Of a DNA stretch of 64,000 nt, positions 1 to 64,000 are shown one piece after another (within the stretch, counting starts at the first letter, position 1; every line of letters begins with the position of its first letter). A program made the position numbers and the translations under genes. This stretch comes from Jannaschia seohaensis (GTDB taxonomy: Bacteria > Pseudomonadota > Alphaproteobacteria > Rhodobacterales > Rhodobacteraceae): the NCBI RefSeq assembly GCF_900116765.1, contig NZ_UETC01000002.1, forward strand, positions 434,001-498,000, in the 5' to 3' direction. Under the pieces are notes generated by a model, which was not told the DNA's origin, ran no database searches, and was given only the letters and a program-made list of their open reading frames with translations.

Positions 1-493
1 CCGAGAAGAAGGGCGGGACCGAGAAGCCGACCATGGTCACGAAGGTGCCGGCCTGGTCAAAGATCGAATACTGCTTGTAGGCCGAATAGATCCCCACCGG
101 GATCGCGATCAGGATGGCGACGACATAAGCGGTCCCGACCACCCAGAGGGTCTGGGGGATGCGCTCGGCGATGGCGATGAAGACGGGCGCGCGGTTCTGC
201 CAGGAGATGATCCGCAACTCACCCTCGGCGAAGGTCGTGCCGAACATGTGGTCGAAGACGTTGAGCGGCTCGACCCAGAAGAACTGCCGGATCCAGAGCA
301 GGAAGCGGACGGGGGCGGGCTCGTTGAGGCCCAGCGCCTGGCGCATCTGCTCCTTGACCTCGTCGGGGACCGTGAGGGGGACGTTGGCCATCGGGTCGCC
401 GGGGGCGAGCTCCAGCAAAAGGAAGATCGCGAGCGCGATGAAGAGCAGCGTCGGTATCGCGAAGAAAAGGCGTCGGATGGTGAAGGTCAGCAT
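1..493 (-). CDS. ABC transporter permease, DppB/OppB-like (partial, 3' end outside window)
   Basis: Inner-membrane permease of a peptide-type ABC importer; only the first ~164 residues are present because the gene runs off the left edge. It begins MLTFTIRRLFFAIPTLLFIA, the usual DppB start (R-R-L followed by a hydrophobic first helix and the 'LAPGDP' motif), and further on has a typical permease segment reading VGTAYVVAILIAIPVGI. It lies downstream of the binding-protein gene on the same strand, separated by about 120 bases holding two GC-rich palindromes. The paired permease (DppC-like) is expected just outside the window. The family call is firm; the substrate (di- or oligopeptide) is inferred from the neighbouring M20 hydrolases. 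Confidence 0.88.
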   Translation of the reverse strand, partial: MLTFTIRRLFFAIPTLLFIALAIFLLLELAPGDPMANVPLTVPDEVKEQMRQALGLNEPAPVRFLLWIRQFFWVEPLNVFDHMFGTTFAEGELRIISWQNRAPVFIAIAERIPQTLWVVGTAYVVAILIAIPVGIYSAYKQYSIFDQAGTFVTMVGFSVPPFFS

Positions 494-510
494 GGGCCGC
501 ATTCCGTCAG

Positions 511-606
511 GGGGGGCGGGGAAACCCCCGCCCTACCAAAGGGAAGGACCGTCAGCGCGCTGCCGGTCCCGGTCTCGCAGTAGGGCGGGGTTTAACCCCG
601 CCCTAC
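511..606. repeat. Two GC-rich palindromes between binding-protein and permease genes
   Basis: Bases 514-533 form GGGCGGGG/CCCCGCCC arms. Bases 580-606 form a palindrome with perfect 13-base arms (GTAGGGCGGGGTT / AACCCCGCCCTAC) around one central base. Similar units occur at 32655-32719. They look like an interspersed palindromic element. Placed inside a transporter operon, the hairpins could attenuate or stabilise transcripts so that the binding protein is made in excess over the permease; that role is inference. Confidence 0.7.
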
Positions 607-614
607 CAGCGGGA

Positions 615-2327
615 TCACCCGCCGATGCGGTACCAGTCGGCGATGTTCCACAGCTCCGAGTCCCAGACGTTCAGCTTGATGCCGCCCAGATCGTTGGCAT
701 GGGCCGAGAGGCGGCCACGGTGCACGAGCGGGATCCGCGCGCCGTTCATGATCTGCATGTCATTGAGCTGCTTGGCGATCTCGGCGCGCGCCTCGACGCC
801 CGAAGTGCGGGCGAGTTCGGCCCAGAGCGCGTCATACTCTTCCATGCAGAAGCGCGTGATGTTCTCGCCCTGCCACTGGCTAGCCGGGCTGGGGATCTTG
901 TTGCAGAGATCGCCGCCCAGATAGGCCTGCGGGTCGGTGCCGTTGAAGGTATTCGCGTACATCTCCACGTCGGCGTAGAACTTCTGGAAGGTGTCGGGCG
1001 AGCCCGCATCCCCGCCGAAGAACACGGAAGCGTTGATGTTGCGTAGCTCGGTCGCGATGCCGATTTCTTCCCACCATTCCTTGATCAGCGCCTGGAAGTC
1101 CTGACGGACGGCGTTGGTCGAGGTCTGGTAGAGGACGCGCAGCTCGACGCCGTCCTTCTCGCGCACGCCGTCGCCATTGCTGTCGACCCAGCCGGCCTCT
1201 TCCAGCTTGGCCTTGGCGCCTTCGAGGTCCTGCGTCGAGCAGTCGATCGTGTCGGAGTTGAAGATCTCCGGCGCGGGCACGAGGTTGCAGGTCACCCGGC
1301 CGGCCTGGCCGTAGCCGATCTCGACCAGCAGCGGCCGGTCGATGGCCATGGACATCGCCTCGTAGACGGCCGGATCCTGGAGGAACGGGTGCGGCCGGAT
1401 GACCGAACGCTCGTCGGGGCCGAGCGCCGGATCGGGGTTGGTGTGGTTGAGCTCGATGCGCTCCACCAGCGGGCCGAAGCCCACGACCGGCTGGCCCTGG
1501 CCGCCCGCTTCCATCTGCGCGATCACCTCGGGGGCGAGTTGCAGGTTCCAGGCGTAGTCGAACTCGCCGGTCTGCATCACGGCACGGCCCGCCGCGTCGG
1601 CGTCGCCGCCGCCCTTGAAGTTGACCGTAGCGAAGGCAGGCTTGTTCGGGTCGCGGTAATTCTCGTTCGCCGCATAGGCGATCACGTCGTTGGTGCGGAA
1701 TTCGGTCACCACGAAGGGGCCGGTGCCGATCGGGCCGAAGTTCTGCTCGGTGCAGGTCGAGACCGCCGCGCCGATGCAGTTCTCGAACTGGGCCTTCTGG
1801 ATGATCGGGCTCTCGCCTCCGACGAAGGCGGTGTAGGGATAGGGGGTCGGCTCCTTGAAGTTGACGACCACGGTCAGGTCATCGGGGGTCTCGACGCTTT
1901 CAACCGGCTCGAACTTGGCGGCCTGGGCGCAGCCGCCCTCGGGATGGGTGCAGTACTCGTAGGTGAACTTCACGTCCTCGGAGGTGAAGGGCGTGCCGTC
2001 CGACCAGACGAGACCGGGCGTGATCTTCCAGGTGATCTGGGTCAGGTCCTCGGTGACGCCGCCATTCTCGACGGTCGGGATCTCGTCGACCAGCCAGGGC
2101 TGGATCGTGCCGGTCTCGTCGAAGCGCGCGAGCGGCTCGAGGATGAGCGACGCGGCCTCGATATCCTTGGTGCCGCTCGACAGGAACGGGTTCAGCGTGG
2201 AAGGCGCCTGCCAGTAGATGATCGAGACCTCGCCGTCGCGGCCCCGCTCTCCGACATGGCCGTCGGCCACGGCCATGGCTGGGATCGCGAGCGCGACGCT
2301 CGTCAGCAATGCTGTCCTGATGGTCAT
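615..2327 (-). CDS. Peptide ABC transporter substrate-binding protein (SBP family 5)
   Basis: Periplasmic binding protein that delivers a peptide-like ligand to the adjacent permease. The start at 2327 (MTIRTALLTSVALAIPAMAVADG) was chosen because it gives a proper Sec signal peptide with an AVA-DG cleavage site and has a GGGAG ribosome site upstream; the longer reading frame adds 22 residues with no role. The roughly 570-aa length and the landmarks SDGTPFTSEDVKFTYE and ALGPDERSVIRPHPFLQD fit SBP_bac_5. It is first in the minus-strand transporter operon and divergent from the ATPase gene, so the 250-base gap to 2580 should hold both promoters. Ligand unknown. Confidence 0.92.
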   Translation of the reverse strand: MTIRTALLTSVALAIPAMAVADGHVGERGRDGEVSIIYWQAPSTLNPFLSSGTKDIEAASLILEPLARFDETGTIQPWLVDEIPTVENGGVTEDLTQITWKITPGLVWSDGTPFTSEDVKFTYEYCTHPEGGCAQAAKFEPVESVETPDDLTVVVNFKEPTPYPYTAFVGGESPIIQKAQFENCIGAAVSTCTEQNFGPIGTGPFVVTEFRTNDVIAYAANENYRDPNKPAFATVNFKGGGDADAAGRAVMQTGEFDYAWNLQLAPEVIAQMEAGGQGQPVVGFGPLVERIELNHTNPDPALGPDERSVIRPHPFLQDPAVYEAMSMAIDRPLLVEIGYGQAGRVTCNLVPAPEIFNSDTIDCSTQDLEGAKAKLEEAGWVDSNGDGVREKDGVELRVLYQTSTNAVRQDFQALIKEWWEEIGIATELRNINASVFFGGDAGSPDTFQKFYADVEMYANTFNGTDPQAYLGGDLCNKIPSPASQWQGENITRFCMEEYDALWAELARTSGVEARAEIAKQLNDMQIMNGARIPLVHRGRLSAHANDLGGIKLNVWDSELWNIADWYRIGG

Positions 2328-2579
2328 ACGTGTGAACTCCCTGTTCGCGCGGTCCGGGCATTCTGTCGGGCCCAGATCCGCCAATAGATGCACAAGCGCT
2401 GTCGCGCCCGGACGCCCGTCCCGAGGGCCGGATGCCGATCAGACAAGCAGGTTACGCCGGGAATGCAAGCGTGATCGCCCTAACCGCGTCGTCAGGTCAC
2501 CGGACCGGGCGCGTGACTTTACATCCCGCGCCGCCTCGTGTTCGCTTTCTCATCACTCCTTGAACCAGCCCGAGGCCCC

Positions 2580-4451
2580 ATGCGCGACGTACTCGACGAC
2601 CCCGCGACCGATGCCCCCGCCCCCGTCGCCCGCATCGAGCGGCTCAGGGTGGAGTTCGAAACCCGGGGCGGCACCGTCGTCGGCGTCTCCGATGTCAGCT
2701 TCGAGATCGCACCGGGCGAGACCGTCGCGGTGGTGGGCGAATCCGGCTCCGGGAAGTCGGTCTCGTCGCTGTCGCTGATGCGGCTGGTGGAGTTCGGCGG
2801 CGGCCGGATCGCGGGCGGGCGGCTGCTGTTCGACCGGGGCAAGGGCCACAAGATCATCGACGTGGCCGAGGCCGACCAGTCGGAAATGCGCGCCATCCGC
2901 GGCAACGAGATCGGCATGATCTTCCAGGAGCCGATGACCGCGCTCAACCCCGTCTTCACCGTCGGGCGCCAGTTGATGGAGGGCCTGCGCGTCCACAAGG
3001 GCATGGGCGAGAAGGCGGCGCGGGCGCGGGCGTTGGACCTGCTGCGCCAGGTCCGCATCCCCGAGCCGGAGCGGCGGCTGGACCAATATCCCCATGAGCT
3101 GTCGGGCGGCATGCGCCAGCGCGTCGTCATCGCCATCGCCCTGGCCTGCGAGCCGCGCCTGCTGATCTGCGACGAGCCGACCACGGCGCTCGACGTGACG
3201 ATCCAGGCCGAGATCCTGGCCCTGATCGACCGGCTCAAGCGTGAGACCGGCACCGCAGTGATGTTCATCACCCACGACATGGCCGTGGTGGCGCAGATGG
3301 CCGACCGCGTCGTCGTGATGTTCCGCGGCACCAAGGTGGAGGAAGGCCCGGTCGAGCAGATCTTCGCCAACCCGCAGCACGACTATACCCGCGCGCTGCT
3401 GGCCGCCGTGCCCCGCCTGGGCGAGATGGCGGGCACCACCCTGCCCGCGCCGATGAAGCTGATGGGGCGCGAGGACCAGGATCTGACGCCGATCGAGGGC
3501 ACGAACGAGCCGCTGCTCAAGGTCAAGAATCTCTGTGTCCGCTTCCCGGTCCGCGGCGGTCTGCTGCGGCGCCATATCTCCAACGTGCATGCGGTGGAGG
3601 ACGTCTCCTTCACGCTCAACAAGGGACAGACCCTCAGCCTCGTGGGCGAATCGGGCTGCGGTAAATCCTCGACGGGCCGGGCGGTGCTGCGCCTGGTGGA
3701 GCCGACGTCGGGTGAGGTGAACCTGGACGGCAAAGACGTGATCGCCATGTCCTCGGCCGAATTGCTGCGCGCGCGCCGCGAGATGCAGATGATCTTCCAG
3801 GATCCCTTCGCCTCGCTGAACCCGCAGCTGCAACTGGCCGATCAGGTCGAGGAGCCGCTGGTCAACTACAAGATCGGCACCGCGCAGGACCGCCGAAAGA
3901 TCGTTGCCAACCTCTTCGAGCGCGTCGAACTGCCCGCGAGCTTCATGCGCCGCTACCCCCACGAGCTGTCGGGCGGCCAGCGCCAGCGAATCGCCATCGC
4001 ACGGGCGCTGGCGCTCAACCCCAAGCTGATCGTCGCGGACGAGGCGGTCTCGGCGCTCGACGTGTCGGTGCAGGCGCAGGTGCTGAACCTGATGATGGAG
4101 CTTCAGCGCGAACTTGGCCTCAGCTACCTGTTCATCTCCCACGACATGGCCGTGGTCGAGCGGGTCAGCCACCATGTCGGCGTCATGTATCTGGGCCGCA
4201 TCGTCGAACTCGGCCCGCGCGCCGCGATCTTCTCGGACCCGCAGCACCCCTACACGCGCCAGCTGATGAAAGCGGTCCCGGTGGCCGACCCGACCCAGCG
4301 CAAGTCGGAGCGCGACCTGAACTTCAAGCCGATCCCCTCGCCGATCTTCCCGACGGACTACACGCCCGAGCCCTCGACCTATGACGAGGTGACGCCGGGC
4401 CATTTCGTGCTGCGCGGCGATTGGGGCGGCTTCTCCCGCAAAGGGGCCTGA
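2580..4451 (+). CDS. Fused double ATP-binding protein of a peptide ABC transporter (DppD-DppF type)
   Basis: Cytoplasmic energy-coupling subunit in which two ATPase domains are joined in one chain of about 623 residues. Domain 1 has Walker A GESGSGKS, signature LSGGMRQR and the oligopeptide-transporter C-terminal extension. Domain 2, starting near residue 310, has GESGCGKS, LSGGQRQR and again a C-terminal extension ending in an oligopeptide-type PYT...AVP segment. The start at 2580 (MRDVLDD) is preferred to the in-frame ATG at 2538. It is divergent from the binding-protein/permease operon but almost certainly serves it. The next gene starts two bases after its stop, so ATPase and hydrolase are co-transcribed. 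Confidence 0.93.
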   Translation: MRDVLDDPATDAPAPVARIERLRVEFETRGGTVVGVSDVSFEIAPGETVAVVGESGSGKSVSSLSLMRLVEFGGGRIAGGRLLFDRGKGHKIIDVAEADQSEMRAIRGNEIGMIFQEPMTALNPVFTVGRQLMEGLRVHKGMGEKAARARALDLLRQVRIPEPERRLDQYPHELSGGMRQRVVIAIALACEPRLLICDEPTTALDVTIQAEILALIDRLKRETGTAVMFITHDMAVVAQMADRVVVMFRGTKVEEGPVEQIFANPQHDYTRALLAAVPRLGEMAGTTLPAPMKLMGREDQDLTPIEGTNEPLLKVKNLCVRFPVRGGLLRRHISNVHAVEDVSFTLNKGQTLSLVGESGCGKSSTGRAVLRLVEPTSGEVNLDGKDVIAMSSAELLRARREMQMIFQDPFASLNPQLQLADQVEEPLVNYKIGTAQDRRKIVANLFERVELPASFMRRYPHELSGGQRQRIAIARALALNPKLIVADEAVSALDVSVQAQVLNLMMELQRELGLSYLFISHDMAVVERVSHHVGVMYLGRIVELGPRAAIFSDPQHPYTRQLMKAVPVADPTQRKSERDLNFKPIPSPIFPTDYTPEPSTYDEVTPGHFVLRGDWGGFSRKGA

Positions 4452-4452
4452 C

Positions 4453-5613
4453 ATGACCGAGACGCTCTCCGCTCGCGCCATCCTCGACCGCCTCGTCGCC
4501 TTCCCGACGGTCAGCCGCGACAGCAATCTCGATCTGATCGACTGGGTCGAGGAATATCTGCGCGGCCATGGCGTATCCGCACGCCGGGTCTATGACGCGA
4601 CCGGCAAGAAGGCCGCGCTCTATGCCAATGTCGGGCCCGAGGTCGAAGGCGGGATCGTCCTGTCGGGTCATACGGATGTGGTGCCGGTCGATGGGCAGGA
4701 CTGGTCCACCGATCCCTTCACGGTCGTCGAAAAGGACGGCAAGCTTTTTGGCCGTGGCACTTGCGACATGAAGGGCTTTGACGCCCTGGCCCTGGCCATG
4801 GTCCCCTATGCGCTGGAGCGCGGCGTCACCCGACCGCTCCAGATCGCGCTGAGCTATGACGAGGAGGTCGGCTGTGTCGGCGCCCCGCCGATGATCGACG
4901 ACATGATCCGGCACCTGCCCCGCGCCGCCTCGGCCGTGATCGGCGAGCCGACGATGCTGCGCCCGGTGACGGGGCACAACGCCTCGGTGATGTTCCGCAT
5001 CCATGTGAAGGGCTTCGAGGTCCATTCCTCGAAATTGCCCGAAGGCGTGTCGGCCGTGCATGAGGCGGGGCGCATCCTGCATTGGGTGAACGAGATCAAC
5101 GACCGCATCCAGGCCGCCGAGCCTGACCCGGTCTCCGCCCTCTTCGATCCGCCCTTCACCACCTGCCATGTCGGCATGATCCATGGCGGCACGGCCCATA
5201 ACATCACCGCGAAGGACTGCCACCTGAACGTGGGCTTCCGCTGCCCGGCGGGCGACGACCCCGAGGCCTATGCCAGCGAGCTCGTCGCCTTCCTCGACGA
5301 CCTCAACGCCCGGCTTCGCGCCCGCCACCCGCAGGCAGGCATCGACTACGACCGCAATTTCGGCGTCCCGGGGCTCAAGCCGGAACCCGAGGGCCGCGCC
5401 GAGAGCCTGATCCGCCAACTCACCGGCGATAACGGCACCCATGTCGTCACCTACGGCACCGAGGCCGGGCAGTTCCAGGAACGCGGCTATTCCGCCGTCG
5501 TCTGCGGGCCCGGCGATATCGCGCAGGCGCATCAGCCCGACGAGTGGATCGCGGTCGATCAGTTCGAGAAGGGCGAGGCCCTGCTGCGCCGGGTGGTCGA
5601 TACGCTGGTCTGA
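4453..5613 (+). CDS. argE: Acetylornithine deacetylase-like M20 metallohydrolase
   Basis: Zn-dependent M20 family amidohydrolase of ArgE type, which deacylates N-acetyl-L-ornithine or related N-acyl amino acids. Seen: SGHTDVVPVDG (metal His and Asp), GRGTCDMKG (bridging Asp), YDEEVGCVG (catalytic Glu pair), the dimerisation domain from about residue 175, and a C-terminal metal His region near HQPDEW. At 386 aa it has the usual length. It follows the peptide-transporter ATPase by one base, which points to a role in hydrolysing imported N-acyl amino acids or small peptides rather than in arginine synthesis. Exact substrate is not shown by the sequence. Confidence 0.88.
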   Translation: MTETLSARAILDRLVAFPTVSRDSNLDLIDWVEEYLRGHGVSARRVYDATGKKAALYANVGPEVEGGIVLSGHTDVVPVDGQDWSTDPFTVVEKDGKLFGRGTCDMKGFDALALAMVPYALERGVTRPLQIALSYDEEVGCVGAPPMIDDMIRHLPRAASAVIGEPTMLRPVTGHNASVMFRIHVKGFEVHSSKLPEGVSAVHEAGRILHWVNEINDRIQAAEPDPVSALFDPPFTTCHVGMIHGGTAHNITAKDCHLNVGFRCPAGDDPEAYASELVAFLDDLNARLRARHPQAGIDYDRNFGVPGLKPEPEGRAESLIRQLTGDNGTHVVTYGTEAGQFQERGYSAVVCGPGDIAQAHQPDEWIAVDQFEKGEALLRRVVDTLV

Positions 5614-5654
5614 CGCGGCGCGCGTGGCGGCGCCCCCCGTGATCCTGCGCGCCT

Positions 5655-6305
5655 TCAGGCGACGACGGGCAGCGCCGTGGCCGTGTAGTTCAGCGTCATC
5701 TCGCGCCCCAGCACCGGGTCGCTGAGGCTGCCCCGGAATTTGGACGCCGGACGGACACCGCCGATGGCCGGAACGGTTCCGCAGAGCAGCGCGCCGCTCT
5801 CCAGACCGGCGCCGGCCCGCAACTCCTCCAGCGGCCGGATCTGGCCCAATGTGCCGTCCTGGTAGGGCACCCAGGCCCCGTCCTCTTCGATCCAGGAGCG
5901 CAGGGCGAGCCGGTCCGCATGCGCCGCGACCTCGGACCAGCGCCACAGTGTCGTCGCGCAGGGCTTGGCACAGATCTGCTTGGACGCCGCAACCGAGACC
6001 GCCTCCAGCCCGCGATCGGTGTGGTCCGAGGCCAGGCCCAGCCAGACCTCTCCATCGGCGAGCAACAGCATCGGCTCCGCCTCGCCCGACGTCTCGGGGC
6101 CCAGCACCTCGATCTCCTCCGCCTGGGTCAGCAGGGACGCCGCGCCGCGATAGTAGAGAGGCACCTGCGAGGGCGGCGCCACGCCGATGGCCGCCAGTTC
6201 CTCGATATGGTGCTGGACCGCCGCCGGGTCGCGCCCGGTCCAGCCCGCGACCACGAGACGATCGACCGCGACGCGCAGCGGCCCATCCTCCGTCTGAAAC
6301 TCCAT
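5655..6305 (-). CDS. DUF2848 family protein
   Basis: A 216-residue cytoplasmic protein matching the DUF2848 family as I remember it (VVAGWTGRD, HHIEELAAIGV, VPLYYRGAASLLTQA, TSGEAEPMLL, SDHTDRGLE, GTLGQIRPL). The family is distantly related to fumarylacetoacetate-hydrolase-fold proteins and has no established reaction. A GGAAAGG ribosome site precedes the ATG. It is convergent with the argE-like gene and divergent from the M20D amidohydrolase at 6392, so it may belong to the same amide or peptide utilisation locus. The family call is reasonably sure; the function is unknown. Confidence 0.8.
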   Translation of the reverse strand: MEFQTEDGPLRVAVDRLVVAGWTGRDPAAVQHHIEELAAIGVAPPSQVPLYYRGAASLLTQAEEIEVLGPETSGEAEPMLLLADGEVWLGLASDHTDRGLEAVSVAASKQICAKPCATTLWRWSEVAAHADRLALRSWIEEDGAWVPYQDGTLGQIRPLEELRAGAGLESGALLCGTVPAIGGVRPASKFRGSLSDPVLGREMTLNYTATALPVVA

Positions 6306-6391
6306 CTGTCCGCCTTTCCTCGGGGCGCCCTGCCTTGCAGCCGCGCGCGCGCTGGTTACGTTAGCCGCGAAACGCCTAGGAGTGCCGCCTC

Positions 6392-7552
6392 ATGCCCGTC
6401 AAGAACCGCTTCGCCGAACTGCTGCCCGAGATCACCGAGTGGCGCCGCGATCTGCACCAGCACCCGGAGATCCTGTTCGAGACCCATCGCACCGCCAAGA
6501 TCGTCGCCGACAAGCTACGGGAGTTCGGTTGCGACGAGGTGGTCGAGGGGATCGGGCGTACCGGCGTCGTGGGCGTCATCAAGGGCAAGACCGATAGCGG
6601 CAAGGTGATCGGCCTGCGCGCCGACATGGACGCGCTGCCGATCCACGAGCAGACCGGCGCGCCCCATGCCTCCAAGACGGCGGGCGCGATGCATGCCTGC
6701 GGCCATGACGGGCACACCGCGATGCTGCTGGGCGCGGCCAAGTATCTCTCGGAGACTCGCAATTTCGACGGCACCGTCGTCGTTATCTTCCAGCCCGCCG
6801 AAGAAGGCGGCGGCGGCGGCAAGGAGATGTGCGACGACGGAATGATGGACCGCTGGAACATCCAGGAGGTCTACGGCATGCACAACTGGCCGGGCCGCCC
6901 GGTCGGCAGTTTCGCCATTCGCCCCGGCCCCTTCTTCGCGGCGACCGACCTGTTCGAGATCACCCTGGAAGGCAAAGGCGGCCACGCGGCCAAGCCACAG
7001 GAGACCGTGGACACCACCCTGATGGCCGCGCAATTCGTGACCGCCGTCCAGAGCATCGTCTCGCGCAACGCCGACCCGATCCAGAACATCGTCGTCTCCG
7101 TCACCTCCTTCGAGACCTCGTCCAAGGCGTTCAACGTCATCCCCCAGCGGGTCGAGATCAAAGGCACCGTCCGCACCATGGCGGCCGAGATGCGCGACCT
7201 GGCCGAAAAGCGCATCCGCGAGATCGCTAATGGCATCGCCGCGACCTTCGGCGGGACCGCAAAGGTGGACTACCAGCGCAACTACCCGGTCATGGTGAAC
7301 CACGAGACCGAGACCGAGCACGCCATCGCGGCGGCCCGCGCCGTCTCGGGCGATTGCGACGAAGCGCCGTTGGTCATGGGCGGCGAGGATTTCGCCTTCA
7401 TGCTTGAGGAGCGTCCGGGCGCCTATATTCTGGTGGGCAATGGCGACACCGCCCCGGTCCATCACCCGGAATACGACTTCGACGACGAGGCGATCCCCGC
7501 CGGCTGCTCCTGGTGGGCGGAGATCGTCGAGCGGCGGATGCCCGCCGCCTGA
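6392..7552 (+). CDS. M20D amidohydrolase (hippurate hydrolase / N-acyl-amino-acid hydrolase type)
   Basis: Metal-dependent aminoacylase that removes the acyl group from N-acylated amino acids. The M20D hallmarks are all present: RRDLHQHPE at the N-terminus, LRADMDALPI, HACGHDGHTAMLLGAA with the metal ligands, QPAEEGGGGGKEM with the catalytic Glu pair, MHNWPG, the lid-domain GGHAAKP and a final MGGEDFAFMLE. At 386 aa it is full length. TAGGAG precedes the start. It is the second M20 enzyme within 4 kb of the peptide transporter, which suggests that the locus imports and deacylates N-acyl amino acids. The substrate remains inferred. Confidence 0.9.
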   Translation: MPVKNRFAELLPEITEWRRDLHQHPEILFETHRTAKIVADKLREFGCDEVVEGIGRTGVVGVIKGKTDSGKVIGLRADMDALPIHEQTGAPHASKTAGAMHACGHDGHTAMLLGAAKYLSETRNFDGTVVVIFQPAEEGGGGGKEMCDDGMMDRWNIQEVYGMHNWPGRPVGSFAIRPGPFFAATDLFEITLEGKGGHAAKPQETVDTTLMAAQFVTAVQSIVSRNADPIQNIVVSVTSFETSSKAFNVIPQRVEIKGTVRTMAAEMRDLAEKRIREIANGIAATFGGTAKVDYQRNYPVMVNHETETEHAIAAARAVSGDCDEAPLVMGGEDFAFMLEERPGAYILVGNGDTAPVHHPEYDFDDEAIPAGCSWWAEIVERRMPAA

Positions 7553-7659
7553 GCACGCCTTTGCGGGCCCGGGATCCCGGGCCCGCATCCTCCAAGCCCG
7601 GCCTTGCACCCCGGCGGGGCGATGCCCTATCGGCCCCGAAAATAGCCAGGGAGACCCTC

Positions 7660-9240
7660 ATGACTCAGCAAGACTGGTGGCGCGGCGCCGTCATCTATCA
7701 GATCTATCCGCGCTCCTTTCAGGATGCGGACGGCGACGGGATGGGCGACCTCAAGGGCATCACCCAGCGGCTGGACCATGTGGCCCGGCTGGGCGTCGAT
7801 GCAATCTGGGTCTCGCCCTTCTTCAAGTCGCCCATGGCCGATATGGGCTATGACGTTTCCGATTATTGCGATGTCGATCCGACCTTCGGGACGCTGGACG
7901 ACTTCGAGGCCATGGTCGCCCGCGCGCATGAATTGGGGCTGAAGGTCATCATCGACCAGGTCTTCAGCCATTCCTCGGACCAGCACCCCTTCTTCGAGGA
8001 AAGCCGGTCGAGCCGCGACAACCCCAAGCACGACTGGTATGTCTGGGCCGACCCCAGGCCCGACGGCAGCCCGCCCAGCAACTGGCAAGCCATCTTCGGC
8101 GGCCCGGCCTGGACCTGGGACGTGCGCCGCCGGCAATATTACTTCCACCAGTTCCTGCCGCAGCAGCCCGACCTCAACGCCCATAACCCCGAGGTTCAGG
8201 AGTGGATCCTGGAGACGATGGAGTTCTGGCTGGAGAAGGGCATCGACGGGTTCCGCCTCGACGCGATCAACCACTTGTTCCACGATGCCGAACTGCGCGA
8301 CAACCCGCCCGACTGGCGCCCGAAATCGGAGCCGGACTACAAGCCCTTCGAGATGCAATATCCGATCATGTCGAAGAACCAGCCCGAGACGCTGGTCTTC
8401 CTCGAACGGGTGCGCGCGCTTCTGGATCGCTACGGCGCGACCTCGGTCGGCGAGATCGGCGAGGGTCACCACCCGGTCGAGCGGCTGATGGAATATACCG
8501 CGCCCGGCCGGCTGCATATGGGCTATTCCCTGGCGCTGACCGGCGCGGAGTTCACGCCAGAGCATATCCGCACCCAGCTTGAGGACATGTTCGCCGGCGG
8601 CGACGGCTGGCCCTGCTGGGCCTTCTCCAGCCATGACCATAACCGCCCGGTCACCCGCTGGGCCCGCTACGGCGCCTCGCCCGAGGCGATGGCCAAGCTC
8701 ACCGCGTCGATCCTGCTGACCCTGCCTGGCTCGATCTGCATGTATCAGGGCGAAGAGTTGGGCCTGCCCGACACCGAGCTCGAACGCCACGAGATCGTCG
8801 ACCCCGAGGGCAAGGCCTTCTGGCCGCATGTCAAAGGCCGCGACATGAGCCGCACGCCCATGGTCTGGGAAGCCGCGGCCCCGAATGCCGGCTTTTCGCA
8901 GGCGAACAGCACCTGGCTGCCGGTCAAGCCGCCCCAGGCGGAACGGGCCGTCGACACCCAGGAGGGCGTCGGCGGGTCGGTGCTGGAGACCGTGCGCGCC
9001 CTGCTGGCCCTGCGCAAGGATCCGGCGCTGCGCGGCGCCGAGACCGTCTTCCACGACGTGCCCGACCCGGTCCTGGCCTATACGCGCGGGGACAAATTCC
9101 TTTGCGTGTTCAATATCGGCGCCGAGCCAGTGCATCTGTCTGACCTGCCGCTGGGCGAGGCGGTCCTGACCATCGACGCGGAGGCGGGCGAGACGCTCTG
9201 CCTGGGTCCGAACGGCGTCTGGATCGGGCACACGGCGTGA
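7660..9240 (+). CDS. aglA: Alpha-glucosidase, GH13 (AglA-like)
   Basis: Retaining alpha-glucosidase of 526 aa. The start at 7660 (MTQQDWWRG) was chosen over a frame extended 49 residues upstream because CCAGGGAG lies just ahead and the protein begins at the usual WWRGAVIYQIYPRSF. Catalytic residues seen: nucleophile near D201 in GFRLDAINHL, acid/base near E265 in SVGEIGE, stabiliser near D326 in FSSHDHNRP. Alanine after the nucleophile is usual for alpha-1,4-acting members. Cytoplasmic, with no signal peptide. It overlaps the next GH13 gene by four bases, but no sugar transporter is adjacent. Confidence 0.9.
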   Translation: MTQQDWWRGAVIYQIYPRSFQDADGDGMGDLKGITQRLDHVARLGVDAIWVSPFFKSPMADMGYDVSDYCDVDPTFGTLDDFEAMVARAHELGLKVIIDQVFSHSSDQHPFFEESRSSRDNPKHDWYVWADPRPDGSPPSNWQAIFGGPAWTWDVRRRQYYFHQFLPQQPDLNAHNPEVQEWILETMEFWLEKGIDGFRLDAINHLFHDAELRDNPPDWRPKSEPDYKPFEMQYPIMSKNQPETLVFLERVRALLDRYGATSVGEIGEGHHPVERLMEYTAPGRLHMGYSLALTGAEFTPEHIRTQLEDMFAGGDGWPCWAFSSHDHNRPVTRWARYGASPEAMAKLTASILLTLPGSICMYQGEELGLPDTELERHEIVDPEGKAFWPHVKGRDMSRTPMVWEAAAPNAGFSQANSTWLPVKPPQAERAVDTQEGVGGSVLETVRALLALRKDPALRGAETVFHDVPDPVLAYTRGDKFLCVFNIGAEPVHLSDLPLGEAVLTIDAEAGETLCLGPNGVWIGHTA

Positions 9241-10844
9241 CCGAGCCCTGGTGGCAGCGCGCGACCGGCTATCAGATCTGGCCGCGCAGCTTCCAGGATT
9301 CGAACGGCGACGGCATCGGGGACATCCCCGGCATCCTGTCGCGCCTCGACCACCTGGAGGCGCTGGGCGTCGATTTCGTCTGGCTCTCGCCGGTCTACGC
9401 CTCGCCCCAGGCCGATATGGGCTACGACATCGCCGATTACCGGGCCATCGCCCCGGAATACGGCACGATGGCGGATATGGACCGTCTGATCGCCGAGGCG
9501 GGCGCGCGCGGCATCCGCATCGTCATGGATCTGGTCGTCAACCATTCCTCCGACGAACACGCGTGGTTCCAGGCCGCCCGCGGCGACCGGAGCGCGCCGA
9601 CCCGCGACTTCTACATCTGGCGCGATCCGGCGCCGGATGGCGGCCCGCCCACGGACATGCAGTCGATCTTCGGCGGCCCGGCCTGGACGCTCGATGAGGG
9701 CAGCGGCCAGTATTATCTCCACCTGTTCGACCGCAAGCAGCCCGATCTGAACTGGACGAACCCCGCGCTGCGCGCCGAAATCTGGGACATGATGACCTGG
9801 TGGCTCGACCGGGGCATCGGCGGCTTCCGGATGGACGTGATAGAACTCATCGGCAAGGACCCGGATCGCGGCATCACCACCAACGGCCCCAAACTCCACG
9901 ACTACCTGAGCGAGATGCGCGCCAAGGTGCTGGACGGCCGCGACGCGATCGCCATCGCCGAGGCCTGGGCCGCCGGCACCGAGGACGCGAGGCGCTACTG
10001 CGAGACCCTCTCGATGGTCTTCCAATTCTCGCACATCCTCGCCGGCTGGCACCCGGAATTGGGCAAGTGGCACCCCCTGCCCCACGACCTCGCAGGTCTC
10101 AAGCGTGTGTTGTTCGACTGGCAGGAGGCGCTGGAGGGCGCGGGCTGGAACTCGCTCTTCTGGGGCAATCACGATCTGCCGCGCGCGGTGTCGCGCTATG
10201 GGTCCGAGACCCATCGCGGCGCCTCGGCCAAGGCGCTGGCGACGGTGTTGCACCTGCTCAAGGGCACGCCCTTCATCTACCAGGGAGAAGAGATCGGGAT
10301 GACGAATGCCGGTTTCACCCGCATCGATCAGTATCGCGATGTCGAGACGCTGAACTTCCACGCCCTGCGCGCGGCAGAGGGCGGCGACATGGCGGCTTTC
10401 CTGGCGGGCGCCGCTCAGACGGCGCGCGACAATTCCCGCACTCCGGTGCAATGGGAGGCGGGCCCCCAGGCGGGCTTCACCACCGGCGCGCCCTGGATCG
10501 GGCTGGCGCATAGCCACCCGGAGGTGCACGCCCAGGCCGACCGTGCCGACCCAGAGGGCGTCTTCGCCCGCTACCGCGCCCTTACCGACCTGCGCCGCAC
10601 CTCCCCAATCGTCCGCCACGGACGCACCGTCCCCCAGGACGCCGCGCACCCGCAGGTCTTCGCCTACACCCGAGAGCATCCCGAGGGCCGCATCGCCGTC
10701 GCCGCGAATCTCGGCGACGCTCCCCTCCGCTGGACGGTTCCCGAGCACATGCGCGGTACCGGCACCCCGCTCTTCGGCGGCCCCGCCCTCTTGGGAGAGA
10801 CGCTCGACTTCGCGCCGTGGGAGGTGGTCGCCCTTCGCGCCTGA
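9237..10844 (+). CDS. Second alpha-glucosidase, GH13 (oligo-1,6-glucosidase-like)
   Basis: A 535-aa GH13 enzyme starting with GTG inside the stop of the previous gene (GTGA overlap, translational coupling). It is related to its neighbour but not a copy: WWQRATGYQIWPRSF at the start, nucleophile in GFRMDVIELI, acid/base in AIAEAWA, stabiliser in WGNHDLPRA. Valine after the catalytic Asp is the marker I associate with alpha-1,6 specificity, so the pair may split alpha-1,4- and alpha-1,6-linked gluco-oligosaccharides or handle isomaltose, trehalulose or sucrose isomers. That division of labour is inference. Confidence 0.88.
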   Translation: MTEPWWQRATGYQIWPRSFQDSNGDGIGDIPGILSRLDHLEALGVDFVWLSPVYASPQADMGYDIADYRAIAPEYGTMADMDRLIAEAGARGIRIVMDLVVNHSSDEHAWFQAARGDRSAPTRDFYIWRDPAPDGGPPTDMQSIFGGPAWTLDEGSGQYYLHLFDRKQPDLNWTNPALRAEIWDMMTWWLDRGIGGFRMDVIELIGKDPDRGITTNGPKLHDYLSEMRAKVLDGRDAIAIAEAWAAGTEDARRYCETLSMVFQFSHILAGWHPELGKWHPLPHDLAGLKRVLFDWQEALEGAGWNSLFWGNHDLPRAVSRYGSETHRGASAKALATVLHLLKGTPFIYQGEEIGMTNAGFTRIDQYRDVETLNFHALRAAEGGDMAAFLAGAAQTARDNSRTPVQWEAGPQAGFTTGAPWIGLAHSHPEVHAQADRADPEGVFARYRALTDLRRTSPIVRHGRTVPQDAAHPQVFAYTREHPEGRIAVAANLGDAPLRWTVPEHMRGTGTPLFGGPALLGETLDFAPWEVVALRA

Positions 10845-10856
10845 GCTCCGACCCCA

Positions 10857-10917
10857 CCCTCTTCTTCTGGCCCAAAATACTCACGGCCGGACGGCGGCCG
10901 CCTGGACCGCCGCCGGG
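10857..10917 (-). repeat. Intergenic 'GTATTTT' repeat with GC hairpin
   Basis: Read on minus, the segment contains GAGTATTTTGGGCCAGAAGA followed by a pyrimidine-poor tail. Downstream on plus lies a CGGCGG/CCGCCG hairpin (about 10892-10917). Related units are at 14420-14482, 36222-36279 and 53640-53672. It sits between convergent genes (GH13 on plus, DUF1185 on minus), where it may end transcription. The copy relationship was judged by eye. Confidence 0.55.
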
Positions 10918-10933
10918 GGATCGCAGCCCCCGT

Positions 10934-11518
10934 CTACCGCAGCCCGTCCTCGCCCACGGCCGCCTCGGCGGTCAGCCCGCCTACCCGTGGCAACGGCCTT
11001 CCGCTATCGGTAACGGCGACCGCGACCATGATCTCGCGCGCCCGGGGCGCGTCGTTAATCGCCACCTCGATCCCGTCGAAATGAGAGCGGACATAGGCCG
11101 CGTCCTTGTGGCCCAGCGGCACGTCCAGCACCTGCCCTGGCCCGCCCATCTTCTTGGAGGACGGCACCAGCGCGGCGCCTTTCTCGACCGCCGCGCGCAG
11201 CGGCGCGCCGAGCTTCGGGTGCAGGATCGCGGCCGCGTGCTCCAACTCGCCGGCCTCGCCGACCATGGCGGACTTGCCGTAGCTCTCCGCCGCGCCGGGC
11301 GCGATGCCCAGCGCCTCGACGCAGCGACGGCCCAGCAGGCCCCCCAGCTCGGCGCCGATCTCCATCAGCGGGGTGAGGTCCTCGACATACTCCCCGGCGA
11401 AGGGGTTGACGATCACGGCTACCGCCACGGCCTTGCGAGTGGGCGGGTCGATCGGGCGGCCCATCTCGCGATGGGTCTCCTCGACGGTGACCACGATCTT
11501 GCGAATCTCGGCGCTCAT
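10934..11518 (-). CDS. DUF1185 / 'amino acid synthesis' family protein, copy 1
   Basis: A 194-aa soluble protein of Pfam PF06684 (DUF1185), a family with a chorismate-mutase-like fold in crystal structures and no proven reaction. Features seen: an N-terminal strand IRKIVVTVEETH, NPFAGEYVEDLTPLM, GKSAMVGEAGELEHAAA, a basic KKMGGPGQVLDVPLGHKDAAYVRSHFDGIEV block and PRAREIMVAVAVTD. It is a tandem paralogue of the gene before it, whose stop it overlaps by ATGA, and it is last in the operon with the 6-hydroxynicotinate-reductase homologue. A role in handling a ring-reduced or ring-opened intermediate is inference from context. Confidence 0.82.
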   Translation of the reverse strand: MSAEIRKIVVTVEETHREMGRPIDPPTRKAVAVAVIVNPFAGEYVEDLTPLMEIGAELGGLLGRRCVEALGIAPGAAESYGKSAMVGEAGELEHAAAILHPKLGAPLRAAVEKGAALVPSSKKMGGPGQVLDVPLGHKDAAYVRSHFDGIEVAINDAPRAREIMVAVAVTDSGRPLPRVGGLTAEAAVGEDGLR

Positions 11519-12096
11519 CTCAGCCCGTCCTTTCCCTCGATATCGGCGGCGGCCAGCCCGCCCGCCCTGTCATGGATGCGCGCGCCGGTGGTCATCACCA
11601 ACACGACCGCCATCTCGCCCGCGCGGGGCGCATCAGCGCAGCCCACCTCGATCGCGTCGAAATGCCCGCGCACATAGGAGGCGTCCTTGTGGGTCACCGG
11701 CACGTCCAGCCGCGCCCCCAGACCGCCGACCTTCTTGGTCGAGGGCACGATGGCCTTCGCGCCGCCCAGCACCTCGCGCATCGCGTAGCCGCCGGGCGCG
11801 TGCCAGAGCGCGCCATGCTCGATCTCTCCGGCCTCGCCGACGATGGCGCCTTTGCCATAGCCTTCGATGGCGCCGGGGCCGCCCAGCGCGGCGGCCAGCC
11901 GGTTCGCCATGTCGACGCCAAGGGGTTTCAGCTCCTCCATGAAGGGCTGGATGTCCTCGTGGTAAGTGCCGGCGAACGGGTTTTCGATCACCGCCATGAT
12001 CCAGCCGCGCAGCAGCGGGCGCTCGGGCGGCGGGCCGCCCTCGTGGAAGATGTCTTCGCGCGACAGGATCGTCTTGCGCAGGATCAGATCAGGCAT
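11515..12096 (-). CDS. DUF1185 / 'amino acid synthesis' family protein, copy 2
   Basis: A 193-aa paralogue of the following gene. It shares NPFAGTYHEDIQPFM, GKGAIVGEAGEIEHGA, TKKVGGLGARLDVPVTHKDASYVRGHFDAIEV and PRAGEMAVVLVMTT, but begins differently (MPDLILRKTILSREDIFHEGG). The two copies are diverged enough to have separate jobs, or to form a hetero-oligomer. The start overlaps the end of the UPF0280 gene by eight bases and its own stop overlaps the start of copy 1 (ATGA), so all three are translationally coupled. No catalytic residue can be named with confidence. Confidence 0.82.
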   Translation of the reverse strand: MPDLILRKTILSREDIFHEGGPPPERPLLRGWIMAVIENPFAGTYHEDIQPFMEELKPLGVDMANRLAAALGGPGAIEGYGKGAIVGEAGEIEHGALWHAPGGYAMREVLGGAKAIVPSTKKVGGLGARLDVPVTHKDASYVRGHFDAIEVGCADAPRAGEMAVVLVMTTGARIHDRAGGLAAADIEGKDGLR

Positions 12097-12931
12097 GGGC
12101 GGGTCTCCGCAGGAAAAGGGGGCCAGTGGTCACCGTGTCGGAACCCAGCGTCAGCGAGGCGGCGGTGATGCGCCCGGCCGCGCGCAGCGCCTCGGCGCGC
12201 GCCCGGCCCGCCGCGAGCGCGCGGGCCCGCGCGCCCCGGTCGAGCGGCGCAACGCCGGTGACGACCGGACGGGGGCCGAGGTCGCTATCGGGGTCGAGTT
12301 CAATCGCCGGGAGTCGGCGGATGGCCGGATGCCCGGGCAGGTCGACAGCATTGGCGATCAGCGTTGCGGCCACGTCGGCGGCGGCGGCGTCGTGGGCCAA
12401 CACCGTCACGCTGTCGGCGATGCCCAGCGACAGGCTCCGCCCGTGCCGCCCGGAGGTCGCGATGCCGCCCACCCCGTCATCGGCCCCGATGTCGATCCGC
12501 CCGGTCTCGGCGCCGTCCACGCGCATCATCGCGCTACAATAGCGGGCGCCGGGGGCGAGATGCAGGGCGATGTCCCCGCCATCGTTGACATAGGCGCGGG
12601 TCAGGTCGAACGCGATCATCTCGGCCAGCAGCGCATCGGCCACCGCGCCCGCGACCGCCGCCATCGGCGTGACGAAGACGTCCCCGTAGGGCGCGACCGC
12701 CCGCGCCATGCCCCGGGCGACGGGACCGGCGAAGGGGGCGCCGCCCACCAGCGGGCGGCGCAACGCGCCCAGCTCAGCCACCAGTTCCGGCAGGATCGTG
12801 GGGAAGCGGGCGCGCGCCGCCGCCAGCGCCGCCGCGCGCCCGGGCCCCTCGGCCGACAGCACCGCGTCGATCGGGCCGTGCTGCAAGTGCAGCCGCCCGC
12901 CGGAGAGCCAGGCCGCAGCCGCGCCGCTCAC
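12089..12931 (-). CDS. UPF0280 family protein
   Basis: A protein of about 280 aa matching UPF0280 (INAVDLPGHPAIRRLPA, YVNDGGDIALHL, AMVAVAGAVADALL-like blocks), a family I recall as structurally close to ApbE flavin-transferase-like proteins. The GTG at 12931 overlaps the TGA of the upstream reductase gene (GTGA) and was preferred to a GTG nine bases earlier. Its place next to a predicted iron-sulfur/flavin ring reductase fits a cofactor-attachment or redox-maturation role, but this is inference. Glycine- and alanine-rich composition; no signal peptide. Confidence 0.8.
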   Translation of the reverse strand: MSGAAAAWLSGGRLHLQHGPIDAVLSAEGPGRAAALAAARARFPTILPELVAELGALRRPLVGGAPFAGPVARGMARAVAPYGDVFVTPMAAVAGAVADALLAEMIAFDLTRAYVNDGGDIALHLAPGARYCSAMMRVDGAETGRIDIGADDGVGGIATSGRHGRSLSLGIADSVTVLAHDAAAADVAATLIANAVDLPGHPAIRRLPAIELDPDSDLGPRPVVTGVAPLDRGARARALAAGRARAEALRAAGRITAASLTLGSDTVTTGPLFLRRPAHA

Positions 12932-14370
12932 CCGCGCCACCGGTAATGGGTGGGGTCACGCGGATCGGCCCGGTCCTCCGCCCGCGCGACACGCCGGGCG
13001 CGGCCCATATCCACGTCCTCCAGTGCCACGACCGCATCCGTGTATCCCCCCAGCGCCGCGTAATCCTCGGCCCGGAGCGTGAACTCGATCGGCGCGACCA
13101 GGGCGGGCGTGGGGACGTAGCCGAAGCTCTGCTGCGGCATCTCGGCCACGTCGACCATCACGGTGATGCCGCCGCCGGGCCAGACATAGGCCTCCGCCCC
13201 GCCGCAGGTGACATGGGTCAGCGCCTCGCGCACGGAGCGGGTCAGCCGCACCGGGTTCTCGGTCACGCCCGCGCGCAGGCTGCCGCCCGCCCCGGCCATG
13301 AACAGCACCGAACAGACCGAGGGCTCGCAATTCTCGGCGATCAGGTCCGAGGCCGCGCGCAGCGCCTCGGGCATCTCCGCGGGGCGCGGCACGAGGTCGG
13401 CGTCCAGTTCGTAATAGGCCGATTGCTCGCCGGTGGTGGAGACCATCAACAGGCGCAGGCCCGGCCAGGCCACCTTCGGCTTCCAGTCCTTCAGGATCGT
13501 CAGCGGGTCGGAGATGTCCGTCCCGCCCCAGCCCGTGCCCGGCTGCGCGACCTGGAAATAGCGGCCCGGCGTCGACCGCCGGCCGTTGAGGCGGATGCCT
13601 GTCGGCGGCACGCCCAGCTGCTTGCCCGCCTCGTGTTCCGACAGCACCCCGGTGATATGGTCGTCGACGACCACCACCTCATCGGCATGGCCCAGCCACT
13701 GCTTGGCGAACATCCCGATCGTGGCGGAGCCGCAGCCCACCCGCATCAGCCGCTCCGCCTCGCCATCGATGATGGGCGGCTGGCCGGACTGGACGACGAG
13801 GCGGATCGCGGGCTCGCCGATCTCCAGCTCCACCGCCTCCCGATTGCAGAGCGCCATCAGCGCATCGCAGGTCGCGCGGCCCTCGGGCTTGGTGCCGCCG
13901 GTCAGGTGCTCGACTCCGCCGAGCGAGAGCATCTTGGAGCCGTATTCGGAGGTGGTCACATGCCCGACCGGCTCGCCACGGAATCGCACAACGTCGCATT
14001 CGTGGCCGATATGGCGGTCGGTGTCGATCTTCACCTTGACGCCGCAATAGCTGAAGATCCCTTCGGTCACGACGGTGACCATGTCGACGCCCTCGATCTC
14101 GGAGGAGACGATGAAGGGCGCGGGCTTGTAATCCGGGTAGGTCGTCCCGGCGCCGATGGCGGTGACGAAGGGCTTGGCGGCGACCGGGTCCCCGTCCCAG
14201 TCGGAGCCCAGGAACGGGACCGCCGCGCCCCCGGCCTCCAGGACGGTCAGCGGGTCGAGCCGGACGAGTTCGCCGCCATGGTTGGCGTATCGGTCGCAGG
14301 CACCGGAACGGCCCTCGGCGATGTAGCACATGACGGGACAGGCGTCGCAGCGGATCTTCTCGGCGGTCAT
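12928..14370 (-). CDS. 6-hydroxynicotinate reductase-like iron-sulfur protein
   Basis: Homologue of the Hnr-type enzyme that reduces 6-hydroxynicotinate to 1,4,5,6-tetrahydro-6-oxonicotinate in Eubacterium barkeri. About 480 aa. It starts MTAEKIRCDACPVMCYIAEG with a C-x2-C-x3-C-x8-C cluster for an Fe-S centre, followed by GACDRYANHGGELVR and a central GPVEL-like reductase body (EGIFSYCGVKVKIDTDRHIG, GYGSKMLSLGG-like segment, VGCGSATIGMFAKQWLGHADEVVVVDDHITG). In-frame ATGs also exist at 14379 and 14409. It lies downstream of an XDH-family hydroxylase, as in nicotinate catabolism. The ring substrate is not determined. Confidence 0.82.
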   Translation of the reverse strand: MTAEKIRCDACPVMCYIAEGRSGACDRYANHGGELVRLDPLTVLEAGGAAVPFLGSDWDGDPVAAKPFVTAIGAGTTYPDYKPAPFIVSSEIEGVDMVTVVTEGIFSYCGVKVKIDTDRHIGHECDVVRFRGEPVGHVTTSEYGSKMLSLGGVEHLTGGTKPEGRATCDALMALCNREAVELEIGEPAIRLVVQSGQPPIIDGEAERLMRVGCGSATIGMFAKQWLGHADEVVVVDDHITGVLSEHEAGKQLGVPPTGIRLNGRRSTPGRYFQVAQPGTGWGGTDISDPLTILKDWKPKVAWPGLRLLMVSTTGEQSAYYELDADLVPRPAEMPEALRAASDLIAENCEPSVCSVLFMAGAGGSLRAGVTENPVRLTRSVREALTHVTCGGAEAYVWPGGGITVMVDVAEMPQQSFGYVPTPALVAPIEFTLRAEDYAALGGYTDAVVALEDVDMGRARRVARAEDRADPRDPTHYRWRG

Positions 14371-14419
14371 TGGGGGCATCCCAATTGGATCGGGTTGCGC
14401 CTGCCGCATGGTTCGGAAC

Positions 14420-14482
14420 GGGGGCTCTGCCCCCGCTCGCTACACGAGCCCCCCCGAGGTATTTTCGGCAAGATGAGGACCG
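14420..14482 (+). repeat. Intergenic hairpin plus 'GTATTTT' repeat
   Basis: GGGGG-CTCTG-CCCCC forms a hairpin at 14420-14434, followed by a GGTATTTTCGGCAAGATGAG unit ending near 14478. It is the same repeat type as at 10857, 36222 and 53640. It fills the 118-base gap between the hydroxylase and reductase genes of one operon, so it could act as a processing or attenuation site rather than a full terminator. Confidence 0.6.
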
Positions 14483-14527
14483 GCGGGAGCGCGTTAACCT
14501 TGATGAAGCGTGAAGGGGCGCGGGCGG

Positions 14528-17269
14528 TCATGGCTTGGCCTCCAGCAGGGCGGCCCGCAGGCGGGCGGGCGTGACCGGCAGCCGGGTCATCCGCGCTCCC
14601 GTCGCGTCGGCGATGGCATTAAGCAGCGCGGGCGCGGTAGGGATCAGGACATGCTCTCCCAGGCCCTTGGCGCCGTAGGGGCCATGCGCGTCGGTGCATT
14701 CGACGATGATCGTCTCGACCGGGGGCATGTCGCCGATGGTCGGGATCAGGTAGTCGTGCAGGTTCTCGGTGCGGCCAGGCAGGTATTCCTCCATCAGGGC
14801 CATGCCGAGGCCCTGGGCGATCCCGCCCTCGACCTGGCCCTCGATCAGCAGCGGGTTGACGGCGCGGCCCACGTCATGGGCGGCGACGAAACGGAGGGGG
14901 TGCACGGTGCCCATGGCGGCGTCGATTTCGACCACGGCGAGATGGGCGGCATAGCCGAACTGAGCATAGGGCGCGCCCTGGCCGTTCGCGTCGAGCGGCT
15001 TGGTCGGCGGATCGTAGGTTTCTTCGGCGCGGAGAACGTAGCCCTCCGGATCGGCGGGCATCGCCGTGAGGTCCAGCCGGTGGGTCCGGGCGCCATCGGT
15101 GATGGCGAGCGCGCCTGCGTCGCGCCGGATCACCGCCCCCTCGCCCGCATTGGCCCGCGCCAGGATCGCCGCCCGCAGGGACTCCCCCGCGAGCCGCGCC
15201 GCATTTCCGGAGACGAACGTCTGGCGCGAGGCGGAGGTCTTGCCGCCATCGGGCGTCAGGTCGGTATCGGCGCCGATCAGCGTCACATCGGCCACCTCCA
15301 CCCCCAGCGCGGTGGCGAAGATCTGGGCCATCACGGTGCTCGCGCCCTGTCCGATATCCATCGCGCCTTGGTGCAGCACGATCCGTCCGTCAGGGGTCAG
15401 CCCGGCCTTGAAGGTCGAGGGGTTGGGCAGCGAGGTGTTGCCGCAGCCATACCAGCCCGCCGCGACGCCGACGCCGCGCAGGCGCGCGCCATGGGGGCGC
15501 TGGCGCGCGCGCTCCTCCGTCCAGGCGGGGCGCAGGGCCTCCAGGCAGGCGCGGATGCCGACGCCCTGGGCGAAGATCTGGCCGCAGACGGTGGGCTGGC
15601 CGTCGGTCAGGGCGTTCCGGATGCGGAACTCCAGCCGGTCGAGGCCCAGACGGTCCGCCAGCATGTCGAACAGGCTCTCCTGCGCGACGGCGGCCTGGGG
15701 CACGCCGAAGCCGCGGAACGCGCCTGCGGGCGGGTTGTGGGTGTGAATGCCGCGCGCCTCGGCCCGGTAGTCGGCGATCCGGTAGGGACCGGAGGCGTGG
15801 ACCGGCACGCGCGTGGCCACGGTCGGGCCCCAGGACGCATAGGCGCCGGTGTCGAAATCGCCGTCGAAGCGCATCCCCAGGAGGCGTCCATCGGACGTCG
15901 CACCGATGCGGACTCGCATATCGGCGGGGTGGCGCTTGGTGGTCGACTGCATCGACTCTGCGCGGCTGTAGGCGAGACGCACGGGCCGGCCCGTCTTGAG
16001 CGCGGCCAACGCGAGATATGGCTGCACCGACAGATCCAGCTTGGAGCCGAAGCCGCCGCCGACGCCGGTCGGGACGATGCGGATATCGGTCTCGGGCCGA
16101 CCCAGGATCGCAGCCAGTGCCTCCCGATCCATCATCGGGGCCTGGGTGCAGGCATGGACGGCGATCCGCTCGCCCTGCATCTCGGCATAGCCGGCTTCGG
16201 GCTCGATATAGGCGTGCTCGACGAAGCTGGTGGTGAAGCGGCCCTCGACGACCGCGTCAGCGCGGGCGAGCGCGGCCTCGGCGTCGCCGCAGGCGACGAA
16301 GCCCGTGCACATGAGGTTGTCGGCCCGGTCCGCATGGAGTTGCGGCGCGCCAGGCGCGCGGGCCAGGTCCGGCGTCTCGGCGGCCGGACGCGGCGACCAG
16401 TCGATGGGGATCGTGGCTTCGTCCAGGGCCGCCACCGCTTCGGGTTCGCCCACGATGCAGGCGACGGCTTCGCCGCGGAAACGGGCCTCGCCCTCCGCGA
16501 AGACGGGCTGGTCGGCGAAGGCCGGAATGACGCCGAAACGGTTTTCGCCGGGGATGTCCGCAGCGGTCAGGACGCAGACGATGCCGGGCGTGCTCCGGGT
16601 CCACGCGTCGAGGTCGCCGAAGGCGAAGGCGGCGCGGGCATGGGGGCTTCGCAGGACGCGGAGCACGAGCGCGTCGGGCGGCGCGACATCGTCGCCGAAT
16701 CGCTCGGTCCCGGCCGTCTTGCCCGCGCCGTCGACCCGGCGCATCGCCGTGCCGACATGGCCCGGCCCGGCGGGCTCATCCGCCCTGGCGGCCGTCTTCG
16801 CCCCGGTGGCGACCACGGCGGCCACGATCTTGCGATAGCCGGTGCAGCGGCAGAGCACCCCGCCCAGCGCGTCCATGACCTCTGGCTCCGACGGCGCGGG
16901 CGTCTCGCTGAGCAGCGCCAGGGCCGAGACCATCATGCCCGGCGTGCAGATGCCGCATTGCGCGGCGCCATGAGCCTCGAACGCCTCGGCCAGTCGCGCA
17001 TGCAGCGGGTCGACCGCGAGGCCGCGCAGCGTCTTGACCTCCCGCCCTTCCGCCGCGTGGGTGGGCATGAGGCAGGCGCAGACCGGCGCGCCGTCCACCA
17101 GAACGGTGCAGGCCCCGCAATCGCCCGCGTCGCAACCGACCTTGACGTCGCGCGCGTCCAGACGCTCCCGCAGGGTGTGGGACAGACGCTCTCCGAGGCG
17201 GGGTCGGGCCGTGACCGGCATGCCGTTGAGGTCGAAGGCGACCGCTCCGATGGCGAGCGGCTTATCCAT
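14528..17269 (-). CDS. Xanthine dehydrogenase-family hydroxylase, fused 2Fe-2S and molybdopterin subunits
   Basis: A 913-aa molybdenum hydroxylase that adds oxygen from water to a carbon, usually next to a ring nitrogen. Residues 1-150 form the 2Fe-2S domain (C46, C51, C54, C64-66; second cluster QCGICTPGMM at 105-108 and CRCTGYRKI at 140-142). From about 165 follows the molybdopterin domain, with GVGGGFGSK near the cofactor, GAFRGFG, and the active-site Glu in GAKGLGEHVLIPTAPA. Small and large subunits are usually separate genes, so the fusion is notable. Eight bases overlap the FAD-subunit gene. Substrate unknown; context suggests a nicotinate-like heterocycle. Confidence 0.88.
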   Translation of the reverse strand: MDKPLAIGAVAFDLNGMPVTARPRLGERLSHTLRERLDARDVKVGCDAGDCGACTVLVDGAPVCACLMPTHAAEGREVKTLRGLAVDPLHARLAEAFEAHGAAQCGICTPGMMVSALALLSETPAPSEPEVMDALGGVLCRCTGYRKIVAAVVATGAKTAARADEPAGPGHVGTAMRRVDGAGKTAGTERFGDDVAPPDALVLRVLRSPHARAAFAFGDLDAWTRSTPGIVCVLTAADIPGENRFGVIPAFADQPVFAEGEARFRGEAVACIVGEPEAVAALDEATIPIDWSPRPAAETPDLARAPGAPQLHADRADNLMCTGFVACGDAEAALARADAVVEGRFTTSFVEHAYIEPEAGYAEMQGERIAVHACTQAPMMDREALAAILGRPETDIRIVPTGVGGGFGSKLDLSVQPYLALAALKTGRPVRLAYSRAESMQSTTKRHPADMRVRIGATSDGRLLGMRFDGDFDTGAYASWGPTVATRVPVHASGPYRIADYRAEARGIHTHNPPAGAFRGFGVPQAAVAQESLFDMLADRLGLDRLEFRIRNALTDGQPTVCGQIFAQGVGIRACLEALRPAWTEERARQRPHGARLRGVGVAAGWYGCGNTSLPNPSTFKAGLTPDGRIVLHQGAMDIGQGASTVMAQIFATALGVEVADVTLIGADTDLTPDGGKTSASRQTFVSGNAARLAGESLRAAILARANAGEGAVIRRDAGALAITDGARTHRLDLTAMPADPEGYVLRAEETYDPPTKPLDANGQGAPYAQFGYAAHLAVVEIDAAMGTVHPLRFVAAHDVGRAVNPLLIEGQVEGGIAQGLGMALMEEYLPGRTENLHDYLIPTIGDMPPVETIIVECTDAHGPYGAKGLGEHVLIPTAPALLNAIADATGARMTRLPVTPARLRAALLEAKP

Positions 17270-18095
17270 CGCAAGCGACCGTCAGAGCGCGGGAAATCTG
17301 ATGCGGGACGATCTCCGCCCGGTAGGCCGCATCGGCGCGGACATCGTCGATCGGGGCCAGCGGGGCGAGATGGGCTTGCGTTACGGTGACATCCGCGGGG
17401 CGGCGGCCCAGCATCTCGGCCTCCAGCGCCGGGAGGCGCCTGGCGACCGGCGCGCAGGCCCCGACGGCCACGCGGGCATGGTCGATCCGGCCCTCGGCGT
17501 CCAGGCCCACCGTCACCGCGGTCATCGCGATGGAAATCACGAGGTAGCGCCGCGCCCCCGTCTTGACGAAGGCGCCCCGCGCATGGGCGGGCTGCGCCGG
17601 GATGTGCAGCGCGACGACCAGTTCCTGCGTCCCGCGCGCCGTCTGGCGCGGCCCTGTCACGAAGTCGGCGAGCGGCAGGCGGCGCCGTCCCGCGGGGCCG
17701 GCCAGCTCCACCTCCGCGTCCAGCGTCAGAAACGGCGGCATACCATCGGCGGCAGGCGAGGCGTTGCAGAGATTGCCCGCGACCGTCCCCGCGTTCTGGA
17801 TCTGCACGCCACCCACCTCGCGCGCCGCCGCGCGCAGCCCGCCGAAGACCGGCGGCAGGTCGGCCCGGGCGATCTGCGTCCAGGTCGTGGCGGCTCCGAT
17901 GCGCCAGCCCGCGCCGTCGCGGTCGATGCCGCGCAGCTCGGCCAGGCGGGTCACGTCCAGCACATCGCCAGAGACAGGCGTGCGGCCGCGCGCGGGGAAC
18001 CAGTCGGTCCCGCCCGCCACGACGGAGATCTCCCGCGTGCCGAGCAGGCCCAGCGCCTCCTCCAGATCCGTCGGTGCGTAATACGCGGCGTCCAT
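17262..18095 (-). CDS. FAD-binding (medium) subunit of the molybdenum hydroxylase
   Basis: Electron-accepting FAD subunit (CoxM/XdhB-like) that pairs with the following fused 2Fe-2S/Mo subunit. The start at 18095 (MDAAYYAPTDLEEALGLL) has a GAGGGGG ribosome site; upstream ATGs at 18116 and 18152 lack one. FAD motifs seen: VVAGGTDWFP and AGTVAGNLCNASPAADGMPP, the latter being the GGN/ASPAAD FAD loop. The C-terminal domain (GACAPVARRLPALEAEMLG) matches CO_deh_flav_C. Eight-base overlap with the next gene and 64 bases behind the Crp/Fnr-type regulator. Confidence 0.9.
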   Translation of the reverse strand: MDAAYYAPTDLEEALGLLGTREISVVAGGTDWFPARGRTPVSGDVLDVTRLAELRGIDRDGAGWRIGAATTWTQIARADLPPVFGGLRAAAREVGGVQIQNAGTVAGNLCNASPAADGMPPFLTLDAEVELAGPAGRRRLPLADFVTGPRQTARGTQELVVALHIPAQPAHARGAFVKTGARRYLVISIAMTAVTVGLDAEGRIDHARVAVGACAPVARRLPALEAEMLGRRPADVTVTQAHLAPLAPIDDVRADAAYRAEIVPHQISRALTVACDG

Positions 18096-18159
18096 GGCCC
18101 CCTCGGCATGCCCCATGAAGAGACGGTAGGAGGGGGCCCCACGCGCTGTCAACGCAGGC

Positions 18160-18825
18160 TCAATCGGGGGAGAAGCCGGTCACTTTGCCGAGATGGAGAA
18201 ACTGGGGATCGAACCGCCCCATCCGGCGCAGACCGTCATGGTCGTGGATCGTAACGCGCCCGCTCTCGACCGTGCACAGCCCCGCCTGCCGCAGCTCGCG
18301 CAGCATCCGGCTGACATGGACGGAGGTCATGCCGCAGGCCTCTCCGATATCGCTCTGCGTCATCGGCAAGCGGAATTGCCCGCCTTGCGAGCGGTCGGCC
18401 AGCCGCAGGCGCAGCTCCATCTCGCACAGGAAATTGGCAACCGCCGCGCGCGCGCGGAGCGCTCCCATCCGGAAGGACCAATGCCAATGGATCGTCGCGT
18501 CGATGGTCGTCAGCTCCCAAAGGGCCATCGCAAGGACATGGTCCCCCGCGATCAGCTCTCTGAGGCGCGCGTTCGGAAAAGCGGCGACGGTGACCGGCGT
18601 GATCGCGATCACGTCGTGATCCAGGACTTCCTGGGGAAAGCTGTGCAGATCGACGAAATCTCCGGGCACCTGCAGCGCCACCATCTGCCGGACCGAACCG
18701 TCTGCGCCGGGGACGCTGCGGCCGATCAGACCGTCGAGCAAAAGCTGACTGGAGGGGATCGGGTGGCCCCTTCGGGAGAGGACCGCCCCAGCGGGCAACT
18801 CCCGCAGGCCGGCGCAGGCCGTCAT
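18160..18825 (-). CDS. Crp/Fnr family transcriptional regulator
   Basis: A 221-aa activator or repressor with an N-terminal cyclic-nucleotide-type beta-roll (LPAGAVLSRRGHPIPSSQLLLDG, QVPGDFVDLHSF) and a C-terminal winged helix (LPMTQSDIGEACGMTSVHVSRMLRELRQ, recognition helix around residues 165-185). It lacks the N-terminal Cys set of Fnr and I do not see a clear cAMP-binding Arg-Ser pair, so the signal is unknown. It is on the same strand directly ahead of the hydroxylase/reductase operon, which makes it the likely local regulator. RBS unclear. Confidence 0.85.
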   Translation of the reverse strand: MTACAGLRELPAGAVLSRRGHPIPSSQLLLDGLIGRSVPGADGSVRQMVALQVPGDFVDLHSFPQEVLDHDVIAITPVTVAAFPNARLRELIAGDHVLAMALWELTTIDATIHWHWSFRMGALRARAAVANFLCEMELRLRLADRSQGGQFRLPMTQSDIGEACGMTSVHVSRMLRELRQAGLCTVESGRVTIHDHDGLRRMGRFDPQFLHLGKVTGFSPD

Positions 18826-19001
18826 CAGCTTGGCCTAGTGGTCGTCGGAGAGACGGCGCACCATGCCGACCGGCACGACTGCATCGCCCGTCCCCTCCGT
18901 CCCCCCGATCGGCGCGCGCCCGTTCGACATACGCGACGAGAAGGAGCGGTTAGCGGCGTGACAAGACGTCGCAGACTGGGGGCGCAGCCCTAGATGCGGT
19001 C

Positions 19002-19457
19002 TCAGCCGGGCAGCGTGCCCCGCTCCACATAGGTCAGGATCTGCACGACCTGCTCCGGGCGCTCCACCACGGCGAGCGCGGCGGCGTCGACCTCCTTGAG
19101 GGCGTGCTGATGGTCGGGGCCGTGCATGACGATCAGGGACTTGCCCCAGGCCGAGGCGAGCCCGGCATCGAAGGCGGCGTTCCACTGCTTGTACTTGTCG
19201 CCGAAGCGGACGACGACGATGTCGGCGTCCTGGATCCCTTTCCGCGTGCGGATGGCGTTGAGCTTGGCGCCCTTGTTGTCGTGCCAGAACTTGTTCGGCT
19301 CCGCCCCCATGATGGCGACGCCGCAATCGTCCGAGGCGGCGTGATCGGTCACCGGGGCCGAGACGGTCACATCGAGCCCCGCCGCCTTGCAGCCGGCGAC
19401 GATCTCGTCGCGCCAATCGGTGTGAATCTCTCCGGAGAGGTAGACGGACAGGGTCAT
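19002..19457 (-). CDS. ytoQ: YtoQ family protein
   Basis: A 151-aa cytoplasmic protein recognised as YtoQ: MTLSVYLSGEIHTDWRDEI, SAPVTDHAASDDCG, EPNKFWHDNKGAKLNAIRT, DADIVVVRFGDKYKQWNAAFDAG and HALKEVDAAALAVVE. The nucleoside 2-deoxyribosyltransferase-like Rossmann layout (SGE...DADIVVVRF...GYKQWNAAFDAG) suggests action on a nucleoside or nucleotide, but the family has no proven reaction. AAGGAGG lies ahead of the start. It stands alone between convergent and divergent neighbours. Confidence 0.87.
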   Translation of the reverse strand: MTLSVYLSGEIHTDWRDEIVAGCKAAGLDVTVSAPVTDHAASDDCGVAIMGAEPNKFWHDNKGAKLNAIRTRKGIQDADIVVVRFGDKYKQWNAAFDAGLASAWGKSLIVMHGPDHQHALKEVDAAALAVVERPEQVVQILTYVERGTLPG

Positions 19458-19552
19458 GGGCGGGCCTCCTTACGCGTGGGCCTCCGTCATGTCGGTCGCG
19501 GGCGCGGGCTGCAAGACTTGCACATGCGGGGTGCTGCGCTAAGGGGCGCGGG

Positions 19553-20725
19553 ATGGAGCAGTTTGACGCGATCGTGCTGGGGGCCGGCGGAGCGGGCCTG
19601 TTGGCCGCCGCGACCGCCGGGCAGGCGGGCGCGCGGGTGCTGGTGCTCGATCACGCGGACCGGCCGGGCAAGAAAATCCTGATCTCGGGCGGCGGACGCT
19701 GCAACTTCACCAATATGGGCGTGGAACCGGAGTGCTTCCTCTCCGAGAATCCGCATTTCGCCAAATCCGCGCTGGCCCGCTACACGCAATGGGACTTCCT
19801 CGCGCTGGTCGAGCGGCATGGCATCGCTTGGCACGAAAAGACCCTCGGGCAGCTCTTTTGCGACGGCTCCGCGCGGCAGATCGTGGCGATGCTGATGGCG
19901 GAATGCGCGGCGGGCGGGGTCGAGGTCCGGCTCTCGACCGGGATCGGAGAGATCGGCCATGGCGATGGCCGCTTTCGGGTGGCCGGGGCCGAGGCTCCGG
20001 CGCTGATCGTGGCCACGGGCGGGCCGTCGATCCCGAAGATGGGCGCGACCGGCGTGGCTTATGATATCGCCCGGCGATTCGGGTTGTCCGTAGTGGACCC
20101 GCGTCCGGCGCTGGTGCCGCTGACCCTCTCGGAGGGGGAGATGCCGTTTCGCGCGATCTCGGGCGTCGCCTGCCCGGCGGTGGCGCGCGCGGGCGGCATG
20201 GCCTTCGAGGAGGCGGCGCTGTTCACGCATAGGGGGCTGTCGGGCCCGGCGATCCTCCAGGTCTCGTCCTATTGGCGCCCCGGCGAGGCGGTGTCCCTGA
20301 CGCTGGTGCCCGGCGCGATGGACGCCCTGCGGGAAGCCCGGCGCCGGATGCCCCGCGCGCGGCTCAAGGCGGCGCTGGCGGAATGGCTGCCCGCGCGGCT
20401 GGCCGATGCGCTGGCCGGTCGAATCGGCTTGGAGCGGGAACTGGGCAACGCCTCCGACGCGGATCTCGCCCGCGCCGCCGAGACGCTGGAGGCGCTCACC
20501 TTCCACCCCACGGGCACCGAAGGCTATGCCAAGGCCGAGGTCACCGCAGGGGGCGTGGATACCGCCGCGCTGTCGTCGCGGACGATGGAGGCGCGGTCGG
20601 TGCCGGGTCTCTATGTCGTCGGCGAGGCGGTGGACGTCACCGGATGGCTCGGCGGCTACAATTTTCAATGGGCCTGGGCCTCCGGCGTCGCGGCGGGCCG
20701 GGCGGTCGCAGCCAAGCGCCGATAA
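19553..20725 (+). CDS. HI0933/BaiN-family NAD(P)/FAD-dependent oxidoreductase
   Basis: A 390-aa flavoprotein with an N-terminal dinucleotide fold (FDAIVLGAGGAGLLAAATAG) and the family motif PGKKILISGGGRCNFTN at residues 40-57. The late segments (LTFHPTGTEGYAKAEVTAGGV, STMEARSVPGLYVVGEAVDVTG, GGYNFQWAWASG) are the C-terminal FAD loop typical of HI0933 proteins. The family is widespread and mostly uncharacterised; some members reduce steroid or bile-acid double bonds. Monocistronic; divergent from ytoQ by about 95 bases. Confidence 0.9.
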   Translation: MEQFDAIVLGAGGAGLLAAATAGQAGARVLVLDHADRPGKKILISGGGRCNFTNMGVEPECFLSENPHFAKSALARYTQWDFLALVERHGIAWHEKTLGQLFCDGSARQIVAMLMAECAAGGVEVRLSTGIGEIGHGDGRFRVAGAEAPALIVATGGPSIPKMGATGVAYDIARRFGLSVVDPRPALVPLTLSEGEMPFRAISGVACPAVARAGGMAFEEAALFTHRGLSGPAILQVSSYWRPGEAVSLTLVPGAMDALREARRRMPRARLKAALAEWLPARLADALAGRIGLERELGNASDADLARAAETLEALTFHPTGTEGYAKAEVTAGGVDTAALSSRTMEARSVPGLYVVGEAVDVTGWLGGYNFQWAWASGVAAGRAVAAKRR

Positions 20726-20974
20726 ACCGGCGGCAGGCGGCGGAGGCTTGCCGGAAAAGGGCGAAGCGCAAGCCAGGGGTCGCGCTTCCCCAATTTTGTC
20801 CTAAATCGCGGCTATCACGCAAAAGGCCAGTCGCGCGCCCCCCTGATCCGGCAGAGAAGGCACACGGAGCGCGGCCGGTTGTGATAGCCCGGCATCCCGT
20901 CGCGACGCCCCGATCGAGGGTCGCATCGCTTCGGGGTGCCGGGTCCTTTATGCGCCCCTCGGCGGTCCGATCGG

Positions 20975-21514
20975 TCAGAACGCGACCGAAAGGACCACAA
21001 TCATCGCCAGCGAATAGACCAGCAATCCGCCGCCGATCAGCAAATAGTGGAAATTGCCGGCCGCCTGGGCTTTGAGCATCGCGCCCATCTGGCCGATCAG
21101 CTCGGGCCACGTGTAGCTGACGAAATCGCCTTGGGTGAACACGGCCTTGATCCGCTTCTCCGCATCCACTACCGGCAAGCGGCGGAAGCGCTCATTGGAC
21201 ATGATGCGCAGCCAGTCGAGCATCTGGTCCGTCTCGCGCGCGAGGCGGGGTTCGGCGGTCATCACCTCGCTCAGCTTGGTGGTCGTGGGATCGAGCCCTT
21301 TACCGACCACCTTGTTCATCACGTCGCGCTCGGTCACGACGCCGGTCACCTTTTCTTCGGGATCGACGACGACGACGCAGCCATAGTTCTTGTCAGACAT
21401 CGCGGCCACGGCTTCGTGCACCGTGCTGTCGGGTCCGCGCGTCAGAGGTCTGGGCTTGCTGGTATATTCCGGCCGATCCATCAGGCGGCCGCCGGGACGT
21501 GCGTCTTCGGTCAT
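20975..21514 (-). CDS. Two-CBS-domain protein with C-terminal membrane helix
   Basis: A 179-aa protein with two tandem CBS domains (about residues 15-75: HEAVAAMSDKNYGCVVVVD, VTGVVTERDVMNKVV; and 80-135: LSEVMTAEPRLARETDQML, RFRRLPVVDAEKRIKAVFTQGD) and a hydrophobic tail YLLIGGGLLVYSLAMIVVL that should anchor it in the membrane. CBS pairs bind adenine nucleotides and act as sensors. GAGGAG precedes the start. No partner gene is adjacent, so its target is unknown. Confidence 0.87.
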   Translation of the reverse strand: MTEDARPGGRLMDRPEYTSKPRPLTRGPDSTVHEAVAAMSDKNYGCVVVVDPEEKVTGVVTERDVMNKVVGKGLDPTTTKLSEVMTAEPRLARETDQMLDWLRIMSNERFRRLPVVDAEKRIKAVFTQGDFVSYTWPELIGQMGAMLKAQAAGNFHYLLIGGGLLVYSLAMIVVLSVAF

Positions 21515-21588
21515 TTCGAGCTCCTCGATCTGTCCAGGACCGATGACCTAGGCGGCCTGCCTCCGGCGTCAAAGAGCCCGCCCGCTCG

Positions 21589-22236
21589 CTAGGGGGTCGG
21601 CCGCTTCAGCCGCTCCCGCACCGCTTCGGCCAGAGCCAGCCCGAGACTCCGCTGCGCCTCGGCGGTGAGGTGGACGCCATCGACGGGATCGACCGCGCAG
21701 ACCCGCCCGGCATCGAAGAAGCCGCATCCCAGCCGCGCCGCCTCGTCCCGCAGCGCCGGGGCGATGGCCCGGGAGCGGGCCGGCCCGCCCTGGAACATCT
21801 CCGCCAGCACGCCGGCCTCCTCGACCGGAACCGGCGCGATCAGCATCACTTCCGGCGCGCGCCCGCCCGGCCCCGCCGTCGATGCCAGCACGATCTCGGC
21901 CAGCCGCGCCGCCCCCGCGGCGATGTCCCAGCCCCGCAGCGCGAAGCGGGACTGGCAATCGTTGGTCCCCAGCATGATCATCACCAGGTCCAGCGGACGG
22001 TGGCTTTCCAACAGGGCGGGCAGGACGCGAAGGCCCGTCTTGTGCTCCCCTTTGAGCGGGTCGTCATAGACCGTGGTGCGGCCCGGATGGCCTTCGCAGA
22101 CGACCTCGACATCCAGTGCGCGCTCCATGACGACGGGCCAGCGGGAGTCCCTGGGAAAGCGCCTCTCCTGTCCCAGCTCGGTCAGCGCGGGCGTGCCGTG
22201 GCTGTTGCTGTCCCCGAAGACGAGAATGGTCGTCAT
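21589..22236 (-). CDS. SGNH/GDSL hydrolase family protein
   Basis: A 215-aa esterase-like protein. Block I is ILVFGDSNSHGTPA with the nucleophile Ser in GDSNS, block III is MLGTNDCQSRF, and block V is DGVHLTAEAQRSLG with the catalytic Asp-x-x-His. No signal peptide, so probably cytoplasmic. The family includes arylesterases and acetyl esterases of the Mycobacterium smegmatis acyltransferase type. AGGAGGGG precedes the start. It is divergent from the SHMT-like gene with about 95 bases between them. Confidence 0.9.
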   Translation of the reverse strand: MTTILVFGDSNSHGTPALTELGQERRFPRDSRWPVVMERALDVEVVCEGHPGRTTVYDDPLKGEHKTGLRVLPALLESHRPLDLVMIMLGTNDCQSRFALRGWDIAAGAARLAEIVLASTAGPGGRAPEVMLIAPVPVEEAGVLAEMFQGGPARSRAIAPALRDEAARLGCGFFDAGRVCAVDPVDGVHLTAEAQRSLGLALAEAVRERLKRPTP

Positions 22237-22329
22237 GACCCCTCCTGCGGTTTTCGCAAAACGCTAGCGGCGGCGTGGCGGGCTGTCACGCGCGTTGACC
22301 TCGGCGGCCCTCCCCGGCCAGATGCGCCC

Positions 22330-23622
22330 ATGATCGATCTTGCCCCCCGCCCCTGGCTCTCCTCCACCGCCGCCGCGCGGGTGGACGCCCTGCCCCTGCC
22401 CGCCGATCCCGCGGGCCGAATCGAAGCCCTCGCCGCCGCCGCCCGCGCCACCCATGACGCGCGCTGCTTCAACCTGAACCCGGCCACGAACGTGATGAAC
22501 CCCCGGGCCGAGGCGCTGCTGGCTTCGGGGATCGGCTCGCGCCCCTCGCTGGGCCATCCTGGCGAGAAATACGAGATGGGCCTCGACGAGATCGAAGAGA
22601 TCGAGGTCATCGCCACCCGCCTCGCCTGCGACGTCTTCGGCGCGCCCTATGCCGAGCTGCGCGTACCGTCGGGCGCCATGGCCAACCTCTTCGCCTTCAT
22701 GGCCTGCGCTCGCCCCGGCGACGCGATCGTGGCGCCGCCGGCCGAGATCGGCGGCCACGTGACCCACCACGCGGCGGGCTGTGCCGGGCTCTTCGGGCTC
22801 CAGGTGCATCCCGCCCCGGTGAATGCCACGCGCTACACCGTCGACCTGGACGGGGTGGAGACGCTGGCCCGCCGCGTGCGGCCCCGCATCATCACCATCG
22901 GCGCCTCGCTGAACCTGCTGCCCCATCCCGTGGCGGAACTGCGCGCCATCGCCGACGCGGTGGGCGCGGTGCTGATGTTCGACGCGGCCCATCTCTGCGG
23001 GATGATCGCGGGCGGGGCCTGGCCCAACCCGCTGGCGCAGGGCGCGCATGTGATGACGATGTCGACCTACAAGTCGCTGGGAGGCCCGGCCGGCGGGATG
23101 ATCGTGACCAACGACCCGGAGATCGCGGAGCGGCTGGACGCCATCGCCTTCCCCGGCATGACGGCCAATTTCGACGTGGCCAAGACTGCGGCGCTGGGCG
23201 TCACCCTGGAGGACTGGCGGCGGGAGGGCGCGGAATATGCGCAAGCCATGAAAGACCTGTCCCGGGCGCTTGCGGACGCCGCGCAGGCCGAGGGGCTGGA
23301 CGTCTTCCGCACGGAAGAAGGCGTGACCCAGAGCCACCAATTCGCTCTGCGCGCGCCCGCTGGCGGTCAGGCGATGGCACGGCGGCTGGAGGCGGCGGGG
23401 TTCCTGACCTCGGGCATCGGCCTACCCGAGGCGCCGGTGGCCGGTGACATGAACGGGCTCAGGCTTGGCACGCCGGAACTGGCCCGGAGGGGGGTGACGC
23501 CTGAGGACGCGCCCGCCCTCATGGGTCTCTTCGCCCGCGCGCTGCGCGAAGATCCGGCCGCCATCGCGCCGGAAACCGCATTGCTGCGGGGCCGGTTCAC
23601 CGAATTGCGCTACGCAGGCTGA
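22330..23622 (+). CDS. Serine hydroxymethyltransferase-like PLP enzyme
   Basis: A 430-aa fold-type I PLP protein related to SHMT and beta-eliminating lyases. The start at 22330 (MIDLAPRPWLSS) was taken over a frame 220 residues longer that runs through the opposite gene. Seen: GSRPSLGHPGEKYEMGLDEIE (SHMT substrate loop), LRVPSGAMANLFAFMA, the cofactor Asp and His in MFDAAHLCGMIAGG, and the Schiff-base Lys near 248 in STYKSLGGPAGG. Compared with true GlyA (TTTHK-T-LRGPR) the lysine motif is changed, so it may be an alpha-methylserine or threonine-type aldolase. Substrate not established. Confidence 0.82.
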   Translation: MIDLAPRPWLSSTAAARVDALPLPADPAGRIEALAAAARATHDARCFNLNPATNVMNPRAEALLASGIGSRPSLGHPGEKYEMGLDEIEEIEVIATRLACDVFGAPYAELRVPSGAMANLFAFMACARPGDAIVAPPAEIGGHVTHHAAGCAGLFGLQVHPAPVNATRYTVDLDGVETLARRVRPRIITIGASLNLLPHPVAELRAIADAVGAVLMFDAAHLCGMIAGGAWPNPLAQGAHVMTMSTYKSLGGPAGGMIVTNDPEIAERLDAIAFPGMTANFDVAKTAALGVTLEDWRREGAEYAQAMKDLSRALADAAQAEGLDVFRTEEGVTQSHQFALRAPAGGQAMARRLEAAGFLTSGIGLPEAPVAGDMNGLRLGTPELARRGVTPEDAPALMGLFARALREDPAAIAPETALLRGRFTELRYAG

Positions 23623-23629
23623 GGGCGGC

Positions 23630-25198
23630 TCACTCGGCGGCCCGCGCCGAGGCGCGGCGCTCGGACATCCAGGCGTCGAGCACCTCGACCTGTTCGGGCG
23701 AAAAGCGCAGGCCCAGCTTGGTGCGGCGCCAGAGCACATCCGCCGCCTCGCGCGCCCACTCGCGGTCCATCAGCCAGGCGACCTCGGTCCCGGTCAGCGT
23801 CGCGCCGAAATCCGGGCCCAGATCCTCGGCCGAGGTCGCACCGCCCAGCATCTCCTTGGCCTGCGTGCCATAGGCCCGGATCAGGCGCAGCGCCCAGTGA
23901 TCGGTCAGGAAGGGATAGGCCTGCTTGAGCGCGGTGACCTGATCCGCCACGCCCGAGACCGGAAAATCGCCGCCGGGCAGCGGCGCGTCATGGGTCCACT
24001 GCCCCTTCTTCGTCGGCAGATGCGCCGCGATCTTCTCCAACGCGCCATTGGCGAGCTTTCGATAGGTCGTGATCTTGCCGCCGAAGACGTTGAGCAAGGG
24101 CGCCCCGGAATCCTCGACCTTGAGCACATAGTCCCGCGTCGCTGCCGTGGCCGATTTCGCCCCGTCATTGTAGAGCGGACGCACACCGGAATAGGTCCAG
24201 ACGACGTCGTCCTCGGTGATCTCTTTCTTGAAATAGCCGTTGGCGAAGTCGATCAGGTATTTCTTCTCCTCGGGCGTGCAGACCGGTTTCTCATGCGGGT
24301 CGTGGTGCTCCGCGTCGGTCGTGCCGATCAGGGTGTAGTCGTATTCGTAAGGGATCGCGAAGATGATCCGCCCGTCCGAGCCCTGGAAGAAATAGCACTT
24401 GTCGTGGTCGAACAGCTTCTTGGTCACGATATGGGAGCCGCGAACGAGGCGGACTCCCTCCTTCGCGTTGGAGCGCACGACGCCCTGGATGACGTCGCCG
24501 ACCCAAGGCCCGGCGGCGTTCACAAGCATCTTGGCGCGAACCTGCCCCGTCCGCTCGCCCTTGAGCGTCACGAGCCATTCGTCGCCATCGCGCTCCGCGC
24601 TGACGACGCGGGTGCGGACGTGAATATCGGCGCCGCGATCCGCCGCGTCGCGGGCATTGAGCGCGACGAGTCGGCTGTCCTCGACCCAGCCGTCCGAATA
24701 TTCGAACGCCTTGACGAAGCGATCCTTGAGCGGCGCGCCCTCGGGCGTCCCCTTGAGCGAGATCGTGCTCGTGCCGGGCAGGATTTCCGACTTCGCCAGC
24801 GAATCGTACATCAGAAGGCCCGCGCGGATCAGCCAGTCGGGCCGCTTGCCCTTGAGCCAGGGCATCACCGTGCCGAGCAGCTTTGAAGTCGGCGTGCCGC
24901 CCTCGAAGCGCATGTCCTTGGAAAGCGGGAGCACGAAGCGCATCGGCCAGGAGATATGGGGCATGTTCTTGATGAGCACGTCGCGTTCGCGCAGCGCTTC
25001 GCGGACCAGGCGCACTTCCCAATATTCCAGGTAGCGCAAGCCGCCATGGAACAGCTTGGTCGAGGCCGAGGAGGTCGCGCCGGCGAGATCGCCCATCTCG
25101 GCCAGCCCGACCGTCAGCCCCCGGCCGGTCGCGTCGCGAGCGATGCCGCAACCATTGATGCCACCGCCAATGACGAAGAGATCATATGAATCGCGCAA
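23630..25198 (-). CDS. glpD: Glycerol-3-phosphate dehydrogenase (FAD-dependent)
   Basis: Membrane-associated flavoenzyme that oxidises sn-glycerol 3-phosphate to dihydroxyacetone phosphate and passes electrons to quinone. 522 aa. N-terminal FAD fold YDLFVIGGGINGCGIARDA, then TSSASTKLFHGGLRYLEYWE, FVKAFEYSDGWVEDSRLVALN, LVNAAGPWVGDV, TLIGTTDAEHH, WTYSGVRPLYNDGAKSATAATRDYVL and KITTYRKLANGALEKIA, all typical of GlpD. No other glp gene is next to it. Operator-like repeats precede it (25213-25245). Confidence 0.95.
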   Translation of the reverse strand: MRDSYDLFVIGGGINGCGIARDATGRGLTVGLAEMGDLAGATSSASTKLFHGGLRYLEYWEVRLVREALRERDVLIKNMPHISWPMRFVLPLSKDMRFEGGTPTSKLLGTVMPWLKGKRPDWLIRAGLLMYDSLAKSEILPGTSTISLKGTPEGAPLKDRFVKAFEYSDGWVEDSRLVALNARDAADRGADIHVRTRVVSAERDGDEWLVTLKGERTGQVRAKMLVNAAGPWVGDVIQGVVRSNAKEGVRLVRGSHIVTKKLFDHDKCYFFQGSDGRIIFAIPYEYDYTLIGTTDAEHHDPHEKPVCTPEEKKYLIDFANGYFKKEITEDDVVWTYSGVRPLYNDGAKSATAATRDYVLKVEDSGAPLLNVFGGKITTYRKLANGALEKIAAHLPTKKGQWTHDAPLPGGDFPVSGVADQVTALKQAYPFLTDHWALRLIRAYGTQAKEMLGGATSAEDLGPDFGATLTGTEVAWLMDREWAREAADVLWRRTKLGLRFSPEQVEVLDAWMSERRASARAAE

Positions 25199-25212
25199 GG
25201 CTGCCTCCCAAA

Positions 25213-25245
25213 AACGAACTTATACGAACAGCTACGGTTTCGTTC
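25213..25245. promoter_or_regulatory. Candidate GlpR-type operator ahead of glpD
   Basis: ACGAAC occurs at 25214-25219 and again at 25224-25229, a ten-base period, and the inverse GTTTCGTTC lies at 25237-25245. Repeated TTCG-type half sites are usual for DeoR-family regulators such as GlpR. They sit 15-47 bases ahead of glpD. The repressor gene is not in the window, so this is a pattern-based suggestion. Confidence 0.4.
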
Positions 25246-25365
25246 CTGCGCGTTCAAGCAAAAGCCTTCCCCAACGTGGCGCAGGGGCACGCGCCTGCCA
25301 AGAGACAGACGTTTGACGTGGCCACCAAGTTCCCCGATGGCGCCGCGGACGAGGCGGGCCGCCGC

Positions 25366-26157
25366 TCAGGACGCGGCTTTGGGCCAGACGGTGGGGAACC
25401 AATCCTCGCGCAGGCGATCGCCCGGGCGCATGCCATGGCCCGGGAATGGCGGCGAGGTCGGACCGGGCCGCGTGACATAGGTCGCGTCATCCCCGACATA
25501 GCGCAGCGAGAAGGCCCGCCGCTCGGTCTGCGCGGCGTTTCCGCGGGCGCCATGCAGCGTGTCGAAGGAGAAGGCGACGGCATCGCCGGGCGCCATCTTC
25601 CATTCCAGCACCCGCATCCCCTCCGCGTCGGGATCGGGCACCGGCAGGTAGTCGCCGGGAAAGAAGGCCTCCTCCGAGAGCCAGCGGGTCGGCAGCACCG
25701 GGCGCTCCCAGAGATGCGAGCCCGCGACGAGACGAAGCGTCGCATCCCCCACCGGGTCGAGCGGCACCCAGAAACTGACGGTCTGCCGCCCGGACACGAA
25801 GTAATAGGGCCCATCCTGATGCCAGGGCGTGGCCCGCGCGGTGCCGGGCCATTTCACCAGGACATGATCGTGGAACAGCTGGACCCGCTCCGACCCCATC
25901 AACTGCGCCGCGGCCCCCGCGATGGCGGGATCGCGGGCGGCGGCCTCGAATTGCGGAATGCGCTGCCAGTTGACGTAATCGTCGAAGAAGCGCCCCGCCT
26001 CCCCCGCCACCGTGTTTTCGGCCGCGTAGGGGCCGGGCTCGGCGAGGTTCGTCGCAACGCCCTCGCGCAGGGCTTCGACATGATCGGCAAAGAGGCCCCG
26101 GAGCACACAGGCACCATCGGCGGTGAAGGCATGGCGGGTGGCGGCGTCGATTTCCAT
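25366..26157 (-). CDS. Phytanoyl-CoA dioxygenase family protein
   Basis: Non-haem Fe(II)/2-oxoglutarate oxygenase of 263 aa. The start at 26157 ([21 protein letters not shown]) gives the family's usual first helix; a longer frame from 26190 adds 11 residues. Iron ligands: [14 protein letters not shown] (His-x-Asp) and the distal His in [10 protein letters not shown], followed by [16 protein letters not shown] with the 2OG-binding Arg. Members hydroxylate small molecules such as ectoine or acyl-CoAs; which one is unknown here. Divergent from the iorAB-like operon. Confidence 0.87.
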
Positions 26158-26223
26158 GGGCGCAGGGTGCGCCAGCCGGCGGCCGGGCACAACTCCGTTC
26201 GCACGCAGCGCCCTGGCGGACTG

Positions 26224-26235
26224 AACCGAACGGTT
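26224..26235. promoter_or_regulatory. Dyad in the divergent promoter region
   Basis: AACCG-AA-CGGTT is a 12-base dyad in the 128-base gap between the dioxygenase and the iorA-like gene. Its position between divergent genes fits an operator for a regulator acting on one or both. No regulator gene is adjacent. Short dyads occur by chance, so confidence is low. Confidence 0.3.
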
Positions 26236-26285
26236 TACCTCGCGCCGGGCCGAGGCTATCCCGAACCGTCACAGGAGGTGCGGCC

Positions 26286-26744
26286 ATGCGGATCAGAGTG
26301 AACGGGACCGATCACGAGGTCGATTTCGAAGAGGACATGCCGCTTTTGTGGCTGCTGCGCGACGAGCTTGGCATCCACGGGCCGAAATATGGTTGCGGCA
26401 TCGGACAATGCGGGGCCTGCACCGTGCATCTGGACGGAGTCGCGGTGCGCGCCTGTCAGGTCTGGGCCGCCGATGTGGGGGCGGCCGAGGTCACGACGAT
26501 CGAAGGGCTGGGCACGGAGGACGCGCCACACCCCGTGCAACAGGCCTGGATCGATCTCCAGGTCGCGCAATGCGGCTACTGCCAGCCCGGTCAGGTGATG
26601 CAGGCGGCGAGCCTGCTGAACGAGACGCCCAATCCCACCGACGCGGAGATCGACGACGCGATGTCCGGCAATCTCTGCCGCTGCGCCAGCTATCCGCGCA
26701 TCCGCGCCGCCGTGCGCCGCGCCGCCGGGCAGGAGGGCGCGTGA
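26286..26744 (+). CDS. 2Fe-2S subunit of an isoquinoline 1-oxidoreductase-type enzyme
   Basis: A 152-aa electron-transfer subunit (IorA-like). Plant-type cluster ligands C37, C42, C45 and C57 ([17 protein letters not shown] ... ACQVW), second cluster [12 protein letters not shown] (C96, C99) and [10 protein letters not shown] (C131, C133). The CGYCQPGQ form with Gln is typical of the IorA branch rather than xanthine dehydrogenase. AGGAGG sits just ahead of the ATG. Its TGA overlaps the ATG of the large subunit. No FAD subunit is encoded, as expected for cytochrome-linked Ior enzymes. Confidence 0.9.
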
Positions 26745-28954
26745 TGGGCCTGGGCAAGATCGCACGCCGGAGCTTCCTGATCGGCACCGCTGCCCTCGGC
26801 GCGGGCGTGGCCTTCGGCGTTTATTCCTACCGCCGGGAGGGGGAGAACCCGCTACGCGCAGGGCTCGCGCCCGATGCGGCGGCGCTGACGCCTTACGTCC
26901 TGCTCGACCCGGAGGGCGTGACCCTCATCACGCCGCGCGCCGATGTGGGGCAAGGCGCCGCCTCGGTCCAGGCGCATCTTCTGGCCGAGGAGTTGGACGT
27001 GGACCCGGCGGAGGTCCGCCTGTCCCCGGGGCCGGCCTCGCCGGTCTATCACAACGGCAAGGTCGCGGCCGAGGGGATGCCCCTGGCGGCCTGGGATGAC
27101 GGCTTCGCCGCACGCACCGGGCGGGCCGCCTCGGAGGTGGCGGGCAAACTGATGGGGCTGCACCTGACCGGCGGCTCCACCACCGTTCCGGACATGTATG
27201 ACCGCTTGCGCGCCGCCGGCGCCTCCGCGCGCGAGACCCTCAAGGCGGCCGCGGCGGCGCGGCTGGGCGTCCCGGCGGAGACGCTCCGCACCGAGGGCGG
27301 GCGCGTGATCTGGGCCGAAGGCGCGCTGCCTTACGCGGAGCTGATCCCCGCCCTGGCCGAGGTCGAGGTGGTCCAGGACGTGCCGCTGCGCGATCCCTCC
27401 GACTGGCGCCATCTGGGCCGCCCGCACCGGCGGGTCGATATCGTGGCGAAATCGGTGGGCACGTTCCGCTATGGGGGCGATCTCGTACTCGAGGACATGG
27501 TCCATGCGACCGTGGTCACCAATCCGACGCGCGGCGGCGGCGTGGTTTCGATGGACGCCTCCGAGGCCGAGGCCATGCGCGGGGTCGAGGCGGTACTGCC
27601 GATCACCGACGGCGCCGCCGTGCTGGCCGACAACGACTGGCGCGCCTTCAAGGCGGCGCGGGCGCTCCGATTCGAATGGGGCGGCGCTGGCCCGCGGGAC
27701 GACTCCTTGTTGGAGATGCACGCCGCGGCGCTGGACGGCGACCGCGACAGCGCCTTCACCGACGAAGGCGACGTGGATGCGGCCCCCGGCAAGCGGATCG
27801 AGGCGGAATACCGCGTCCCCTTCCTGCACCACGCGCCGCTGGAGCCCGCGACCGCGACCGTGCGTTACACCCCGGAGGCGACCGAAATCTGGGTCGCGAC
27901 CCAGGCGCCGATCTTCGTGGCCGAGGCGGTCGCGCGCCTCACCGGGCAGGACCGGGAGCAGGTGACGGTCCACGTCCTGCCCGCGGGCGGCAGTTTCGGC
28001 CACCGGCTGGAGCACGAATGGGTCGAGCAGGCCACCGAGATCGCGCGTCAGGTGCCCGGCCGTCCCATCCGCCTGATGCTGAGCCGCGAACAGGACATGA
28101 CCCATGGCTTCTACCGGCCGATGGCGATGGCGCGCGGGCGCGGGACCGTCGAGACCGGCCAAGTGCGGTCCCTCGATCTGGCCGTGGCCGCGCAATCCGT
28201 GGCCGAGAGCCAGCTGGGCCGGCTGGGCTATCCGGCGCTGGGCCCGGACGTGGCCATCGTCGCGGGGGCCTGGGATGCGCCCTACACCCTGCCCGACCGG
28301 CGCATTACCGGCCATCGCGTGCCCGCGACCGTGCCGGTCAGTTCCTGGCGGTCGGTCGGCGCCTCCCATAACGGGTTCTTCCTGGAGAGCCTGATGGACG
28401 AGTTGATCCACGAGGCGGGCGCCGACCCGGTCGAGGAGCGGCTGCGCCTGCTGTCCCACGCCCCCTCCCGCCGGGTGTTAGAGACAGTGGCCGAAATGGC
28501 CTCCTGGAACGGGCCGGAGGGCAAGCGGGGCGTGGCCTTCGCCTTCAGCTTCGGCGTGCCTGTGGCGCAGATCATGGAGGTCCGGGAGACGTCGCAGGGC
28601 ATCGTCATGGACCGGCTCTGGATCGCCGCCGAACTCGGCCGCGTGCTGGACCCCGTCAACGCGGAGGCACAGCTGTCGGGCGGCGCGCTATTCGGCATCG
28701 GCCACGCCATCGCCGCGGAGATCACCTTCGGCGGGGCCGGGCCCGAGCAGCAGAACTTCGACACCTACGAGAGCCTGCGGCTGTGGCAGGTGCCTCAGGT
28801 GGAGGTGCGCGCCCTGGGCTCCGGCGGGTCGATCCGGGGCGTGGGCGAGCCGGGGCTGCCGCCCGCAGCCCCGGCGCTGGCCAACGCGATCTTCGCCGCC
28901 ACGGGCACTCGGCTGCGGCGGATGCCGTTTTCGGCCGAAATGCGCTTCGCATGA
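26744..28954 (+). CDS. Tat-exported molybdopterin subunit, isoquinoline 1-oxidoreductase beta-like
   Basis: A 736-aa large subunit of a periplasmic molybdenum hydroxylase or aldehyde dehydrogenase. The start at 26744 gives a twin-arginine signal (ARRSFLIGTAALGAGVAFG) and overlaps the stop of the 2Fe-2S gene; the longer frame is spurious. Mo-cofactor motifs: ITPRADVGQGAASVQ, PFLHHAPLEPATATVRY, LPAGGSFGHRLEHEWVEQA, SVGASHNGFFLES and the active-site Glu in GVGEPGLPPAAPALANAI. Partner of the preceding gene. Substrate open: N-heterocycle or aldehyde. Followed with ATGA overlap by a phosphatase gene. Confidence 0.9.
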   Translation: MGLGKIARRSFLIGTAALGAGVAFGVYSYRREGENPLRAGLAPDAAALTPYVLLDPEGVTLITPRADVGQGAASVQAHLLAEELDVDPAEVRLSPGPASPVYHNGKVAAEGMPLAAWDDGFAARTGRAASEVAGKLMGLHLTGGSTTVPDMYDRLRAAGASARETLKAAAAARLGVPAETLRTEGGRVIWAEGALPYAELIPALAEVEVVQDVPLRDPSDWRHLGRPHRRVDIVAKSVGTFRYGGDLVLEDMVHATVVTNPTRGGGVVSMDASEAEAMRGVEAVLPITDGAAVLADNDWRAFKAARALRFEWGGAGPRDDSLLEMHAAALDGDRDSAFTDEGDVDAAPGKRIEAEYRVPFLHHAPLEPATATVRYTPEATEIWVATQAPIFVAEAVARLTGQDREQVTVHVLPAGGSFGHRLEHEWVEQATEIARQVPGRPIRLMLSREQDMTHGFYRPMAMARGRGTVETGQVRSLDLAVAAQSVAESQLGRLGYPALGPDVAIVAGAWDAPYTLPDRRITGHRVPATVPVSSWRSVGASHNGFFLESLMDELIHEAGADPVEERLRLLSHAPSRRVLETVAEMASWNGPEGKRGVAFAFSFGVPVAQIMEVRETSQGIVMDRLWIAAELGRVLDPVNAEAQLSGGALFGIGHAIAAEITFGGAGPEQQNFDTYESLRLWQVPQVEVRALGSGGSIRGVGEPGLPPAAPALANAIFAATGTRLRRMPFSAEMRFA

Positions 28955-29595
28955 TCCCGCAGGCCGTCATTTTCGACCTCGACGGGACGCTGATCGACAG
29001 CGCGCCGTCGCTGCACCGGGCCGCGGCGGAGACCATGAAGACCCTCGGTCACCGCCCGCCCAGTCGGGCCGAGGTCGAGAGCTTCGTGGGCGACGGCGTG
29101 GGCATGCTCGTCGCCCGCTGCCTCGCCGCCGCCGGGGCGCCCGCTGACGCGGAGGACGCGGTCCGCGTCTTCCGCCAGATCTACGACGCCGACCCGCTGA
29201 CCGGTGTGTTCGTGATGGACGGGGCCCGGGAGATCCTCGCCGCGCTCACGGCGCGGGGCATCCGGCTGGGGCTTTGCACCAACAAGCCGCTTGCGCCGAC
29301 GCGGACCATCCTGACCGGGCTGGCCCTGGGCCCGTTCGACGCCGTGGTTGCGGGCGACAGCCTGCCCCAGCGCAAGCCGGACCCGGCCCCGCTGCGCCAT
29401 GCCGTCGCCTTGCTCGGCGTCGCGCCGGCGCAGGCCGCTTATGTCGGCGACAGCCATGTCGATGCGGAGACGGCGGTGGCGGCCGAGATGCGATACCTCC
29501 ATGTCGAAGGCGGCTATCTCTCCAAGCCGCTGCCTCCGGGCACGACCCGGTGCAGATCGCTCTCGGGCGCATTGGCCGAACTGTTCGATGATTGA
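28951..29595 (+). CDS. gph: Phosphoglycolate phosphatase-like HAD hydrolase
   Basis: A 214-aa HAD-superfamily phosphatase. Motif I FDLDGTLIDSAP with the nucleophile Asp, motif II LGLCTNKP, motif III Lys in QRKPDPAPLRHA, motif IV YVGDSHVDAETA. The alpha-helical cap (residues ~15-80) fits Gph, which removes 2-phosphoglycolate. The start overlaps the stop of the molybdopterin subunit (ATGA), so it is translated from the same mRNA although the functions look unrelated. Related HAD phosphatases with other substrates cannot be excluded. Confidence 0.85.
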   Translation: MIPQAVIFDLDGTLIDSAPSLHRAAAETMKTLGHRPPSRAEVESFVGDGVGMLVARCLAAAGAPADAEDAVRVFRQIYDADPLTGVFVMDGAREILAALTARGIRLGLCTNKPLAPTRTILTGLALGPFDAVVAGDSLPQRKPDPAPLRHAVALLGVAPAQAAYVGDSHVDAETAVAAEMRYLHVEGGYLSKPLPPGTTRCRSLSGALAELFDD

Positions 29596-29601
29596 GCAGA
29601 A

Positions 29602-29630
29602 TTGCGCGCCGCGACTGGAAGTGCCATATT
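29602..29630 (+). promoter_or_regulatory. Candidate sigma-70 promoter for the NUDIX gene
   Basis: TTGCGC (29602-29607), 17-base spacer, CATATT (29625-29630). It begins six bases after the phosphatase stop and leaves a leader of about 60 bases with a GGCCCG/CGGGCC hairpin at 29655-29674 before the GTG start of the next gene. Confidence 0.4.
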
Positions 29631-29697
29631 GTCGCAATAACTTACCGATAACGAGGCCCGAGCGTAAGCGGGCCCGCGATAGCTTGAGGCCATAGCC

Positions 29698-30159
29698 GTG
29701 AAGGAAGTCAGACAGCAGATCGCAGCCATGCCGCTGCGTTGGAAAGGCGAATCCGTCCAGGTCCTGATGGTGACGACACGGGACACCAAGCGCTGGATCG
29801 TGCCGAAGGGGTGGACCATGAAGGACGTGAAGCCCTGGGCCGCCGCCGCGACCGAAGCCATGGAAGAGGCCGGCGTCTCCGGCCATGTCGCCAAGGAAGT
29901 CTTCGGCACCTTCACCTACGACAAGCGGCTCGACAACGGAGATACCGTTCCCTGCCGGGTGCGGGTCTATCCGATGATCGTCGAGGACGAGCACAAGCGC
30001 TGGAAAGAGAAGTCCGAGCGCAAGCGCGCATGGTTCGACGTCAGGAAGGCGGCCAAGCTGGTGGACGAGCCGGAATTGGCCGATTTGCTGCGGAGCTTGG
30101 CGAAAAAGCCCAAGAAGGTTCCGGTGGTGGGGCCGATCCTGCGGCGCGCGGCCTCCTGA
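29698..30159 (+). CDS. NUDIX hydrolase, diphosphoinositol-polyphosphate-phosphohydrolase-like
   Basis: A 153-aa NUDIX enzyme starting with GTG. The NUDIX box is in WIVPKGWTMKDVKPW followed by AAATEAMEEAGVSGHV; the usual Arg of REUxEExGU is Thr here, while the two catalytic Glu are kept. WIVPKGW and the size resemble the DIPP/Ap4A-type group that cleaves nucleoside polyphosphates. The C-terminus is basic (RSLAKKPKKVPVVGPILRR). Its own promoter seems to lie at 29602. Substrate not determinable by sequence. Confidence 0.85.
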   Translation: MKEVRQQIAAMPLRWKGESVQVLMVTTRDTKRWIVPKGWTMKDVKPWAAAATEAMEEAGVSGHVAKEVFGTFTYDKRLDNGDTVPCRVRVYPMIVEDEHKRWKEKSERKRAWFDVRKAAKLVDEPELADLLRSLAKKPKKVPVVGPILRRAAS

Positions 30160-30199
30160 CGAGGGCGGGGCGGGGTCTCAAAAGACGACGCTGACCCGA

Positions 30200-30224
30200 A
30201 AAAGGCCGGCGTCGCGGCCGGCCC
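30200..30224 (-). terminator. Rho-independent terminator (minus strand)
   Basis: Read on minus: GGCCGGC-CGCGAC-GCCGGCC followed by TTTTT, a seven-pair GC stem with a six-base loop and U-tract. It lies 52 bases past the stop of the 45-aa gene at 30277-30414 and would end the transcript carrying it and perhaps the DsbD-like gene. Confidence 0.75.
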
Positions 30225-30276
30225 CAACATCTAGCGATTGCGGGCTTTCAAACGGGTCGGAGGCCGTTGGCCCCGA

Positions 30277-30414
30277 TCAGCGGCGACGACGGGGATCGTC
30301 GCGGACAGGGATCGGGATCACGTCAGGCTGCGGAGCAAGGGCGCCCATCACCTCGGCGAGCTTGTCCTTCAGGATATCCGTCAGTTTGGCGAGGGGTCCG
30401 CGAGTCTTGGGCAT
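30277..30414 (-). CDS. Small 45-aa basic-tailed protein
   Basis: A short gene that ordinary length cut-offs miss. It begins MPKTRGPLAKLTDILKDKL, continues with an amphipathic helix to about residue 26, then a Pro-rich segment (APQPDVIPIPVRDD) and an Arg tail (PRRRR). The evidence that it is real is an ideal GGAAGGAG site five to six bases ahead of the ATG and a strong rho-independent terminator just after it. It is 93 bases downstream of the DsbD-like gene on the same strand. Function unknown; the charged tail could bind nucleic acid or membrane. Confidence 0.65.
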   Translation of the reverse strand: MPKTRGPLAKLTDILKDKLAEVMGALAPQPDVIPIPVRDDPRRRR

Positions 30415-30507
30415 AACCGTCTCCTTCCAGACATAAAGTGGACCGACCGACCCGAGGATTCAACCTACCAAGCATATTGGGCGGGATTTTGCCGCAGTTG
30501 TGCCCAT

Positions 30508-31332
30508 TCATGGCGCGCATCCCGCCAATTCCACCGCGCCGGACAAGCCGATCACCGTGATACGCACCTCGGACGGGTCCAGCCGCACCCGTCGCCCCCC
30601 GGCCTGCATCAACTCCGAGGAGGCGATGACGACATCCCCGTCCCGCCGCACCGCAGCGTCGGTCACCCATACGGAGGGGTAAGGGACCTCAAAGACCACC
30701 GCCTCGGGGCCGCCCAGCGCCGGCAGCGCCACCTCCGCGGTCAGTCGCAGCCCGTCGGGCGTTGGGTTCACCCGGCAGTCGGCTCGAAGCTCCGATCGTC
30801 GGGGACCATCGGCCAAGGCCGCAGCCAGATCCGGATCAGGCGCACCGCTGGATGGCAGATAGGCCTCCACCTCCAAGCGGACCGGCAGGCAGATCTCGGC
30901 GCAGACCCCCAGATCGAGCCGCCCCCGCAACACCGCCGGGCCGGGCGCCGTTTCGACGATCAGCGGCAGGACGAAGCCCCGATCATAGCCGATCGACAGG
31001 TCGCCCCCCTCGCGAAAGAGGCGCGGAACCGGCCAGATGGGCGAGACGGAGCGGACGTTCCGTGACCCGCTCCATCCCATCCTCGGGGAGATCCCGGCCG
31101 AGCCGGCACTCCGCCAGTAGGTGTACCAGCCCGGCTTCAGCCCGACGCGCAGACCGGCCACATGCCGCCCCGGCGCGTCCCGCCAACCCGGGACCGGCGT
31201 TACGGAGATCACCTGCGCGACATCGGCGACAGACTGCGCCGCAGCAGTGCCCCCCAACGCCCAGATCACGCCGGGAACGAAGCTGGCAAGTAGGGCGGCA
31301 CCGCGCAGGGCTGAGAGAAAAGGCTGGATCAT
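30508..31332 (-). CDS. Exported protein with DsbD N-terminal-like thiol domain
   Basis: A 274-aa exported protein. The start at 31332 (MIQPFLSALRGAALLASFV) gives a signal peptide ending near TAAAQS; an upstream in-frame ATG at 31368 lies before it. The body resembles the periplasmic alpha domain of DsbD/ScsB (GWYTYWRSAGSAGISP, IGYDRGFVLPLIVE, VCAEICLPVRLEVEAYLP), with the Cys pair as C-x3-C in GVCAEICLPV. It would take part in periplasmic thiol-disulfide exchange or copper stress, but the membrane and thioredoxin parts of full DsbD are absent. Confidence 0.78.
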   Translation of the reverse strand: MIQPFLSALRGAALLASFVPGVIWALGGTAAAQSVADVAQVISVTPVPGWRDAPGRHVAGLRVGLKPGWYTYWRSAGSAGISPRMGWSGSRNVRSVSPIWPVPRLFREGGDLSIGYDRGFVLPLIVETAPGPAVLRGRLDLGVCAEICLPVRLEVEAYLPSSGAPDPDLAAALADGPRRSELRADCRVNPTPDGLRLTAEVALPALGGPEAVVFEVPYPSVWVTDAAVRRDGDVVIASSELMQAGGRRVRLDPSEVRITVIGLSGAVELAGCAP

Positions 31333-31440
31333 CGACGCTAGATAACCTCCGCCCGGGCCTCGGCCCAATCACCTCTCCGGCACCGCGACGTGAGACCGCA
31401 GCCCGACAGGGATGCAAAGGCGCGCGCGCAAAGAGGCACG

Positions 31441-31469
31441 TTGCCTGTCAACTTGAGTGGACATATAGA
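31441..31469 (+). promoter_or_regulatory. Candidate promoter directly ahead of yqgE
   Basis: TTGCCT (31441-31446), 17-base spacer, TATAGA (31464-31469). The expected transcription start (six to seven bases on) coincides with the ATG at 31476, so the yqgE mRNA could be leaderless. No Shine-Dalgarno sequence is visible ahead of that ATG. Confidence 0.5.
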
Positions 31470-31475
31470 TGTGTC

Positions 31476-32054
31476 ATGACGCGCATCGAAACCTCTCTTT
31501 CGCCCCTCGCGGGCCGTCTTCTGGTGGCGATGCCATCGGTGACGGAGCGGGCGTTTCGCAAATCGGTCGCCTTGATCTGTGCCCATTCCGAGTCCGGGGC
31601 GATGGGGCTTCTGATCAATCGACCGGCGACGAACATGACGTTGCGGCGCCTTCTGAGCGAGGGCGGGATGCCGCCGCCTCAGGTGGCGATCGGCGTCCCG
31701 ATCCATGCGGGGGGTCCGGCGGATATCGAGCGTCGATTCATCCTGCATTCCGAAGACTACGACCTTCCTGCGCATACGTTAAAGGTCTGTGACGGGATCT
31801 GGTTGACGCCCCATGAAGATGTTCTGATTGACATCGGCCGCGGACGCGGCCCGGCGCAAGCCTTCATCGCGATGGGGTATTGCGGCTGGGGTCCGGGCCA
31901 GTTGGAAGAAGAAATCGCGGGCGGGGCCTGGCTCACCAGTCCGGCCACACCCGACATGGTGTTCGACCTGCCCTCCGAGGACCGCTGGCCCAACAGCATG
32001 GAGCGCATGGGCATCGCGCCGTCCAGCCTGTCGATCCTGTCGGGCCACGCCTGA
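31476..32054 (+). CDS. yqgE: YqgE/AlgH family protein
   Basis: A 192-aa cytoplasmic protein of the conserved UPF0301 (YqgE/AlgH) family: LAGRLLVAMPSVTERAFRKS, LICAHSESGAMGLLINRP, PIHAGGPADIERRFILHS, FIAMGYCGWGPGQLEEEIAGGAWL. AlgH was linked to alginate regulation in Pseudomonas, but the biochemical role is unknown. The ATG at 31476 is the first that starts with the family's N-terminus and sits right at the predicted transcription start. Monocistronic. Confidence 0.93.
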   Translation: MTRIETSLSPLAGRLLVAMPSVTERAFRKSVALICAHSESGAMGLLINRPATNMTLRRLLSEGGMPPPQVAIGVPIHAGGPADIERRFILHSEDYDLPAHTLKVCDGIWLTPHEDVLIDIGRGRGPAQAFIAMGYCGWGPGQLEEEIAGGAWLTSPATPDMVFDLPSEDRWPNSMERMGIAPSSLSILSGHA

Positions 32055-32075
32055 CGGCGCGGGCCCGCAGGTCGC

Positions 32076-32351
32076 TCAGTTCATGCCGAGCGCTTCCTTG
32101 TACATCTCCAGAATCGCCTCTTCCTCGGCGATGTCATCGGCCTCGCGCTTCCGCAGAGCGATGATCTTGCGCATGATCTTGGTGTCGTATCCGCGCCCCT
32201 TGGCCTCGGCCATGACCTCTTTGACCTGCTCGGCGATGTCCTTCTTCTCCTGCTCCAGCCGCTCGACCCGTTCGATGAACTGCCGCAATTCGTCGGCCGT
32301 GACCTTGTAGCTGTCCGCCGGTCCGTCCTCGACTACCTTCAACTCCGCCAT
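32076..32351 (-). CDS. gapR: GapR-like nucleoid-associated protein (DUF2312)
   Basis: A 91-aa protein of the DUF2312 family, whose Caulobacter member GapR binds overtwisted, AT-rich DNA and supports replication and transcription. The start at 32351 (MAELKVVEDGPADSYKVTADEL) is the family's; the longer frame is not. Highly charged long helix ELRQFIERVERLEQEKKDI predicted as coiled coil, then MAEAKGRGYDTKIMRKIIALRK. Convergent with yqgE, with a 21-base gap. Confidence 0.93.
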   Translation of the reverse strand: MAELKVVEDGPADSYKVTADELRQFIERVERLEQEKKDIAEQVKEVMAEAKGRGYDTKIMRKIIALRKREADDIAEEEAILEMYKEALGMN

Positions 32352-32434
32352 CTCGTCGTCTCCCGTTCTTCTTGTCTTGCCTGCGCTCGAGGGGTAGCGC
32401 CGGGCGCGACGGGGCGCAACGCGAAGGAGCGATG

Positions 32435-32647
32435 ATGACGGCACTCGTGTGGATCGGAGCACTCCTGGCCTTGGCCGGGCTGGCGGGTCTGGGCTACTGC
32501 ATCGCGGTGGCGGTTCGGGCCAAGCGCGAGGGCCTGGAGGGCCCCGAGATGGAAGCGCGGCTGCGCAAGCTGGTCGCGCTGAACCTGGGCGCGCTGGGCG
32601 TGTCGACCCTGGGCCTGATGCTGGTCATCCTCGGCGTCTTTCTCTGA
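32435..32647 (+). CDS. Small two-helix membrane protein
   Basis: A 70-aa inner-membrane protein with two hydrophobic helices (about residues 3-25: ALVWIGALLALAGLAGLGYC; and 48-68: LNLGALGVSTLGLMLVILG) joined by a charged loop with RAKREGLEGPEMEARLRK. AAGGAG is five bases ahead of the ATG at 32435; an ATG three bases upstream is too close to it. Divergent from gapR. Unknown function. Confidence 0.72.
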   Translation: MTALVWIGALLALAGLAGLGYCIAVAVRAKREGLEGPEMEARLRKLVALNLGALGVSTLGLMLVILGVFL

Positions 32648-32654
32648 GGCCGGA

Positions 32655-32719
32655 GGGGCGGGGCGCCCCCCGCCCTACGAGACCCGGCGCGCGGTAGGGC
32701 GAGGATTTCCCCGCCGCCC
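32655..32719. repeat. Pair of GC palindromes between convergent genes
   Basis: GGGCGGGG...CCCCGCCCTAC (about 32657-32677) and a GTAGGGCG...CGCC unit (about 32693-32718) repeat the elements seen at 511-606. Between convergent genes they probably serve as a two-way terminator. Similarity was judged by eye. Confidence 0.6.
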
Positions 32720-32720
32720 C

Positions 32721-33245
32721 TCAAGGCGCGGGCGGCGCCTTTTCGCCCCTGTCGAAGGCCTCCCACCCTTCGCCGGCGAAGACGTCGACGCCGAGCTGCG
32801 CGAGCACATGCGGGAAATCGACCATCACGTAATTGTCCACGATCTTGCCATCCACGACCTTCCAGAAGTCCATATAGCGGATCTCGACCCGCTTGCCCGT
32901 CGCCGCGACCCCCATGAAAGTGCCGCGATGGGTCGCCTCCTGCCGCCCGAAGGCCGCGGCCCATTCCCCCATGTAAAGGCGCGCCTCGTCGATGCAGACC
33001 TTGTCGCCGAACGCGGCCTGAAAGGGCTTCTGCCAGTTCTCCTGGAAGTCCCGAAGTCCCTGCTTCGTCCCGCAGCCCCGGTTGCCCATCCAGCGGAACC
33101 CCTCGGCGAAGAACTCCCCGATATCGGCGATACGGTGATCGTTGAGCCCGTCGACCATGGATTCGATGACACGGCGCGTCTCGTCGGTCTTGGACATGTC
33201 GGTGTCGCGGGTCAGCACCGCTTGCTCCGGTCTCGCTCCGGCCAT
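32721..33245 (-). CDS. SnoaL/NTF2-like protein
   Basis: A 174-aa protein of the SnoaL-like/ester-cyclase group, a cone-shaped alpha+beta barrel. Seen: [85 protein letters not shown]. The start at 33245 is supported by GAAGGAG seven bases upstream; the internal ATG at 33197 has none. Family members range from polyketide cyclases to proteins of unknown role, so no reaction is assigned. A two-domain relative lies at 35103. Confidence 0.82.
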
Positions 33246-33438
33246 CGATTTTCTCCTTCGTTTTCACATTAACGTGACTTGCTGCGCGACGCGGCCGCGG
33301 CTTAGGCCGCGCGCCTTCAGCGTCAACGCGGCGCCATATCGCGTGCGCGAAATTCCCCCATCTTTTCCGCTCTCTACCCTCGCCCATATCCCCCCCAGCG
33401 ACGCCAAGAGGCGCGTGTTCAAAACGGAGATGATACAC

Positions 33439-33927
33439 ATGATCCGCAAGACTCTTATCGCTCTGACGGCCACTTCCGCACTGGCGGCCCCCGCTTTCGC
33501 CGACGGCCACGCCATGAAGAAAGACATCGTCGATACCGCCGCCGAAGCTGGTAGCTTCACCACGCTGCTCGCCGCCGCCGAGGCCGCGGGCCTTGTCGAG
33601 ACGCTGAAGGGCCCCGGTCCGTTCACGATCTTCGCGCCCACCGACGAGGCCTTCGCCGCCCTGCCCGAAGGCACGGTCGAGAGCCTGCTTGAGGAAGAGA
33701 ACCGCGACCAGCTGGTCAACATCCTGACCTACCACGTCGTCCCCGGCGCCGTGATGTCGACCGACCTGAGCGACGACATGATGGCGACCGCCGTCAACGA
33801 GGGCACGCTGACGATCGACCTCGACAACGGTGTGATGGTCAACGACGCCACCGTCGTGAGTGCCGATATCGACGCCTCGAACGGCGTGATCCACGTCATT
33901 GACTCGGTTCTGCTCCCCGAGGGCTGA
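33439..33927 (+). CDS. Exported fasciclin-domain protein
   Basis: A 162-aa exported protein with a signal peptide ([20 protein letters not shown], cleavage near AFA-DG) and one FAS1 domain: H1 motif [19 protein letters not shown] and H2 region [16 protein letters not shown], ending [13 protein letters not shown]. The start at 33439 has CGGAG at good distance. FAS1 proteins mediate adhesion or bind extracytoplasmic ligands. Acidic composition. A hairpin terminator follows. Confidence 0.93.
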
Positions 33928-33935
33928 GACCGACC

Positions 33936-33958
33936 GCGAGGGGGCTCGCCCCCCTCGC
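33936..33958. terminator. GC hairpin between convergent genes
   Basis: GCGAGGGG-GCTCGCC-CCCCTCGC, an eight-pair perfect stem with a seven-base loop, between the stop codons of the fasciclin gene and the UgpC-type ATPase gene. No U-tract, so likely a two-way, Rho-assisted or processing terminator. Confidence 0.5.
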
Positions 33959-33964
33959 ATCCCC

Positions 33965-35014
33965 TCAGGCGGCGATGCGTTCTCCGGTCTCCGTGTTGAA
34001 GAGATGGCAGATCGACGCCGGCACATGCGCCGAGAAGGGCGCTTTGATCTGGGTCCGAAACTCCTTGGGCGCCTTTACCGCCACGAGCGCGCCCCCGGCA
34101 CGCACGGTGACCATGGTCGAATCTCCCAGCAGCTCCATCGAGTAGACCGGCGCGCCGACCTCGCCTTCCCCCTCAGCCACCGACGCATCCTCGGCCCGGA
34201 AGCCGCAGGTCACCGGACCGGACACGCCCGAGAAACCCGGGATCGAGACGCCCTCGGCCTTGAAGGTCCCGTCCACCACTTCGCCGTCCATCAGATTCAT
34301 CGCCGGTGAGCCGATGAAGCCCGCCACAAAGGTATTCGCCGGGTTGTCGTAAATCTCGGTCGGCGTGCCGACCTGCTGCACGATCCCCTGCTTCATCACC
34401 ACGACCCGATCGGCGAGCGTCATGGCCTCGATCTGGTCATGGGTCACGTAAATCGTCGTGACTTGGAGCTCATGGCTGAGATTCTTGATCTGCGCGCGGG
34501 TCGAGACGCGCAGCTTCGCGTCCAGGTTCGAGAGCGGCTCGTCCATCAGGAAGACCTTGGGCGTCCGCACGATCGCGCGGGCCAGAGCCACTCGCTGCCG
34601 CTGGCCGCCCGAAAGCGCGGCGGGCTTGCGATGCAGGAAATCGTCGAGCTCGACCATAGCGGAAGCGCGCCTCACCCGCTCCTCGTGCTCCTCCTCGGGA
34701 ACCTTTCGGACCTTGAGCGGGAAGCGGATGTTCTCCCACACGTTCATGTTCGGGTAGAGACCATAGGATTGGAACACCATGGCCACGTCGCGGTCCTTCG
34801 GATCGAGATCGTTGACGCGGCGGCCCCCGATCAGGATGTCCCCGGAGGTCGGATCCTCCAGCCCCGCGATCATCCGCATCGTCGTGGTCTTGCCGCAGCC
34901 CGACGGCCCAAGCAGCACGAGAAACTCCCGATCCGCGATATCAAGGTCGAATTCATGCACGCCAACGAAGTCGCCCCAGCGTTTCGTGACCCGCTTCAAA
35001 TTGATCTCGGCCAT
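33965..35014 (-). CDS. ugpC: Sugar/glycerol-phosphate-type ABC transporter ATPase (UgpC/MsmK family)
   Basis: A 349-aa ATPase of the carbohydrate-uptake CUT1 class: Walker A GPSGCGKTTTMRMIAGLE, signature LSGGQRQRVALARAIV, Walker B KVFLMDEPLSNLDAKLR, H-loop THDQIEAM, and a C-terminal TOBE regulatory domain from about residue 240 (GFRAEDAS). It is an orphan, with no permease or binding protein beside it, so it may energise several sugar or polyol importers, as MsmK/UgpC-type ATPases sometimes do. The symbol is a family label. Confidence 0.9.
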   Translation of the reverse strand: MAEINLKRVTKRWGDFVGVHEFDLDIADREFLVLLGPSGCGKTTTMRMIAGLEDPTSGDILIGGRRVNDLDPKDRDVAMVFQSYGLYPNMNVWENIRFPLKVRKVPEEEHEERVRRASAMVELDDFLHRKPAALSGGQRQRVALARAIVRTPKVFLMDEPLSNLDAKLRVSTRAQIKNLSHELQVTTIYVTHDQIEAMTLADRVVVMKQGIVQQVGTPTEIYDNPANTFVAGFIGSPAMNLMDGEVVDGTFKAEGVSIPGFSGVSGPVTCGFRAEDASVAEGEGEVGAPVYSMELLGDSTMVTVRAGGALVAVKAPKEFRTQIKAPFSAHVPASICHLFNTETGERIAA

Positions 35015-35102
35015 GGCGTCCCCCTGTTACCCGTTGCACCCTAGACAGGGCTGCACAGCCCGGGCAAGCATTTTGCAATCGTATGCAGAAGCGGAGCGGA
35101 AG

Positions 35103-36152
35103 ATGGACGGAGAATCGCCGCGAGGCGTGCAGAACCTGCCTGTCGATGAGGCGGAGCTGCCCTATGGGACGACCGACTCCCGTCGGGACGCGCTAGCGGC
35201 ACTGGAGCGGCTCGCCGCAGGAGACCTGTCCTGCCTTGCCCCCGACTCGGTCGCTCATGCCGCCCATCCCTGGGGGACGCGCCAAGGCGCCGCCGTCCCC
35301 GCGCTTTGGTCGGAGCTGCGCCACGCCCTGCCCGACTTGGAGCGGCGCGACACCCTGTTCCTCGCCGGATCGAACCAACCGGACGCGCGCTGGACCGCGC
35401 CCCGCGCGCCGCATCTGGTCGCCTGCTGCGGCAGCTATCTCGGCACCTTCCGCGAACCGCTCGCGGGCATCCCGCCCACGGGCGGCCTCGTCCGCCTGGA
35501 CTACGGCGAAGCGCATCACTTCGAGGACGGCAAGCTCGTCGCCTCCTGGCTGCTCTGGGATCTGGCGGCGCTGATGATGCAGACCGGCGCCTGGCCGCTG
35601 GGCCGCCCCACCGGAACGCCGGGCCATTGGCCCGCGCCGAAGGGCGGCCAGGGCCTCCGCCTCACACCCGAGCCGGATCAGGGCAGCCTCGCCCGGGTCT
35701 TCGCCATGCATGACGCCCTGCACAGCTTCGACGGCGTCGACATCAACTCGATGGACATGCACCACTGGGCCCCGGACTTCACCTATTGGGCGGGCGGGTT
35801 CATCGGCGCGTGCCGCGGCCTCTCGGGCTTTCGGGCGCGCCACCAGATCCCCTTCCTGCGCGCCTTCCCGGACCGCCGGGGCGCAGGCCATTTCGTCCGC
35901 CTCTCGGACGGGCCCTTCGCGGTCACGGGCGGGGATGTCGCAATCACCCATACCGGCGCCGAATATATGGGCGTGCCCCCCTCGGGCCGGGCGCTGACCT
36001 TCCGGGTGATGGACTTCTACCGCTTCGATTCCGCGGGCCTCATCGCCGAGAACTGGCTCCCCAACGACACGCTGGGCCTTTTGCACCAGATGGGGCTCGA
36101 CGTACTCGGCCGCATGGCCGAGCTCACCGGCGAGGGCCCGCGCCAGATCTAG
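35103..36152 (+). CDS. Two-domain SnoaL-like (ester cyclase-type) protein
   Basis: A 349-aa protein made of two SnoaL/NTF2-like domains, about residues 20-190 (ALAALERLAAGDL, WSELRHALPDLERRD, DYGEAHHFEDGKLVASWLLWD) and 205-345 (MHHWAPDFTYWAGGFIGACRG, HQIPFLRAFPDR, FRVMDFYRFDSAGLIAENWLP). The start at 35103 has GGAGCGGAAG just ahead. It is divergent from the ugpC-type gene by 88 bases and may share its control. No reaction can be assigned; internal duplication is the notable point. Confidence 0.75.
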   Translation: MDGESPRGVQNLPVDEAELPYGTTDSRRDALAALERLAAGDLSCLAPDSVAHAAHPWGTRQGAAVPALWSELRHALPDLERRDTLFLAGSNQPDARWTAPRAPHLVACCGSYLGTFREPLAGIPPTGGLVRLDYGEAHHFEDGKLVASWLLWDLAALMMQTGAWPLGRPTGTPGHWPAPKGGQGLRLTPEPDQGSLARVFAMHDALHSFDGVDINSMDMHHWAPDFTYWAGGFIGACRGLSGFRARHQIPFLRAFPDRRGAGHFVRLSDGPFAVTGGDVAITHTGAEYMGVPPSGRALTFRVMDFYRFDSAGLIAENWLPNDTLGLLHQMGLDVLGRMAELTGEGPRQI

Positions 36153-36221
36153 CCCCCGGCGCCGTCGCCCTCACCGGCCGGCGCGCGCCACGCGCTCCCG
36201 GGCCGACGACGCCCAGCCCCC

Positions 36222-36279
36222 TGCCTTCTTCCCTGTAGAAATATCCCACGGGGGGTCCGGGGGGTGTGAAACCCCCCGG
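36222..36279. repeat. 'ATATTTC' repeat with strong GC hairpin
   Basis: CCGGGGGG-TGTGAAA-CCCCCCGG (36257-36279) is an eight-pair stem between convergent genes. To its left, read on minus, is a GGGATATTTCTACAGGGAAG unit resembling the repeats at 10857, 14420 and 53640. Probable two-way terminator. Confidence 0.55.
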
Positions 36280-36299
36280 CGCTCTCGGCCAGACCTCCG

Positions 36300-38588
36300 T
36301 CAGCCGTAATGCGCCACCGGCGTCCCCGCCAAGGCGGCAACGTTCAGCAGGCCCCGGGCGGTGATCGAAGGCGTCACGATATGCGCCTTGTTCCCCATCC
36401 CCATCAGCAGCGGCCCGACCTCCAGCCCACCGGCCCGGGCCTTAAGGATGTTGCGCGTGGCGCCCGCCGCGTCGGTGGAGGCGAAGACCAGGACGTTGGC
36501 CGCGCCGTCCATCCGGTTCTCGGGCAGGAACCGCGCGCGCAGATCCGGGTCGAGCGCGGCATCGACATTCATCTCGCCCTCGTATTGGAAATCGAGTGCC
36601 ATCGCGTCGAGCAGCGCCAGCGTCTCGCGCATCGTCCGGCCGGAGGCCGAGTCGAGATTGCCGAATTGCGACGCCGAACACAGCGCGATCTTCGGCTCGA
36701 TCCCGAAGCGGCGGACATGGCGGGCGCAGGCAACGACCGTCTCCGCGATCTGGTCCGGCGAGGGCTGGGCGTGGACATGGGTATCGGCCACGAAGAGCGG
36801 CCCGTCCTCCAGAATGATGAGCGACAGCGCACCGACCGGGTGCAGATCCCCCTGCCCCAGCACCTCGGTCACGTAGCGCAGATGCCAGAGGAACTGGCCG
36901 AAGGTGCCGCAGATCAGCGAGTCGGCCTCGCCCCGTTGCACCATGACGGCGGCGATGGCGGTGCTGTTGGTGCGCATCACGGCGCGCGCCAGATCGGGGG
37001 CCATCCCGCGCCGGGCCATCAGCTGATGGTAGGTGCCCCAGTAGTCGCGATACCGCGGATCGTTCTCGGGGTTCACGATCTCGACGTTGCGGCCCGGCTC
37101 CAGGGTCAGCCCCGCCCGCGCGACGCGGGTGGCGATGACCTCCGGGCGGCCGATCAGGATGGGGATGTCGGTCGTCTCCTCCATGATCGCCTGGCAGGCC
37201 CGCAGCACCCGCTCATCCTCGCCCTCGGCGAAGACGATGCGGCGCTCGGCCTGGGCGGCGGCGGCGAAGACGGGCCGCATGATGAGAGCCGACTTGAAGA
37301 CGCTGGCATCGAGCTGGGCCTTATAGGCGGCCAGGTCGTCGATCGGGCGGCGGGCCACGCCGCTCTCCATCGCGGCCTTGGCGACGGCGGAGGCGACAAC
37401 GCCCATCAGCCGCGGGTCGAAGGGCTTGGGGATCAGATAGTCGGGGCCGAAGGTCAGCTGCTCTTCCTGGTAAGCGGCTGCGGCCTCGGCCGAGGTCGTG
37501 GCGCGGGCCAGCGCGGCGATGCCCTCGACGCAGCCGACCTTCATCGCCTCGTTGATCTCGGTCGCGCCGACATCCAGCGCGCCACGGAAGATGAACGGAA
37601 AGCAGAGGACGTTGTTCACCTGGTTGGGATGGTCGCTGCGCCCGGTGGCGATGATCGCATCGGGAGCCACGCGCCGCGCCTCGGCATAGGCGATCTCGGG
37701 GTTCGGGTTGGCCAGGGCGAAGATGATCGGCCGCTCGGCCATCTTTTCGACCATCTCGGGCTTGAGGACGCCCGGACCGGAGAGCCCCAGAAACAGGTCC
37801 GCGCCCTCGATCACCTCCGACAGCGAGCGCGGCCCGCCCGGCTGGGCGAAGGCGGCCTTTTGCGGGGTCATGTCCTCCTCCCGGCCCTCGTGGACGAGAC
37901 CGGCGAGGTCGCAGAGCCAGACATTCTCGCGCTTGACCCCGAGCGTCAGCAGCATGTTCAGGCAGGCGATGCCCGCCGCGCCGCCGCCGGTCGAGACAAC
38001 CTTGATGTCCTCCCAGTTCCGCTCCGTCAGCTTGAGCGCGTTCAGCGCCGCCGCGCCCACCACGATGGCGGTGCCGTGCTGGTCGTCGTGGAAGACGGGA
38101 ATGTTCATCCGCTCGCGGCAGATGCGCTCGACCACGAAGCAGTCGGGGGCCTTGATGTCCTCCAGGTTGATCGCGCCGAACGTCGGCTCCAGCGCGCAGA
38201 CGATCTCGGCGAGGCGCTCCGGGTCGGCCTCGTTCAGCTCGATGTCGAAACAGTCGATATTGGCGAATTTCTTGAACAGGACGGCCTTGCCCTCCATCAC
38301 CGGCTTGGAGGCCAGCGCGCCGATATTCCCCAGCCCCAGCACCGCCGAGCCGTTGGTGACGACCGCCACCAGGTTACCGCGCGCGGTGTAATCGGCCGCC
38401 GCGTCCGGGTTGGCGTGGATCGCGTTGGAAGCCTCGGCCACGCCCGGCGAATAGGCGCGGGCCAGGTCGCGCCCGTTCGCAAGCGGCTTGGTCGCCCGGA
38501 TCTCCAGCTTTCCGGGTTTCGGATAACGATGGTAGTCCAGCGCGGCCTCGCGCAGGGCCGCGTGCTGGTCTTCGGTGCGCTCTGTCAT
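36300..38588 (-). CDS. maeB: NADP-dependent malic enzyme with phosphotransacetylase-like domain
   Basis: A 762-aa two-domain enzyme that decarboxylates malate to pyruvate. Residues ~1-430 are the malic enzyme part ([74 protein letters not shown](P) site [17 protein letters not shown]); ~440-760 is a phosphate acetyl/butyryl-transferase-like domain ([20 protein letters not shown]) that usually acts as an acetyl-CoA-sensing regulatory part. AGGAGG precedes the start. Central carbon metabolism; full length. Confidence 0.95.
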
Positions 38589-38673
38589 TGGGCCCTCCTG
38601 CCTCTCGGCCTCCTCGTAGCACCGGCAGAAGCCGGGGGTCGACCGTTGTCCTTTCGCGTGATCCTATGCCCCC

Positions 38674-39696
38674 ATGCAAGACGAGACCGAGATCGTGCTG
38701 GCTGCCCCCGATTTCGGGGCCGAGTTGGCGTTCTGGACCGGGCGGGGCTGGCGGCTCGACGCAATCTGGCCCGCCGACGACCCGGCGGTGGCGCGGCTGG
38801 GCGGCACCCCGCGCCTGCGGCTGGAGCGGGCGGCCGAGGGCCGGGTGACGCTGCGCCAGTCCGAAGGGGAGGCCGCGACCTCGCCCGCCGGGCACCGAAT
38901 CGAAATCGGGCCGGCCGTGCCGGAGCAGGCCATGCCGCCGGTGCAGACCGGGTTCGGCTTGCGCCGGCTGGCCGATGGCGCCCCCTGGGTGATCGGGCGG
39001 GCGGGCATGCACTACCGCGATCTGGTGCCCGACCGGCTAGGGGGCGCGATCATCGCCTCCCATATCCGCATCCCGGATGGCGGGCCGGTGCCGGACATGA
39101 TCCATTACCACACGATCGGGTTCCAGCTGATCTGGTGCTATCGAGGCTGGGTCGACCTCGTCTACGAGGACCAGGGTCCGCCCTTCCGCCTGACCGCCGG
39201 GTCTTGCGTCATCCAGCCGCCGGAGATCCGGCACCGAGTGCTCCACGCCTCGGACGGGATCGAAGTGGTGGAGATCGGCGTGCCGGCCGTCCACGTGACC
39301 ACCATCGACCATGCGATGGAACTGCCCAACGGGCCCGCGGTGCCCGGGCGGCGGTTCCAGGGGCAGACCTTCGTTCACCACCGGGCGGAGGGCGCGGCTT
39401 GGACCCCGTCGGAGCTCAGCGGGTTCGAGGCCCGCGAGACGGGGATTTCGGAGGCGACAGGCGGCGTCGCCGGCGTGCGCGTCTTGCGGAGCGACGGGCG
39501 CCCGGCGCGGCTCACGCCCGAGGCGGAGATCCATTTCGTCTTCGTTCTGGAGGGCGGCCTGACCCTGGAGCGGGCGGGCACGAGCCATCCCGTCGCGCCC
39601 GCGGACGCCTTCGTCCTGCGCCCCGGAGAGACGGTGGAATTGACCGACATTCAGCCGGGGACGGAATTGCTGGAAGTGACCCTGCCGGGACGCTAG
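38674..39696 (+). CDS. Cupin-domain protein
   Basis: A 340-aa protein with two cupin barrels. The first (about 120-215) has HYHTIGFQLIWCYRGWVDLVYEDQG and GSCVIQPPEIRHRVLHAS with metal-type His residues; the second (about 235-335) has IHFVFVLEGGLTLERAG and PADAFVLRPGETVE. Residues 1-100 are a separate alpha/beta stretch. Bicupins include dioxygenases and sugar-modifying enzymes; no substrate is evident. Divergent from maeB by 85 bases; monocistronic. Confidence 0.8.
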   Translation: MQDETEIVLAAPDFGAELAFWTGRGWRLDAIWPADDPAVARLGGTPRLRLERAAEGRVTLRQSEGEAATSPAGHRIEIGPAVPEQAMPPVQTGFGLRRLADGAPWVIGRAGMHYRDLVPDRLGGAIIASHIRIPDGGPVPDMIHYHTIGFQLIWCYRGWVDLVYEDQGPPFRLTAGSCVIQPPEIRHRVLHASDGIEVVEIGVPAVHVTTIDHAMELPNGPAVPGRRFQGQTFVHHRAEGAAWTPSELSGFEARETGISEATGGVAGVRVLRSDGRPARLTPEAEIHFVFVLEGGLTLERAGTSHPVAPADAFVLRPGETVELTDIQPGTELLEVTLPGR

Positions 39697-39751
39697 CCCC
39701 AGGCGTCCCTTCGGACCATGCCAACGCCTCCGGCTCCGCCGGATCGGCCCC

Positions 39752-40288
39752 TCAGGCGTCCAGGCCGCGGCGCATATCGGGGGGCAAAAGCTCCTCGAAG
39801 GGCTGGGTCATCCGGCGGCTCTCGGCGATGCAGAGCAGGATCTGGTTGCGGGTCAGCGCCCGTCCCTCGATATGCCGGAAATCGGTCGCGTTGGTGAGAT
39901 AAAGACCCACCGCCGAGATCACCTGCTTGTCCGACAGCTCCATCGCCTCGCGCAGATACCAGGCAGTCACCTCCGCCTCGGTCCGGCCGAGCAAGGCGGC
40001 GTGATCGGCCGCCCACCCGTTCGGGCAGAGCCCACCTTCGAAGTCCACACCGATCACCGCCTTGCGCAAGGCATCCTCAGTCAGCACAACCGGCGCCAGC
40101 GTCGCTTGCGCCACCGTCACGCCCAAGGCCAAAGCCATCCCGGCCAGTCCCATCGCCATGCAAAGCGCCTCCGTTCGTGAGGCGTCCTGCAGTTGCGCCC
40201 GCAGGCTCGCCGTCATTCGCTTCACCGCACCGGCCAAAGCCCCGGTCAAAGACCGTTCTCGGGACTCGGGGCGGGAAACATATGTCAT
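39752..40288 (-). CDS. Hypothetical protein with one membrane helix
   Basis: Not recognised. About 178 aa from the ATG at 40288 (MTYVSRPESRERSLTGALAG), or shorter from 40216. A single hydrophobic segment, ALCMAMGLAGMALALGVTVAQATLAP, around residues 44-68 suggests a membrane anchor with a C-terminal domain outside the cytoplasm (GVDFEGGLCPNGWAADH, LSDKQVISAVGLYLTNATDFRHIEG). Codon use is normal for the window. An inverted TTTGGC/GCCAAA pair lies upstream at about 40319-40343. Confidence 0.6.
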   Translation of the reverse strand: MTYVSRPESRERSLTGALAGAVKRMTASLRAQLQDASRTEALCMAMGLAGMALALGVTVAQATLAPVVLTEDALRKAVIGVDFEGGLCPNGWAADHAALLGRTEAEVTAWYLREAMELSDKQVISAVGLYLTNATDFRHIEGRALTRNQILLCIAESRRMTQPFEELLPPDMRRGLDA

Positions 40289-40463
40289 TCGTACGGCACC
40301 AGGGGGTAAACGTGTCCGATTTGGCACGAGAATGGGGCCAAATTGTGGCATATTCGCCGGGTCTCTTTTCGCTATCCTGGACAATACTTCGTTCAATCAG
40401 GATTTGTCGCCGCAGCGCGCGAGCCCCATGGTCAAATGCGGCGCGGCGGTGTCTTAGGAGCGC

Positions 40464-41363
40464 ATGTCGCTCTGGATCGTCGCCACCCTCTTCGCAGCCG
40501 CAATCCAGGCGGTCCGATTCTACCTGCAAAAGCGCATCTCCAGCGCGGGGCTCGGCCCGGTCGCGGCGACCTTCGCCCGCTTCGTCTACGCCCCTCTCCC
40601 CATCGCGCTGGGGATCGCGGCCTGGGCCGTGACCACCGGCGGGGACCTGCCCGGCATCGGCGCCGGGTTCTGGCCCTTCGCCATCGCGGGCGGCATCGCG
40701 CAGATCCTGGCGACGATCTGCGTCGTGGCCCTTTTCGCGCGGCGCAACTTCGCGGTAGGGATCGCCTTTTCCAAGACCGCCGTCCTGCTGACGGTGGTGA
40801 CGGGCTTTCTGCTGCTCGGGGAGTTGGTGACCTGGGTGGCGCTGGCGGCGATGGCCGTGGGCTTCGTCGGCGTGCTGCTTCTCTCGCTGCCCGAGGGCCG
40901 TGGGCTGCGCGCCAACCCGTTCAACATCGCCTCGGCGCTGGGGCTGGCCTCGGGGGTGTTCTTCTCGATATCGGCGGTGGGCTATCGGGGCGCGTCGCTC
41001 GCCATCGAGACGGACGCGCCGCTCTTGCGGGCGGCGATGACGCTTTGCTTCGTGACGCTGCTCCAGACGGCGCTGCTGGCCGCGTGGCTCGCCTGGCGGG
41101 ACCGGGCCGGGCTGATCGCCGTGTTCCGCAGCTGGCGGGCGACGGCGCTGGTGGGGCTGACCTCGATGCTGGGCTCGCTGGGCTGGTTCACGGCCTACAC
41201 GCTCCAGACGGCGGCCTATGTGAACGCGGTCGGTCAGGTCGAACTGATCCTCTCGATGCTGATCTCCCGTTTCGCCCTGGGGGAGCGGCAATCGCCCCGC
41301 GAACTGACGGGAATCGTCCTGGTGGGCGTCAGCGTCGTCGGGCTGATCCTGCTGGGCGCTTGA
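40464..41363 (+). CDS. EamA-family (DMT) transporter
   Basis: A 299-aa inner-membrane protein with about ten hydrophobic helices in two EamA repeats, MSLWIVATLFAAAIQAVRFY through the C-terminal GIVLVGVSVVGLILLGA. Motifs such as ARRNFAVGIAFSKTAVLLTVV and the final VNAVGQVELILSMLISRFALGE are usual in DMT exporters. Probably a metabolite or amino-acid exporter; substrate unknown. TTAGGAG sits six bases ahead of the ATG. Convergent with the NUDIX gene (3-base gap). Confidence 0.9.
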   Translation: MSLWIVATLFAAAIQAVRFYLQKRISSAGLGPVAATFARFVYAPLPIALGIAAWAVTTGGDLPGIGAGFWPFAIAGGIAQILATICVVALFARRNFAVGIAFSKTAVLLTVVTGFLLLGELVTWVALAAMAVGFVGVLLLSLPEGRGLRANPFNIASALGLASGVFFSISAVGYRGASLAIETDAPLLRAAMTLCFVTLLQTALLAAWLAWRDRAGLIAVFRSWRATALVGLTSMLGSLGWFTAYTLQTAAYVNAVGQVELILSMLISRFALGERQSPRELTGIVLVGVSVVGLILLGA

Positions 41364-41366
41364 CCG

Positions 41367-42011
41367 TCAGAGCCGGGAGAAGACCGAGCTTTCGCCCGAA
41401 TTGTCGAAGAACGGCACGCCTTGCGGCTCGGCGCCCTCGGCGATGGCGGCGATCTCGGCCAGGACGACTTCGGTAATGAAGGGCATGTCCAGCGCCCGAG
41501 CCTCGGCCACCGGAACCCAGTGGAGGTGGCTCAGCTCGTCCTCGGCGGCGGAGAAATCGTCCGGGTCGCCGATCAGAGCCTCGGCCGGGGCGAGCAGGAA
41601 GCGCGCGTCGAAGCGCCGGGGCCGCCCCGGCGGCGTGATCGCACGGAAGACGAAGCGGAGTGCGCCCGCATCGGGCGCATGACCGGCAAAGCCCGGCCAA
41701 GGCGGGCTGACCTCCGAGGGTGTCGCAACGATCTGGCCAGTCTCCTCGGCTAGCTCGCGCAAGGCGGCCGCCGCCAGCGCCTCCGGCGACAGCGCGCTAC
41801 GCGCCGACAGTGCAGCGTGGACCGGAGCGCTGAGCGGCCGCCCGAGCTGAACCTCGGCATCGGCCGCGTCCACCGCGCCGCCCGGAAAGACGAACTTCGA
41901 TGGCATGAACGCCGCCTTGGCCCCGCGCTGCCCCATCAGGACGGCCGGGCCCGACGGCCCCTGCCGCAGCAGCACGATCGTCGCCGCGTCCCGGATCGGC
42001 ACCGCGCTCAC
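41367..42011 (-). CDS. NUDIX hydrolase (coenzyme A/long-form type)
   Basis: A 214-aa NUDIX protein. FVFPGGAVDAADAEV opens the fold and AAAALRELAEETGQIV is the NUDIX box with all catalytic Glu; a long insertion lies between them, as in NUDT7/NUDT19-like proteins. The GTG at 42011 overlaps the stop of the upstream DUF983 gene (GTGA) and fits the family start VSAVPIRDAATIVLLRQG; an upstream ATG at 42044 would overlap more. Substrate undetermined. Confidence 0.87.
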   Translation of the reverse strand: MSAVPIRDAATIVLLRQGPSGPAVLMGQRGAKAAFMPSKFVFPGGAVDAADAEVQLGRPLSAPVHAALSARSALSPEALAAAALRELAEETGQIVATPSEVSPPWPGFAGHAPDAGALRFVFRAITPPGRPRRFDARFLLAPAEALIGDPDDFSAAEDELSHLHWVPVAEARALDMPFITEVVLAEIAAIAEGAEPQGVPFFDNSGESSVFSRL

Positions 42012-42442
42012 GGGTGACCGAATCCGTGCATCCGGTTGGCCCATTGAACGCTGACGATCAGCCCTTTGAGCCGTGGCAGGAACCACAGCGACAGGGCCGT
42101 GGCGGAGACCATGAAGATCGCCATGAAGGTGTAGGGGTCCGGCTCGAAGCGGACATAGAACCACAGCATCGCCGGGCCGATGATATGTCCGACGATCAGC
42201 AGCGTCAGATAGGGCGGGCCGTCATCGGCGCGGTGATGATACAGCGCCTCGCCGCAGACGGGGCAGTTGTCGCGCACCTTCAGGTAGCCCTGCATCATGG
42301 GGCCGGAGCCACAACACGGGCAGCGGCGGCGGAAGCCGCGCAAGATGGCCTGCCGCGTCGGCCGTTCGGCCGTCGGGTCCGACGGGCAGAGCGCCGGATC
42401 GACGCTGTCGGATTGCGGGCTCGGAGGGGAGAGATCACGCAT
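42008..42442 (-). CDS. DUF983 membrane protein
   Basis: A 144-aa protein of the DUF983 family. The start at 42442 (MRDLSPPSPQSDSVDPALC) has AAAGGAA ahead. A zinc-ribbon-like CPCCGSG...CPVCGEALYHH (four Cys) is followed by two membrane helices (TLLIVGHIIGPAMLWFYV and FMAIFMVSATALSLWFLP) and the end WANRMHGFGHP. Often found near cytochrome-oxidase or NUDIX genes; function unknown. Translationally coupled to the NUDIX gene. Confidence 0.9.
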   Translation of the reverse strand: MRDLSPPSPQSDSVDPALCPSDPTAERPTRQAILRGFRRRCPCCGSGPMMQGYLKVRDNCPVCGEALYHHRADDGPPYLTLLIVGHIIGPAMLWFYVRFEPDPYTFMAIFMVSATALSLWFLPRLKGLIVSVQWANRMHGFGHP

Positions 42443-42613
42443 GGCGAGTTCCTTTCGTACGCCCTCTACCTTGGCCCGCGCGTCGCTTCCAGGCGACAGG
42501 TTGGCACTGGGAAAAAAAGACGCGGAGGGGGCGACGGAATCGGCGCGGCCCCGCGTGTGAAGAGGGACGGTGCCGGAGAGGACGGCCCGCGCGATGCAAC
42601 AAAGGACGCGATC

Positions 42614-43078
42614 ATGACAATTGACCCTCTTTTCAAGCGCCTCATTCCCGGACTTGCCGCCGGTGCGGCCATGCTGACCCTGACCTCCATGGCGGATGCG
42701 GCCGGCCCGCGCCCCGCCTTCTCGGAGGTGGATGCCAATGGCGATGGCGCGGTGACGCAGGATGAGCTGCGCGCCCTTGCGCGGGGCCGTGGCCGCGACA
42801 GGCTGGCCGCCGCCGATGCCGATGGCGACGGCGTGCTGACGCGGGACGAAGCGCTGGCGGCCGCGCAGGAGCGTGCCGCGGACCGGGTGAACCGCATGTT
42901 CGACCGGCTCGACACCGACGGCGATGACGCTCTCACCGAAGCGGAGCGCATGGCCGGCCGCGAGGCGCACGGGGACCGGATGCGCCATGGCGGCGGGCGG
43001 ATGTTCCAGCGGGCCGACGCGAACGGCGATGGCAGCATCGACTCGGCCGAGTGGGACGCGCTCCCCCGTCGGCGCTAA
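42614..43078 (+). CDS. Exported EF-hand calcium-binding protein
   Basis: A 154-aa exported protein. The start at 42614 (MTIDPLFKRLIPGLAAGAAM) yields a signal peptide ending near ADA-AG. Four EF-hand loops follow: EVDANGDGAVTQDE, DADGDGVLTRDE, LDTDGDDALTEAE and ADANGDGSIDSAE, each with Asp/Asn at positions 1, 3 and 5 and Glu at 12. It should bind Ca2+ in the periplasm. It lies 47 bases ahead of an ECF sigma factor gene, suggesting that it senses or buffers a metal for that system. Confidence 0.9.
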   Translation: MTIDPLFKRLIPGLAAGAAMLTLTSMADAAGPRPAFSEVDANGDGAVTQDELRALARGRGRDRLAAADADGDGVLTRDEALAAAQERAADRVNRMFDRLDTDGDDALTEAERMAGREAHGDRMRHGGGRMFQRADANGDGSIDSAEWDALPRRR

Positions 43079-43125
43079 GCTCGAATGGGGGCGGCCTGGA
43101 CCGCCCCCTGATCTGGAGGTTTCGG

Positions 43126-43707
43126 GTGCGCGATGCGGCCACCGAGGAAGCGGATCTGCTGGCGCGCGCGGTCGATGGCGACCGCGCGGCGGCCGCGGTG
43201 CTGGTCGATCGTCTGGGACCCAAGCTGATGGCCTTCAGCCTGAAGATGACCGGCGGCGACCGGGCCGAGGCGGAGGAGATCGTCCAAGAGGCCTTCCTGC
43301 GTCTTTGGCGCAAGGCGCCGGATTGGACGGGGGACGGGCCCGCGCGCCTCTCGACCTGGCTGGGGCGGGTGGCCGCGAACCTCGCCGTGGACCGGCACCG
43401 CAAGCGCGGCCGGACAACGCCGCTCGACGAGGACGCCCCGCTGCCGGATCCGGATCCCGGCGCCCTCGCCGGGCTGATCGCCGCCGACCGGCGCGCCGCC
43501 ATCCAAGCCGCGCTCGCCGCGCTGCCCGACCGGCAGCGGCAGGCGGTCGTGTTGCGCCTCGTGGAGGGCTATTCGAATCCCGACATCGCGGCGACCATGG
43601 GCACCGGTGTCGAAGCGGTCGAAAGCCTGATCGCCCGCGGCAAGCGGCGGCTGGCGACGCTGTTGCGCGGGCTGGACGAAGAAGAAAGGAACGGGACCGA
43701 TGGCTGA
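43126..43707 (+). CDS. ECF-type RNA polymerase sigma factor
   Basis: A 193-aa sigma-70 family factor starting with GTG behind TGGAGG. Region 2: LMAFSLKMTGGDRAEAEEIVQEAFLRLWRKAPDW (core binding and -10 recognition); region 4: ALPDRQRQAVVLRLVEGYSNPDIAATMG with a helix-turn-helix for the -35. The next gene overlaps its end by eight bases and encodes a one-helix anti-sigma-like protein, so it is probably held inactive at the membrane. Target promoters are unknown; autoregulation is likely. Confidence 0.9.
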   Translation: MRDAATEEADLLARAVDGDRAAAAVLVDRLGPKLMAFSLKMTGGDRAEAEEIVQEAFLRLWRKAPDWTGDGPARLSTWLGRVAANLAVDRHRKRGRTTPLDEDAPLPDPDPGALAGLIAADRRAAIQAALAALPDRQRQAVVLRLVEGYSNPDIAATMGTGVEAVESLIARGKRRLATLLRGLDEEERNGTDG

Positions 43708-43987
43708 CGACCGCGAGATCGACCGCTGGCTGGCGGAGATGGCCGAGGACGAAGCGCCGCTCTCCCCCGGCCTCCGCGCGGCCATCCTGGACGGGCTGCC
43801 CGCGCCGCAGCGCTGGGTCTGGTGGCGTCCGGCGCTGGTTTGGACCGGCCCAATGGCGGCCGCGCTCTGCGGGATCTGGCTGGGTTTGGCCCAACCGGCG
43901 CTGGTCTTGCAGGCCGTGCCCGGCCTCGGGGAGCCAGTCGCTGTCGGGGGGGCGGACCCGCTGGACGAGTGGGAGGGATGGCTGTGA
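43700..43987 (+). CDS. Anti-sigma-factor-like single-helix protein
   Basis: A 95-aa protein with an acidic cytoplasmic N-terminus (MADDREIDRWLAEMAEDEA) that could bind sigma, a hydrophobic helix near residues 42-68 (PALVWTGPMAAALCGIWLGL) and a short acidic periplasmic tail. Size and layout are like CnrY/NsrF-type anti-sigma factors, though no sequence motif proves it. It overlaps both the sigma gene (8 bases) and the next gene (10 bases), so the three products are made together. Confidence 0.65.
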   Translation: MADDREIDRWLAEMAEDEAPLSPGLRAAILDGLPAPQRWVWWRPALVWTGPMAAALCGIWLGLAQPALVLQAVPGLGEPVAVGGADPLDEWEGWL

Positions 43988-44421
43988 GTCGAAACTGGAC
44001 CAAGCCCGCCCTCGCCGTTTCGCTGGCGATCAACCTGCTGGTCGCCGGGGCGGTGGGCGGCGCGCTGCTGACGGATCGCGGCCCTGGGCGGGGCGGACCC
44101 ACGGGCGGCCCGCCGGAGCTGCGCAGTTTCGAGAGAGGATTGGAGCCCGAGCGCCGGGACGCGCTGCGCGCCCGGCTGCGGGAGGACCCGGCGCTGCGCG
44201 GCGGGCGCGCGCGTCTGCGGGCGACGCGCGGCGAACTCGTATCGGTCTTGCGCGCCGAGCCGTTCGACGCCGATGCCTTCCGCGCGGCGCTGTCGGCGCA
44301 GCGCGCGGTCCAGACCGAACTGGTCACGCGCGCCTTGGAAGCGATGGTCCTCACCGCCCAGGAGATGGCACCTAATGAGCGCGCGGCGCTGGCCGACGTG
44401 CTCGCCCGCCGGCGCCGCTAG
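43978..44421 (+). CDS. Periplasmic heavy-metal sensor-like protein (CnrX/Spy type)
   Basis: A 147-aa protein with an N-terminal anchor or signal (LAVSLAINLLVAGAVGGALL) and an Arg-rich helical periplasmic domain: LEPERRDALRARLREDPALRG, RLRATRGELVSVLRAEPFDADAFRAALS, AQEMAPNERAALADVLARRR. This matches the 'heavy-metal resistance' / Spy-CpxP fold (PF13801-like). GGGAGGG precedes the ATG. With the sigma and anti-sigma genes it forms a CnrYXH-like trio. No His/Met-rich metal site is obvious, so the true signal may be envelope stress. Confidence 0.78.
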   Translation: MAVSRNWTKPALAVSLAINLLVAGAVGGALLTDRGPGRGGPTGGPPELRSFERGLEPERRDALRARLREDPALRGGRARLRATRGELVSVLRAEPFDADAFRAALSAQRAVQTELVTRALEAMVLTAQEMAPNERAALADVLARRRR

Positions 44422-44539
44422 AGCGCGCGGCGGGTGCCCTGCCGCCAAGATCGCCAAGACGCCGGGGATCGAGGCGCGGCGGGGTCCGTGCAGGCTCTTT
44501 TCGCCCTGGGCGCGCGTCGAGAGCGGGGTCGCCCCTCCG

Positions 44540-45949
44540 TCAGGCCGTCTCTGCCAAAGCCACCTGATTCCGTCCCGCGCCCTTGGCCGCATAAAGCGCG
44601 CGGTCGGCAATCGTGAGCACGTGATCGGCGGCGTCGTCGCGGTCTTCGAGCATCGCCACGCCCAGCGACATCGTCACCAGGAGCGGCGTGCCGTCCTCCA
44701 GCCGCAGATCCATCGCCTCGATGGCGCCGCGCAGGCGCTCCGCTACGGCGCGGGTCTGCTCCAAAGTGCTGCCGGGCAGGATCGCCAGGAATTCCTCCCC
44801 GCCGATCCGGCAGGCGATATCCTCCAACCGGAGCCGGTCGCGCATGACCTGCGCCACGCTCGCCAGAACCCTATCGCCCACGATATGCCCGTGGGTGTCG
44901 TTCACCGCCTTGAAGTGATCGATATCCATCAGCACCACCCCCGCACGGACGCCCTGGCTCCGGCAGCGGGTCGAAACCTGGGACAGGTGATGCAGCCCCC
45001 AACGGCGATTATGCAGCCCCGTGAGCGGGTCGATCGATGCCAGGCGCAGGCCGGTTTCCAGCGTGTCGCGCAGCCGGTCGGCCCGGCTCTTGCGCGACAG
45101 CTGCGTCCGGATGCGCATCGCGATCTCCTCGGCCGAACAGGGGCGGTAGGCGACATCCGACGCCCCCAGGTCCAAGGCGGTCGCGGCCCGTTCGCTATCG
45201 GCGGCGGGCAGCAAGACGATCACCGCGGAATGCCGGGTGGCCTGACGCGACCGCAGCTCGGACATCAGCCGCAGACCGGCATTCGGCGCCGCGAGATCGG
45301 CCTCGACGAGGAAGAGGTCGGGCGCCGCCTCGCGGGTGATGGCCAGGGCCGCGTCACGCTTGAGGATGGACAGATTCTCCCGGAAATGCGGCCGCAACTG
45401 CTCGCGCAGACGCAGAAGCCAGGCCGTGTCCCCTCCCGCGATGAGCGCGACCCGGCCTGCCGGGCTTTGCGTGGCATAGGAAGCTTGCCCCGCAGGCTCC
45501 CCGAACCCGGCGGGCGCGAGGGCTTCAGGGCCCATGCAGAGCAGCGCGCCGGACTGAGCGGCCACCATCCGCTCCTCCTCATGGCTGCGCAGGAGGGAAC
45601 GGACCCGCGCCAAGAGCGCGACATCGTCGACGGGTTTCTGCAGAAAATCGTCCGCGCCCGAGGCCAGGCCTTCCATCCGCGCCGCATCGTCCATGGCGGC
45701 CGTGACGAGAATCACAGGAATCGCGGCGGTCGCGGGATCTGCGCGCAGCCGGGCACAGGCCTCGGCGCCGCCCATTCCGGGCATCATCATGTCCATCACG
45801 ATGAGGTCGATTCCGCCCCGGCGCGCCGCCTCGAGCGCGGCCTCGCCGGACTCGACGCATTCGACACTGTAGCGGGCCGCGTTCAATTTCACCTTCAACA
45901 CGATGCGACTCGTCGCTACGTCGTCGACGATGAGGATGCGTCCGGTCAT
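44540..45949 (-). CDS. pleD: PleD-type response regulator diguanylate cyclase
   Basis: A 469-aa protein making cyclic di-GMP. Two receiver domains: 1-120 (GRILIVDDVATSRIVLKVKL, phospho-acceptor Asp in VMDMMMPGMGG, Lys in FLQKPVDD) and about 160-275, degenerate (FLVEADLAAP). The GGDEF domain at about 300-460 has DPLTGLHNRRW, DIDHFKAVNDTHGHIVGD and an active IGGEEFLAIL. The start at 45949 (MTGRILIVDD) has AAGGGCGGGA ahead. PleD controls cell-cycle-linked surface changes in alphaproteobacteria. DivK is not adjacent. Confidence 0.93.
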   Translation of the reverse strand: MTGRILIVDDVATSRIVLKVKLNAARYSVECVESGEAALEAARRGGIDLIVMDMMMPGMGGAEACARLRADPATAAIPVILVTAAMDDAARMEGLASGADDFLQKPVDDVALLARVRSLLRSHEEERMVAAQSGALLCMGPEALAPAGFGEPAGQASYATQSPAGRVALIAGGDTAWLLRLREQLRPHFRENLSILKRDAALAITREAAPDLFLVEADLAAPNAGLRLMSELRSRQATRHSAVIVLLPAADSERAATALDLGASDVAYRPCSAEEIAMRIRTQLSRKSRADRLRDTLETGLRLASIDPLTGLHNRRWGLHHLSQVSTRCRSQGVRAGVVLMDIDHFKAVNDTHGHIVGDRVLASVAQVMRDRLRLEDIACRIGGEEFLAILPGSTLEQTRAVAERLRGAIEAMDLRLEDGTPLLVTMSLGVAMLEDRDDAADHVLTIADRALYAAKGAGRNQVALAETA

Positions 45950-46085
45950 TCCCGCCCTTCTGGATATCGCGTCGGTGCCCGTCGGTGGTATTCTTAACCG
46001 TTCGGTCAGCTTTGTTATGTTAGGGTGAAGGTTAACAAATGGTTTCCAATGCGCGAAGTTCTCCCTGCGGAACGAAGGTAAACCG

Positions 46086-46367
46086 ATGGCCATGACCCCC
46101 GATCGTGCCGAAATCGTCGCACTTCATGCGCTTGGCTGGCTCGCATCCGCCGATCTTCTGGACGCCTTTCAAGGCGCCACCGGCGCGGATCGTGCTCAGA
46201 TCGCCCAAGCCGCGGGCGACCCGGTCTTCCTGGCGGCCGTCATGGATTTCGTTCTGACATCAGATGGATGGGTGCAGGGCGCCTGCGCGGCGCAGGATCT
46301 GCCCTTCGAGCAGTTCCTGGCCGCGCGGGCCGCCTTGCCGGGGGGCGATCTGCCGCATTGGACCTGA
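46086..46367 (+). CDS. DUF3572 family protein
   Basis: A 93-aa cytoplasmic protein matching DUF3572: IVALHALGWLASADLLDAFQG, AQAAGDPVFLAAVMDFVLTSDGWV and CAAQDLPFEQFLAARAALPGG. All-helical; unknown function. Divergent from pleD by 136 bases; in rhizobia and relatives the family also sits beside divK/pleD, which suggests a cell-cycle link. It ends 21 bases before the convergent binding-protein gene. Confidence 0.88.
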   Translation: MAMTPDRAEIVALHALGWLASADLLDAFQGATGADRAQIAQAAGDPVFLAAVMDFVLTSDGWVQGACAAQDLPFEQFLAARAALPGGDLPHWT

Positions 46368-46388
46368 GCGCCGCGCACCCCGCGCCGC

Positions 46389-48218
46389 TTACTCCTCGAA
46401 CCACCAGATATCCGGCTGGAAACCGATCCAGTCGCCATAGATCGGCAGCCGGTCGGCCGGGTATTTGAGCTTCGCGTCATGGGCGATCCAGCTCACCGGG
46501 TTATGCCAGATCGGAATGACGTAGCGCCCCGCCGTCAGCACCCGGTCGAGCGCGCGGATGGCGGCGACGTAGTCCTCCTGCGTCTGGGCCGAAAGCATCG
46601 CCTCGATCATCGCCGCGATGGCCGGGTCCGAGGCGCCCATCAGGTTGCGGGTGCCGGGCGTATCGACGCCTTGCGGCCCCCAATAGGCCAGCTGCTCGTT
46701 GCCCGGAGAGAGCGACAGGCCCCAGCGGTAATAGGTCATGTCGAAGTCGTAGGCGTTGATCCGCTCCTTGAACTGGGCGTCGTCGATCCGCGAGACGGTC
46801 GCCTCGATCCCCAGCCGCTCCAGCGCCTCGACATAGATGTCGACGATCGAGTCGACCTCGGAAGAGCCCGATTGCAGCAGGATCTCGAAGGTCACGGGTC
46901 CCTCCGGCCCGGTCAGCACCCCCTCCGCGACGCGATAGCCCGCCTCTTGCAGGAGCGCGGTCGCGGTGCGGAGGCCGCCGCGATTGGCGGCGCGGCCATT
47001 CGTCACCGGAAAATCGTAGCCCTCAAGGGTGCCCGGCAGCAGATCGGACTGCGCCGCGAGCAATTCGGCGACGCGGCCCCCGGCGGGACCCTCCCGCATG
47101 CCCAGGGGCGAGTTGTCGAAATAGGAGGTGATGCGCGGCTGGCCGCCCCCGTTGATGACCCCATCGATATACTCGAAGTTGAATGCCTGGATCATCGCCT
47201 CGCGCACGCGCCAGTCGTCGAACGGCGCCACGCGGGTGTTCATCACCAGCCCCGTCATGCCCGTGGGCCGCTGATGCGGGATCTCGGAGAGCACGACATC
47301 GCCCGCCCGAACAGCCGGGAAGTCGTAATCCCGCGCCCATTTGGCGGCGTTGGTCTCGCGCATGGTCGACAACTCGCCCGCCTTGAACGCCTCGAAATGC
47401 GCGGTGGCGTCGCCGAAGAACTCCATCCGGATGGTATCGACATTGTTGGTGCCGACACGGAACGGCAGGTCCTCGCCCCAGTAGTCCTCGTCGCGGCTGA
47501 GCTCGACATAGCGGCCCGCGTCGAAATCGGTGATGACATAGGGCGCGGTGGTGATCGGGATCGTGTCGAGGCCGGAGCGGAAAAACGCGCTCTCGTCCTC
47601 CTCCCATTGTGACTTCTTCATGACCGGGCGCAGCCCGAGGATCATGAGCAATTCGCGGTCCGGCGCGTCGATGGTGAAGCGCACGCCGCGCTCGCCCACC
47701 TGCTCCAATCCGGTCACCTTTGAGAAGGCCGTGCGGTAGCGGCCATGGGCCCCTTCCTGCCCCAGGATGTTGAAGGACCAGATCACGTCCGCGGGCGTCA
47801 CCGGCGTCCCGTCGGAGAAGCGCGCCTCGGGATGCAGCTGGAACGTCACCTGCGTGTGATCGTCGGACAGCTCGACCGTTTCGGCCAGCAAACCATAGAG
47901 CGTGAAGGGCTCGTCATAGCTGCGGCCCAATAGCGACTCATAGGCCAGAAAGCGCAGCTGCCAGGGCACCCGGCCCTGGAGGATGTGCGGGTTCAGGCTG
48001 TCGAAGCTGCCGACCTGCCCGTCCGAGAACGCGCCGCCCCTGGGCGCGTCGGGGTTCACATGAGGCAGATGCGCATAGTCCGGCGGCAGAGCCGGCTCGC
48101 CATAGAGCGCGACGCCATGGCTCTCGGCAACCGCCGCAGAGGCCGGGCCGAGGGCCAGAAGGACGGCGATTGCGCGCGCAGAACGTGATCCCATGGTTAG
48201 GCAACGATGAACGGTCAT
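46389..48218 (-). CDS. YejA-like extracellular solute-binding protein
   Basis: A 609-aa periplasmic binding protein of family 5, closest to YejA/oligopeptide types (HGVALYGEPALPPDYAHLPHVNP, GGAFSDGQVGSFDSLNPHILQG, FSDGTPVTPADVIWSFNIL, ETNAAKWARDYDFPAVRAGD). The start at 48218 (MTVHRCLTMGSRSARAIAVLL) has GGGAGAC upstream; an inner ATG at 48194 is possible. The signal peptide ends near AVAES. Yej transporters import peptides such as microcin C. No permease or ATPase genes follow, so it is an orphan or its partners are elsewhere. Confidence 0.88.
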   Translation of the reverse strand: MTVHRCLTMGSRSARAIAVLLALGPASAAVAESHGVALYGEPALPPDYAHLPHVNPDAPRGGAFSDGQVGSFDSLNPHILQGRVPWQLRFLAYESLLGRSYDEPFTLYGLLAETVELSDDHTQVTFQLHPEARFSDGTPVTPADVIWSFNILGQEGAHGRYRTAFSKVTGLEQVGERGVRFTIDAPDRELLMILGLRPVMKKSQWEEDESAFFRSGLDTIPITTAPYVITDFDAGRYVELSRDEDYWGEDLPFRVGTNNVDTIRMEFFGDATAHFEAFKAGELSTMRETNAAKWARDYDFPAVRAGDVVLSEIPHQRPTGMTGLVMNTRVAPFDDWRVREAMIQAFNFEYIDGVINGGGQPRITSYFDNSPLGMREGPAGGRVAELLAAQSDLLPGTLEGYDFPVTNGRAANRGGLRTATALLQEAGYRVAEGVLTGPEGPVTFEILLQSGSSEVDSIVDIYVEALERLGIEATVSRIDDAQFKERINAYDFDMTYYRWGLSLSPGNEQLAYWGPQGVDTPGTRNLMGASDPAIAAMIEAMLSAQTQEDYVAAIRALDRVLTAGRYVIPIWHNPVSWIAHDAKLKYPADRLPIYGDWIGFQPDIWWFEE

Positions 48219-48297
48219 GGCTGCGATTGTCTCCCGGATGCCTGTATTTATTGGCCGAGTGTAGCGGCTCGGGAATCCGACCGCCAAAACTTTCTCT

Positions 48298-48325
48298 TTG
48301 CAGCCGTGGCGTAAACGTCTATAAA
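48298..48325 (+). promoter_or_regulatory. Sigma-70-like promoter of the small RNA
   Basis: TTGCAG (48298-48303), 16-base spacer, TATAAA (48320-48325). The predicted start is near A48332. The site is unusually AT-rich for this window and stands alone between divergent protein genes, directing transcription towards the hairpin and terminator that follow. Confidence 0.6.
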
Positions 48326-48331
48326 CAGGGC

Positions 48332-48407
48332 ACTGCTCGATAGGTTTCTTGCCTGTATGAAACCTGCCTCAATGACTTGACGCCCGCCTCGTGCGGGCGT
48401 TTTTTTT
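48332..48407 (+). ncRNA. Candidate small RNA of about 76 nt
   Basis: From the predicted start, the transcript would carry a perfect seven-pair hairpin AGGTTTC (48342-48348) / GAAACCT (48359-48365) with a ten-base loop TTGCCTGTAT. A single-stranded linker (GCCTCAATGACTTG) and a strong rho-independent terminator follow. No reading frame with a ribosome site fits inside. It lies 114 bases from the start of the opposite binding-protein gene and ends about 370 bases ahead of bdhA, so it is not an obvious 5' leader of either. I do not recognise it as a known family. Confidence 0.62.
48380..48407 (+). terminator. Rho-independent terminator of the small RNA
   Basis: CGCCCGC-CTCGT-GCGGGCG (48381-48399) followed by eight T residues (48400-48407): a seven-pair GC stem, five-base loop and full U-tract, oriented on plus. 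No protein gene on plus ends upstream of it, which is the main argument for a separate RNA gene. Confidence 0.88.
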
Positions 48408-48409
48408 GG

Positions 48410-48775
48410 TCCGCGCCCGCTGCGCCGTCAGCTTCCCCTTGCCTTGCACCTTCAACGAGCTAGCAATTTTTGCGTCAAGACGCTGATACATTTGCCTTGA
48501 TCGCTCTGCGTGACATGCTTCACTGCCACCACGGCACGCCAGGACGGCACCGCTCTGACAGCCGAAGAGTTACCGAGCGTTCACAAAGTGATTCGCTCAT
48601 TCACGGCTCGATCCAGGCACGAAATCACCGTCACTCCTTCTCTGGACCGGCCCGCATTTTGCGCAAACCGCATTCGCAGCTTACACAAAATGGTGTGCCG
48701 CGGCGCAGCACTTCCCCTCGCGGGCGCAGTGTCTATAGTCCGGTCGGTGAAGATATGTCAGGACCGGAGCCCTCG
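48410..48775. other. 366-base region ahead of bdhA: no gene, two short palindromes
   Basis: No convincing gene is seen. GCGTC-AA-GACGC lies near 48471-48482, and TTTGCGCAAA, a perfect ten-base palindrome, at 48658-48667, about 110 bases ahead of bdhA. Either could be a regulator site for the bdhA operon. The segment is less GC-rich than its surroundings, as is normal for a control region. Confidence 0.45.
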
Positions 48776-49561
48776 ATGACCGCTGCCTCCCCTCTCATCG
48801 GTAAGACCGCCATCGTCACCGGTTCCAACTCGGGAATCGGTCTTGGAATCGCCCGGAGTTTTGCCGCGGCCGGGCTGGACGTGATCCTCAATTCCTACAC
48901 CGACGACGACGCCGATCACGCGCTCGCGGCCGAGATCGCGGCCGAGACGGGCGCCGCGGTCCGCTACATCCAGGCGGATCTCTCCGACGGCGATCAGGCC
49001 CGCGGCCTGGTGGAGAAAGCGGGCGCCTGTGACATCCTGGTGAACAATGCCGGCATCCAGCACGTGGCCAGCATCGACGAATTCCCGACCGCCAAATGGG
49101 ACGCGATCATCGCGATCAACCTGAACTCCGCCTTCCACACCACGGCGGCCGCCCTGCCGATGATGCGCAAGGCGGGCTGGGGACGCATCATCAACATCGC
49201 CTCGGCCCACGGCCTGACCGCCTCGCCCTACAAATCCGCCTATGTCGCCGCCAAACACGGCATCGTCGGGATGACCAAGGTCGTGGCCCTGGAGACCGCG
49301 GAAGAGCCGATCACCGCAAACGCCATCTGCCCGGGCTATGTGATGACCCCGCTGGTCGAGGCGCAAATCCCCGACACGATGGAGAAATACGGCGTAGATC
49401 GAGAAACGGCGATCCGCGACGTCATGCTGACGCGCCAGCCCTCCAAGGCATTCGCCACCACCGAGCAACTCGGCGGCACGGCGCTGTTCCTGTGCTCCGA
49501 CCACGCCGCCCAGATCACCGGCACGACGATCAGCGTCGATGGCGGCTGGACCGCATTGTGA
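48776..49561 (+). CDS. bdhA: 3-hydroxybutyrate dehydrogenase
   Basis: A 261-aa short-chain dehydrogenase that interconverts (R)-3-hydroxybutyrate and acetoacetate with NAD, in polyhydroxybutyrate turnover. NAD fold KTAIVTGSNSGIGLGIARSF, NNAGIQHVASIDEFP, catalytic Ser/Tyr/Lys in IINIASAHGLTASPYKSAYVAAKHG, and the family's CPGYVMTPLVEAQIPD and ITGTTISVDGGWTAL end. The ATG at 48776 has CGGAG ahead; an ATG at 48755 is less likely. Its stop overlaps the next gene (GTGA). Confidence 0.95.
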   Translation: MTAASPLIGKTAIVTGSNSGIGLGIARSFAAAGLDVILNSYTDDDADHALAAEIAAETGAAVRYIQADLSDGDQARGLVEKAGACDILVNNAGIQHVASIDEFPTAKWDAIIAINLNSAFHTTAAALPMMRKAGWGRIINIASAHGLTASPYKSAYVAAKHGIVGMTKVVALETAEEPITANAICPGYVMTPLVEAQIPDTMEKYGVDRETAIRDVMLTRQPSKAFATTEQLGGTALFLCSDHAAQITGTTISVDGGWTAL

Positions 49562-49836
49562 GCTCCGGCCGCAGCTTTCGCGACCGCGACATGAGCGGGT
49601 CGACCTTCGAAGCGGTCGACCTGTCGGGCGCCACCCTTTCGGATGTCTCCCTGGCCGGCGCGACCTTGGAGAACGTGGATATGGCGGCCTGCACCCTGAC
49701 AAACGCGAACCTGTCGGGTGCATCGCTGCGCGATGTGAATCTGTCGGGCGCGGTGCTGTCGAACGCCAATATCGACGGAGCGACGCTGGACGGCATCCTG
49801 CTGACCGATCTTCTGGCCCGCTGGCGGGATGGCTGA
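49558..49836 (+). CDS. Pentapeptide-repeat protein
   Basis: A 92-aa protein starting with GTG inside the stop of bdhA. It is built of about twelve A(D/N)LxX-type repeats (STFEAVDLSGATLSDVSLAG, ATLENVDMAACTLTNANLSG, ASLRDVNLSGAVLSNANIDG), predicted to form a right-handed quadrilateral beta-helix, and ends with a short tail LLTDLLARWRDG. Such proteins act as scaffolds or DNA mimics, and none is tied to PHB metabolism as far as I know. The end overlaps the patatin gene by eight bases. Confidence 0.82.
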   Translation: MSSGRSFRDRDMSGSTFEAVDLSGATLSDVSLAGATLENVDMAACTLTNANLSGASLRDVNLSGAVLSNANIDGATLDGILLTDLLARWRDG

Positions 49837-50845
49837 GCCCCGGCGCGTCAATCTGGCGCTGCAAGGCGGTGGCGCCCATGGCGCCTTTACCTGGGGCGTG
49901 CTGGACAAGATCCTCGAAGACGACCGGCTCGAAATAGCGGGGATCTCGGGCACGTCGGCCGGGGCGCTCAATGGCAGCGCCCTCAAATGCGGCCTCGCCC
50001 GGGGCTCGCGCCAGTTCGCGCGGGAGACGCTGGACTGGGTCTGGACCCAGGTCGGCGCGATCTCGGACGAGCGGATCACGGACTGGTTCGCCGCGCTCTC
50101 TCCGATGGCGGTGAGCCACGCGATCGAAATGTCGCCCGGCTATCAAGCGCTCGATCTCTTCAACCGCGCAGTCTCGCCCTACCTGCGGCCGGACGTGGCC
50201 GAAGGGGCCCTGGCCCGCATCGTGGAAGCGCTCAACTTCGAGGCCATCTGCTCCGACCGCGGCCCGCAATTCCATGTCGGCGCGACCAATGTGCGCACCG
50301 GCAAGATCCGCCTCTTCACCCGCGAGGAGATCACGCCTGCCGCGATCCTGGCCTCCGCCTGCCTGCCCACGCTGTTTCCAGCCGTGGAGATCGACGGGGA
50401 GCATTATTGGGACGGTGGCTATACCGGCAACCCGGCGCTCTTTCCGCTCTTCGACCCACAACTGCCGCGCGACATCCTGATCGTGAACATCAACCCGCTG
50501 GAGCGGCCCGAATTGCCGGTCACGGCGCGGGACATCCAGAACCGGATCAACGAGATCAGCTTCAACAGCTCGCTCCTGCGCGAGCTGCGCGCGATCGCCT
50601 TCGTGCAGCGCCTGGTCCGCACGGGCGCGATCCCGGAGGGCGCGATGAAGGACGTGCTGGTCCACATGATCGCCGATGACGCGCTGATGCGGCAACTCTC
50701 CGTGGCGACCAAGTCGGTGCCGAACCCCGCCGTCCTCGAATCGCTGCGCCGCGCCGGGCAGGCCGCCGCCGCGCGCTTCCTCGACCAGGATTTCGACGCC
50801 ATCGGAGAGCGGTCGACCGTGGATCTCGAAGAGATGTTCGCCTGA
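49829..50845 (+). CDS. Patatin-like phospholipase
   Basis: A 338-aa lipid acyl hydrolase. Oxyanion loop NLALQGGGAHGAFTWGVLD, nucleophile Ser in GISGTSAGALNG, catalytic Asp in YWDGGYTGNPALFPLF. This Ser-Asp dyad and the roughly 340-aa length fit the PhaZ-like/patatin group seen beside bdhA in Roseobacters. It may degrade PHB granules or membrane lipids. Third in the overlapping bdhA operon. Confidence 0.9.
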   Translation: MAEPRRVNLALQGGGAHGAFTWGVLDKILEDDRLEIAGISGTSAGALNGSALKCGLARGSRQFARETLDWVWTQVGAISDERITDWFAALSPMAVSHAIEMSPGYQALDLFNRAVSPYLRPDVAEGALARIVEALNFEAICSDRGPQFHVGATNVRTGKIRLFTREEITPAAILASACLPTLFPAVEIDGEHYWDGGYTGNPALFPLFDPQLPRDILIVNINPLERPELPVTARDIQNRINEISFNSSLLRELRAIAFVQRLVRTGAIPEGAMKDVLVHMIADDALMRQLSVATKSVPNPAVLESLRRAGQAAAARFLDQDFDAIGERSTVDLEEMFA

Positions 50846-50901
50846 GGAACCGGGCCGCCAATCCCCGCGTTCGCCCGACAGCACCATCTGGAGGGTTATC
50901 C

Positions 50902-51253
50902 ATGAGCCGCAAAGGCTTCACTGCCGATTGGACACCGTTCCGCGACGCCCTGCTCGGCCGCTTTCCCGGCCTGACCGAAGCGGATCTGGCCGACGCCGAT
51001 GGCTCCATTTCGGCGCTGGCGACCCGTCTCGCGCGGATCGACGGCATCGCGCCGGCCGAGGCCGAGCAGATGCTGAACGCGTTTTCTGAGCGGCCCAATG
51101 CTCGCAGATGCCTATGCGGCGCCCCAGCATGACAATGCGGCGGCGATGGCCTCCGGGGCCTATCTCCCCGAGGGCGAGGATTCGCTTGCGGACGACCGAC
51201 GCTTCGGCGACGACGATCTGCCCGAGCGGCCCATCGGCCGGGCCGCATCATGA
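50902..51253 (+). pseudogene. CsbD-like small protein broken by a one-base frameshift
   Basis: The first frame (50902-51132) starts MSRKGFTADWTPFRDALLG behind GGAGGG and contains a CsbD-like segment (GLTEADLADADGSISAL, ARIDGIAPAEAEQMLNAF), then runs into an unlikely tail ARRCLCGAPA. A second frame from about 51098 gives MLADAYAAPQHDNAAAMASG, EGEDSLADDRRFGDDDLPE and ends at 51253. Removing one A in CCCAATG near 51098 would join them as ...SERPMLADAYAAP... . This is either a real frameshift, a sequencing error or two overlapping genes. The acidic second part has normal coding character. Confidence 0.6.
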
Positions 51254-52069
51254 GGCCGTTGGCCTTCGCCGCAGCCCTGGCCGCTGCCCGGCGCGGCTTC
51301 GGCGGATGATCCGAACGCGCGGGGCACCTTTGCGCCTCGGCCTGTTTGAGCTTCCGCCTTTAACAGGCCGGTCGGGGCCAATCGCCTCATCCGCATCGTG
51401 ACCCAACCCGGCCATAGTCGCGCGGCGCTGACGCTCGACCCTGCCGACGCCTACCAGACGGCCTATCGCCGGCATCTGGGGCGCCTCGGACCGCGCGCCG
51501 GTGGCGGAGCCGGACTCTCGATCCCCGCTCAAGCGCCCCGGGGTCCGGGACAGATCCGCCCCCCGCGTGGCGACCACCGAGCAGACCCGCCCCCAGAGGC
51601 CGCCCGCCCCGCCATGGCTCGTAGCGGCGCAAGGGGCGCGCATTCCGGTCTGACGCGTCGGGAGTGCCCCTGGACGCGGACGAGTCAGGCCCCGAAAGCC
51701 GTCTCGTCTCCCGCGCCGCTCCAGGAACCGCCCCGCACGGCTCGCGGCACGGCAGCGTCCATCGAGGCTCGGAACGCAGGGGAGAGACCGCGAGCCCGCG
51801 AGATTGCGCGCCTTCGCCTCGACCAGGAGCGGGTCCGGCCCCGGATCGGCAGAGCGCGGGCAGACCTTCGCCACCAGCCCAGCGCGAAGGAAGCCGGCGC
51901 GGCCCGGGATTTGACTGGCCAGACACGGCGCGCCCCCTCGCGGAGGTCGCCACCACGCTTGCCCTGGAGCAGCGGCGCGACTCCCTGCTGTCCGCCGGTC
52001 CCTGCCGCGCCGCCCCCGCTTGACCCCACGCGCCCCGCGCCGCACCGTCCCACCCAAGGAGGAAAGCCC
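51250..52069 (+). pseudogene. Decayed region with signal-peptide remnant; no intact gene
   Basis: An ATG at 51250, overlapping the previous stop, reads MRPLAFAAALAAARRGFGG and stops at 51309. Dropping one C near 51289 gives a normal exported start, ...LAAAGAASADDPNARGTF, stopping again after ten residues. Further on, a fragment VTQPGHSRAALTLDPADAYQ from about 51398 looks coding. The rest to 52069 has open frames in many directions, none with family features or ribosome sites. I read it as an exported-protein gene that has taken several indels, followed by non-coding DNA. Confidence 0.45.
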
Positions 52070-52360
52070 ATGCCCAAAGCCTATTGGATCGCCCATGTCA
52101 CGGTCACCGACCCGGACCCCTACGCGCTTTATGCCAAGGGCGCGACCGAGGCCTTCGCCGCCCATGGCGCCCGCGTCTTGGCCCGGGGCGGCCGCGTGGT
52201 CGGGCTTGAAGGCGAGAGCCGCCCGCGCAACGTGGTGATCGAGTTCGATAGCCTGGAGGCCGCGCAGGCCTGCTACGACTCCGCCGAGTATCAGGCGGCG
52301 CGCAAGCACCGGATCGGCGCCGGAGACGCGCAGATCATCCTGCTAGAGGGAACAGACTGA
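52070..52360 (+). CDS. DUF1330 domain protein
   Basis: A 96-aa ferredoxin-like-fold protein of the DUF1330 family: MPKAYWIAHVTVTDPDPYAL, YAKGATEAFAAHGARVLARGG, LEGESRPRNVVIEFDSLEAAQACYDS and YQAARKHRIGAGDAQIILLEG. AAGGAGG lies ahead of the ATG and decides the start over a much longer frame. The family is a dimeric alpha/beta barrel of unknown role. It is an intact gene inside an otherwise decayed stretch. Confidence 0.92.
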   Translation: MPKAYWIAHVTVTDPDPYALYAKGATEAFAAHGARVLARGGRVVGLEGESRPRNVVIEFDSLEAAQACYDSAEYQAARKHRIGAGDAQIILLEGTD

Positions 52361-52984
52361 CCCCCGGACCTCGGATCGAGGGCGGCTGGGTCAATGGACG
52401 ATGCGCTGCGACCACGCCGCCCCCGACGTAAAATTCTGCTGGTTTGACCGATGGAGCGCTCCCGGGGTGTAGCTCCGGTGTGTCCGTGATGCCGGTCAAC
52501 GCCCCCCCGCGACGGAATGCCCTGGGCACGGCACCGGCTGTTTGCCCGGTCCGGTTGCGATCGTGGTCGCCGCTTGGGATCCGGGCCGCAACGGCCCGGT
52601 TGACCTGCCCGGCCTGTCCGCGCCCTGCATCTCCGGCGTGGCGAAGTTCGACAGCTTCGTCGCCGGCACGATCGCTTCTGACCGCGCCGCCCCAAGCTTC
52701 GGATCGTCCGGTATCGGCGGGCTGCGACGCTTCGAAAGCGGCCAGAGCGATACGGCCAACACCTCCAGATTGGCCATCCTCGCCAGGGCGCCTGTAGGTC
52801 CATTGCAACCGGCCGCGACTTCTGAAGCAGCGACGCTTGCGGTGGCGGTGGCGCGGGCGACCGCCTCGGAGGCTGCGGCACCGGGCTTTCCGAGTCCCGC
52901 CTCGCTCCGCGCGCTCGTGCAGCGGCTTGACCCTTCGATGGGCCGGCGTTGCCCGGCCCGTGTGTCACGCGCTATCTGACGGCC
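52361..52984. other. 624-base stretch without a convincing gene
   Basis: Frames of up to 145 codons exist on plus and longer ones on minus, but they lack ribosome sites, family motifs and normal amino-acid balance (Ala/Pro/Arg/Ser-rich). I see no repeats or terminators. It may be the remains of a gene; together with 51250-52069 it makes the least coding part of the window. Confidence 0.5.
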
Positions 52985-53617
52985 ATGACCGACCGTGCCG
53001 CCCCGCAAGAACCCAGCCTGATCCGCATCGCCCGCGAAAACGGCGAACCCGCCAAGGCCGAACCGCTCGACCTCGGCCCCCGGGTGCGGGACCTGCGCAA
53101 GGCGCGCGGCTGGACGCTGGAGCAGGCCGCACAGCAGGCCGGACTGGCCCGCTCGACCCTGTCCAAGATCGAGAACGGCCAGATGTCGCCCACCTACGAC
53201 GCGCTCAAGAAGCTCGCCGTGGGCCTGGAGATCGGCGTGCCGCAGCTCTTCACCCCTCCGAAGAAGGACCAGGTCACGGGCCGCCGCGCCATCACCCGGC
53301 TGGGCGAGGGCCAGGCCCATCCGACCGCCACCTATGAGCACGAGTTGCTGGCGAGCGCGCTCACCACCAAGCGGATGCTGCCCTACCGCGCCCGCATCCG
53401 CGCCCGCGCCTTCGAGGAGTTCGACGGCTGGGTCCGCCATGACGGGGAGGAGTTCCTGCTGGTTCTGACCGGTACGATCCGCCTGCTGACGGAGTTCTAC
53501 GAACCCGTGGAGATGCGCCGCGGCGACAGCGCCTATTACGACGCCTCGATGGGTCATAACGTGATCAGCACCTCGCCCGAGGACGCGACGATCCTGTGGG
53601 TCACCTGCCTGGACTGA
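52985..53617 (+). CDS. XRE-family regulator with C-terminal cupin
   Basis: A 210-aa transcription factor. Helix-turn-helix at residues ~31-85 (VRDLRKARGWTLEQAAQQAG, LARSTLSKIENGQMSPTYDALKK) and a cupin sensor at ~135-205 (EFDGWVRHDGEEFLLVLTGTI, RRGDSAYYDASMGHNVIS). Proteins of this build often control amino-acid, polyamine or amine use and bind a small ligand in the cupin. Located 213 bases ahead of preT on the same strand; it may regulate the pyrimidine operon or a distant gene. Confidence 0.9.
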   Translation: MTDRAAPQEPSLIRIARENGEPAKAEPLDLGPRVRDLRKARGWTLEQAAQQAGLARSTLSKIENGQMSPTYDALKKLAVGLEIGVPQLFTPPKKDQVTGRRAITRLGEGQAHPTATYEHELLASALTTKRMLPYRARIRARAFEEFDGWVRHDGEEFLLVLTGTIRLLTEFYEPVEMRRGDSAYYDASMGHNVISTSPEDATILWVTCLD

Positions 53618-53639
53618 CCCGAGGGGCGCGCGCGACTGC

Positions 53640-53672
53640 TCCATCACCGGTTCCAAAATACTCATGTCGCCC
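53640..53672 (-). repeat. 'GTATTTT' intergenic repeat
   Basis: Read on minus: CGACATGAGTATTTTGGAACC. This is the same GAGTATTTT core as at 10857 and a related form at 14420 and 36222. It follows the XRE-cupin stop and precedes the preT control region. No hairpin attached here. Confidence 0.5.
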
Positions 53673-53764
53673 AGATTTCTCGCAGGCGTGCCGTCGCGGT
53701 CGGCGCGCGCGGGCTTGACCGGCGGCCCCTCGCTCCGATTGACTGCAAGGCAAGGCGGGAACGA

Positions 53765-53786
53765 AATTTTACCAGTTGATAAAATT
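53765..53786. promoter_or_regulatory. 22-base palindrome ahead of preT (likely operator)
   Basis: AATTTTACCAGTTGATAAAATT has seven-base perfect outer arms (AATTTTA/TAAAATT) and, apart from one mismatched pair, matching inner bases (CA/TG). It lies 44 bases ahead of the preT start in an AT-rich patch. Size and symmetry are typical for a TetR dimer, and the RutR-like TetR regulator at 58813 is the obvious candidate. The XRE-cupin protein is the alternative. Confidence 0.6.
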
Positions 53787-53830
53787 CTTGGACCTGCCAA
53801 CCTGTCCTGAACAGATCAGGGAGACAGACC

Positions 53831-55159
53831 ATGACTGAAGCGTTCCGCCAGACCGGCATCCGGGCCGGGCGCCTAGGCCCCGACGACCTGGCGCGAAACT
53901 TCTCCGATCTGCATGCGGCCTATGACCGCCACGAGGCGACCGTGGCCGCGGACCGCTGCTATTTCTGCCACGACGCGCCCTGCATCACGGCCTGTCCCAC
54001 CGATATCGACATCCCGCTCTTCATCCGCCAGATCCAGGCGGGCCAGCCCGAAGCGGCGGCCCAGACGATCTTCGACCAGAACATCCTGGGCGGCATGTGC
54101 GCCCGGGTCTGCCCGACCGAGACGCTCTGCGAACAGGCCTGTGTGCGCGAGGCGGCCGAGGGCAAGCCGGTCGAAATCGGACGCCTGCAGCGCTATGCCA
54201 CCGACTCCATGATGGCGGCGGGCGAGCACCCCTATACCCGCGCCCCCGCGACCGGGCGGAAGGTCGCCATCGTCGGCGCCGGCCCGGCCGGGCTGGCCTG
54301 CGCCCATCGGCTGGCCATGCATGGCCATGACGTGGTCGTCTTCGACGCCCGCCCCAAGCCCGGCGGCCTGAACGAATACGGGATCGCCGCCTACAAGACG
54401 CCGAACGGCTTCGCCCAGGCGGAGGTCGACTGGCTGCTCAAGATCGGCGGGATCACCCTGCAACATGATCGCGCCCTGGGCCGCGACCTTACCCTTGAAG
54501 AGCTGCGCCACGACCATGACGCGGTGTTCCTGGGCATGGGGCTCGGCGGCGTCGGCGCGTTGGGGCTGGAGGCCGAGGACCTGACCGGCTGCGAGAACGC
54601 GGTCGATTTCATCGCCACCCTGCGCCAGACCGAAGACCTGACCACCCTACCCGTCGGACGCCACATCGTCGTCATCGGCGGCGGCATGACCGCGGTCGAT
54701 GCCGCTGTGCAATCCAAGCTGCTCGGCGCGCAATCGGTGACCATCGCCTATCGCCGCGCGCAGGACCGGATGCCCGCCAGCCGCTACGAGCAGGACCTCG
54801 CCGCGACACACGGCGTGCAGATCCTGACCCATGTCGTGCCCGTCGCGCTCCATGGCGAAGGGGCGCTGCGCGAGGTCGAGCTCGCCTATGTCGACGCCGA
54901 CATGACCCAGACCGGCGAGACGATCCGGCTGGCCGCTGACCAGCTCTTCCGCGCCATCGGCCAGAAACTGGAGACGGTCGAGGGCCTCGCGATCGAGGGC
55001 GGCAAGATCGCCGTGACCGGCGCGGGCCGCACCTCGGTCGAGGGCGTCTGGGCCGGGGGCGACTGCGCGGCGGGGGGCGAAGACCTCACCGTGACCGCGG
55101 TGGCCCAGGGCCGCGACGCGGCGGAGGACATCCACGCCATGCTGACGGGGGCGGGGTGA
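53831..55159 (+). CDS. preT: Dihydropyrimidine dehydrogenase subunit PreT (PydX-like)
   Basis: A 442-aa FAD/NAD(P) subunit feeding electrons to PreA for uracil/thymine reduction. N-terminal Fe-S domain with Cys pairs [19 protein letters not shown] and [19 protein letters not shown], then two dinucleotide folds ([19 protein letters not shown] near residue 140 and [20 protein letters not shown] near 275), [11 protein letters not shown], and the final AD-x-LFRAIGQ and [35 protein letters not shown] precedes the ATG. It is coupled by a GTGA overlap to a hypothetical gene and then to preA. Confidence 0.93.
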
Positions 55160-55653
55160 CGGCCCCGCTTTCCCCACAGGAGCGGAAGGTCGTCGACCTG
55201 ATCGCAGGTATGGACGATCCAGAAAAGCTCCGTAAGTTGATCGTTAACGCGAGGCGACAGAAATCCTCCGCAGTCGAAGCCGCTGCCTTCGAACGTCTCT
55301 GTTTCGTTCAGCCCGAAGCGACACCCGGAACAGTCGAGCATGATGTCTGGCAATCCATCCACGCCCTCGAAGAGATGCTTCTCGAGGAACGTGGGAAGAC
55401 CGTCCGGCTATCGCGCACCCGCCAGAAGATAGCACGGGACGGCGAGGCCAAGACCGCGTCGGACCTTACCTTGAAGCGCGATGCTTCCGCGGGGTTCCAA
55501 GATCTGATCTCCCGCGGACATCCTGAGCTGACCTTCGAGGCAGTGGCGTTACGCCACCCCAAGACATTCGACGAAGACGTTCTTACCGCCGCACGTGATC
55601 GCCTGACCGAAGCCGGCATCGACCCCGACCAATTCCAACCCGGAGGCAAGTGA
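55156..55653 (+). CDS. Hypothetical protein inserted between preT and preA
   Basis: Not assigned. A 165-aa soluble, charged protein starting with GTG over the preT stop: [60 protein letters not shown] and a C-terminal [21 protein letters not shown]. The codon mix is visibly less GC-rich than its neighbours. I recall similar uncharacterised proteins scattered in Roseobacter genomes. A GGAGG for preA lies at its end, so it is fully built into the operon. Possibly a recent insert rather than an enzyme subunit. Confidence 0.72.
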
Positions 55654-55654
55654 C

Positions 55655-56995
55655 ATGGCCGACCTCACCACCGACTTCGTGGGCATCAAATCGCCCAACC
55701 CTTTCTGGCTGGCCTCCGCGCCGCCGACCGACAAGGAATACAACGTCCGCCGCGCCTTCGAGGCGGGCTGGGGCGGCGTCGTCTGGAAGACGCTCGGCGC
55801 CGAGGGCCCACCCGTCGTCAACGTCAACGGCCCCCGCTACGGCGCGGTCTATGGCGCCGACCGGCGTCTCCTGGGCCTCAACAACATCGAACTGATCACC
55901 GACCGGCCGCTGGAAGTGAACCTGCGCGAGATCAAGCAGGTCAAGCGCGACTATCCCGACCGCGCGATGGTCGTCTCGATCATGGTCCCCTGCGAGGAGG
56001 AGGCCTGGAAGGCGATCCTTCCCCATGTCGAAGAGACGGGCGCCGACGGGATCGAGCTGAATTTCGGCTGCCCGCACGGCATGTCCGAGCGCGGCATGGG
56101 TTCCGCCGTGGGACAGGTGCCGGAATACATCGAGATGGTCACCCGCTGGTGCAAGATGTACACGCGCATGCCCGTCATCGTGAAGCTGACCCCCAACATC
56201 ACCGATATCCGCAAGCCCGCCGCCGCCGCCAAGCGGGGCGGCGCTGACGCGGTCAGCCTCATCAACACGATCAATTCGATCACCCATGTGGACCTCGACA
56301 TCTTCGCGCCCGAGCCGACCATCGACGGCAAGGGGTCGCATGGCGGCTATTGCGGCCCGGCAGTGAAGCCGATCGCGCTGTCGATGGTCTCTGAGATCGC
56401 CCGCGACCCCGAAACACACGGCCTGCCCATCAGCGGCATCGGCGGGGTGACGACTTGGCGCGACGCGGCGGAGTTCATGGCGCTGGGCGCGGGCAACGTG
56501 CAGGTCTGCACCGCCGCGATGACCTATGGCTTCGGTATCGTGAAGGAGCTGAAGGCGGGCCTGAGCCGCTATCTCGACGAGAAGGCCATGGCCCTGCCCG
56601 ACCTCGTCGGCCGGGCCGTTCCCAACGTCACCGACTGGCAGCATCTGAACCTGGAATACGTCACAAAGGCGCGGATCGACCAGGACGCTTGCATCAAATG
56701 CGGCCGCTGCTACGCCGCCTGCGAGGACACCTCGCACCAGGCGATCTCGATGTCCGCTGACCGCACCTTCGAGGTGATCGACGCGGAATGTGTGGCCTGC
56801 AATCTCTGCGTCGATGTCTGCCCCGTCGAGGACTGCATCACGATGGAGCGCCTCGCCCCTGGCACCGTCGACCCCCGCACCGGCAAGACCGTTCAGGCCG
56901 AGCCCGCCGACTGGACGACCCACCCCAACAACCCCTCCTCGCCCAACTACGTGCCCGACGGACAGACGCGGATGGTGGAGGAACCGGCGGAGTGA
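55655..56995 (+). CDS. preA: NAD-dependent dihydropyrimidine dehydrogenase subunit PreA
   Basis: A 446-aa FMN/Fe-S enzyme that reduces uracil or thymine to the 5,6-dihydro form. The TIM-barrel resembles dihydroorotate dehydrogenase (FVGIKSPNPFWLASAPPTDK, ELNFGCPHGMSERGMGSAVGQ with the catalytic Cys, VIVKLTPNITDIR, ISGIGGVTTWRDAAEF). At the C-terminus are two [4Fe-4S] motifs, DACIKCGRCYAACEDTSHQA and CVACNLCVDVCPVEDC. The ATG follows the hypothetical gene's stop by one base with CGGAGGCAAG ahead. First step of reductive pyrimidine breakdown. Confidence 0.96.
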   Translation: MADLTTDFVGIKSPNPFWLASAPPTDKEYNVRRAFEAGWGGVVWKTLGAEGPPVVNVNGPRYGAVYGADRRLLGLNNIELITDRPLEVNLREIKQVKRDYPDRAMVVSIMVPCEEEAWKAILPHVEETGADGIELNFGCPHGMSERGMGSAVGQVPEYIEMVTRWCKMYTRMPVIVKLTPNITDIRKPAAAAKRGGADAVSLINTINSITHVDLDIFAPEPTIDGKGSHGGYCGPAVKPIALSMVSEIARDPETHGLPISGIGGVTTWRDAAEFMALGAGNVQVCTAAMTYGFGIVKELKAGLSRYLDEKAMALPDLVGRAVPNVTDWQHLNLEYVTKARIDQDACIKCGRCYAACEDTSHQAISMSADRTFEVIDAECVACNLCVDVCPVEDCITMERLAPGTVDPRTGKTVQAEPADWTTHPNNPSSPNYVPDGQTRMVEEPAE

Positions 56996-57007
56996 CAGGC
57001 GAAACCG

Positions 57008-57042
57008 GGGCTCGGAGCGGAAGGGTATTCTCGTCCGAGCCC
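57008..57042. terminator. Stem-loop after preA
   Basis: GGGCTCGG (57008-57015) and CCGAGCCC (57035-57042) form an eight-pair stem with a 19-base loop, 13 bases after the preA stop. There is no U-tract, so it is a possible Rho-linked or processing end. From here to 57220 no gene is seen. Confidence 0.45.
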
Positions 57043-57220
57043 AAATCCGGCGACCGTCGAACATGACGCGCTGTGGCTTCGAGGAAAGCCCAGTTCAGAC
57101 CGAACCAACAGCGAGCGCGTCTCCTCGGAAGGGCCCAAAAGGCGCATCCTGTCCAAGCGAGGCCGCCCGGACAGAAGTGCCTCACGGCAGAGTGGGCGGC
57201 GCCTGCGGAGACCTGCCCTA

Positions 57221-57415
57221 TCAGACCTGACCGCCGCCAAAGAACGAGGCCAGTCCCAAGACCGCGAGGACGGCAATGATCTTGCTCGACTTGCGCGTCG
57301 CCTGCCTTGCCATGGTGTGGGCTGCTTCGCTGCGGTGGTGACGCCCCTTGGCGAGGTAGAATTGCGTGTCGATCGAGCCATCGGGGCGGTAGCGGATGTT
57401 GGCTGTGTCAGTCAT
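57221..57415 (-). CDS. Small 64-aa protein with C-terminal membrane helix
   Basis: A short protein: MTDTANIRYRPDGSIDTQFY, LAKGRHHRSEAAHTMARQAT, then a hydrophobic tail IIAVLAVLGLASFFGG that should form one membrane helix. GGAGG seven bases ahead of the ATG at 57415 decides the start. The 'IDTQFYLAKGRHHRSEA' pattern resembles small Rhodobacteraceae proteins I have seen annotated as RSP_7527-like, but I am not sure. Divergent from the winged-helix hydrolase gene. Confidence 0.72.
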   Translation of the reverse strand: MTDTANIRYRPDGSIDTQFYLAKGRHHRSEAAHTMARQATRKSSKIIAVLAVLGLASFFGGGQV

Positions 57416-57482
57416 CTTGTCCTCCATAGGTTACGGGGATCACCTTGGAGGGGTTTGCAGCGCCGCGCTTGAAGGCGAGCTT

Positions 57483-57503
57483 CAGATCTTCTTAAGAAGT
57501 CTG
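57483..57503. promoter_or_regulatory. Palindrome ahead of the winged-helix hydrolase gene
   Basis: CTTCTTAAGAAG (57488-57499) is a perfect 12-base palindrome flanked by CAGA and TCTG arms with one unpaired T. It lies about 45 bases ahead of the start and could be the binding site of the DNA-binding domain encoded right behind it (autoregulation) or of another dimeric regulator. Confidence 0.45.
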
Positions 57504-57546
57504 CAGAAGCCCTTCGAAACGCTTGAGGGAGCGCTGGAAACTACGC

Positions 57547-58767
57547 ATGGTTTCCTTCATGCGCTACCGTTTCTCCGATTGCGAGCTTGATACAGCGGCC
57601 CATGAGCTCAAACGACTTGGCCAACCGGTCCATGTCGAACCCCAGGTCTTCGACCTCATCCTCGCTTTGGCGGAAGCTGGCGGTGACCTTGTGAGCTATG
57701 ACGGCCTGATGGAACGCATCTGGGCTGGCCGCATCGTCTCCGACGCGACGATCGCCACCCGGGTCAGCGCGGCAAGGGCTGCCGTTGGGGACAATGGAAA
57801 ACGGCAATCCGTGATCCGAACGGTGCCGCGGCGTGGAATTCAGATGGCCGTTCCGGTCGTGCACGCGCCGCACGGGTCCGAAGCTACAGTCACGGTAAGT
57901 GTCCCCGAACCGGTCACTCCACAGGACGGACCACCACAGGAGATCAGGTACGTTCGTTCAGCTGACGGCGTGAACATCGCCTTCGCCGTCAACGGAGCGG
58001 GACCACCGCTCCTACGCGTCGGTCATTGGCTCACGCATCTCGACCTTGATTGGCACAGCCCGATCTGGCGCCCCTTGCTGGATCGTCTGGGGGCCCACCA
58101 TACTGTCTACCGCTATGACCAGCGTGGAACCGGAATGTCGGACAAAGACTTTCCGGGAAAAGGCATCGAGGAGTTCGTTGGCGATTTGGAGGCAGTGGCC
58201 GACCAGGCCGGCCCCGAGCCAATTCCGATCTTCACCGCGTCTCAAGGCGTGGCAGTCGCTTTGAAGTTCGCCGCGGATTATCCGGAACGCGTGAGCCGGC
58301 TCGTCCTATATGCTGGGTATGCCCAAGGACGGTACCGGCGCGGAACGGAAGCCGCGCGACAGGAGGCGAAGGCGCATCTGGAACTTGTGCGGACAGGCTG
58401 GGGACAGCCCGAGAGCCTGTTCCTCAAACTGTTCACGCAGATCTACCTGCCTTCGGGATCCCGCGATCAGGTCGAACATCTGATTCAAATGCAGCTCGCC
58501 TCCGCAAGCGCCGCCCGCGCCGCACGGCTGCGCGACATCATCGATCACTTCGACGTCTCGGACATATTGGAAAAGGTCGAGGCCCCCGTGCTCCTGCTGC
58601 ATGGGCGTGGGGACGCGGTCCACCCGATCGAACAAAGCGAGATGATGGCGCGGCGCTTGCCGAACGCAGTCTTCGTTCCCCTCGACACCGACAACCATGT
58701 GCCCCTGCCAGGTAGCCCGGCCTGGGAGGTCATCCTTTCCGAGACCGAACGATTCCTGCAGTCGTAG
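57547..58767 (+). CDS. Winged-helix DNA-binding domain fused to an alpha/beta hydrolase
   Basis: A 406-aa protein with an OmpR/CadC-type winged helix at residues ~5-105 (QVFDLILALAEAGGDLVSYDGLMERIW, IATRVSAARAAVGDNGK, IRTVPRRGIQM) and an alpha/beta hydrolase from ~130 (VNGAGPPLLRVGHWLTHLD, YDQRGTGMSD, nucleophile region FTASQGVAVALKFA, Asp in LLHGRGDAVHP, His in DNHVPLPG). The nucleophile elbow has Thr in place of the first Gly of GxSxG. It probably senses or cleaves a small ligand to control genes. Start 57547 or 57559. Confidence 0.85.
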   Translation: MVSFMRYRFSDCELDTAAHELKRLGQPVHVEPQVFDLILALAEAGGDLVSYDGLMERIWAGRIVSDATIATRVSAARAAVGDNGKRQSVIRTVPRRGIQMAVPVVHAPHGSEATVTVSVPEPVTPQDGPPQEIRYVRSADGVNIAFAVNGAGPPLLRVGHWLTHLDLDWHSPIWRPLLDRLGAHHTVYRYDQRGTGMSDKDFPGKGIEEFVGDLEAVADQAGPEPIPIFTASQGVAVALKFAADYPERVSRLVLYAGYAQGRYRRGTEAARQEAKAHLELVRTGWGQPESLFLKLFTQIYLPSGSRDQVEHLIQMQLASASAARAARLRDIIDHFDVSDILEKVEAPVLLLHGRGDAVHPIEQSEMMARRLPNAVFVPLDTDNHVPLPGSPAWEVILSETERFLQS

Positions 58768-58812
58768 CAAAATTCGAGGTCTGCCCGCGGTGCCCGCATC
58801 GCAGGCAGCCAA

Positions 58813-59427
58813 TCACTCCGCCGTCAGAACGCGCCGGAAATGGGTTTCCAGATGCGCTTCCGCCTCGTCCCAAGGGCCGCGGCCCGGCCCCAGGACAGCG
58901 CGGACCTGCACCTCGAAATCGGCATAGTGCTGCGTCAGCGCCCAGATCGAAAAGATCAAGTGGTGCGGGTCCGACGGCGCAAGTCGCCCGGCGTCCATCC
59001 AGCCCTGGATCACCACGGCCCGGGCATCCACCAGACGGCGCAGCTCGCCCGACAGCGCGTCGCCCATCTGCGGCGCGCCGCGGAGGATCTCGCCGGCGAA
59101 GAGGCGGCTCTCCCGCGGGTAGTCGCGCGACAGCGCGAGCTTGCGCCGCACGTAGCCCAGCATCTCCTCCAAGGGCGTGCCCTCGGGGTCGAGCGCGCGC
59201 AGCGGATCGAGCCAGGTCTCCAGCAGGCCGTCCAGAAGCGCCCGATAGATCGCCTCCTTGCCCGGGAAATAGTAAAGCAGGTTGGGCTTCGACAGCCCGG
59301 CCTCCCGCGCGATGTCGTCCAACGTGGCACCGCTGAAGCCGTCGCGGGAAAAGACCTCCAGCGCGGCCTCCAGGATCAGCGCCCTGTTCTTGAGCTGAAT
59401 GCGCGTCGCGCCACCATCTTCCGGCAT
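58813..59427 (-). CDS. rutR: TetR-family regulator, RutR-like
   Basis: A 204-aa regulator. The start at 59427 (MPEDGGATRIQLKNRALILE) is the only sensible one in a long open frame. N-terminal helix-turn-helix ATLDDIAREAGLSKPNLLYYFPGKEAIY; C-terminal ligand domain with FAGEILRGAPQMGDAL and HHLIFSIWALTQHYADFEVQV, as in the TetR_C_3 group of RutR, which responds to uracil/thymine. It is divergent from the pyrimidine hydrolase gene at 59592 and so the likely controller of the whole region. Confidence 0.85.
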   Translation of the reverse strand: MPEDGGATRIQLKNRALILEAALEVFSRDGFSGATLDDIAREAGLSKPNLLYYFPGKEAIYRALLDGLLETWLDPLRALDPEGTPLEEMLGYVRRKLALSRDYPRESRLFAGEILRGAPQMGDALSGELRRLVDARAVVIQGWMDAGRLAPSDPHHLIFSIWALTQHYADFEVQVRAVLGPGRGPWDEAEAHLETHFRRVLTAE

Positions 59428-59591
59428 GTCCGCCCACCCCCTCGAAGCGCATGGGAGTCGTTTTTTGGCCCGTCGCCCGCATCTTGGCAAGGTTGGCCCC
59501 TGCGGAAACGCGCCCCGGTTCGCGGCCCGGTTGACTGCCCCCCGCCGGGTGGTAGCGTCAGCGTCAGACACGAGACCTGCGGGGGAAAGAC

Positions 59592-60848
59592 ATGGACGCG
59601 ACGCCGGGACAGAACATGCGGGTCGATCCCGACCGGCTCTGGGACAGCCTGATGGAGATGGCCAAGATCGGCCCCGGCGTGGCGGGCGGCAACAACCGGC
59701 AGACCCTGACCGACGCGGATGCCGAGGGCCGCGCCCTGTTCCAGTCCTGGTGTGAGGCCGCGGGGCTGACCATGGGTCTCGATAAGATGGGCAACATGTT
59801 CGCCCGCCGCGAAGGGACCGAGGATCTGCCCGCCGTCTATGTAGGGTCCCATCTCGACACCCAGCCCACGGGGGGCAAATACGACGGCGTTCTGGGCGTG
59901 CTGGGCGGGCTGGAACTGATCCGGACACTCAACGACCTCAATATCAAGACCCGCCATCCGATCGTCGTCACCAACTGGACCAACGAGGAGGGCACGCGCT
60001 TCGCCCCCGCCATGCTGGCCTCCGGCGTCTTCGCGGGCGTCCACGACCAGGCCTGGGCCGAGGACAAGACCGATGCCGAGGGCAAGCGCTTCGGCGACGA
60101 GTTGGACCGCATCGGCTGGCGCGGCGACGAAGAGGTGGGCGCGCGTCGGGACGACATGCGCGCCTTCTTCGAGCTGCATATCGAGCAGGGCCCGATCCTG
60201 GAGGCCGAGGGAAAAGACATCGGCGTCGTCACCCATGGGCAGGGCCTGAGCTGGACCCAAGTGACGGTGACCGGCAAGGAGAGCCATACCGGCTCCACCC
60301 CCATGCCGATGCGCAAGAATGCGGGGCTCGCGATGGCGCGTATCCTCGAAAAGGTCGAGGAGATCGCCCTGGCGCACGCGCCCCACGCCGTGGGCGCCGC
60401 CGGCCATATCGACATCTACCCGAACTCTCGCAACGTGATCCCGGGCAAGGCGGTGTTCACCGTCGATTTCCGCTCTCCGGACCTTGCCACCATCGAAGAG
60501 ATGGAGGGCGAGATGCGCATCGCCGCCCAGAAGATCGTCGATGACATGGGCCTGACCGTGGAGTTCGAGAAAACCGGCGGCTTCGACCCCGTCACCTTCG
60601 ACGAGGGCTGCGTGACCGCCGTGCGCAACGCGGCCGAGCGGCTGGGCTACAGCCACCAGAACATCATCTCGGGCGCGGGCCATGATGCCTGCTGGATCAA
60701 CCGCGTCTGCCCCACCGCGATGATCATGACGCCCTGCGTCGACGGTCTGTCGCATAACGAGGCCGAGGAGATCACCAAGGACTGGGCGCGGGCGGGCGCG
60801 GATGTGCTGCTGCATGCCGTGGTCGAGACGGCGGAAATCGTGTCCTGA
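59592..60848 (+). CDS. Zn-dependent N-carbamoyl-amino-acid hydrolase (beta-ureidopropionase type)
   Basis: A 418-aa M20-type carbamoylase (HyuC/AmaB/PydC family) that splits N-carbamoyl-beta-alanine or -aminoisobutyrate to the amino acid, CO2 and ammonia, the last step of reductive pyrimidine breakdown. Metal ligands: YVGSHLDTQPTGGKYDGVLG, NEEGTRFAPAM, ELHIEQGPILE, the lid His in GKESHTGSTPMPMRKNAG, and SGAGHDACWI. AllC or hydantoin-related activity is an alternative; the setting with preTA and dihydropyrimidinase favours the pyrimidine role. Confidence 0.9.
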   Translation: MDATPGQNMRVDPDRLWDSLMEMAKIGPGVAGGNNRQTLTDADAEGRALFQSWCEAAGLTMGLDKMGNMFARREGTEDLPAVYVGSHLDTQPTGGKYDGVLGVLGGLELIRTLNDLNIKTRHPIVVTNWTNEEGTRFAPAMLASGVFAGVHDQAWAEDKTDAEGKRFGDELDRIGWRGDEEVGARRDDMRAFFELHIEQGPILEAEGKDIGVVTHGQGLSWTQVTVTGKESHTGSTPMPMRKNAGLAMARILEKVEEIALAHAPHAVGAAGHIDIYPNSRNVIPGKAVFTVDFRSPDLATIEEMEGEMRIAAQKIVDDMGLTVEFEKTGGFDPVTFDEGCVTAVRNAAERLGYSHQNIISGAGHDACWINRVCPTAMIMTPCVDGLSHNEAEEITKDWARAGADVLLHAVVETAEIVS

Positions 60849-61082
60849 TGCGGGAGAGGCTGTCTCCGGGGCGTGGGCGGAGCGCAGGAAGCCCGCGCTG
60901 GCGCGCCTCTGCCTGCGGCGCATCGGGCGGAGCCTCCGCGTGACACTAGGACGCGGCTGGACAGAGGTGAAACGCGGTCCGCGCGTGGCGCGGGACGCCC
61001 CTATCGGCCCCATGACCGGATCGGCGGGATCGCGGCTCGCCTCTCCCCGATCGACAGCCGATGCCCGGGCGGGCGCGCACCG

Positions 61083-61268
61083 ATGAGCCCGACCCGCCGC
61101 ATCGCCACCTTCGCGGCGATCTTCTTCCTCGTGAACCTCGCCTTCGACGCCTATCGGGCCGGGGGCGTGACCGTGGGCGCGCTCGGCTCGGCCCTTTTCA
61201 TTACAATCGCCGGAACGGTCATCTATGTTCTGGTCCTGCGCTGGCAGGCGCGTCGCGACAAGGAGTAG
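61083..61268 (+). CDS. Small two-helix membrane protein
   Basis: A 61-aa protein: MSPTRRIATFAAIFFLVNLA, then a second hydrophobic part GALGSALFITIAGTVIYVLV and a basic end LRWQARRDKE, so two membrane helices with the ends inside. No clear ribosome site. It precedes the aldolase gene by five bases and is in its operon. The 234 bases between the hydrolase gene and this one show no further gene. Function unknown. Confidence 0.65.
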   Translation: MSPTRRIATFAAIFFLVNLAFDAYRAGGVTVGALGSALFITIAGTVIYVLVLRWQARRDKE

Positions 61269-61273
61269 CCGCA

Positions 61274-62014
61274 ATGCTCGACACCACCGAGACCGAAACC
61301 CAGCTGCGCATCGATCTCGCCGCCTGCCTGCGCCTCGCCGCGCGGGAGGGCTGGAACGAGGCGGTTGCCAATCACTTCTCCGCCGCCGTCAGCGAGGACG
61401 GCAAGCGGTTCCTGGTAAACCCGCGCTGGAAGCATTTCAGCCGGGTGAAAGCCTCGGACCTGCTGCTGGTCGATGCCGACGATCCCTCGACGATGGACCG
61501 CCCCGACGCGCCGGACCCGACCGCCTGGAACATCCACGGCGCGCTCCACCGCCGCCTGCCGAACGCGCGGGTCGCGCTGCATCTGCACCCGACCTATCTG
61601 ACGGCGCTGGCGGGGCTGAAGGATCCGCGGATCCTGCCCATCGATCAGGTCACGGCGCGCTGGCACAACCGGCTGGCCTACGACATGGCCTTCGGCGGCA
61701 TCGCCCATGAGGCCGAGGAAGGCGAGCGGATCGCCACCACCTTCGGCAATCACGACGCTGTCCTGATGGGCAATCACGGCGCCACCACCATCGGCGCCAC
61801 CGCCGCCGACGCCTATGACGCGATGTACCACCTGGAGCGGGCCGCCCGGACGATGGTGCTCGCGCTCTCGACCGGCCGCCCGCTGGCGGTGATGGATGAC
61901 GCGCTGGCGGAACAGACCGCCCAGGGCTGGGAGACGGACGGCGCCGAGCGGCAGGCCCATTTCGCCGAGATGAAGGCCATTCTCGACGTCGAAGAGCCGG
62001 ACTACGCCGAATGA
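61274..62014 (+). CDS. Class II aldolase/adducin family protein
   Basis: A 246-aa metal-dependent protein of the aldolase II/adducin family: LRIDLAACLRLAAREGWNEA, VANHFSAAVSEDGKRFLVNP, the zinc His pair in ALHLHPTYLTALAG and a later His in MGNHGATTIGATAADAYDAM. The family covers sugar-phosphate aldolases and decarboxylases. Among pyrimidine genes it may act on a C3 semialdehyde or related acid, but this is speculation. ATGA-type overlap with the following lipoprotein gene. Confidence 0.88.
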   Translation: MLDTTETETQLRIDLAACLRLAAREGWNEAVANHFSAAVSEDGKRFLVNPRWKHFSRVKASDLLLVDADDPSTMDRPDAPDPTAWNIHGALHRRLPNARVALHLHPTYLTALAGLKDPRILPIDQVTARWHNRLAYDMAFGGIAHEAEEGERIATTFGNHDAVLMGNHGATTIGATAADAYDAMYHLERAARTMVLALSTGRPLAVMDDALAEQTAQGWETDGAERQAHFAEMKAILDVEEPDYAE

Positions 62015-62697
62015 GGCGTGCCGCGCCGCTGGTTGTGATGGCCGCGGCTCTTGCGGGCTGTGTCGGCCTGTCCGGCGCAGTGCCGCTCCGCCCTGGTCTG
62101 GCCGGGGGCGAGACGCCGGCGGCGATCCAGCCCGGCACGGTCTATCGCTGGTCCGTGAGCGGCGAATTCGGCGGCCAAGCCATCCCGTCGGGCACCATAA
62201 CCCTGCGCGCGGTCTCGGTCACCGCCGAGGAAGCGCGCCTGACCGGCACGATTGCCCTTCCCCTCGGCGAGGAGGCCGACCTGACACCGGAACGCCAGCG
62301 CGAGGCCATCGCCGCACTCGACGCCGTCATCGGCCGCGACACGGAGGCCGAGATCGTCGATGGCGCGCTCCGCTTTCCGGCGGAGATCGTGCTGGACGCC
62401 GACCGCCGCGCCGTCGCCTCGCTCAGCCTCTCGCCCCGCGTTCGGCACGAGCCGCATGATTGCAGCCGGGTCCCGGGGGACTGCGTGACGCGCACCATTC
62501 TGCCCGATGGCAGCGCCATCCGCGTCGAGATCCGCCAGACTGAGCGGGACGGCATCTGGACGGCCCGCAGCCGCGCCGATGACGGCACGGCCACGACAAC
62601 CCGCTATTCCGTGGACCCAAGCGGCGTCCTGCTCGACAGCGTGCTGGTTCAGCGCGCCGCCGGGGGCCGTGGCACCTTCACCCTTCGGAGGCTCTGA
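62011..62697 (+). CDS. Predicted lipoprotein, unknown function (1)
   Basis: A 228-aa exported protein with a lipobox: MRRAAPLVVMAAALAGCVGL (LAG-C, lipidated Cys at 17). The mature part is beta-rich (TVYRWSVSGEFGGQAIPSGT, EIVLDADRRAVASLSLSPRV, RTILPDGSAIRVEIRQTERD). I do not recognise a family. It overlaps the aldolase stop by four bases and is followed after one base by another lipoprotein gene, so the three are co-translated. Confidence 0.72.
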   Translation: MRRAAPLVVMAAALAGCVGLSGAVPLRPGLAGGETPAAIQPGTVYRWSVSGEFGGQAIPSGTITLRAVSVTAEEARLTGTIALPLGEEADLTPERQREAIAALDAVIGRDTEAEIVDGALRFPAEIVLDADRRAVASLSLSPRVRHEPHDCSRVPGDCVTRTILPDGSAIRVEIRQTERDGIWTARSRADDGTATTTRYSVDPSGVLLDSVLVQRAAGGRGTFTLRRL

Positions 62698-62698
62698 C

Positions 62699-62947
62699 AT
62701 GCCCTATCGCCTCGTGCCCCTCGTCCTTGTGCTGGCCGCCTGCGCCACCCCCACGCGCCCGCCCCCGGTCGACCGGCCCGACCTCTACGAGACCACGGAT
62801 GCGCCGATTCCCTTCGCCGTCCGACAGCTCTTGCCCCGCGGCGTCCTGCCATCGGATGTCCGCGTCCGCGCCAATTGCTACGGCTACGCCGCCGGCGGCA
62901 CCGTCTATCCCGTCCTCGTCCCGCGCAGCGGGCAGTACTGCATCTAA
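62699..62947 (+). CDS. Predicted small lipoprotein (2)
   Basis: An 82-aa lipoprotein: MPYRLVPLVLVLAACATPTR with lipobox LAA-C (Cys15), a Pro-rich linker and a compact tail VRVRANCYGYAAGGTVYPVLVP ending GQYCI, which holds two more Cys that could pair. Small proteins with this NCYGY...QYC ending are, in my memory, found next to hydA in Roseobacters. It begins one base after the previous stop. Confidence 0.72.
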   Translation: MPYRLVPLVLVLAACATPTRPPPVDRPDLYETTDAPIPFAVRQLLPRGVLPSDVRVRANCYGYAAGGTVYPVLVPRSGQYCI

Positions 62948-62959
62948 CCGGAGGCCCTC

Positions 62960-64000
62960 ATGTCCAAGGTCATCAAGAACGGCACCATCGTCACCGCCGA
63001 TCGTCAGTGGAAGGCCGACGTGCTGATCGAAGGCGAGAAGATCGCCGAGATCGGCGAGAACCTCTCGGGCGACGAGATCATCGACGCCTCCGACGCCTAT
63101 GTGATCCCCGGCGGCATCGATCCGCACACCCATCTGGAAATGCCCTTCATGGGCACCACCGCCGCTGAGACCTTCGAGTCCGGCACCTTCGCCGCCGCCG
63201 CCGGCGGCACGACCATGCTGGTCGATTTCTGCCTGCCGGGCGAGGATGGGAGCCTGCTCAACGCGGTCGATGCCTGGGACGCGAAATCCAAGGACCAGAT
63301 CTGCACCGACATCTCCTACCATATGGCGATCACCGGCTGGAACGAGACCATCTTCAACGAGATGGAGACCGTCGTGAAGGAGCGGGGGATCAACACCTTC
63401 AAGCACTTCATGGCCTATAAGGGCGCGCTGATGGTGGAAGATGACGAGATGTTCGCCTCCTTCCGGCGCTGTGCGGAACTGGGCGCCCTGCCCCTGGTCC
63501 ATGCCGAGAACGGCGACGTCGTGGCCGCCCTGCAAGAGAAATACATGGCCGAGGGCATCACCGGCCCCGAGGGCCACGCCTATAGCCGTCCGCCCGAGGT
63601 CGAGGGCGAGGCCGCCAACCGCGCCATCATGATCGCCGACGCGGCGGGCTGCCCGCTCTACATCGTCCATGTCTCCTGCGAGCAGGCGCACGAAGCCATC
63701 CGCCGCGCCCGCCAGAAGGGCATGCGCGTCTATGGCGAGCCGCTGATCCAGCACCTGACCCTCGACGAGAGCGAGTATTTCAACAAGGACTGGCAATACG
63801 CCGCCCGCCGCGTCATGTCCCCGCCCTTCCGCTCCAAGGAGCACCAGGACGGGCTCTGGGCCGGGCTGGCCGCCGGGTCGCTGCAAGTCGTGGCGACCGA
63901 CCACGCCGCCTTCTCGGACGAGCAGAAGCGCATGGGCGTCGGCGACTTCACCAAGATCCCCAACGGCACCGGCGGCCTGGAGGAGCGGATGGCGATGCTC
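62960..64000 (+). CDS. hydA: Dihydropyrimidinase (partial, 3' end outside window)
   Basis: Zn amidohydrolase opening the dihydrouracil/dihydrothymine ring to the N-carbamoyl amino acid, step two of reductive pyrimidine breakdown. 347 residues are present of about 480. Seen: MSKVIKNGTIVTADRQWKAD, the metal HxH in GGIDPHTHLEMPFMGTT, the carbamylated Lys in NTFKHFMAYKGALM, HAENGD, YIVHVSCEQAHEAI and VATDHAAFSDEQK. GGAGG precedes the ATG. Together with preT, preA and the carbamoylase it completes the pathway. Confidence 0.95.
   Translation, partial: MSKVIKNGTIVTADRQWKADVLIEGEKIAEIGENLSGDEIIDASDAYVIPGGIDPHTHLEMPFMGTTAAETFESGTFAAAAGGTTMLVDFCLPGEDGSLLNAVDAWDAKSKDQICTDISYHMAITGWNETIFNEMETVVKERGINTFKHFMAYKGALMVEDDEMFASFRRCAELGALPLVHAENGDVVAALQEKYMAEGITGPEGHAYSRPPEVEGEAANRAIMIADAAGCPLYIVHVSCEQAHEAIRRARQKGMRVYGEPLIQHLTLDESEYFNKDWQYAARRVMSPPFRSKEHQDGLWAGLAAGSLQVVATDHAAFSDEQKRMGVGDFTKIPNGTGGLEERMAML

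What the first reader, a model, noticed from the sequence alone, without database searches (positions are those of the whole stretch)
10934..18825. Uncharacterised operon pairing a molybdenum hydroxylase with a 6-hydroxynicotinate-reductase homologue
The minus-strand genes run regulator, FAD subunit, fused 2Fe-2S/Mo subunit, Hnr homologue, UPF0280, DUF1185, DUF1185 with mostly overlapping ends (seen). Nicotinate fermentation in Eubacterium barkeri uses exactly this order of chemistry: a Mo hydroxylase makes 6-hydroxynicotinate, and Hnr then reduces the ring (known). Here it sits in what looks like an aerobic marine-type alphaproteobacterium, without the enamidase and later genes of the clostridial route. 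I infer a shortened reductive N-heterocycle pathway whose ring-opening step may be done by the DUF1185/UPF0280 proteins. It could act on nicotinate, a pyridone, or another hydroxylated N-heterocycle.
Basis: partly seen in the sequence, partly recalled or inferred. Interest (0 to 1): 0.78.

Follow-up and report, generated by a model that had tools for sequence, protein, structure and literature searches.

The report
Nicotinate-breakdown operon, enamidase encoded elsewhere
This is most likely a known type of gene set for eating vitamin B3 (nicotinate); the ring-opening gene that seemed to be missing lies about 60 kilobases away, and the comparison turned up two unexplained helper proteins and a probable second ring-opening machine that are worth testing.

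Summary
The gene list at 10934-18825 is right. Ring opening by DUF1185/UPF0280 is not supported: the same genome encodes a full-length relative of Eubacterium barkeri enamidase (356 bits to PDB 2VUN) at C17:513650, 61 kb away, behind an ABC transporter whose relatives sit beside hnr in other species. The route nicotinate > 6-hydroxynicotinate > tetrahydro-oxonicotinate > 2-formylglutarate thus looks complete; it is published for aerobic Azorhizobium and Bradyrhizobiaceae (PMC3511419, passages). New member of a known kind. Three patterns look new. (1) UPF0280, structurally ApbE-like, is in the same 44 of 289 alphaproteobacterial genomes as Hnr and in 53 of 53 enamidase loci holding Hnr, across phyla. 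I propose it matures Hnr, perhaps by attaching flavin, though the ApbE catalytic His is missing. (2) In those 44 genomes the Hnr-linked enamidase class (18) and a caprolactamase-like HyuAB class (26) exclude each other. (3) One DUF1185 clade follows enamidase: 18 of 18 genomes against 3 of 26. Substrate and helper roles are inferred.

The parts
18160..18825 (-). CRP/FNR-type transcriptional regulator (221 aa), probable local regulator in place of the NicR-like MarR protein found in many relatives
   Evidence: Pfam HTH_Crp_2 and cNMP_binding; NCBIfam only below cut-off; no relative of it detected in the 47 other hnr loci
17262..18152 (-). FAD subunit of the molybdenum hydroxylase
   Evidence: Pfam FAD_binding_5, CO_deh_flav_C
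14528..17269 (-). fused 2Fe-2S / molybdopterin subunit of the hydroxylase, predicted nicotinate dehydrogenase
   Evidence: Pfam; in the PDB its Mo part matches both Mo chains of E. barkeri nicotinate dehydrogenase, 3HRD_A 273 bits and 3HRD_B 206 bits; best single chain is aldehyde oxidoreductase 1DGJ, 397 bits over the whole length; NCBIfam's best models are xanthine dehydrogenases, all below cut-off
12928..14409 (-). 6-hydroxynicotinate reductase homologue (Hnr); start codon uncertain, first conserved Cys at residue 21 of this frame
   Evidence: 62-76% identity to plasmid relatives; 41-46% to the anaerobe-type Hnr of nine loci that also hold enamidase; 6 invariant Cys in 32 sequences, four of them C-x2-C-x3-C-x9-C
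12089..12940 (-). UPF0280 / COG2122 protein, ApbE-like T-fold, proposed Hnr maturation factor
11515..12096 (-). PF06684 (DUF1185, AA_synth) protein, AAS1 clade
   Evidence: Pfam 228.7 bits; tree
10934..11518 (-). PF06684 (DUF1185, AA_synth) protein, AAS2 clade, the enamidase-linked one
   Evidence: Pfam 243.7 bits; tree; linkage

Best explanation
The operon is the catabolic half of an aerobic reductive nicotinate pathway of the Azorhizobium/Bradyrhizobium type. The Mo hydroxylase makes 6-hydroxynicotinate and Hnr reduces it to 1,4,5,6-tetrahydro-6-oxonicotinate. An enamidase, encoded with an ABC importer in a second operon on the same contig, opens the ring hydrolytically, giving 2-formylglutarate and ammonia. 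UPF0280 is not a ring-opening enzyme but an ApbE-like helper needed to make active Hnr, most likely by handling or attaching its flavin. The AAS2-type DUF1185 protein helps the enamidase step, most likely by speeding enamine/enol hydrolysis or tautomerisation of the opened product; AAS1 has a less tightly coupled accessory role. Shown: gene families, presence of an enamidase relative, co-occurrence patterns, predicted folds. Inferred: substrate, order of steps in this organism, and the roles of UPF0280 and the two DUF1185 proteins.
For: The enamidase relative at G000:C17:513650-514795 aligns over 382 residues with 2VUN, 356 bits, 45% identical; the residues that I recall as metal ligands (H67, H69, E164, H193, H220, D276 in 2VUN numbering) are invariant in the six aligned. 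It ends a run of genes hypothetical-SBP-LivH-LivM-LivG-LivF-enamidase whose transporter is 56-67% identical to the one beside hnr on the Neorhizobium plasmid. The window's nearest rows on the Hnr tree (L164, L167, L156, L004, L165) hold enamidase in the same stretch as hnr. Nine named Bradyrhizobium loci carry hnr, UPF0280, DUF1185, ABC transporter, MarR protein, ferredoxin-NADP reductase and enamidase, five of them also NicA- and NicB-like matches, which agrees with the published description of that cluster: first three steps, ABC transporter, two unknown proteins (PMC3511419). The Mo part matches E. barkeri nicotinate dehydrogenase. Hnr and UPF0280 are in the same 44 of 289 genomes.
Against: No growth, enzyme or expression data. 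The hydroxylase family has many substrates, its nicotinate specificity was not tested, and NCBIfam ranks xanthine dehydrogenase models first, below cut-off. The two operons are about 54 kb apart, so co-regulation is not shown. The fate of 2-formylglutarate in this genome was not searched. [quoted passage not shown]
Confidence: 0.82

Rival explanations
1. One reading: a shortened reductive N-heterocycle pathway in which the DUF1185 and/or UPF0280 proteins open the ring.
For: Both gene families are in the operon, and I found no established enzymatic activity for either in print.
Against: An enamidase relative is in the genome; each of 44 Hnr genomes has the Hnr-linked enamidase or HyuAB class; 5 of 44 lack any DUF1185; a UPF0280 paralogue serves homocysteine synthesis (PMC5764234), where no ring is opened.
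Confidence: 0.03
2. Same order of chemistry, but on another N-heterocycle (a substituted nicotinate, pyridone or other pyridine carboxylate) rather than nicotinate.
For: Hydroxylase types differ between clusters (fused type, or NicAB, or a three-subunit XDH-like set nearby), some clusters add a Rieske oxygenase or other genes, and the ring opener varies.
Against: The summed two-chain match of the Mo part is to nicotinate dehydrogenase; NicAB-like genes are used in some clusters; the enamidase relative is 45% identical to the E. barkeri enzyme and keeps all putative ligands.
Confidence: 0.14
3. UPF0280 does not act on flavin: it is a subunit of Hnr, or a sulfur / Fe-S helper as suggested for COG2122 with DUF39.
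For: No conserved catalytic His and no ApbE motif in the partner; COG2122 has been suggested to take part in persulfide modification (PMC5764234); Hnr has a conserved Cys cluster.
Confidence: 0.45

Closest known systems
Reductive nicotinate catabolism of Azorhizobium caulinodans / Bradyrhizobiaceae SG-6C (PMC3511419, passages read; Kitts 1989, 1992 and Alhapel 2006 recalled, not held)
   Same: Hydroxylase, Hnr, enamidase, ABC transporter and, by my inference, the same two unknown proteins; aerobic alphaproteobacteria
   Different: Here the enamidase and transporter form a separate run of genes ~54 kb away, the hydroxylase is a fused 2Fe-2S/Mo protein where the Bradyrhizobium loci show NicAB-like genes, and a CRP/FNR regulator stands where others have a MarR protein
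Eubacterium barkeri nicotinate fermentation (PDB 2VUN enamidase, 3HRD nicotinate dehydrogenase)
   Same: Relatives of the first three enzymes
   Different: Anaerobe-type Hnr in nine loci carry an N-terminal two-cluster ferredoxin domain that the window's frame lacks; E. barkeri's own hnr locus was not in hand and the later clostridial steps were not looked for
ApbE FMN transferases (PF02424)
   Same: T-fold, conserved Ser and Asp
   Different: About 18 residues shorter between Ser and Asp, catalytic His not conserved, partner lacks the D-x-x-[ST]-G-A-[ST] motif
COG2122/UPF0280 of the DUF39 homocysteine pathway (Desulfovibrio; PMC5764234, passages)
   Same: Same protein family, required together with a partner enzyme
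   Different: A divergent paralogue; Hnr and DUF39 show no homology
TgnF of trigonelline and HcdD of 7-hydroxycoumarin degradation (PMC7913881, passages)
   Same: DUF1185-related proteins in ring-degradation operons
   Different: HcdD's effect could not be shown there; sequences not compared here

Membership tests
Reductive (Hnr-type) nicotinate pathway | Mo-containing nicotinate hydroxylase gene | tested here: inconclusive
   Homologous to 3HRD nicotinate dehydrogenase, but the family has many substrates
Reductive (Hnr-type) nicotinate pathway | 6-hydroxynicotinate reductase gene of the Hnr family | tested here: met
   One family across phyla, 41-76% identity to the window protein
Reductive (Hnr-type) nicotinate pathway | Enamidase gene | tested here: met
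   in trans, same contig; activity not tested
Reductive (Hnr-type) nicotinate pathway | Growth on nicotinate via tetrahydro-6-oxonicotinate | not testable with these tools
   -
ApbE-type FAD:protein FMN transferase (for UPF0280) | ApbE T-fold | tested here: met
ApbE-type FAD:protein FMN transferase (for UPF0280) | Conserved Ser and Asp of the Ser-His-Asp set (PMC12052999, passages) | tested here: met
   S163 and D189 invariant in 32; correspondence inferred from the HMM alignment
ApbE-type FAD:protein FMN transferase (for UPF0280) | General-base His | tested here: not met
   No invariant His between them; 12 of 32 have any His in the segment
ApbE-type FAD:protein FMN transferase (for UPF0280) | Partner with D-x-x-[ST]-G-A-[ST] motif | tested here: not met
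   0 of 98 Hnr sequences
ApbE-type FAD:protein FMN transferase (for UPF0280) | FMN transferase activity | not testable with these tools
   -
Pfam PF06684 (DUF1185, AA_synth) | Full-length profile match over the gathering score | tested here: met
   243.7 and 228.7 bits, cut-off 27
Caprolactamase CapA/CapB (for the HyuAB pair of other genomes, tested on the Neorhizobium proteins) | NCBIfam caprolactamase equivalog cut-off | tested here: not met
   Best family, but 482 and 309 bits against cut-offs of 1000; likeness only

The most novel reading that the evidence does not exclude
UPF0280 (COG2122) is a second, cytosolic branch of the ApbE flavin-transferase superfamily, dedicated to Hnr, that installs Hnr's covalent flavin with altered chemistry and at a new kind of site; its paralogue does an equivalent maturation for DUF39. 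In addition, in more than half (26 of 44) of the sampled alphaproteobacteria with Hnr an ATP-dependent caprolactamase-like HyuAB pair replaces the enamidase, and the enamidase-linked DUF1185 clade (AAS2) is an enamine/enol hydrolase or tautomerase for the enamidase product.
Probability: 0.3. Interest if true: 0.7.

Novelty: new member of a known kind. Interest (0 to 1): 0.5.

Why it matters
It places an uncharacterised-looking operon in a known vitamin B3 breakdown route and gives testable jobs to two widespread families of unclear function. Strict pairing of UPF0280 with Hnr makes the origin of Hnr's covalent flavin (recalled from Alhapel 2006) directly testable. The mutual exclusion of enamidase and HyuAB predicts a second, ATP-driven way to open the reduced pyridine ring that I did not find in the open-access library (search).

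Tried and rejected

Results against the reading, and rows dropped. L140 holds UPF0280 without Hnr in the fetched stretch and L153 has UPF0280 near its edge; in L133 Hnr and UPF0280 are 6.5 kb apart, and in L069 the contig ends inside Hnr. 27 of the 80 enamidase loci hold no Hnr in the stretch. Two of the 44 UPF0280 genomes (G064, G087) have it split between contigs and below the family cut-off, and four genomes without Hnr have weak UPF0280-like hits (E 4.6e-7 to 6.5e-4). 17 genomes have DUF1185 without Hnr, one of them (G082) an AAS2-like protein (enamidase not searched there). Two HyuAB-class genomes have a weaker enamidase-like match (G104 401 bits, G064 246 bits), and two enamidase-class genomes a weaker HyuB (G065, G231, 44-45%). 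The classes were set after seeing the gap in scores. Dropped: open frames under 80 aa in all scripts; Hnr tree rows with score 380 or less or coverage 0.8 or less (98 kept), DUF1185 tree rows with score 180 or less or coverage 0.85 or less (130 kept); alignments A2 and A3 used the window plus 31 of 52 and 31 of 53 available loci; G053's 34-residue Hnr hit was not counted; G064 was not fetched for but was. The lists behind the counts were copied by hand. Searches of own and other genomes were capped, so G296-G298 were not searched whole for Hnr.
Full report
What is there. The genome holds one Hnr and two DUF1185 proteins, all in this cluster. The two DUF1185 proteins are 48% identical to each other and belong to two clades that run through the whole comparison: AAS1 (11515-12096) and AAS2 (10934-11518).

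The missing enzyme. 26 plasmid records hold a close Hnr relative; in 8 regions read from them (one without annotation and read by open frames) and 39 stretches of unnamed alphaproteobacterial genomes, the Hnr-UPF0280 pair is joined in varying sets by DUF1185, branched-chain-type ABC transporters, MarR/NicR-like regulators, ferredoxin-NADP reductase, a Mo hydroxylase, and an amidohydrolase or a HyuA/HyuB pair. The window cluster has neither of the last two, so I searched its genome. The amidohydrolase is present at C17:513650-514795, 77% identical to the Sulfitobacter one; HyuA is present only as distant relatives (best 43%), and HyuB gave no match at 1e-150. The window is C17:434001-498000, so the operon (444934-452825) and the second run of genes (from about 507214) are some 54 kb apart. 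The second run reads hypothetical protein - SBP - LivH - LivM - LivG - LivF - amidohydrolase. The amidohydrolase matches one solved structure at E <= 1e-10, E. barkeri enamidase 2VUN, 356 bits over the full length, 45% identical, with all residues that I recall as metal ligands conserved.

What it most likely does. Nicotinate to 6-hydroxynicotinate (Mo hydroxylase; the Mo part matches both Mo chains of E. barkeri nicotinate dehydrogenase, 273 and 206 bits, though 1DGJ is the best single chain, and NCBIfam ranks xanthine dehydrogenase models first, below cut-off), to tetrahydro-6-oxonicotinate (Hnr), to 2-formylglutarate and ammonia (enamidase). This route is published for aerobic Azorhizobium, and a conserved cluster for Bradyrhizobiaceae (PMC3511419, passages; also summarised in PMC9304392, passages). 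Nine named Bradyrhizobium loci fetched here (L114-L117, L121, L122, L124, L127, L129) carry hnr, UPF0280, one DUF1185, transporter, MarR protein, ferredoxin-NADP reductase and enamidase, five of them also NicA- and NicB-like matches near the end of the stretch. [quoted passage not shown] its figure is not held, and USDA110 itself was not fetched). On the Hnr tree the window's nearest rows come from named roseobacters and relatives with enamidase in the stretch.

Anaerobe and aerobe Hnr. Nine loci (L088-L095 and L097; Bacillota, Desulfobacterota and Syntrophorhabdaceae by their record titles) have Hnr with an N-terminal two-cluster ferredoxin domain. The window's frame has only ten residues before its listed start, and the two proteobacterial frames whose upstream parts I viewed (L107, L114) also lack it. 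Ferredoxin-NADP reductase genes beside many proteobacterial clusters suggest that electrons come from a separate ferredoxin (inference). None was detected in the window or in L086/L087.

Two ring openers. In the 44 Hnr genomes the Hnr-linked enamidase class (656-738 bits) is in 18 and the Hnr-linked HyuB class (64-77% identity to the Neorhizobium protein) in 26; none has both and none has neither. Weaker relatives (enamidase-like at 401 bits or less, in five genomes including HyuAB-class G104 and G064; HyuB at 53% or less, in five genomes including enamidase-class G065 and G231) were not counted; the classes were set by the gap in scores. HyuA stands beside HyuB in most of the stretches read. 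On the Hnr tree the two labels are interspersed: 11 changes for the HyuAB label over 98 rows with stretch-level labels, at least 7 forced by supported branches, and 6 over the 38 rows with genome-level labels. Since the same Hnr and UPF0280, and mostly the same fused hydroxylase, go with both, the simplest reading is that HyuAB, whose nearest curated families are caprolactamase subunits though well under their cut-offs, opens the same lactam at the cost of ATP. I did not find this in print (four papers listed, none on point from the listing).

DUF1185. Counting all DUF1185 hits of these genomes, AAS2 is in 18 of 18 enamidase-class genomes and 3 of 26 HyuAB-class genomes (G080, G104, G195) (Fisher p 1e-9, not corrected for descent). 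Other DUF1185 proteins in these genomes belong to AAS1 or to further clades. In the tree, 72 of 78 AAS2 rows come from enamidase loci (the 80 loci were picked by enamidase, which inflates that share), including loci with enamidase but no Hnr in the stretch (L098, L102, L118). So AAS2 follows the enamidase rather than Hnr. [quoted passage not shown] an acid-base role on an enamine or enol product fits but is inference. A DUF1185 relative, TgnF, is said to stimulate a trigonelline-pathway dehydrogenase, while no such effect could be shown for HcdD (PMC7913881, passages).

Verdict. What deserves follow-up is not the operon's novelty but the three association patterns it led to.

Noticed in passing
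26286-28954 (+): A second molybdenum-hydroxylase-like pair in the window: a 2Fe-2S subunit (26286-26744) and a MoCoBD-containing subunit ending at 28954, followed by a phosphoglycolate-phosphatase-like HAD protein; all NCBIfam matches below cut-off.
   Followed up: partly
L086:9214-10896: A protein in a 560-aa frame without any Pfam or NCBIfam family heads the transporter-enamidase run; relatives sit beside the same transporter type in other hnr loci (L006, L009, L044, L045, L076, L148, L158).
   Followed up: partly
L179: A second Hnr-type UPF0280 gene in the genome behind L088 (G289) lies next to a frame that looks argininosuccinate-lyase-like by eye, with no Hnr beside it in the 3.8 kb held.
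   Followed up: no
L070:9309-10732: In G028 the Hnr gene matches in two frames (query 14-243 and 241-477), a frameshift or assembly error; left as it is.
   Followed up: no
L004:10419-29449: In Sulfitobacter sp. S190 the hnr cluster is on a 146-kb plasmid whose bacteriochlorophyll genes start directly beyond the cluster's transporter genes; hnr relatives were found in 26 plasmid records.
   Followed up: no
19002-19457 (-): YtoQ-family nucleoside deoxyribosyltransferase-like gene directly upstream of the regulator, same strand; not detected in the 47 related loci.
   Followed up: no
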